IMG/VR virus record: IMGVR_UViG_3300020187_000223
Coordinates: 1 to 23,512 of that record
Reading direction: 5' to 3' (one strand)
From: a virus
DNA length: 23,512 nucleotides
Made by a program: the position numbers and the translations under genes. The notes below the pieces were generated by a model. That model had not been told where the DNA came from and did not search any database. It was given only the letters and a program-made list of their open reading frames with translations. This document shows, piece after piece, positions 1 through 23,512 of this stretch (position 1 is the stretch's first letter; each line of letters opens with the position of its first letter).

Positions 1-132
1 GTGGTCGCCTTCGTGGTCGCCGATAAAGTTGCCGATAAAGTCAGCCTCAAGCGATGTCTGGATAAGCTCGCCGTCCTTGTTAAATTTAAAGGATGCGATT
101 TTTAGGATGTCTTCTAGTGTTGGTATTTTCAT
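1..132 (-). CDS. Unknown small protein, N-terminal part (cut by window edge)
   Basis: Forty-four codons are open from an ATG at 132 to the left edge without a stop, so the C-terminus is missing. The visible protein begins MKIPTLEDILKIASFKFN and reads on into an acidic, Gly/Asp/His-rich stretch (IGDHEGDH). I do not recognise a family. The start is supported by its leader: the bases before the ATG closely match those before the mini-ORF start at 859 (3 differences in 21 positions). It is the last visible member of the leftward unit that begins at 2925. Confidence 0.55.
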   Translation of the reverse strand, partial: MKIPTLEDILKIASFKFNKDGELIQTSLEADFIGNFIGDHEGDH

Positions 133-150
133 AATGTGTACGCCCTACTG
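130..150 (-). promoter_or_regulatory. Repeated start-site leader, copy 2
   Basis: The minus-strand block CAGTAGGGCGTACACATT runs into the ATG at 132. It matches copy 1 at 857-877, including its distance to the start codon. No Shine-Dalgarno sequence lies between. The TAGGG core is also present in the TTGCA-type repeats elsewhere in the window, but the rest of those repeats is absent here. Confidence 0.4.
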
Positions 151-199
151 GGCTGTTGAACTTGCCATTGAACGGTGATCTCGTCCCTCGACACGTTAA

Positions 200-439
200 T
201 TAGTGGTTAGCTCTTACTCTTAATTCTTCTGCGCAGTCGAGATACGCTGCCGCTCTAGCTTGCGCCCTGTCTGCAATATCTGGCGCATCATCACACCTGT
301 CTCGCTCCACTTGCTTCCAAGATTTAGAAATGCGTTCCCACCTGTCAGCCAGAGCTAACAAGTCGGTGGACTTCAACAGAGTTCCGTCGTCAGTTTTTGG
401 TGTATCCATAAGTTTATTGGTCGGGACTCTGTGAGTCAC
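200..439 (-). CDS. Small hypothetical phage protein
   Basis: A 79-residue frame if read from the GTG at 439, or 69 residues from the ATG at 409 (MDTPKTDDGTLLK). The GTG overlaps the TGA stop of the gene before it (GTGA), which would allow coupled translation. Neither start has a Shine-Dalgarno sequence. The protein is probably helical and rich in Ala, Arg, Asp and Glu, with no membrane segment or known motif. The tight overlap chain with the two preceding small genes (stops and starts overlapping by 4 bp or less) argues that it is real. Function unknown. Confidence 0.6.
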   Translation of the reverse strand: MTHRVPTNKLMDTPKTDDGTLLKSTDLLALADRWERISKSWKQVERDRCDDAPDIADRAQARAAAYLDCAEELRVRANH

Positions 440-633
440 CTTTGGCCGTTCTGTGGCTTGCGATGTTCCAGCCGCTCGATTGCCTCAAAGTGTTTCCTAG
501 CGTAGTCATACGCCTTGATTCTTTCTTGCGGGTGAGCGTCTCCGAGGTCGCCCACATATAGCCAGATCATCATTTTATGGTATCTGCGCCGAAGCCACAG
601 AACCATTCGATTATTACAATTCGTTTCACTCAT
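436..633 (-). CDS. Small hypothetical basic protein
   Basis: A 65-residue protein with an ATG that overlaps the TGA of the upstream gene in an ATGA junction, typical of coupled phage genes. It carries a basic/aromatic stretch (LWLRRRYHKMMIWLY, about residues 12-26) followed by a charged helical C-terminal half. Two cysteines do not form a recognisable metal site. No family was recognised. Its place in a row of small overlapping genes downstream of the helicase suggests an accessory early protein. Confidence 0.6.
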   Translation of the reverse strand: MSETNCNNRMVLWLRRRYHKMMIWLYVGDLGDAHPQERIKAYDYARKHFEAIERLEHRKPQNGQR

Positions 634-830
634 GTTATATCTCTTTCGTTCACAGGATAAAATTTCTCGATATGTTCGATGTCGTCTTTCATTTCATCGC
701 TGGCATCCCGAAGGGCTTCCATCATTGTCCGAATCTCATCCACTCCGTGAAATCCTAAGTCGTGTTTCGTGTTGCCGATTTCTATCTCGACGTTCAGGTA
801 TTTATCGTATCTTCGTGTATTTATTTTCAT
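630..830 (-). CDS. Small hypothetical acidic protein
   Basis: A 66-residue protein (MKINTRRYDKYLNVEIEIG...) with a predicted beta-rich first half and a charged helix in the second half (ALRDASDEMKDDIEHIEKF). Its ATG shares one base with the TAA of a nine-codon mini-ORF directly upstream (TAATG), so its translation may depend on reinitiation. It also overlaps the next gene by 4 bp. No family recognised. Function unknown. Confidence 0.6.
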   Translation of the reverse strand: MKINTRRYDKYLNVEIEIGNTKHDLGFHGVDEIRTMMEALRDASDEMKDDIEHIEKFYPVNERDIT

Positions 831-859
831 TAGTGTCGTCGGTGATTGTTTACTTCCAT
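830..859 (-). CDS. Possible nine-codon leader peptide
   Basis: ATG at 859 opens a short frame, MEVNNHRRH, ending in a TAA that overlaps the ATG of the 66-residue gene (TAATG). The leader before this ATG is nearly the same as that before the start at 132, so ribosomes may well load here and pass to the next gene by termination-reinitiation. It is too short to judge by composition. It could equally be chance, with the repeated motif acting as a promoter. Confidence 0.3.
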   Translation of the reverse strand: MEVNNHRRH

Positions 860-877
860 AATATGTGCGCCCTATTG
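857..877 (-). promoter_or_regulatory. Repeated start-site leader, copy 1
   Basis: On the minus strand, CAATAGGGCGCACATATT leads straight into an ATG (859-857). The same arrangement occurs at 130-150 (CAGTAGGGCGTACACATT then ATG), with only three differences in 21 positions. Two near-identical blocks abutting start codons of unrelated frames suggest a promoter or translation-initiation element. Which of the two cannot be told from sequence alone. Confidence 0.4.
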
Positions 878-894
878 AATGTCCATAGTACTTA

Positions 895-2211
895 CTACTG
901 AAAGCGTCCGATGTGATTGATAAACTTGAAGCGTCCCTTTAGGTCACGCTCACCCTCTCGGTTCTTGGCTACATTGTAGTCCATCTCTAGGTAGCTAACT
1001 CCATTGGAGTCCACTGCCTTGCAGCTATCTGCGTTGCCACCCTTTGGCCACATTAGCAAAGCGATGTCCGCATCATTCTCAATATCACCAGAGTCCTTTA
1101 GGTCATAGAGCACAAGTCCAGTGTCCCGCATAGCACCCGTCCTGTTGACTTGAACTAATAGAATGACAGCTACGTCTAACTCCATTGCCATCTGCTTGAT
1201 GCCATGGGATGCCTGTGAGATACCCTCGTGCTTACTGATGTTTGGATTGAAGGGGATCAACTGCAAGTAATCCACGACGATTGCTTTTATGCCATGCTTG
1301 CGCTTTAGGGATCGTGCCTTGGAGCGCAGGTCATCGATACCACGGACATGGTGAACTGTATAGATGGGAGCTTTACCAATCTTATCGATGGAGTCATCCA
1401 CTAGCGTCATCTCATGGGGAGTGATGCTCTTGTCCACGTACTTCTTTAGATTAACTGCGGAGCACGTCTGCGTCATGCGCTTGGTCAACTGCTGTGCTGG
1501 CATCTCAAAGCTAAAGATAGCTGATGGGATACTGCTGGAGATTGAGTTCCTAAGAACAAAGTTCAATGCCAACTGGGATTTTCCGCAGGATGTAGGGGCG
1601 GCTATCACACAGACCTCACCCTGTGCAATGCCACCCTCGTCTAGTTTCTCATCCAAGTGAGGGATACCAAAGGATATCTTCTTGGATACGTATGTTCCGT
1701 CTGAGATGCTGTGAAGCCTAGTCTTTAGATCGCTTGCCGCGACGGACAGGGTATTATCCGCACTGGCACTGGCATCCATAATCTTACGGACTTCAGCCTC
1801 AGTCTTGGAGGCAACGTCACTGGTGTCAGCATTCTCATTTAGGGACTCAAGCTGTAGCTTGTAGTGCCTAGCTAGCTGTCTAGCTCTGCTCTTACCTAGA
1901 ACGATCTTAGCCGCAGCACGCCCAGCGAGTGGAGTACAGGGGGAATCCATAATGCTCATGATGCGAATCAACCCACCAACCTCGTCCAGCATATTGATGC
2001 TGCGTAGTTGGTTAGCTACATTCACCTCGTTGATCTCATCCTTGTTGTTGATGATCTTCCCGATACTATCAAATATAGATGAGTTTTTATTGCTGTAGAA
2101 GTCATCCTTTGTTATGATGGCTGATAACTCGTCGTAGACTGCACCGTCCAAGTCGGAGATGCAGCTAGCTAGTATGGATTCCTCTGCTTCAATTGCGTTT
2201 AGTTCGTTCAT
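895..2211 (-). CDS. dnaB: Replicative DNA helicase, DnaB family
   Basis: A 438-residue RecA-fold hexameric helicase that would unwind DNA at the phage replication fork. Visible motifs are Walker A at residues 204-212 (AAPTSCGKS), SFEM at 234-237, Walker B at 311-319 (IVVDYLQLI, with Asp), the QVNR segment near 354-357, the DLKDSGDIENDAD block at 370-382 and the NREG...KGRF C-terminal motif. Residues 1 to about 150 fit the DnaB N-terminal helical domain and linker. Length matches the family. The ATG at 2211 has no Shine-Dalgarno sequence but a leader rich in A and C (CAACCCAAATAAAATACC). The HTH gene lies 26 bp upstream. No separate primase gene is visible in the window and no primase domain is seen in this protein, so priming must come from elsewhere in the phage or from the host. 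Confidence 0.95.
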   Translation of the reverse strand: MNELNAIEAEESILASCISDLDGAVYDELSAIITKDDFYSNKNSSIFDSIGKIINNKDEINEVNVANQLRSINMLDEVGGLIRIMSIMDSPCTPLAGRAAAKIVLGKSRARQLARHYKLQLESLNENADTSDVASKTEAEVRKIMDASASADNTLSVAASDLKTRLHSISDGTYVSKKISFGIPHLDEKLDEGGIAQGEVCVIAAPTSCGKSQLALNFVLRNSISSSIPSAIFSFEMPAQQLTKRMTQTCSAVNLKKYVDKSITPHEMTLVDDSIDKIGKAPIYTVHHVRGIDDLRSKARSLKRKHGIKAIVVDYLQLIPFNPNISKHEGISQASHGIKQMAMELDVAVILLVQVNRTGAMRDTGLVLYDLKDSGDIENDADIALLMWPKGGNADSCKAVDSNGVSYLEMDYNVAKNREGERDLKGRFKFINHIGRFQ

Positions 2212-2237
2212 GGTATTTTATTTGGGTTGTTGGGTTG

Positions 2238-2552
2238 TTACTGTTTCTTATGGTTGGCTCTAATTTTATGTATGGCTGAAAGCGAAACTTTGAAGTGATC
2301 TGCTAGCAGCCTAGCTGGGATAATGTTACTCTCTTGAATTACTCTGCGCGTTTCCTCTGAGACTTTCGAGTAAGATTTGTAGTTGGATTCCAGATACTCG
2401 TCAATACCCATTTCTTGAATTAGTCCAACTCTTTTTGCACCGTTAATTTCTATGCGTGCTGTCTTCCAGAATGCCTTGCGGATGTCCTCGTCTCCCTCGT
2501 CTAAAAACTCTCTGTCGTATGCCTCCCTGTAATTATCAATGTAATCTTTCAT
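2238..2552 (-). CDS. HTH-containing hypothetical protein
   Basis: A 104-residue protein from the ATG at 2552 (MKDYIDNYREAYD). The frame stays open to a TTG further upstream that overlaps the previous gene, but the ATG is the more natural start. Residues about 76-101 (IPARLLADHFKVSLSAIHKIRAN) look like a helix-turn-helix of the kind found in sigma-like or Xre-like DNA-binding proteins, and the C-terminus is basic (NHKKQ). The first 70 residues are acidic and helical with no recognised fold. It lies between the nucleotide-pool gene and the helicase, so it may be a replication or transcription regulator. The specific role is unknown. Confidence 0.7.
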   Translation of the reverse strand: MKDYIDNYREAYDREFLDEGDEDIRKAFWKTARIEINGAKRVGLIQEMGIDEYLESNYKSYSKVSEETRRVIQESNIIPARLLADHFKVSLSAIHKIRANHKKQ

Positions 2553-2565
2553 AGTGTTATGTGGG

Positions 2566-2925
2566 TTAGATGTCGTTAAGTTCCTCTGGAAGAAGACCAG
2601 AGTCAATCATATTTTTTGTTTTTTGCCAGCAAGCTATATTCCAGAGCACAGCACCGAAGTGGTCTTCGTCTGTTTGCCCGTCACGCAGTGCCCATAGGTG
2701 GCGATGTGCGGCATCACAATAGCGAGAGATTGGGATACCCTTCTGCCAGTTATCTCTGCCGTACTTAGTGGCTCCATCCTCAAAGCGCTTAGCTAGGGAT
2801 TTTAGTGCGCACGTTGGGATCATTGATGGAAAGCCCTTGCCCTGCATTGCGTCTCTTACGGCTCCCGTAGAGAAGTTAGTCATTGATCCGCTGGATGGTA
2901 AAATTGAATTGTCTGATGAAATCAT
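2566..2925 (-). CDS. dATP/dGTP diphosphohydrolase N-terminal domain-like protein
   Basis: A 119-residue all-alpha protein resembling the phage family annotated as dATP/dGTP diphosphohydrolase, N-terminal (DUF5664/PF18909 type). Family-like features are FSTGAVRDAMQGKG (residues 18-31), KRFEDGATKYGRDNWQKGIP (46-65), SRYCDAAHRHL (67-77) and the acidic DEDHFGAVLWNIACW stretch (86-100). The conserved acidic and His residues E49, D71, H74, H76, E87, D88 and N96 are candidates for metal and nucleotide binding. Such proteins would shape the dNTP pool during replication. The assignment is by recalled family pattern. The leader before the ATG at 2925 is purely A/T-rich, and a second in-frame ATG exists at residue 15. 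It is the first gene after the terminator at 2954-2991. Confidence 0.75.
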   Translation of the reverse strand: MISSDNSILPSSGSMTNFSTGAVRDAMQGKGFPSMIPTCALKSLAKRFEDGATKYGRDNWQKGIPISRYCDAAHRHLWALRDGQTDEDHFGAVLWNIACWQKTKNMIDSGLLPEELNDI

Positions 2926-2953
2926 TATGTGTTTTTATATTTGGTTTATAAAG

Positions 2954-2991
2954 AAAAAAGCGGGACAAAGAATACCACAACTTTGTCCCGC
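2954..2991 (-). terminator. Rho-independent terminator of the recombination unit
   Basis: On the minus strand an 11-bp perfect stem (GCGGGACAAAG, and CTTTGTCCCGC) with a 10-base loop is followed directly by a run of six T. It sits 32 bp beyond the stop of the gene at 3024 and before the ATG at 2925. It should end the leftward transcript carrying the initiator, exonuclease and ERF genes. A promoter for the following unit would have to lie inside or just after it. Confidence 0.9.
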
Positions 2992-3023
2992 CGATCACTA
3001 CGCCTTGCTACCCAAGCAAAGAG

Positions 3024-3254
3024 TTAAAAGGGTTCTGAGCTAGCTACAGTTCCCGTATCCATCTTGGGCTCCTTTAGCTTAACTGATAGTGAGTAGAATC
3101 CTGCACCTGCTTTGGATTCTTTCTTCCATGCGTTGATGTAATACTCATCCCCGCCCACATTAAGAGTACCACCCAAATCTGGGTGAGTATCTTTTTCCTT
3201 GCGGTCGTTTTTGAATAATGCACCTCGGTCTGTATTGTCGTATTGTTTTTCCAT
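3024..3254 (-). CDS. Small DUF736-like protein next to ERF
   Basis: A 76-residue protein starting MEKQYDNTDRGALFKNDRK, with a beta-rich core (GGTLNVGGDEYYINAWKKESK) and a short Lys/Pro-rich tail. The order N-T-x-R-G-x-L-F-K-N, then a small beta unit, then W-x-K-E-S, resembles small phage and plasmid proteins annotated as DUF736-like. Its place immediately after ERF makes a role in single-stranded DNA handling possible, but no direct evidence for DNA binding can be seen. It starts 12 bp after the ERF stop, has no Shine-Dalgarno sequence, and is followed by the unit's terminator. Confidence 0.6.
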   Translation of the reverse strand: MEKQYDNTDRGALFKNDRKEKDTHPDLGGTLNVGGDEYYINAWKKESKAGAGFYSLSVKLKEPKMDTGTVASSEPF

Positions 3255-3266
3255 GATTATAGTCTA

Positions 3267-3713
3267 CTATATTAGTTCGTTGTTAGTTGTAGCTACCTTC
3301 TTGGTAACTGAAGAGTTGTTGTTATGCTTATTACTAAAGTCCGCATCTTTGGTGTCGTCAATAGCAAATAGCCCATTAAGAGCATATTTTCGAGCATAGG
3401 ATGAGGCTGCCCCAGTAATCTGGCTTTCGTCCATACCCTTTTTTGTTTCTGCCTCACGAGCGAATCCCACGGCATCAGCAATTCTTTCGCTGCCATGTAT
3501 CAACATTGCCATCGCTTTTACATATACACGACCCTCAATGCTAACAACATCATCGCTGACAATTAATGCACAATCGTGCTTTTTAAGCAGGGGCTTCACA
3601 GCCTCTAAAATATCCTCAGCACTACGATACTGGTAGTTGCCAAAGTTATTGCGTTGTCCCTTAGGAGCTCTTAACTCCGTTTGGATTTCTGATAGTATGT
3701 TTTTATTTTCCAT
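3267..3713 (-). CDS. erf: ERF family single-strand annealing protein
   Basis: A 148-residue recombinase of the ERF superfamily, which anneals complementary single strands during phage recombination and replication. The diagnostic features are the N-terminal block FGNYQYRSAEDILEAVKPLL (residues 24-43), the central AREAETKKGMDESQ (85-98), and TGAASSYARKYALNGLFAID (100-119). The tail after residue 125 is Asn/Lys/Thr-rich and probably disordered. The ATG at 3713 was chosen because family members begin just ahead of a helix like NILSEIQTELRAPKG. A GTG at 3776 would add 21 untypical residues lying inside the upstream gene. The start overlaps the end of the endonuclease VII-like gene by 11 bp. The exonuclease two genes upstream is the natural partner, since it would make the single strands ERF anneals. 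Confidence 0.92.
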   Translation of the reverse strand: MENKNILSEIQTELRAPKGQRNNFGNYQYRSAEDILEAVKPLLKKHDCALIVSDDVVSIEGRVYVKAMAMLIHGSERIADAVGFAREAETKKGMDESQITGAASSYARKYALNGLFAIDDTKDADFSNKHNNNSSVTKKVATTNNELI

Positions 3714-4143
3714 TAGTAATTTGTTTACGATATAAGACTGTGCGTTGTTTTGAGTTGGTGCAAGCATTAATTTCACTTTTATTTACTTTTAATGCTTTTA
3801 ATGCAAACACTTGATCTGCAACAGGTAAGCGACAAAACCTAGATGCCAACTGCTTTAATCCCACTGGATGAAGGATGTCCGTGTCACCTTGATCCAAGTA
3901 ATCTGCCATGCTTCTCAGTATGCTTGGTAAGCCAGCAGTGGAACTCGTTCCGAACCTACGGAAGCTATTCTCAACACGACCCAAGAAGGTGTTACCCTCC
4001 ATGGAGATGACTCCACGAACCATACCACTTGTATGGTTGTGATCCACGCAGGGTTTATAGCATCCAGTCTGCATCACTGGACACTTCTTTGGTAGGTTTT
4101 CGTTTCGGTATTGGGGTAATTGGGAATGCTTCAGATACTTCAT
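3703..4143 (-). CDS. Endonuclease VII-like HNH nuclease, degenerate zinc site
   Basis: A 146-residue protein resembling phage recombination endonuclease VII, which cleaves branched DNA such as Holliday junctions. The core is CPVMQTGCYKPCVDHNHTSG followed by MVRGVISMEGNTFLG, residues 21-55. The DHNH motif (34-37), G40, R43 and the conserved Asn51 are present. In the family the second zinc knuckle is a CxxC just before that Asn; here it reads SMEG, so two expected cysteines are missing while three (C21, C28, C32) remain upstream. Zinc binding may therefore be altered. The ATG at 4143 lies 89 bp inside the upstream gene, an unusually long overlap. The context with ERF and an exonuclease supports a role in recombination or in resolving DNA before packaging. 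Confidence 0.75.
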   Translation of the reverse strand: MKYLKHSQLPQYRNENLPKKCPVMQTGCYKPCVDHNHTSGMVRGVISMEGNTFLGRVENSFRRFGTSSTAGLPSILRSMADYLDQGDTDILHPVGLKQLASRFCRLPVADQVFALKALKVNKSEINACTNSKQRTVLYRKQITNGK

Positions 4144-4324
4144 GTTCCTTTATCTCGATGATGGTTATTTTGAGACCACGCTTGGTGGCCATAGTAGTTT
4201 CCTTACCTTTTCTTGAATTACCGAAAGCGAACTTAATGGCATTTGCTTCGGAGTTAGCTATCTTCCAAGTCCTGTGAATACATTCCCTGTTTACCTCCTT
4301 GTAGGTTATTAGGTAGGCTTTCAT
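4055..4324 (-). CDS. Small hypothetical protein overlapping the nuclease gene
   Basis: An 89-residue protein starting MKAYLITYKEVNRE, with alternating beta strands and a helix (SEANAIKFAFGNSRKG), then TKRGLKITIIEIKEHE and a disordered Pro/Lys/Asp tail. The ATG overlaps the stop of the exonuclease gene as ATGA, which supports coupled translation. The last 30 codons overlap the endonuclease VII-like frame by 89 bp, and the low-complexity tail is the part that overlaps. No family is recognised with certainty. Confidence 0.65.
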   Translation of the reverse strand: MKAYLITYKEVNRECIHRTWKIANSEANAIKFAFGNSRKGKETTMATKRGLKITIIEIKEHEVSEAFPITPIPKRKPTKEVSSDADWML

Positions 4325-5079
4325 TGAACATTCATGAAGTCCATCCAGTAGATTTCAGATGTGAGCTTAAAGCGTTCGATACCCTTCTGCATTTGTTTCC
4401 AAGTCCACTCCTTGTGGTAGTGCTTCTTGGATCTAATGTCCACGCATATACTCATAATGCTCGGAAGGTATTCTAAGTCCCACATCCTAGCTAGCATCCA
4501 ACTCTCGATAGCTAGCTGAGTGCAGTCCTTCTTTTCATAGAACTTACCACCTCGACCCTTACAGTCACGGCACTTGTAATCAGCCATGAAGTATTTTCCA
4601 TCGGGTAGTTTACCAACGAAGTCCACTGACCCAGCAACTTTGATTTCATTGTCCCAAGTAATTAGCTCACTAGCTACGGGTTCAATACTCTCATCAGTAA
4701 TGTACTTGAGAAAGGGTTCAGCCCATTCATCCCATACTGAATCCAACTTGGGTTTCTTATTAGCTAGGATAGCATTCGTGTGATCCTCTAGTCTCTTATG
4801 AACAGTTGTCCCGAACTCAGAGGATGTAATCTCTTCACCATCAATTGGAGATGTCCGCATACCATACTTGCGTGTTTCAATCTGCCTCTGCGATGCACGA
4901 GGAAACTCCCTAGCTAGATCAATATATTGTTGAGGAGCCCAGATACCATCCAAGAATGGATCCTTGATGATACCCATGACAGTTGTTACTGATGGAAACG
5001 CACCGACTTTCTTAGCCTGTGCGGGTGTTGCTGCTTTCGTTAGAAAGGGTTCGTTTTCGCAATTGTAGAAATGACTCAT
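4321..5079 (-). CDS. PD-(D/E)XK exonuclease, RecB/Cas4-like
   Basis: A 252-residue nuclease of the RecB-like PD-(D/E)XK type common in phage recombination modules. Visible motifs are FGTTVHKRLE (residues 89-98, His94), Glu138 in ASELI, Asp153 in AGSVDFVG, the D-x-K pair Asp167/Lys169 in MADYKCRD, and Gln188 in the helix CTQLAIESWML. These match the usual order of catalytic and scaffold residues. Four cysteines occur (C7, C170, C173, C186), but no complete Cas4-like iron-sulphur set is obvious. It would resect double-stranded ends to provide substrate for ERF. It starts 4 bp after the stop of the initiator-like gene and has no Shine-Dalgarno sequence. Confidence 0.88.
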   Translation of the reverse strand: MSHFYNCENEPFLTKAATPAQAKKVGAFPSVTTVMGIIKDPFLDGIWAPQQYIDLAREFPRASQRQIETRKYGMRTSPIDGEEITSSEFGTTVHKRLEDHTNAILANKKPKLDSVWDEWAEPFLKYITDESIEPVASELITWDNEIKVAGSVDFVGKLPDGKYFMADYKCRDCKGRGGKFYEKKDCTQLAIESWMLARMWDLEYLPSIMSICVDIRSKKHYHKEWTWKQMQKGIERFKLTSEIYWMDFMNVQ

Positions 5080-5083
5080 ATTA

Positions 5084-5524
5084 TTAGAAGGGTTCTGTGT
5101 TTATTGTATTATTATTGTATACTGGTATAGGTGTTGCAGTTTTGTTATGGCTTGTTGCAGTTTTGCAAATGGGTTTTACGGATTTGTAAACGGCTTTTGT
5201 CCATGTTTTATCCTGCTTTACTTCATTCAGCATACTAGGAGAAAGGCTATACCAACGAGTTTTGTCGTAAGCCATTCGATTAAATGAGTCGCTAACCAAT
5301 ACGGATTGCTTCTCAAGGTTCTTAAGGGTTCGCCATACTTGCATATCGGAGAAAAAAGGAAACACCGAACGCCAACCCTCCCTAGAGTTGAACGTCCAGT
5401 GCTTGCCCTTGTGATAATTTCTCCCATCTTTTTCGTTTAGTAGTACGTAGTAGATGATCTTGTGCAGAATGATTGCCTCCTTAAGTCCGTACTTCACAGC
5501 ATGGTCTTCGTTGAGTGCAAGCAT
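5084..5524 (-). CDS. Winged-helix replication initiator-like protein
   Basis: A 146-residue protein that resembles phage replisome organisers. It has a helical winged-helix-like domain over about residues 1-105, with the pattern HWTFNSREGWRSVFPFFSDMQVWRTLKNLEKQ split over residues 42-73, then a wing-like segment ending in KTRWYSLS. The C-terminal 40 residues are low complexity (CKTATSHNKTATPIPVYNN). Their coding DNA contains tandem TTGCA-type repeats that recur elsewhere in the window. This recalls lambda O and related initiators, whose binding sites lie within the gene, which is why I infer an initiator role. It could instead be a regulator acting on those repeats. The gene is 5 bp downstream of its predecessor and 4 bp upstream of the exonuclease. 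Confidence 0.65.
   Translation of the reverse strand: MLALNEDHAVKYGLKEAIILHKIIYYVLLNEKDGRNYHKGKHWTFNSREGWRSVFPFFSDMQVWRTLKNLEKQSVLVSDSFNRMAYDKTRWYSLSPSMLNEVKQDKTWTKAVYKSVKPICKTATSHNKTATPIPVYNNNTINTEPF
5117..5174. repeat. TTGCA-type repeats inside the initiator-like gene
   Basis: Read on the plus strand there is a palindrome TATAC-TG-GTATA (5118-5129), then two direct repeats of 21-22 bp (5132-5152 and 5153-5174) built on TGTTGCAGTTTTG and ending in ATGGCT or ATGGGT. Bases 5117-5138 are identical over 22 bp to 10898-10919. The second copy is the better match to the array at 10913-10979. These are iteron-like or operator sites and at the same time code for the repetitive C-terminus of the protein. 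Confidence 0.7.
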
Positions 5525-5529
5525 AGTGA

Positions 5530-5910
5530 CTAATCAAGCAGTTCTTTCATGTCCATGATGAACTCGATGCCCTCAAGCACTGAATCCGAGTCCTCGTATG
5601 GATAGGATGAGATGATTAGGTTTGTCCCGTCATCATAGAACTCGACCACTGCATCGCCCTCGGATGGATGACCAATTACATCCCACGAGACATTGCCATT
5701 GATAACGAAGTCCAAGATTTCAGCCTTAGTGCGGGGCTCAACGGCTTTATCGGGTTCCATCATTTCCAGAAGTTCATCGCGGAGGATGTACTTTTCGCCA
5801 TCATTTAAATGACCGTAGTATCCCTCTGAGATGCAGTTATTTCGTCCGATGCAAACTACAACGGTGGATGCTAGGACATGAGATGTCCCACGGTTTTTTT
5901 CGTATATCAT
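5530..5910 (-). CDS. Acidic hypothetical protein, first gene of unit 2
   Basis: A 126-residue acidic protein starting MIYEKNRGTSHVLAST. The first half looks beta-rich (VVVCIGRNNCISEGYYG), and the rest mixes helices and strands (EGDAVVEFYDDGTNLIISSYPY). No membrane segment or known family was recognised. The ATG at 5910 has an A-rich leader (CCAATAAAATAT) and no Shine-Dalgarno sequence. It is the first gene after the terminator at 6071-6101, with a 160-bp spacer containing one TTGCA-type repeat, so it is probably transcribed from its own promoter together with the recombination genes. Confidence 0.7.
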   Translation of the reverse strand: MIYEKNRGTSHVLASTVVVCIGRNNCISEGYYGHLNDGEKYILRDELLEMMEPDKAVEPRTKAEILDFVINGNVSWDVIGHPSEGDAVVEFYDDGTNLIISSYPYEDSDSVLEGIEFIMDMKELLD

Positions 5911-6070
5911 ATATTTTATTGGCTTCTTGTTTATGTTATGGGGATTTACCCCTCGACCTAACTAGGGTTGCAGATTTGCAATAGGGTGTCAAATGTTTTT
6001 TTTAAAATAATCGCTAGGATCGAACTTTGTCCATAGTAGTGCAGTGGTATCCGAAGGAAATTTTTGGCAC
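5911..6070 (-). promoter_or_regulatory. Leader of unit 2 with one TTGCA-type operator
   Basis: The spacer between the terminator at 6071 and the ATG at 5910 has no gene. It holds one copy of the repeat family at 5966-5987 (plus strand GGTTGCAGATTTGCAA followed by TAGGGT). On the minus strand a TTGACA hexamer immediately precedes the repeat (plus 5988-5993), so a repressor or initiator bound here would cover promoter DNA. No good -10 hexamer was found at 17 bp from it. A short GGGG-ATTTA-CCCC hairpin lies at 5940-5952 in the presumed untranslated leader. Confidence 0.5.
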
Positions 6071-6101
6071 AAAAAAAGCCCGCACCCCGAAGGATGCGAG
6101 C
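6071..6101 (-). terminator. Terminator with UUCG tetraloop
   Basis: On the minus strand the stem GCTCGCATCC pairs with GGGTGCGGGC (10 pairs, two of them G-U) across a TTCG loop closed by C-G, the especially stable tetraloop. Seven T follow. It lies 14 bp beyond the stop of the zinc-ribbon gene and should end the leftward transcript that begins with the AAA+ ATPase. Confidence 0.92.
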
Positions 6102-6114
6102 TTGGTTTCGATGA

Positions 6115-6456
6115 TTACCACCGTGCTCCGTCTGAATACTGATCTTCAAAGCAACCTTGGCATAGACCAGTGCGGAATACGTCATCGCTGTCGCAGAACT
6201 GGCAGCAATCGGCTTTGGGATCAGGATTGGGCTCAGGCGTAGATAGTGTAGCTAGCTCGTGAATCTTCAGCATATCCTTACTCAAGTCATCGATCAGCTC
6301 CCAGATGCCATGGGGCTCCCAGTCTTCAAATGGTTGCCACCTGTGGTCTCGGATGAAGTCCATGACATCCTGCTCATCTAGCTCGTCAAAGTTCGATGGC
6401 AGCTCGTCGGTAAGGTAAAACATTGATGCTCTTATGTGTGCTTGTGTACGGTTCAT
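6115..6456 (-). CDS. Small protein with C-terminal zinc ribbon
   Basis: A 113-residue acidic protein. The N-terminal 70 residues are helical and Asp/Glu/Trp-rich. The C-terminus carries two CxxC knuckles (C85-x2-C88 in CQFCDS and C99-x2-C102 in CQGC), consistent with a small zinc ribbon. No enzyme motif is present, and the partner could be nucleic acid or protein. The ATG overlaps the stop of the upstream gene as ATGA. It is the last gene before the UUCG terminator. Confidence 0.7.
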   Translation of the reverse strand: MNRTQAHIRASMFYLTDELPSNFDELDEQDVMDFIRDHRWQPFEDWEPHGIWELIDDLSKDMLKIHELATLSTPEPNPDPKADCCQFCDSDDVFRTGLCQGCFEDQYSDGARW

Positions 6457-6668
6457 GATTTTATTATTAGGTTGGTTGATGTGTTTTTCTTAAGCCACAT
6501 GGTGCGCACCACTAGCTTGTTGTTGTTGAGCTGGCTCATCATTCGTTTGAATGTTTCCCAGTCTGGCTTTGGATCGCTTAGGCTCTCCCAGTCTTTCATT
6601 CGTTCTTTGGCTGTCATAGTTAGGTGCGGTTTTACTGATCCGCAAACAGCTTGGTTGATATTGTCCAT
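6453..6668 (-). CDS. Small hypothetical protein
   Basis: A 71-residue, mildly basic helical protein (MDNINQAVCGSVKPH...) with a Trp/Asp/Pro-containing middle (KDWESLSDPKPDWETFKRMM). No recognised domain. The ATG sits 14 bp after the stop of the cell-wall hydrolase gene, and the stop overlaps the next start as ATGA. The arrangement supports a real gene. Its proximity to the hydrolase gives no firm functional hint. Confidence 0.62.
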   Translation of the reverse strand: MDNINQAVCGSVKPHLTMTAKERMKDWESLSDPKPDWETFKRMMSQLNNNKLVVRTMWLKKNTSTNLIIKS

Positions 6669-6682
6669 AGTAGCTAGGCTAG

Positions 6683-7120
6683 CTATCTATAGAAGATGTG
6701 GCGACCGATCACGATGGTCACCTTCATTGACTTGTTCCAGTATGGATCGCAGTAATCTGCATGGTAGTGATCTGCTCCGTGTGTTAGGTTGGTTGGCTCG
6801 GATGCAACTATCATGCATGCCTCCGCCCACCTTGGATGCCTCTGTGCTATAGCTAGCTTGGTAGCTAGGTTGCCAGAGTTCCAGCATGAGAATTGATAGG
6901 GTTGCAAGCACACCTGTGCCGCAGAAAGGTTGCGCTTAGCTGATCGATTGATGATCACCTCATGCACAGCCTGCATTGACCCATCAGCATACTCACCACC
7001 AGCCTCTAAAATGAGGGTAGTGGCGATGATGTCCGATGGCGTTTGACCACTGCTCACCACCACAAAGGCGATGAGCATGATCACGATGTACGTTATTACC
7101 TCAAGTGTTCTATAGTGCAT
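6683..7120 (-). CDS. SleB/CwlJ-type cell-wall hydrolase with N-terminal membrane anchor
   Basis: A 145-residue protein from the ATG at 7120, which has an AAGGA site 8 bp upstream; a GTG at 7144 would add eight residues. Residues 8-24 (VITYIVIMLIAFVVVSS) form a membrane anchor or signal-arrest segment. The rest matches the Hydrolase_2 (SleB) family: TLILEAGGEYADG with the candidate catalytic Glu39, AVHEVIINR (51-59), LQPYQFSCWN (72-81), GADHYH (115-120) and the closing IGRHIFYR. These enzymes cleave peptidoglycan glycan strands, so it is the best endolysin candidate here. The anchor suggests export by the host Sec system rather than a holin. It sits in the early-side leftward operon, far from the structural genes. 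Confidence 0.85.
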   Translation of the reverse strand: MHYRTLEVITYIVIMLIAFVVVSSGQTPSDIIATTLILEAGGEYADGSMQAVHEVIINRSAKRNLSAAQVCLQPYQFSCWNSGNLATKLAIAQRHPRWAEACMIVASEPTNLTHGADHYHADYCDPYWNKSMKVTIVIGRHIFYR

Positions 7121-7124
7121 AATA

Positions 7125-8630
7125 TTAGTCCTTGAGGATTTCACGCATTAGGCGCTGAGCTAGCTCGTTGGCATCACAGGCGATAACGCTGCGACCGAAG
7201 TGCTTATCCATGCGTTTGCGACCAGAGCTCAGCAGACTTGGGAAGGGCTCGATGTAGGTAGCGATGGCGTTGATGCCCATGTTGCGATATGCTTGGGTAT
7301 CAATGTCGTTATCACGTAGGTAGCTATCGGTGAAGACAACCGTTGTGGTGGATGCCTTGATCTTGGCTAGGTGCGTCTTCATGCATGCCATGATTCCCTC
7401 ACCATTGCCAGATGGGTAGAGATCATTGACCCACTTGTCTGCGTCATCCTTCTTCACCACATAGCTCTTACACTTATGGCTGAATGAGCACGACAGGATT
7501 AGGTTGAGATCAATCATCTGCTTGCGAGCTAGCTCACGGAAAGCCAGTACGAACTCACGACCACCATTGATCGCCCATGGATCACGCATGGAGCCACTCA
7601 TGTCAACGATCATGGTCACACTGCGCTTGCCATTGCTGCGCTTGCGATTGACGAATGCACGATCACTGCCACACATGGCTGCGTTGGCATGTAAGCGTGT
7701 ACCATTGCAAGACAGGCGATTGCGAGTAGTCCGAGCGGATTGCACGATGTTCTTCATGCAGCGTGCGATGCGTGTGATTTGCTGCTTATTGATGGGCATC
7801 TCATTTTTGAACCACTCATACTTTCTAAGGTGCTCGGAGTCTGCCTTCATCTTGTCCAGACCAGTGGGTGCGATGGTTGGCTGGCTCTTCTCCTTGCTCT
7901 TCTCATCCGTGCTACCATTGACCATTGCATCCGCATACTTCGGATCAATCTCTTCTCCGAAGATCGCCACCCACTCCTTCACGATGGGTATCAAGCACTG
8001 GCTGGTGTGCGCTCGGCATGCTCTGCGATAGAATTTAAGGATCAGTAGGCGAGTGACGCGCTCTTTGCCAGCTTCAAGAATCTTCTCAGTCCCAGTCCAC
8101 CTTGGCACGTATGCGCTTGCTTGCTTCTTGATGCCAGCTTCATTGGTTTTGATTGCCCATAGTAGAGCAGATGCGCTGCTGTATGCTGCGTCTACATCTT
8201 GGTAGTTAGTCCATCTGAATGCACCATCACCATCCTTGCGTGTGGCACTTGCGTATTCGATGCGGATGTCCTCAAAGAGATTCCACAGGCGAAATGGCAG
8301 GGACTCAGACCTAAGCTCCTTAGCTACAGCATCATCTCTGCACGTTAGCAATCCGTGCTCTGTCTCATGTCGAATGACCACCTCGATGAACTTCTTCATC
8401 TTGGCATCGTTTGACTTGGTATCTGCATTGCAGATGGTATCCAGTTGCGTGCCCACCTTGATGATGTGCTTGTCACTCTCGAATGACCAGCACGCTGTTG
8501 GCACACTGGCATCGATGCCGATGTCGCAGGATTTACCTGTTGTCTTCACCATGCGAGTGATAACTCCACCCTTCTGTTTTCCTACGATGTTTCGTCTGCA
8601 TGTGCTTATCGCTTTTTTGATTATGTTCAT
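7125..8630 (-). CDS. CobT-like von Willebrand A domain protein with HExxH motif
   Basis: A 501-residue protein. The C-terminal vWA domain starts near residue 336 with the metal-ion-dependent adhesion motif D343-M-S345-G-S347, followed by the second acidic site in VVFTDSYL (Asp435). The N-terminal region contains HETEH (88-92), an HExxH pattern, and LFEDIRIE (118-125), as in metallopeptidase-like N-termini of some vWA proteins; CobT has a similar acidic helix. Residues 240-262 are a charged, likely flexible linker. The gene follows the AAA+ gene by 39 bp. MoxR-type ATPase plus vWA pairs normally act as chaperone machines that load or remodel a target (RavA-ViaA, NorQ-NorD, CobS-CobT). Phage copies are often labelled cobT, but no cobalamin gene is present here and a role in cobalt insertion is not supported. 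Confidence 0.82.
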   Translation of the reverse strand: MNIIKKAISTCRRNIVGKQKGGVITRMVKTTGKSCDIGIDASVPTACWSFESDKHIIKVGTQLDTICNADTKSNDAKMKKFIEVVIRHETEHGLLTCRDDAVAKELRSESLPFRLWNLFEDIRIEYASATRKDGDGAFRWTNYQDVDAAYSSASALLWAIKTNEAGIKKQASAYVPRWTGTEKILEAGKERVTRLLILKFYRRACRAHTSQCLIPIVKEWVAIFGEEIDPKYADAMVNGSTDEKSKEKSQPTIAPTGLDKMKADSEHLRKYEWFKNEMPINKQQITRIARCMKNIVQSARTTRNRLSCNGTRLHANAAMCGSDRAFVNRKRSNGKRSVTMIVDMSGSMRDPWAINGGREFVLAFRELARKQMIDLNLILSCSFSHKCKSYVVKKDDADKWVNDLYPSGNGEGIMACMKTHLAKIKASTTTVVFTDSYLRDNDIDTQAYRNMGINAIATYIEPFPSLLSSGRKRMDKHFGRSVIACDANELAQRLMREILKD

Positions 8631-8669
8631 AATATTGTATATCTCTTGAGTTGTTAGTTAATTACTGAG

Positions 8670-9971
8670 TTATGCTAGTATGCTGGCGATCTCTGCCACA
8701 CCATTGATGGAGTCCTGTGTGATGTCACCTGTGTCTGAGTCCCATGCTTTGAGACCATCCAGACCATTGGCACACATCCACATGAGCACGCTGGAGGCGG
8801 TGTTATCGGTGCTGTGTGTGCACGCTGTCTCAAGATTGCGGATGTCCAGAGCTGTGAGTATCTGACCAGTGGCTTTCATCTGGCGACTGCGCTCCATTGC
8901 CATTGCGAATCGACCACCCAGATCAGCAGCATCAGCGATACTGAACTTGGTAGCTACGCTGGTAGCTATGTTGGCTACCATGACTGGATCGAACTGCACG
9001 TGCTTGAATAAGAAGCGTGATCTGAATGCCTCTGGTGGTATCACTTCGCACAAGTTGGTTGCGCAGATGATATGCAGATTGTCCATAGCACATGTCAGCG
9101 TTTCGAGCACACCTTTGTCGTTGTGTTTGGTCGTTAGCTTGTAGCGCTTGATACCATCCGCATCTGGCTGGGGCGCTAGGAAATCCAGCATCTTCTCCAT
9201 GACCTTGGGCGATAGGCGAAAGACTTCATCCATGAAGAACAGCACACTCTCACCTTTACTGGCTAATCGTACAGCGTTAGCTAGCTTGCCATCTGATACG
9301 ATGAAACCGTTGCCATCTTCTCTGGGCGTTGCACCACCGATGATCTCATGCCATTCGTCCATGTCATCAGAGCAGCCATGTGTAATGCAGTGATCGTAGG
9401 ACTGTCCCAGCAGTGAGATGCTGTAGCTTTTACCGTAGCTAGGTGGCGCTGAGATGCACACCTTGGTAGGATTCGCTGATCCGCTATTGTAGAATGGCTG
9501 GATCAATTCCAATATGGGATTATTGCCAGATGCCACAGCCACAGCCAAGGGTAGTCTGCTGGATGTCCCACCCTTCATTGCATCTGCGATCTTGTCCAGT
9601 GTGTCAGCCAGTGGAGCCAGTGCATCCACTTGGTTTTGCATCTTCTCTATGCTTGGCGACACATCGTTAGCAATTGCCTCCTGCACTACATCCCGTACTT
9701 CGTCCATGTTTATGGATGAGCCACCACCCAGTGCATCTTGAATGGCTTTTAGCTGCTTCTCGGCTGGTGTCATGGCATATTGGTGGGGCACTGCTGCTGG
9801 TGCTGGTGTGCCGAGGATAGCCATTGGATCGCCACCCACTTGCTCCACCCATGACTTGAGTTGTGCTTGAGATGCATCAGCGATCTGGCGACCAGTGATT
9901 CCCAGCGTGATGCTTGCGTTGTTTGTTTTGCTTGTTAGGTACTGGCGTAGTTTAGTGTTGTTGTTCTTCAT
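8670..9971 (-). CDS. MoxR/CobS-type AAA+ ATPase
   Basis: A 433-residue ATPase. Residues 1-140 form a phage-specific, mostly helical N-terminal region with a Pro/Ala-rich linker (54-62) and a probable coiled segment (91-132). The AAA+ core follows: Walker A APPSYGKS (175-182), Walker B VLFFMDEV (243-250, Asp248-Glu249), sensor-1 IICATN (301-306) and an arginine-finger-like FRSRF (315-319). The pattern fits the MoxR branch that includes CobS, which is common in phages. It would form a ring that powers the vWA partner encoded next in the operon. Its ATG is the first start downstream of the 1-kb non-coding gap, so its transcript probably begins there. The cellular or viral target is unknown. Confidence 0.87.
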   Translation of the reverse strand: MKNNNTKLRQYLTSKTNNASITLGITGRQIADASQAQLKSWVEQVGGDPMAILGTPAPAAVPHQYAMTPAEKQLKAIQDALGGGSSINMDEVRDVVQEAIANDVSPSIEKMQNQVDALAPLADTLDKIADAMKGGTSSRLPLAVAVASGNNPILELIQPFYNSGSANPTKVCISAPPSYGKSYSISLLGQSYDHCITHGCSDDMDEWHEIIGGATPREDGNGFIVSDGKLANAVRLASKGESVLFFMDEVFRLSPKVMEKMLDFLAPQPDADGIKRYKLTTKHNDKGVLETLTCAMDNLHIICATNLCEVIPPEAFRSRFLFKHVQFDPVMVANIATSVATKFSIADAADLGGRFAMAMERSRQMKATGQILTALDIRNLETACTHSTDNTASSVLMWMCANGLDGLKAWDSDTGDITQDSINGVAEIASILA

Positions 9972-10159
9972 ATCGTATTTCTCTATGTGGTATTGTTAGT
10001 TGGCTAGATCATCAGACCAGTGGAGCCACCCTACTGATTACGCATCTCCGAATGCGTTTCACTATTAGTCGATGGCTTCCAACACCATCCTCCGTGCTTT
10101 GCTGGTCATGGCTGGATGTGGTCATGGCTTACTCAGCTAGACATCCGCTTCTCAGCGCT

Positions 10160-10191
10160 GCACTTCTCAATCGGAACTCGCATTTCTCAAT
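10160..10191. repeat. Pair of 12-bp direct repeats spaced 20 bp
   Basis: GCACTTCTCAAT (10160-10171) and GCATTTCTCAAT (10180-10191) differ at one base and are spaced by exactly 20 bp, about two helical turns. A third partial copy, CTTCTCA, begins at 10148. The arrangement is typical of binding sites for a DNA-binding protein on one face of the helix. Which protein is unknown. Confidence 0.4.
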
Positions 10192-10273
10192 GGTCAAAGT
10201 TGGATTTTCGTTTTCCCGATCACTCGGTGGGATGCACGATATCCCATGGAACAGAGCAGCGTGAGCCACCCTC

Positions 10274-10295
10274 GATTGTCACCTTAATGACAATC
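10274..10295. promoter_or_regulatory. Perfect 8-bp inverted repeat, probable operator
   Basis: GATTGTCA and TGACAATC are separated by CCTTAA. The dyad is perfect over 8 bp per arm, with no following T run, so it looks more like a repressor operator than a terminator. It lies about 300 bp upstream of the AAA+ gene, close after the direct repeat GAGCCACCCT. Confidence 0.45.
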
Positions 10296-10465
10296 TATAA
10301 CTTAAAGAACAGACTGCATTCAATCAGTTGTAGCTAGCTATGGCGATGTTTATTTTCATTTATTTTAGGTGGCTCGGAGCCCAGTGTCAGAGCGCCATGG
10401 ATCGAATGCAGAGTTAAAGAGCCAGTTATATCGAGCCCAAACTGCTGGCAAATTGACACCATAAA

Positions 10466-10513
10466 GACAGGTAGATAGGTAGGTAGGTAGACAGGTAGAT
10501 AGGTAGATAGGTT
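10466..10513. repeat. GGTA/GATA microsatellite, two 24-bp copies
   Basis: Two tandem 24-bp copies (10466-10489 and 10490-10513) match at 22 positions. Each begins GACAGGTAGATAGGTAG and is itself made of four-base GGTA and GATA units. The minus-strand translation (Thr-Tyr-Leu-Pro repeats) is a by-product. Slippage-prone repeats of this kind are uncommon in compact phage genomes. Confidence 0.75.
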
Positions 10514-10735
10514 GGTATAAGTAGATACAATCCATTTCCACTGCGCTAAGGATAAACCACACTCATAAGGATAGACACAGCTATATACAGGCAAAACACG
10601 GAAGTAATCACGTAGCATATGTAGCTAGCTACGTACCATGAGGATGTCCATAGTATTGGTATACAACGAATTAGGGTAGATAGGCGTACGGTGCACGGTG
10701 CGCGGACGGCAGGTGTCGCCCAGTGCCACAGCAAT

Positions 10736-10788
10736 AGGGGAGGAGGGGGTCTGTTTTTTCTTTCTTCTTTTTTATTATATATATATAA
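10736..10788. other. G-rich, pyrimidine and AT-rich segment (possible unwinding element)
   Basis: In order: a G-rich run (GGGGAGGAGGGGG, 10737-10749), a pyrimidine tract (TTTTTTCTTTCTTCTTTTTT, 10754-10773) and an alternating AT stretch (ATTATATATATATAA, 10774-10788). Easily melted AT-rich DNA about 125 bp from an iteron array is the arrangement of many replication origins. The G-run and purine/pyrimidine asymmetry could also form unusual DNA structures. No gene or convincing terminator covers it. Confidence 0.4.
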
Positions 10789-10897
10789 GACACCCCACAA
10801 AAAAATTCAAAATCCATGCGCCCGTAAAGACCTTGACATCCAGAGTAATATAGCACTCACTGAGGAAATGACGACCCTCCTTATTTCTATATTGTAT

Positions 10898-10979
10898 GTA
10901 TACTGGTATAGGTGTTGCAAATTTGCAATGGGTTATTGCAAAATTGCAATAGGGTCCTGTTGCAAAAATGAAATAGGGT
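10898..10979. repeat. Iteron-like array: palindrome plus three TTGCA-type repeats
   Basis: The array begins with the palindrome TATAC-TG-GTATA (10899-10910). Three direct repeats of about 22 bp follow at 10913-10933, 10934-10955 and 10958-10979, each with TTGCAAA, a second TTGCAA-like half (degenerate in the third copy) and ending in TGGGT or TAGGGT. The first contains the perfect dyad TTGCAAATTTGCAA (10915-10928). The first 22 bp are identical to 5117-5138. The array ends 11 bp before the ATG at 10991, so a bound protein would also control the rightward module. Confidence 0.75.
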
Positions 10980-10990
10980 ACACTAGCTAA

Positions 10991-11548
10991 ATGGATAATA
11001 AGGAAGAGAAAGACGCACTGATGCAAAGCATCTCCTTGGCTATTGTGGAGATCCAGAAGGATAAGGAAGTGCACAAGACCAAGAGCCTAAGTCGGCATAA
11101 CCCAGAGAAGGTTGCTAGGATTCTATACCTGCACGCACTGGGTTGCTCTCAGACTAATATGATCCGCAAGCACGGTATCTCTAGGAGTACCATTGTACAG
11201 GTGCTAGTGGATTACTCGGATCACACGAACTCCTTTAGGGAGCTAGGGGGACAGCTTTCCGCTAGGAGTTACGTCAACCTAGAGTCCCTAGAGGAGGATG
11301 TCATTGATGGCCTAAGAGTAAAGCTCGACAATGGGTATGAGCCAGAGTTCAAGGACCTAAAGGAGATTTCAATTGCCAAGGCAAACTCCCAGAGACAAGC
11401 AATGACAGCCAGAGGCGAGGCATCCCACGTAGTGGATGTGAAGCAGGTGTATACAATGGATGACTTCAACGATACCCTGAGTGCCGCTAGGGATCGCATA
11501 CAGGAGCTAAAGCAAGCGGATGTAATTGATGTAGCGAAGATACGTTAA
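10991..11548 (+). CDS. HTH protein, putative small terminase subunit
   Basis: A 185-residue protein with a helix-turn-helix at about residues 42-74 (ILYLHALGCSQTNMIRKHG, then ISRSTIVQVLVDY), a helical middle and a C-terminal segment (MDDFNDTLSAARDRIQELKQ) that could be a coiled coil. Length, domain order and position as the first gene of the packaging module fit a small terminase, which recognises phage DNA and recruits the large subunit. No diagnostic terminase motif is seen, so a transcription regulator acting on the adjacent TTGCA repeats is the main alternative. No Shine-Dalgarno sequence precedes the ATG. Confidence 0.55.
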   Translation: MDNKEEKDALMQSISLAIVEIQKDKEVHKTKSLSRHNPEKVARILYLHALGCSQTNMIRKHGISRSTIVQVLVDYSDHTNSFRELGGQLSARSYVNLESLEEDVIDGLRVKLDNGYEPEFKDLKEISIAKANSQRQAMTARGEASHVVDVKQVYTMDDFNDTLSAARDRIQELKQADVIDVAKIR

Positions 11549-11585
11549 AAGAAATGTGCTTACATTTTTTAATTCCATAAACATT

Positions 11586-11813
11586 ATGAACACGCAAATA
11601 ACAGACCAAGAAGAATGGGAAATAACCACGGACTACTGGATCCAGCTAACCCTCAACAAGTACAAGGGGTATGACATCAATGACCTAACCCAAGTATTTA
11701 TGCGGGGGCCCTTCGCTGGCTGGAGTGAACGCATGGTGCTGGAGTTAGCAATGAATATGGATGACGCAAATAACAAAGTACCCAGACATAAAAGACATGA
11801 AGATAACAATTGA
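11586..11813 (+). CDS. Small hypothetical protein
   Basis: A 75-residue acidic protein from the ATG at 11586 (MNTQITDQEEWEITTDYW), chosen over a GTG at 11556 because of its A-rich leader (CCATAAACATT). It has Trp-containing helices (FMRGPFAGWSERMVLEL) and a basic tail (RHKRHEDNN). No family recognised. It opens a run of four tiny overlapping genes between the putative small and the large terminase. Confidence 0.6.
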   Translation: MNTQITDQEEWEITTDYWIQLTLNKYKGYDINDLTQVFMRGPFAGWSERMVLELAMNMDDANNKVPRHKRHEDNN

Positions 11814-11982
11814 ACAACACGAAGAAATTATTTCGCTCAGCACTCAGGGTGATGATCTAACTACGGATGAAATTGCAGAATTGATGTCCCGTATGTGCCA
11901 CGCCTTGGGGTATCACCCACAGAGCACAGGTGAAGCATTCTATCAAGTTGGTAACAATATAGTCGAAGCAGATGAGCACTAA
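11797..11982 (+). CDS. Small hypothetical acidic protein
   Basis: A 61-residue protein from the ATG at 11797 (MKITIEQHEEIISLS), with an A-rich leader. The ATG at 11761 in the same frame would add 12 residues and lengthen the overlap with the previous gene from 17 to 53 bp. Mostly helical and acidic, with a CHALGYHPQSTGEAFYQ segment in the second half. No domain recognised. Confidence 0.55.
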   Translation: MKITIEQHEEIISLSTQGDDLTTDEIAELMSRMCHALGYHPQSTGEAFYQVGNNIVEADEH

Positions 11983-12091
11983 GGGAAGCGGTCCACGCAA
12001 GGGACACAATCAAGAGAAGCAGCGTAAGAACTACGATGATATCGATTGGTCAAAAAAAACCAAGTCAAAGAAAACCAAGCCCAAATCATGA
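11972..12091 (+). CDS. 39-residue basic protein
   Basis: The ATG at 11972 overlaps the end of the previous gene by 11 bp. The protein, MSTKGSGPRKGHNQEKQRKN then YDDIDWSKK and a Lys/Thr tail, is strongly basic with an acidic-aromatic centre. Tiny proteins of this make-up are seen near terminase genes in other phages by general impression only. Overlap with the next start (ATGA) supports translation. Confidence 0.5.
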   Translation: MSTKGSGPRKGHNQEKQRKNYDDIDWSKKTKSKKTKPKS

Positions 12092-12177
12092 ATAACATTA
12101 TATTTTATTTTACAGTTGCAGCCTTCTGGTTCCTTTGCTCCATCGCATCCCTAATTCTCCTAGTGGATTCATTTTAG
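12088..12177 (+). CDS. 29-residue single-span membrane peptide
   Basis: The ATG at 12088 overlaps the stop of the basic protein (ATGA). The frame encodes a peptide that is almost entirely one hydrophobic segment, residues 4-26 (IIFYFTVAAFWFLC, then SIASLILLV), with a short polar end. It ends 3 bp before the large terminase. It is much shorter than known holins, though a regulatory or holin-like role cannot be excluded. The coupled start is the main evidence that it is real. Confidence 0.5.
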   Translation: MNNIIFYFTVAAFWFLCSIASLILLVDSF

Positions 12178-12180
12178 ATA

Positions 12181-13833
12181 ATGGAATTAGTATTTACACC
12201 GCATCCCCTCATAGAGGCCCCTACGGACGAGGAGATCCTTATCCTAGGGCAGAGTGACCCCAGTGTCCTTGAAGAGCTTCACAGGGCACGTGAGGGCCTT
12301 ATACGGGCATCACAGGAGGATCCCCTTCGGCATGGTTTCGACCTAGATGGTTGGGCGAGGATTCGGAGTGGTGTACAGGAGTACAATGAAGTGCTAGCAT
12401 TGGGTGGGAATCGCAGTGGTAAAACCACGGGGTGCGCCAAGCTAGTGATGGAGGCCGTAACGCAGAACACAGATGGTCACGTTGTGTGCTTCTCTCAAAA
12501 TGCAGATACATCCGTTAAGGTGCAGCAAGCGGCGATCTGGGATATGATGCCCAAGGAGTTCAAGAAGAAGACCAAGAGCATTGAGGGCTACATTAATTTC
12601 TCTATGCAGAATGGCTTCACGGCATCCTCCTTTATCTTCCCAGACACTAGGACCCGTGTGGACTTCAAGACGTACACGCAGTTCAGTAACAACCAGACCA
12701 TCCTAGAGGGCTTCCAGTTCGGTTTTAAGGGTAACCCCGCCCTTAACGTTGGTGCTTGGCTTGACGAGTACCTAGGGGACGCTGCTCTCGTTAATACCCT
12801 GCGCTTTCGATTGGCAACGCTGAACTCCAAAATGCTCTTGGGGTTTACTCCCATTGACGGATACACACCCTTCATTGCGGACTACCTAAAGAATTGCAGG
12901 ACCCTAGCTACACGCCCCGCAGAACTCCTGAACGATGAAGAGGTTCCAGTGGTACAATACTCCCCGCTTAGGGACGCAAGCATCGTGTACCTGCACTCCG
13001 ACGAGAACCCCTTTGGAGGATACGAGCGGATCAAGAAGGATCTAATGGGTCGCCCAGAGGAAGAGATTCGTGTGCGTGCCTACGGTATCCCAGTTAAGAG
13101 CATTACATCCCTATTGCCCCTGTTCTCAACGGACGTACAGGTGCTGGGTGATGAGGAGAATGCCAACGGGATGACGTTCCCCGACATATCGGATAAGTCG
13201 GAGTACACCTGCTATCAGGTAGTTGACCCCGCGGGAGCAAGGAACTTCTCTGCTATTTGGGCAGCGGTAAATGAGTTCGGGGAAGTGTACATCAGCAGGG
13301 AGTGGCCAGACCGAGCTAGCCACGGGGAATGGGCGTTGTTCGGTGAAAGATGGAAGTACGGTCCAGCAGCCAAGAAGATAGGTTACGATGTACAGGGGTA
13401 TTGTGCACTCTTCGATGAGATAGAGGAGGAGATGGGCGTTGAGGTATTTGAGCGCATTGGGGACTCAAGATATTTTGCAAGGGAGAATGAGAACAACTTG
13501 GATCTTTTTGCATCCTTCGCTGAGTTTGACTTTCACTTCGTTCCCTCCGATGGTAGGCAGGAGATCGTAGGTATACAGGCACTGGACGAATGGTTCTCAT
13601 ACAATCCAAACTACGAGCTGGATTCCGCTAATATGCCCAAGTGCTTTATTCATGATTCCTGCGAGAATCTAATCGATAGCCTAATTAACTACAACGCACA
13701 GGGTAAGTCCGATGAGGCACTGAAGGATTTCTTTGATCTAATTCGGTATTTGCGAATGGCGAATGCTGGGGATGGACCAATTCACTACACGGACACTGAC
13801 TTTGAACAGACCAGAACAACAGGAGGATACTAA
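12181..13833 (+). CDS. terL: Terminase large subunit
   Basis: A 550-residue packaging motor that pumps DNA into the prohead and cuts the concatemer. The ATPase domain shows Walker A LGGNRSGKTT (residues 74-83), Walker B VGAWLDEY (190-197, Asp195-Glu196) and a coupling-type motif LLGFTPIDG (219-227). The C-terminal RNase H-like nuclease has Asp349 in VVDPAG, Asp428 in IGDSRYF and an acidic cluster KDFFDLIRYL (515-524), the expected three metal-binding positions. The ATG at 12181 follows the membrane peptide by 3 bp without a Shine-Dalgarno sequence. The stop overlaps the next start (TAATG). Confidence 0.95.
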   Translation: MELVFTPHPLIEAPTDEEILILGQSDPSVLEELHRAREGLIRASQEDPLRHGFDLDGWARIRSGVQEYNEVLALGGNRSGKTTGCAKLVMEAVTQNTDGHVVCFSQNADTSVKVQQAAIWDMMPKEFKKKTKSIEGYINFSMQNGFTASSFIFPDTRTRVDFKTYTQFSNNQTILEGFQFGFKGNPALNVGAWLDEYLGDAALVNTLRFRLATLNSKMLLGFTPIDGYTPFIADYLKNCRTLATRPAELLNDEEVPVVQYSPLRDASIVYLHSDENPFGGYERIKKDLMGRPEEEIRVRAYGIPVKSITSLLPLFSTDVQVLGDEENANGMTFPDISDKSEYTCYQVVDPAGARNFSAIWAAVNEFGEVYISREWPDRASHGEWALFGERWKYGPAAKKIGYDVQGYCALFDEIEEEMGVEVFERIGDSRYFARENENNLDLFASFAEFDFHFVPSDGRQEIVGIQALDEWFSYNPNYELDSANMPKCFIHDSCENLIDSLINYNAQGKSDEALKDFFDLIRYLRMANAGDGPIHYTDTDFEQTRTTGGY

Positions 13834-14255
13834 TGAAACAAAAAGAATTAGCTGAAATATACGGGGTAACAGCACCCAAAATTGGCGTACTGCGCAAAAA
13901 GCTCTGCGATGCAGAGGACTACTGCGAGAAGACCAAGGAACTCACGTTGAGCGGTGTAGCTAAGATAACTAGCTACTTCGAGAAAAAGGATGATGCTATT
14001 ATTGAGCCCAAGTTTGTTCGGGTTCAAGCCCTGTCTCCTACCCCCAATAGGTTGTTCTGGTACTGCAAGCTACTGGAGAAGCCCATCCGAAAGATTAAGG
14101 TGTCCATACCATCTACGCACTTGAGTGTTATGCGCCCGCAGCTAGTGTTCAAGGCACAGGAGATTGAGAAAAACAATGAAAAATTCTACCGACATGAAAT
14201 TATCTACAAGCGTGAGTTCCAGCGAGATCAAAGAATTAAAAAAGTTCGCATCTAG
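13833..14255 (+). CDS. Hypothetical protein with N-terminal HTH
   Basis: A 140-residue basic protein. Residues 3-24 (KQKELAEIYGVTAPKIGVLR) look like a helix-turn-helix, and the remainder mixes strands and helices with a strongly basic end (KREFQRDQRIKKVRI). The start overlaps the terminase stop (TAATG) and has a good AGGAGG site 6 bp upstream, one of the few in the window. It could be a DNA-binding accessory of packaging or a regulator of the late genes. Function unknown. Confidence 0.65.
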   Translation: MKQKELAEIYGVTAPKIGVLRKKLCDAEDYCEKTKELTLSGVAKITSYFEKKDDAIIEPKFVRVQALSPTPNRLFWYCKLLEKPIRKIKVSIPSTHLSVMRPQLVFKAQEIEKNNEKFYRHEIIYKREFQRDQRIKKVRI

Positions 14256-14412
14256 GCACTCAAGTGCCTTTGTGGACTGGGAGATACTTCATAGGTGTGA
14301 ACACGAAACCCACGATGAGATACCCTTGGATGATTTTCTGGACATGATTGCCAGAGATTCTCACTGGTATGCCATATTCTTAAACAACATTAAGATCAGA
14401 TTAACCAAATAA
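14176..14412 (+). CDS. Small hypothetical protein before the portal
   Basis: A 78-residue protein from the ATG at 14176, with the A-rich leader GAGAAAAACA; the ATG at 14194 (MKLSTSVSSSEIKELKK) is a fair alternative. It overlaps the previous gene by 80 bp. The body is helical and rich in His/Asp/Trp (FVDWEILHRCEHETHDEIP, then LDDFLDMIARDSHWYAIF). No domain recognised. The coherent composition and position support it. Confidence 0.55.
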   Translation: MKNSTDMKLSTSVSSSEIKELKKFASRHSSAFVDWEILHRCEHETHDEIPLDDFLDMIARDSHWYAIFLNNIKIRLTK

Positions 14413-14417
14413 GAGTG

Positions 14418-14426
14418 TGGTATAAT
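14418..14426 (+). promoter_or_regulatory. Extended -10 promoter before the portal gene
   Basis: TGGTATAAT is a perfect extended -10 element (TG-N-TATAAT). No TTGACA-like box lies 16-18 bp upstream, as is usual for extended -10 promoters. Transcription would begin near 14433, only a few bases before the portal ATG at 14437, giving an almost leaderless mRNA. A closely similar element lies at 18391. Confidence 0.5.
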
Positions 14427-14436
14427 CCACAAATCC

Positions 14437-16530
14437 ATGGAAGATAAAGAGCTAGAAGCCTACTACGTCACATCCAAGCCAGACATTAACGAATTGAAGC
14501 GTGACTACGAAAGTGATGTCACTGAGCTCACAGCGTACGTGTCCCAGTGCCAAGATAGTTACAACAATCGTAACGCCGAATGGCTGGGCAAAAATAGCCA
14601 GCTAACTAAAAGCGGGGACCAAGCGTTCCCTTGGGACGGTGCATCGGACACAGAAGTAAGGCTCATCGAGCAGTGCATCACTACCTATGTGGGACTCATG
14701 ATGAACGCATTAACCAAGAGCAACATTCGTGCGTACCCAATTGAATCCTCTGACATCAAGAAGGCTGGAGTAGTTTCATCCTTCTTGAAGTACATGCAGA
14801 ACTCATACATCCGCGACTTCCGCTCGGAGTGCGAGACAGCAGCAAACAATTTACTTGAGAAGGGCATCGCTATTACGTACGTAGACTGGGAGATTAAATC
14901 CAGAACACACGACGAAGAGTTTAACTTGGATCTAATCGAGGAAGCAGCACCAGAGCTCTACGACCTACTGGCGGACGAGGATCGCGACGAGGAGACCATC
15001 GCAATGATGACGGACATGTTTGATTATGTCGATATCCCCAAGGCAAAGAAGGCCCTTCGTGAACTCCGTGACTTTGGAGTAGCTAAGATCCCAGTAGCCA
15101 AGAAGGATGTATCACGGCCCTTTGTAGAAACAAAGTTCTCTGACATTGATATTGTCATTCCAGCGTACGTAACAGACATTCAACGCTCGCCCCGTGTGCA
15201 CATGCGTGCGTTCCTTACTCCCCAAGAGATTGAGAACTGCGTAGAAAACAAGGGATGGGATGCTGAGATTGCGGAGGAACTCATTGAGAACTACCGTGGC
15301 TTTGACTACTCTGGTATGAACCAGACTACGTACAGCTCGCTGCGATCCTCCCAAGCACGAGGGGGATCAACTTACGGCATGTCTGGCATGGTGGACTCCA
15401 AGGATCTAATCGAGGTTGTATACACCTACCGTAGACTCATCGATGAGAAGAGCAACTCCGAGGGCATCTACCTAACAGTGTGGAACCCAAGGCTCACTAC
15501 GGGCTACCTGAGCAACGAATTGCTCTCTGGCTATGATGAGTATCCATTTATCTTAACTCGTCTGAGCAACGCTGGTAAACGCATCTACGATGTGAACACC
15601 TTTGGCGACCTGCTTCGTGGCCCCCAAAAGCAAATGAAGACACTCCGTGATGGTTGGAGTGATCAAATGGCGTTGGCCGTTGCACCCCCACTATTACATC
15701 CAGTCGGAAGACCACCAGCCCAAATGGGTGCTGGTGCATGGATTGGTGTTCGTGCAAACGAAAAGTTTGAGTACATGAATGTTCCAAATACATCGGGGGC
15801 TGCTAGCAGTCTAGAGAAGTATGTTCAGCAGGAAGCAATGGATCTAGTTGGGCTCAACGAGGATAGCCAGCTAAGCCTCCAGCGCCAGCAGTTCACTATC
15901 GATAAGTTTCTTACGCACTGCTCCAGTATCCTGAAGCTAGCATACAAGTCCTTCTTGGTATTTGGACCAGATGAGAAGTTCTTCCGAGTGACTGGCTACC
16001 CAGACGAGCTAGTTATCTACAAGTCCCCAGAGGACGAGAGTATTGATGTCAATATCTCCTTTGATGTTCAGAACCAAGACCCAGAAACAATGAAGGCCAA
16101 GATTGCGGCAGTCCTTGAGCTAGCTAGAAACTCACCAAGTAATACATTCAATGTACAAGCAGCGGAGCAGTTCGCAGCGAATGCCATTGATCCAAGTATT
16201 GCGGATGCGATTATCCAGCCAGAGGGACAGGGTCAAGAGGAAATGGTTAAGGATGTTACCGATGATCTAGCTAAGATTTACGCTGGTATACCAGTGGGTG
16301 CTCGACCAAATGGTGGGCAGATTGCTATGCAGCTAATCCAAGAGTACACTAGCCAAGAGGGTATCCAAGGCAGAATCCAATCGGATCCTAGCTTCATGGC
16401 TAACCTACAGAACTACGCAGCTCAGTATCAGCAGCAAGTTGCTCAGCAGAAGAATGCAGAGATCGGACGCTTGGGTGCGGCTCCCGCTGCAATGGGTTCC
16501 GTTGACACTCAAAACCTAGGAGAATCCTAA
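14437..16530 (+). CDS. Portal protein
   Basis: A 697-residue protein forming the dodecameric ring through which DNA enters and leaves the head. Size, position after the terminase and the family-like N-terminal sequence (AFPWDGASDTEVRLIEQCI, starting at residue 63) support this. The central region has typical portal segments such as DLIEVVYTYRRL and GDLLRGPQKQMKTLRDGW. The C-terminus is Gln-rich and helical (YAAQYQQQVAQQKNAEIGRL), as in portals that project a barrel or crown. Residues about 165-200 are very acidic. A TAATG junction joins it to the next gene. Confidence 0.88.
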   Translation: MEDKELEAYYVTSKPDINELKRDYESDVTELTAYVSQCQDSYNNRNAEWLGKNSQLTKSGDQAFPWDGASDTEVRLIEQCITTYVGLMMNALTKSNIRAYPIESSDIKKAGVVSSFLKYMQNSYIRDFRSECETAANNLLEKGIAITYVDWEIKSRTHDEEFNLDLIEEAAPELYDLLADEDRDEETIAMMTDMFDYVDIPKAKKALRELRDFGVAKIPVAKKDVSRPFVETKFSDIDIVIPAYVTDIQRSPRVHMRAFLTPQEIENCVENKGWDAEIAEELIENYRGFDYSGMNQTTYSSLRSSQARGGSTYGMSGMVDSKDLIEVVYTYRRLIDEKSNSEGIYLTVWNPRLTTGYLSNELLSGYDEYPFILTRLSNAGKRIYDVNTFGDLLRGPQKQMKTLRDGWSDQMALAVAPPLLHPVGRPPAQMGAGAWIGVRANEKFEYMNVPNTSGAASSLEKYVQQEAMDLVGLNEDSQLSLQRQQFTIDKFLTHCSSILKLAYKSFLVFGPDEKFFRVTGYPDELVIYKSPEDESIDVNISFDVQNQDPETMKAKIAAVLELARNSPSNTFNVQAAEQFAANAIDPSIADAIIQPEGQGQEEMVKDVTDDLAKIYAGIPVGARPNGGQIAMQLIQEYTSQEGIQGRIQSDPSFMANLQNYAAQYQQQVAQQKNAEIGRLGAAPAAMGSVDTQNLGES

Positions 16531-16754
16531 TGCCAGTCAAACAAACAGACAGCCTAAGTGATGCAGTTGCATTCCTATCTAACTACGAGCAGTACGAGTA
16601 TATCTTGGGATTCATCAAGGAGTGCAGGGAAACTAAAATCCTGCTCCTAGAGAAGAACCTAGAGGGTACTGAGCGTGCTGATGCCAAGATAATTGGCGCT
16701 ATGATCGAAGACGATTACCTGCTAAAAGTTTTATCCCCACAAGAAGAAGTTTAA
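16530..16754 (+). CDS. Small helical protein after the portal
   Basis: A 74-residue, probably all-helical acidic protein (YEQYEYILGFIKECRETKIL, then LEKNLEGTERADAKIIGAMI). The start overlaps the portal stop (TAATG) and has an AGGAG site 7 bp upstream, so it is translationally coupled to the portal. No family recognised. A role as a small head or assembly protein is inferred from position only. Confidence 0.65.
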   Translation: MPVKQTDSLSDAVAFLSNYEQYEYILGFIKECRETKILLLEKNLEGTERADAKIIGAMIEDDYLLKVLSPQEEV

Positions 16755-16776
16755 TTTAACACAACCCAAAAATATA

Positions 16777-17343
16777 ATGAGTTTAGCAAAACTAGCAATT
16801 AAGGGAGGGATCCGCCTAATCAAGGGTGGAGCCAAATCCTACGGAAAAATCAAGAAGGCAAAGTCCATCTCTAAGGGTGGCGTTGAGTCCGCTCTTAGCA
16901 GGGCTGGCGTTCCCCGCAGCCTAGGAAAGATCAAGGCCAAAGCCAATGCATTCAAGGGAGTTGCGTCCGCTGGGGCAACTAAGGCAGCTAAGGTAGCTAA
17001 GACTACCTCCAAGCGCACGCCAAAGGTTAATCCATATGGTGCAGCAGCAGCGGTGGGAGCCGCAGGTGGAATCGCTCTTCAAAGCAAGATCCAGAAGGCA
17101 AAGAAATCACCAGCAGCACCCAAGATGTCAGCGCCCAAGAAAGCAGCGCCCAAGAAAAAAGCAACCGTTAAAATTGCTCCCTACAAAGCAAAGAGTGTAG
17201 TTGCAAAGGCAAAGCCCCGTGCGGCTAGTTCTACTCCAACAGCAAAGAAGACACCCACCAGCTTTTCTGATGAGAAGAAGAAGGTCGGATACGTAAAATC
17301 TAATCGTTCGGGGCGTGGAGGTTTACGCACTCGTGGTCGTTAA
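16777..17343 (+). CDS. Lys/Ala-rich histone H1-like protein 1
   Basis: A 188-residue, highly basic protein (abundant Lys, Ala, Ser, Pro), resembling eukaryotic linker-histone tails and bacterial H1-like proteins (Hc1, BpH1) in composition rather than by a folded domain. Features are a basic N-terminal third, a small Gly/Ala hydrophobic patch at residues 88-101 (GAAAAVGAAGGIAL), AxPKK-type repeats (112-127) and a terminal GRGGLRTRGR. It sits between portal and scaffold with a second H1-like gene directly after it, so it may bind DNA within the head or neutralise it during packaging. That role is inference. Its ATG has an AACACAACCCAAAAATATA leader and no Shine-Dalgarno sequence. Confidence 0.7.
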   Translation: MSLAKLAIKGGIRLIKGGAKSYGKIKKAKSISKGGVESALSRAGVPRSLGKIKAKANAFKGVASAGATKAAKVAKTTSKRTPKVNPYGAAAAVGAAGGIALQSKIQKAKKSPAAPKMSAPKKAAPKKKATVKIAPYKAKSVVAKAKPRAASSTPTAKKTPTSFSDEKKKVGYVKSNRSGRGGLRTRGR

Positions 17344-17360
17344 TTTAACAGAATAATACA

Positions 17361-18380
17361 ATGGCAATCAAAAAAACAATCGCAAAAAAGGTCGCACAAA
17401 AGGTTAAAAAAGCTGCTGGCGCAAGTACCCCTAAGAAAACCGCTGGTCCAGCTAAAAAGCGGGCACGCAAAAATGTATCCAGCGGCGCAGGGACCACAGC
17501 CAAGACCAAGAATGTTCGCGCTAAAACTGGTGCAAATAATAAAACACCAACAACAAAGCCCAAGAAGGCAGCTACTCAAACACCTGCTTATAAGCCAAGG
17601 GTAAACAAGGCTCAGCCTCCATTAACTCGTGGTCAGAAAGCGGCAAACACAAGGGCCTTCAATAAAGCTCAAAAAGCCAAGGATGCAGCTAAGGGATCAA
17701 CTCCTAAGACAACTCCCAAGAAAACAACTCCCAAGAAAACAACTACTAAGCCCAAGACTACTAAGCCTAAGACTACTAAGCCCAAGACTACTAAGCCTAA
17801 GACTGCTAAGCCTAAGACTGCTAAGCCTAAGACTGCTAAGCCTAAAAAACTTAAACTAGCGAATGGTGTTAATAATTCTAAGAGTGGCACTACCCCAAAG
17901 CTAAAGGTAGCGGAATCCACTGGAAATACTAGATCGAGGGGTTACGGAGCTAATTCCGCAGCAACCTCTGGTGGCGGTAGCTCAACTGGATCATCCGCAG
18001 GGAGTTCGTCAAGTGCTTCGGGCGCAAAGCCAACAGTGTCTGGAATAGAAGCCTTTAAAGCTGGACGCAAAGCTGGTAAGCCATCGATTGCGAAAGCAAA
18101 GAAGAAGATTAAAGTAAAGACTGCAAAGGCAAGGAAGGTCGCAAAGAAGGTTGCAAAAAGTCCCTATGGAGTTATTGCTGGGTACGAAGGAACTAAGCAG
18201 GGTTTTAAGAAACTAAATAGTTCCTCTAGTGAATCAAGTACACCAGCGGCTCCAAAACCCGCAGCTCCAAAACCCGCAGCAGCAAAGCCAACAAAGCCCG
18301 CATTCACAAGAAAGAATACATTTACAAAAGCAGAAATGGAAGCAGCTCGCAAACGGCGAGACGCAACAAAAAGACGCTAA
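17361..18380 (+). CDS. Repeat-rich histone H1-like protein 2
   Basis: A 339-residue, extremely basic protein. Regions in order: Lys/Ala-rich N-terminus (1-70), a mixed basic segment with AYKPRVNKAQPPLTRGQKAA, the repeat block of TPKKT, TTKPK and TAKPK units (114-162), a Ser/Gly-rich spacer (204-220), a second Lys/Ala block (230-268) and a C-terminal part with PAAPKPAAPKPAAAKP and an RKRRDATKRR end. A segment near 265-285 (KSPYGVIAGYEGTKQGFKK) is less biased. It resembles linker-histone tails in composition only. It starts 17 bp after the first H1-like gene. It probably binds nucleic acid, with packaging or ejection the likeliest setting. A fused structural function cannot be excluded. Confidence 0.7.
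   Translation: MAIKKTIAKKVAQKVKKAAGASTPKKTAGPAKKRARKNVSSGAGTTAKTKNVRAKTGANNKTPTTKPKKAATQTPAYKPRVNKAQPPLTRGQKAANTRAFNKAQKAKDAAKGSTPKTTPKKTTPKKTTTKPKTTKPKTTKPKTTKPKTAKPKTAKPKTAKPKKLKLANGVNNSKSGTTPKLKVAESTGNTRSRGYGANSAATSGGGSSTGSSAGSSSSASGAKPTVSGIEAFKAGRKAGKPSIAKAKKKIKVKTAKARKVAKKVAKSPYGVIAGYEGTKQGFKKLNSSSSESSTPAAPKPAAPKPAAAKPTKPAFTRKNTFTKAEMEAARKRRDATKRR
17742..17846 (+). repeat. Seven 15-bp tandem repeats inside the H1-like gene
   Basis: Seven copies of ACTACTAAGCCCAAG and close variants (ACTGCTAAGCCTAAG in the last three) run in frame and encode TTKPK or TAKPK at residues 128-162. Two further 15-bp units (ACTCCCAAGAAAACA) precede them. Copies differ mostly at third codon positions, or alternate Thr/Ala. 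Copy number would be expected to vary by slippage or recombination. Confidence 0.9.
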
Positions 18381-18390
18381 AATAGCCCCG

Positions 18391-18399
18391 TGCTATAAT
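18391..18399 (+). promoter_or_regulatory. Extended -10 promoter before the scaffold gene
   Basis: TGCTATAAT is a perfect extended -10 element (TG-N-TATAAT) preceded by GCCCCG. It lies in the 63-bp gap between the H1-like gene and the scaffold. No -35 box of standard spacing is seen. It would start a transcript near 18406, supplying scaffold and major capsid protein separately from the upstream genes. Confidence 0.5.
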
Positions 18400-18443
18400 A
18401 CTCTCATCGCCGTACTGCGGGCGTAAAAATGCAGATCAGTATT

Positions 18444-19550
18444 ATGGATCAAACCGAAACAGTGGGTAACGATGCGGCCCCTACAGAAGAAGCATTGACA
18501 GTCGAACAAGCCAAACCGCAAACGCTGGACGAAATTCGTCAAGCAAGAGTGGAAAAGCTATCACCAACGCAGGAGCAGCCAGAGGAATCTGAGCCAGTTG
18601 CAGAGGAAGAAGTTACCGAGGATGCATCCGAAGTAGTAGAAGCCGAAGAAACTGAGCACGAGGAAACTGCTGAAGAAGCGGAGGGAGGCGAAGGCGTTCT
18701 TTCACAGATTGATTGGGATGAGTTGGATGATGACTCTCGTTCACAGATCGCTATACAGGCCATGGAAGTTTTGCCCCCTGAGAAATTGGGTGAGCTAGCT
18801 AAGAAAATGGGCAGTGGTAGTGGTAAGCGAATTGGAGAATTAACCTCTCAAATCAAGGAACTCAAAGGCGAGTTAGAAAGTAAGAGTGCTGCACTATCAA
18901 GCAGCTTGGATACTGTCATCGCTCCAACAAATGCATTAGCAACGGTCACTACAGAAGACGAGCTACAAAGCATTGAGAAGGAGACGAAGAACAATATCCG
19001 CTTTTACCAGAACTGGTTAGCTGGAGACGATGATACATTTGAACACAAGGGCAGTGAATACACTCGCTCGGACATTGTTCAGTATATATCTAGTCTACAG
19101 GATAAATGCGATGATCTGCCAAAGCAGCGTAAGTATTTAAAGCGACTAGAAACAGCCAACAAAGAGGCAGGGGAGTTAAACTCCAAAGCCAAAGATGAGT
19201 TTACTTGGATGGAGGATGATGAATCATCAACCAATTTAGAATACAGGAAGATGGTTTCCTCGGAGGACATGGCTATTGTTGCCAAGGTTGCCCCAGCATT
19301 GGCCGCTAAGCTGAAATATCAGTTGGCTCACGCTGCGACAAACATGGTAAAGCCCGTCACTACTCGGAAGAAGAAGATCATCATTCCCCGTAAACTACCA
19401 AAGAATGCATTGAGTGGCAACACAGCCAGTAACTCAAAGCAGACAGTGGAATCCAATCAGATGAAAAAATTGAAAGAAGCGGCTGGAAAAGGAAATTTAA
19501 TGGCAGCACGCCAGATCCGACAATTACAAATTAACTCTCGTTACAAATAA
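18444..19550 (+). CDS. Putative scaffold protein
   Basis: A 368-residue protein from the ATG at 18444 (MDQTETVGNDAAPTEE); an ATG at 18429 would add five residues. The first 95 residues are extremely acidic (EEEVTEDASEVVEAEETEHE). Then comes a helical, coiled-coil-prone middle (IGELTSQIKELKGELESKSA), and a basic C-terminus (TTRKKKIIIPRKLPKNAL, ending in RQLQINSRYK). This acidic-to-basic, helical architecture immediately before the major capsid gene is that of phage scaffolds, which guide prohead assembly through a basic C-terminal end. No protease motif is visible. It is 20 bp from the capsid gene. Confidence 0.75.
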   Translation: MDQTETVGNDAAPTEEALTVEQAKPQTLDEIRQARVEKLSPTQEQPEESEPVAEEEVTEDASEVVEAEETEHEETAEEAEGGEGVLSQIDWDELDDDSRSQIAIQAMEVLPPEKLGELAKKMGSGSGKRIGELTSQIKELKGELESKSAALSSSLDTVIAPTNALATVTTEDELQSIEKETKNNIRFYQNWLAGDDDTFEHKGSEYTRSDIVQYISSLQDKCDDLPKQRKYLKRLETANKEAGELNSKAKDEFTWMEDDESSTNLEYRKMVSSEDMAIVAKVAPALAAKLKYQLAHAATNMVKPVTTRKKKIIIPRKLPKNALSGNTASNSKQTVESNQMKKLKEAAGKGNLMAARQIRQLQINSRYK

Positions 19551-19570
19551 ACAAAATAAAGGTATAAATT

Positions 19571-20611
19571 ATGGCATTTGATGCTTCATTCAACTCTACT
19601 CCTCCGACTGGTTCGGGTGTGGGTAATCGCGAACAATTGTTGGACTTAACAACTGTTCTTTCTCCTCGCCAAGCTCCCGTCTACGGATTGCTCCCAAAAC
19701 AAGCAGCTACTGCTGACCTTGTTGAGTGGACCGTTGACAATCTTCGTGCTCCTGACGCTAGCAACGCTGTCGTTGAGGGTATTGACGTGGGTACTTCTGG
19801 TGGTGATGCACTTAAAGCTCAGTTCGGTAGCCTTAGCCGCTTGAACAATCGTCTTCAGCACTTCCGCGATACATTCAATGTATCCAAGAAGCAAGAAATC
19901 ATGGACTCCGTTACTCCAGTCCGCATCCAAGAAGCTGAAGAAAAAGCTGCTTCTCAAGTTCTTCGGGACATTGAGGCAGCTATTTGCTCGGACAATGGTG
20001 CTGTGACAGGTGCTGCGGGTGCTGCTGGTAAGCTTCGTGGCCTTGGTGTTTGGACTGATCCAACCCTAGAGGCTGGTAGTGGTGCGCAGTCTACTGATGA
20101 TGTTACTGAAGTTCCTGATGCATTCAAGACAAAAGCTGGTGCAGTTTTGTCTGATGGTGCTGAGGAGCTAACTGAGTCTCGTTTCAACGGAATGCTTACT
20201 AGCATCTTCGAGGAAACTGGCGAGCAACAGGACATGATTCTTGTAGCTGGTACATCAGTTCGTAACTCCATCATCGATGGTTTCACTCGTGTGCAAGCTG
20301 GCACAGGTAACGGTGGTGGCAACACTACTGTCTTCAATCAAGGCGATGGCAATGATGTCAACTACAATGTTGAAATCTTCCAAGGTCCCTATGGTATCGT
20401 AAAGATCATCTCTGCGAATCCTAAGTGCTTGCCTGATCAGAAGCGTGCTTATCTCCTTGATCCTTCCCTCCTCGGATGGTCGGAAGCAATGAGCATGGGT
20501 TCTACAATGCTAGAAGACCAAGGTGGCGGCCCTCGTGGTTACATCGACGCAATGGGTACTCTTTGCGTTAAGGGTCCTAATGGCCTAGGCAAGATCACTA
20601 ACTTCGCTTAG
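19571..20611 (+). CDS. Major capsid protein, SU10-like (DUF5309)
   Basis: A 346-residue HK97-fold-type capsid subunit. It opens MAFDASFNSTPPTGSG, with REQLLDLTTVLSPRQAPVYG (residues 20-39), ATADLVEWTVDNLRAPD and the long helix QEAEEKAASQVLRDIE, the order seen in SU10-type capsid proteins (DUF5309). The assignment rests on recalled pattern, length and position after a scaffold. Codon use differs from its neighbours: strong preference for GGT, GCT, CGT and CTT, as expected for a very highly expressed gene. It has an A-rich leader with a weak AAAGG at 8 bp. A strong terminator follows 16 bp after the stop. Confidence 0.88.
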   Translation: MAFDASFNSTPPTGSGVGNREQLLDLTTVLSPRQAPVYGLLPKQAATADLVEWTVDNLRAPDASNAVVEGIDVGTSGGDALKAQFGSLSRLNNRLQHFRDTFNVSKKQEIMDSVTPVRIQEAEEKAASQVLRDIEAAICSDNGAVTGAAGAAGKLRGLGVWTDPTLEAGSGAQSTDDVTEVPDAFKTKAGAVLSDGAEELTESRFNGMLTSIFEETGEQQDMILVAGTSVRNSIIDGFTRVQAGTGNGGGNTTVFNQGDGNDVNYNVEIFQGPYGIVKIISANPKCLPDQKRAYLLDPSLLGWSEAMSMGSTMLEDQGGGPRGYIDAMGTLCVKGPNGLGKITNFA

Positions 20612-20627
20612 TCCCCTTGACAATTCT

Positions 20628-20669
20628 GGGGAAGGGAGGTAATATCCCTCTCTTCCCCATTTTTTTTTT
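20628..20669 (+). terminator. Terminator after the major capsid gene
   Basis: GGGGAAGGGAGG pairs with CCTCTCTTCCCC (12 pairs, one G-U) over a 7-base loop, followed by A and ten T. It starts 16 bp past the capsid stop. It would end most capsid transcripts and lower expression of the genes downstream, unless they have their own promoter. Confidence 0.93.
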
Positions 20670-20692
20670 AAAATTAACACAACAAAAAAACC

Positions 20693-21031
20693 ATGGCACA
20701 AAGCGATTACGACTCACCCTCCGAAGTTTTCGGAACTGGATACAGTAGCGATGGAACTTCCATTACTCTTACAATCGGTACGGGGGGACTCCTCCCGAAC
20801 CTTACAGCGGCTGAAGCAAACGCTTCAACTGGCGACTTTCGTTCAGTTCTATACGGACTGAATAACGGGCTCTTTGCGAAATTCACTGAAATTCCACTAT
20901 CAGACCGACCAACTCAAATGACCTCCACACGTAGTACGTCAGAGATTAATAATGTTATTGTTCGTGGCTTTAGCTCTACGTTCAACATGGATGGGGATTC
21001 GCTTACTGTTGTATCCGAACCCGCACCCTAG
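20693..21031 (+). CDS. Small capsid-linked hypothetical protein
   Basis: A 112-residue, acidic, Ser/Thr/Gly-rich and probably beta-structured protein (MAQSDYDSPSEVFGTGYSSD, SSDGTSITLTIGTGGLLPNL). No signal peptide, membrane segment or family was recognised. Position right after the capsid gene suggests a decoration or minor head protein. It is the only gene lying between two rho-independent terminators, which would set its level apart from both sides. The leader AACACAACAAAAAAACC has no Shine-Dalgarno sequence. Confidence 0.7.
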   Translation: MAQSDYDSPSEVFGTGYSSDGTSITLTIGTGGLLPNLTAAEANASTGDFRSVLYGLNNGLFAKFTEIPLSDRPTQMTSTRSTSEINNVIVRGFSSTFNMDGDSLTVVSEPAP

Positions 21032-21052
21032 ATCAATTAAATTAATAATTCT

Positions 21053-21081
21053 GGGTGGGGGGACAACCTCCCCACCCTTTT
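21053..21081 (+). terminator. Second structural-module terminator
   Basis: GGGTGGGG pairs with CCCCACCC across GGACAACCT, with an extra G-T and G-C pair possible inside, followed by four T. The sequence before it, AATTCTGGG, also precedes the stem of the terminator at 20628. It lies 21 bp past the stop of the small capsid-linked gene and 4 bp before the next ATG. The short T run suggests partial termination. Confidence 0.75.
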
Positions 21082-21085
21082 AATT

Positions 21086-21391
21086 ATGTCAAACTTACCT
21101 TCAGAAGACGAACTCTTTAAGAACCAATTTCGTGTGCTTAATACGCAGATGGAAGCCACTTTTAATCCAAAGATGGAGCAAAAGCGCATTGAGGCAGCTA
21201 GAAAATCAGCTTCTCAGTTTAAGGGCAAAGAGCATCCAATCTTCGGTAAGCACATCGGTAGTGTTCCAATGAACGAATACTACGCAATGAACAAGAAATA
21301 CGGCGTGGGCTTTTCAAATGATGATGAGTTCATGAAATACTTAAACAACAAGGTTCTTCTGCCAAACGGCATGGCGGCCAATAGACTATAA
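21086..21391 (+). CDS. Small hypothetical structural-region protein
   Basis: A 101-residue basic protein (MSNLPSEDELFKNQFRVLNT) with a long helical N-terminal half and a Gly/His/Asn-rich second half (KEHPIFGKHIGSVPMNEYYA). No family recognised. The ATG follows the terminator T run after only 4 bp, so its mRNA must come from read-through. The stop overlaps the next start (TAATG), linking it to the adaptor-like gene. Confidence 0.65.
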   Translation: MSNLPSEDELFKNQFRVLNTQMEATFNPKMEQKRIEAARKSASQFKGKEHPIFGKHIGSVPMNEYYAMNKKYGVGFSNDDEFMKYLNNKVLLPNGMAANRL

Positions 21392-22095
21392 TGGCACTAC
21401 AGAACGACACATTTGTTGATTTAAGGAATTTAACATTCGCACTCATTGGACGTGAGTATGCGGATACAACTGCATCCTTCGGGCGACTCAAAGCCCTGTG
21501 GAACTACGCGGCAAAGAAGGCATATCGCCAAACAAACTACTGGGAACGATTCTTGGTAGTCGGGGATGAAAGAATCGTGGTAAACGGGAATGAAGTTCCT
21601 AGGGACGCAACGGGCAAGGACTCCATTGATACGTACCTGCGCATATATGCAAATAACCCAAACACCACTCGTGGTCCCATTTATCCATTTATAGTAAAGG
21701 GGTCTGGGGCAATACTAACTGGCAACGCTAACAATTCACCTTCCAATGGATTATATGTAAGCGAGAGCACTGATGGCTTTTACCTTCAGCCAGACGGTGG
21801 CAGCGAAGATACTAAGGTCTTTGCTACGTACAAAAAGTCCTACAATCCAGACTACGGAAATGCTGGAGATACTGAAGAAATTCCAGCGGAGCTACTCCCG
21901 TACATGGCGCACCTAGCTGCCTACACTTGGCAACGCAGTGTTGCTCAGAACTCTGATGAGGCTAACTTTAGCCTATCGCTGGCACTTGTTAATTCAATCC
22001 TAGAGGACGAGCTAGCTAAGATATCGGATCAAGGTATAGCTAACTCCTATCTAGTCAAGAACATCAAAACAAATTACAACCAACTAATCATATAA
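21391..22095 (+). CDS. Putative head-tail adaptor protein
   Basis: A 234-residue protein beginning MALQNDTFVDLRNLTFALIG, with an N-terminal helical part (WNYAAKKAYRQTNYWERFLV), a central beta-rich insertion and a helical end (LPYMAHLAAYTWQRS, LVNSILEDELAKI). Length, the helix-insertion-helix layout and a position after the capsid genes and before the fibre fit adaptor or connector proteins that extend the portal. The call is by layout and not by a clear motif. It is coupled to the previous gene by TAATG. Confidence 0.6.
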   Translation: MALQNDTFVDLRNLTFALIGREYADTTASFGRLKALWNYAAKKAYRQTNYWERFLVVGDERIVVNGNEVPRDATGKDSIDTYLRIYANNPNTTRGPIYPFIVKGSGAILTGNANNSPSNGLYVSESTDGFYLQPDGGSEDTKVFATYKKSYNPDYGNAGDTEEIPAELLPYMAHLAAYTWQRSVAQNSDEANFSLSLALVNSILEDELAKISDQGIANSYLVKNIKTNYNQLII

Positions 22096-22099
22096 CATT

Positions 22100-22348
22100 A
22101 TGGCATCCCCCGCATACACAGAACAGAGCCTAGGCAAACGAGGCAGCGTAGTAATCACAGGAGCAACCACAGGTAGCTTTGCTATTATTGTAGCAGGCCC
22201 CGCTGGAGCTACAGTTAGTGCAATCACCTGCACAAACAAAGACAACGCAGTTGCACTGCAAACTACACTGCCCGCTGGCTACACTAGCTACGGCAACTTC
22301 ACGGCTATTACAGTCACCGCTGGATCAATCGAAGCATACAACGCTTAA
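22100..22348 (+). CDS. Small Gly/Ala/Thr-rich beta protein, decoration or spike type
   Basis: An 82-residue protein (MASPAYTEQSLGKRGSVVIT) with short beta strands, many Thr/Ala/Gly and FTAITVTAGSIEAYNA at the end. Proteins with this kind of opening and ending are known in many marine phages, where they are described as surface or spike-like. This is from memory of the pattern. It starts 4 bp after the adaptor stop. It has no membrane segment. Confidence 0.65.
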   Translation: MASPAYTEQSLGKRGSVVITGATTGSFAIIVAGPAGATVSAITCTNKDNAVALQTTLPAGYTSYGNFTAITVTAGSIEAYNA

Positions 22349-22352
22349 TCCA

Positions 22353-22436
22353 GTGCAAGCTACACTATCAATTGGTTTGGATACTAGCAACACTACGGTT
22401 GTTGTGTCCCAGAATGTAACCCCACCAGCCCCCTAA
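22353..22436 (+). CDS. 27-residue peptide with GTG start
   Basis: From the GTG at 22353 the frame reads MQATLSIGLDTSNTTVVVSQ and ends NVTPPAP before a TAA, 3 bp ahead of the fibre ATG. The sequence is plausible beta-structured protein, and the frame fills exactly the gap between its neighbours. No ATG is available nearby. Alternatively it is the remnant of a larger gene or is reached by frameshifting from the previous frame, which ends 4 bp before the GTG. Confidence 0.45.
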   Translation: MQATLSIGLDTSNTTVVVSQNVTPPAP

Positions 22437-22439
22437 ATA

Positions 22440-23512
22440 ATGCCCAGCAACTTTAAAGTCTCCTCTGATATAGATACACTTCTTCGCAAGCAAACAAAGG
22501 AGGAAGCCGCTGCATTCCTTGGACTTGAGGACGTATCCGCCGTCTGGGGTCAAGTTACTGGTACACTAGGCAATCAGACCGACTTACAGGGTGCATTGGA
22601 TGCAAAGGCCCCCATTGCTGATGCTACATTTACTGGGACGACTACAATCCCCTCTGCTGATATTACAACTGCTGACTTCAATGCTGGGGGTGTTGGTGGA
22701 GAAGTTAGCTGGAATGACCAAGAAAATACGCTGGATTTGGTTACTGGTTCAGACAATGTTACTGTTCAGCTTGGCCAAGAGGTAGTCTTGTATGCTAGAA
22801 ACAGATCTGGAGCAGCAATGTCCGATGGACAGGTTGTCATGGTAGATGGCTCACAGGGAAACAAGCCAACTATTTCTTTAGCGCAAGCAGATACAGTTGA
22901 GAATGCTAGAAAAACAATTGGCATTGTAACTCAGGTCATCCCAAATAATTCAAATGGATTTGTTACACTAATCGGTAAGGTTAGGGATCTAGTTCTGGAC
23001 AATGGAACATACTCTGAGGGTGATGTAGTTTATTTAAGCGGCACTGTTGCTGGGGGTATTACAAGCATTCAACCCGACATAAGTGTTGAGCTTGGTCACG
23101 TTTTAGCAACTAGCAATGGGGGCAATACAAACGGAGTGCTTGAGGTTCAGGTTAACAATGGAGCATCCATACATGAACTAGAGCAAGTTGTTAATGCTAA
23201 TACTGCTGACATTGCAACGAACACTAGCAACATTGCTACAAACGCAACTGGCATCGCATCCAATACAAATTTATATAGCAATCTTCTTAATCTTGTAGAT
23301 GACAACACTCTAGCCACTCAAAACAATGCAAGTGCTATAACTACTAACACTGGCAACATAGCTACTAATACGAGTGATATTGCTGACTTGGAGGACTCTA
23401 CGGAGTCTATTGCTACTGTAGTAACTGGACTTTTACCAACAGGAACAGGAGATAATACAGCTAAAATTCAAGCAGTAATTGACGCAGTTGCCGCAGATGG
23501 CGGCGGCGAAAT
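22440..23512 (+). CDS. Tail fibre or spike protein, N-terminal part (cut by window edge)
   Basis: 357 codons are open from the ATG at 22440 (MPSNFKVSSDIDTLLRKQTK) to the right edge. Regions: an N-terminal attachment-like part with LGNQTDLQGALDAKAPIADA; a beta-rich domain (about 85-240) with QLGQEVVLYARNRSGAAMSD; a coiled-coil stretch (about 248-322) of ADIATNTSNIATNATGIASN-type repeats, typical of trimeric fibres; and, at 336 onward, GDNTAKIQAVIDAVAADGGG. The last is the usual entry of pectate-lyase-like right-handed beta-helix domains, which in tailspikes often degrade surface polysaccharide. It lies at the end of the structural run and would determine host binding. The C-terminal part is outside the window. 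Confidence 0.8.
   Translation, partial: MPSNFKVSSDIDTLLRKQTKEEAAAFLGLEDVSAVWGQVTGTLGNQTDLQGALDAKAPIADATFTGTTTIPSADITTADFNAGGVGGEVSWNDQENTLDLVTGSDNVTVQLGQEVVLYARNRSGAAMSDGQVVMVDGSQGNKPTISLAQADTVENARKTIGIVTQVIPNNSNGFVTLIGKVRDLVLDNGTYSEGDVVYLSGTVAGGITSIQPDISVELGHVLATSNGGNTNGVLEVQVNNGASIHELEQVVNANTADIATNTSNIATNATGIASNTNLYSNLLNLVDDNTLATQNNASAITTNTGNIATNTSDIADLEDSTESIATVVTGLLPTGTGDNTAKIQAVIDAVAADGGGE

Follow-up and report, generated by a model that had tools for sequence, protein, structure and literature searches.

The viral DNA studied here appears to carry two copies of a replication origin module, one inside the gene of its own initiator and the other at the head of the packaging operon. The analysed stretch as a whole, hereafter called the window, comprises 23,512 bp of a single IMG/VR virus record (IMGVR_UViG_3300020187_000223, positions 1 to 23,512). 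Each module consists of an AT-rich stretch, a core box GGTATWGGT and about three iterons, in this order. Module B (5116-5196) occupies the 3' end of the initiator gene and module A (10897-10979) lies ahead of the probable gene of the terminase small subunit (terS). Together with a lone iteron, designated site C, they are best interpreted as a two-origin replicon similar in anatomy to that of bacteriophage SPP1: B would be the in-gene origin, A the second module, C an operator, and the winged-helix (wHTH) initiator would read the iterons. We estimate the probability of this interpretation as roughly three in four. Three elements are new: the core box, the placement of a module at the head of the packaging operon, and the clear co-evolution of A and B, which extends through a large clade of viruses.

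Gene organization of the window

The minus strand carries the early genes (DnaB-like helicase, Erf, PD-(D/E)XK exonuclease, wHTH initiator), and the plus strand carries the late genes, from 10991 onward. The genes that are important for our purposes are the following:

895-2211, minus strand: DnaB-like replicative helicase, in the same early operon direction as the initiator (PF03796, E 2.6e-48)
3267-3776, minus strand: Erf-type single-strand annealing protein (PF04404, E 3e-38)
4321-5079, minus strand: PD-(D/E)XK exonuclease, the next gene after the initiator (phrog_298, E 9.9e-13)
5084-5524, minus strand: wHTH replication initiator, 146 aa (phrog_11233, E 1.5e-25; phrog_6493, phrog_428 and the O-like phrog_678)
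10991-11548, plus strand: probable small subunit of the terminase, with an HTH, next after array A; in relatives it immediately precedes TerL
12181-13833, plus strand: terminase large subunit (TerL), late operon start (phrog_2, E 2.4e-13; 70% identical to C75C1)

The ORFs at 14437-16530 and 19571-20611 are portal-sized and capsid-sized, respectively; these putative labels follow from position and size only. The ORF at 10991-11548 has no curated family match, and it is probably the small terminase, as it stands immediately before TerL in relatives. The preliminary description had listed its HTH product as a second candidate for binding the repeats; position favours the small terminase, and a second regulator at this place was considered less likely on that ground. 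Among named phages the sole close relative found is phage C75C1 (OQ984151), with 70% identity in TerL and 39% in the initiator.

Several other features of the window deserve mention. Between the initiator and array A lies an AAA+ ATPase (8670-9971), beside which a large ORF (7125-8630) without a family match resembles a vWA-type (MoxR/vWA-like) partner; in C75C1 the slot matching 7125-9971 holds an amidoligase and a gamma-glutamyl cyclotransferase. The structural region includes two lysine/alanine/proline-rich, histone-H1-like proteins (16777-18380), the second with KPKTT repeats. A short tandem array, AGGTAGAT/AGGTAGGT, is located at 10465-10520 in the 1-kb non-coding region upstream of array A.

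Anatomy of the repeat modules

The whole window was searched for the unit TTGCANNTTTGCAANAGGGT with up to 3 mismatches and compared with 100 shuffles. Six matches were found, that is, five distinct sites and one reverse-strand match overlapping the unit at 10960; the shuffle expectation is 0.13 matches, and none of the 100 shuffles reaches six. With the same tolerance, the 14-bp half-unit alone gives 28 matches in the window against 33.6 expected, which is not above chance. Thus the significance rests on the full unit, on its clustering and, above all, on conservation. The sites and their surroundings are:

5070-5123: AT-rich stretch beside box B, GC 0.24, partly encoding the Asn-rich tail of the initiator
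5124-5132, plus strand: core box B, GGTATAGGT, antisense to the initiator gene, where it encodes PIP
5134-5196, plus strand: iteron array B, units at 5134, 5155 and 5176 with a 21-bp (7-codon) period
5959-5995, minus strand: site C, a single iteron (5968-5981) with no box, beside TTGACA(CCC), operator-like
10850-10904: AT-rich side of array A, GC 0.36, weakly AT-rich here
10905-10913, plus strand: core box A, GGTATAGGT, in the GGTATWGGT form
10915-10979, plus strand: iteron array A, units at 10915, 10936 and 10960 with spacing 21 and 24

The preliminary description had reported three tandem units at 10913-10979, a lone unit at 5966-5987 and two degenerate ones at 5132-5174, and had regarded the copy at 5117-5174 as coding DNA for the low-complexity tail of a winged-helix protein. 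The triple array and the lone unit (at 5968) were recovered, and array B does lie within the 3' end of 5084-5524 and encodes a disordered tail. The two units at 5134 and 5155 are likewise real, but their count was incomplete, as a third, degenerate unit, TTACGGATTTGTAA at 5176, had been overlooked; with three units at 21-bp spacing, B parallels array A. The identical stretch, described as 22 bp long from 5117 and 10898, exists and measures 23 bp (5116-5138 = 10897-10919). A and B align over 59 nt at 81%, and the flanks beyond the module are unlike. A palindrome TATAC-TG-GTATA had also been thought to lead both arrays. Relatives differ at this place (TATAATGGTATAGG, GTTTGGTATAGG, AATAGGTATAGG) and keep only GGTATWGGT, so the palindrome was ruled out as a functional unit.

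The AT-rich stretch at 5070-5123 is probably an unwinding element; GC is so low in just 0.7% of the 50-mers of the window. The AT-rich side of A is mild in the window, 10% of 50-mers being equally low.

Conservation and co-variation of A and B

Relatives were gathered by initiator, by TerL and by TerS. A was read as the region before terS and B as the 3' end of the initiator gene; both could be read in 21 genomes, a count inflated by near-identical genomes. A search of relatives for the repeat unit had been set beforehand as a check, and it revealed box-plus-iteron modules at both sites in 21/21 paired genomes, with GGTATWGGT at A and at B in every one. Array B is conserved in L003-L021 and others. 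In every paired relative 21-96 bp separate array A from the start codon of terS, module A is retained across TerS/TerL clades, and in 5/5 C75C1-group genomes the box-to-ATG spacing at A is exactly 38. The 50 nt on the box side have a mean GC of 0.19 at B and 0.27 at A against 0.41 for the genomes (21 relatives). The W base of the box is A in 17/21 A sites and T in 19/21 B sites, while the remaining positions are invariant. An exact-box count labels L039, L047, L058 and L064 as having none, though these are array-bearing with a box off by 1-2 bases; five loci from the motif scan (L102, L104, L105, L107, L109) gave no blast match to 12 window proteins.

The iterons themselves vary among lineages, the types being TTGCA, TCGCA, GGGAC, TGATCA, TTGCCC and TTTACC, and the A units match the B units of the same genome. 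The window has TTGCA at both sites, L202/L042 have TCGCA, C75C1 has GGGAC...GTCCC, L137 has TTGCCC...GGGCAA and L142 has TGATCA; the matching units are CTGNNAAAATTAGCAG in L134, TTTACCATAT in L169 and L180, and TTTCCCATNTTGGAAA in L193. Unit spacing co-varies too, being 22 bp in both arrays of L127 and L128 and 21 in the clade of the window.

We scored A-B similarity with the box excluded and assessed it by a permutation test in 11 representative lineages. The own A was the best partner of B in 11/11 of them (p = 5e-6), with a mean score of 15.4 within genomes versus 7.1 for foreign pairs. The own A-B similarity also exceeds that between lineages for A-A (9.3) and for B-B (8.1). For all 21 genomes p = 1e-5, and the own A ranks first or second in 17/21; the weaker matches are L020, L032, L037 and L127, with degenerate or mixed units. 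As A and B keep changing together, either the same factor reads both or they are copied into each other. The W base of the otherwise invariant box is specific to A or B, which argues against simple copying.

The initiator protein

The initiator comprises a winged-helix part (residues 1-113) and a disordered tail encoded by origin DNA. Its predicted fold has pLDDT 77, good for residues 1-113, with 120-146 disordered and the tail below 50. According to VIA-align, the nearest folds are RepA_N plasmid initiators with Z 9.4-8.5, barely above background; for the N-terminal wHTH fold of RepA_N, Z is 9.4 to 4pql versus a background of about 8.5. Pfam RepA_N (PF06970) does not match 5084-5524, Foldseek alone gave no match below E 0.001 for the initiator model, and a PDB sequence search returned nothing convincing. 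With B as a probable origin inside a gene, the Asn-rich tail and the PIP motif may be regarded as encoded by the origin itself. In nearly all relatives (A1, A2) a conserved PF/PY (x-P-F/Y) forms the end of the tail. Such an end on a disordered tail resembles SSB-type interaction tails, and our guess is that it makes a helicase or SSB-tail-like contact.

Several observations bear on what reads the sites. The recognition helix S-Y-E/D-Q goes with TCGCA units in six mutually related genomes (L033, L035, L116, L118, L124, L202). Where the wHTH gene is missing from a TerS relative, the array ahead of terS is missing too, in 8/8 cases with more than 7.5 kb examined; the correlation is weak, as the loss of array and wHTH is approximately one event on the TerS tree. 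In the sister group (L053, L059, L060, L085, L160, L184, L199, L201) TerS and TerL are homologous, and neither a wHTH initiator nor an array was detected. Judging from these patterns and from the co-variation of A and B, one protein very probably reads A, B and C, and the wHTH initiator is likely to be the reader of both A and B; TerS, which co-varies with lineage as well, is a less likely reader. It had been suggested that one protein might both initiate replication and switch early and late transcription. The single reader agrees with the A/B co-variation and the O-like family matches; the switching is hypothetical.

The core box in other initiator genes

A set of 171 wHTH initiator genes was drawn from phage records, from viral contigs and from the genomes of bacteria, and the box occurs in 159 of them. 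After removal of redundancy it is present in 91/102 such genes, from phages and prophages of several phyla, where it stands beside unrelated iterons; its control rate in random segments is 1.2%. Phages of Staphylococcus, Vibrio and Flavobacterium have GGTATWGGT directly beside their own iterons in the initiator gene, and a Geobacillus phage has a near form in the same position. To our knowledge GGTATWGGT has not been described earlier; none of the papers listed by a literature search for the string was relevant, and such a negative result carries little weight.

One could suppose that the box and the repeats in B are conserved merely through the protein sequence, i.e., the PIP motif and the KTAT repeats, and PIP is indeed invariant in the initiator family of the window. 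However, PIP is the reading in 58/91 representatives, and 31/91 read the box in another frame, as TNT; two reading frames point to a DNA signal. The same box is non-coding in A, and on the sense strand of initiator genes it is absent (0/102). With the second reading frame and the non-coding copy A, the protein-level explanation was ruled out and may be considered practically negligible. Judging by where it occurs, we regard the box as an element of the DNA itself, shared by wHTH-initiator genes of several phyla.

In phages of Staphylococcus, Vibrio, Flavobacterium, Geobacillus and others, the 139 initiator loci of at least 8 kb yielded no further module of box plus iterons; most of these loci are partial genomes, in which more distant copies may be missed. 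The twin arrangement therefore appears limited to the terminase clade of the window.

Site C

Site C lies upstream of the gene 5530-5910 and of the initiator. After its iteron comes GGGTGTCAA, which reads TTGACACCC on the early strand, and the site as a whole precedes the initiator operon. The site with its TGTCAA is kept in the near relatives L004-L019 and in L032, L033, L035 and L202, and is missing from distant relatives. A promoter consensus scan at C gave no convincing -10. The arrangement suits a putative autoregulatory operator of the initiator operon.

Beside site C, two relatives (L008:7208-7274, L006:4468-4534) carry a 67-nt element matching the Rfam tmRNA family (53 bits, model 1-374). 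It joins both ends of the model, that is, the tRNA-like acceptor part without the tag-coding middle. ARAGORN predicts no gene at the element in L008 and L006, and the window has no such Rfam match. The element might mimic a tmRNA or serve as a decoy, or it might be what remains of an attachment site.

Proposed mechanism and alternative explanations

From the anatomy, the conservation, the co-variation and the co-occurrence with the initiator we infer the following scheme of how the initiator binds, how the DNA melts, how the helicase is loaded and how A and B share the work. B, in the last third of the initiator gene, would be a complete origin with its AT-rich stretch, box and three semi-palindromic iterons, and A would be a second copy of this module, placed where the late operon begins, immediately ahead of terS. 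The wHTH protein would bind the iterons as a dimer, via a variable recognition helix; the box would mark where the opened region ends, and at this border the DnaB-like phage helicase would be loaded. B is the most likely starting point of early theta replication. On A the initiator may create a second origin or a fork barrier that aids the switch to concatemer synthesis, and at C, a lone iteron beside TTGACA, it probably represses its own operon. It is highly likely that B is a replication origin; for A, the role of an origin or a fork-stall site is somewhat more probable than that of an operator only.

Several competing explanations were considered. A and C might both be operators and B the sole origin, the initiator silencing terS and the late operon until replication has begun and repressing itself. 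The short distance from A to the terS start codon in all paired relatives (21-96 bp) and the conserved TTGACA beside the boxless site C agree with this. However, A retains the box and the AT-rich flank, needless for an operator, consensus promoters at A are near the background level (4 found versus 2.7 expected), and distant relatives have no site C. As A carries the complete origin anatomy, a second origin fits at least as well as an operator, and we consider the purely regulatory explanation possible but rather unlikely.

In phage lambda, cosB is directly upstream of terS, and A could similarly be a terminase recognition (cos/pac) site bound by TerS, its likeness to B being secondary. A does lie directly upstream of terS, and TerS has an HTH, its gene overlapping or abutting the array. 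Yet the A iterons match those of the replication gene of the same genome, and L032 and L033, with identical TerS HTH segments, differ in B iterons and in wHTH helices. A packaging site would be expected to follow homologous TerS, whereas clearly homologous TerS without wHTH goes with a missing array, and 30 TerS rows in one clade are without it. This explanation seems improbable. Still less probable is that A is a non-functional relic, or a copy of the in-gene origin that arose by recombination, with gene conversion maintaining the likeness. The 59-nt similarity would be consistent with it; the unlike flanks, the W base that is mostly A at A and mostly T at B in an otherwise invariant box, the retention of the module across TerS/TerL clades and the constant spacing of 38 in the C75C1 group oppose it. 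We thus prefer the two-origin replicon.

Comparison with known systems

SPP1, the sole precedent found in the literature on dual phage origins, has one origin inside gene 38 and another among the late genes. Each is composed of direct repeats and an AT-rich region, and gp38 binds to both; when bound to the second origin, it has been proposed to halt the fork and thereby set off the synthesis of concatemers (PMC6316719, PMC3485210). The window would likewise have one site in the initiator gene and a second elsewhere, with repeats and an AT-rich element, and its initiator is near a DnaB-type helicase gene and recombination genes. Unlike in SPP1, the late operon opens with the second copy, which precedes terS, and the sites are 4-7 kb apart here versus 12-13 kb in SPP1. 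A gp39-type helicase loader had no match among the proteins scanned, which cover the small early ORFs in part.

The preliminary description had proposed a lambda-type layout with iterons within the initiator gene, and the three regular units in 5084-5524 with their AT-rich neighbour bear this out. In lambda, iterons and then an AT-rich region follow along the coding strand within gene O (PMC7466680). On the initiator strand of the window the order is iterons, box, AT-rich stretch and gene end, with semi-palindromic iterons mid-gene adjoining the AT-rich region, and phrog_678 provides a distant family link to O. The differences are that two sites are present here instead of one origin, the C-terminal domain of O is missing here, and GGTATWGGT was not found in the lambda record.

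Iterons of RepA_N staphylococcal plasmids are semi-palindromes converging on an A/T tract (PMC7145576). RepA_N initiators (pSK41, pTZ2162) and PLE RepA give the best fold matches (4pql, 4pt7, 5kbj, 4pta); the initiator of the window differs from them in having no Pfam RepA_N match, no C-terminal domain and a phage gene order. DnaD-like phage initiators share with it a homologous wHTH domain, in-gene iterons and the core box (exact in Staphylococcus phage Sebago, a near match in Geobacillus phage NIIg9.7). Unlike here, their C-terminal domain is of the DnaD type and a loader gene of the G39P type is present, and the 139 loci without a second module are of this kind.

Implications for phage replication

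We tentatively suggest that GGTATWGGT might be a general core element of wHTH-initiator origins, invariant while the iterons diverge freely, and that it might be recognized by some conserved portion of the initiator or as a single strand at the opening point. In this clade, initiator occupancy at the second origin might link the completion of theta replication with late transcription and with packaging. What is known of phage origins comes mostly from a few model systems. In the present case the sequence by itself points to the origin, the iterons and an invariant core box in about 100 non-redundant initiator genes, and the annotation of origins could be extended to many further phages. The twin arrays offer a natural series of matched initiator/iteron pairs, from which one may learn how wHTH initiators choose their DNA. 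Finally, a second origin before terS would open the SPP1 idea, in which an initiator-bound second origin switches the replication mode, to direct tests in another group of viruses, and an abundant one.
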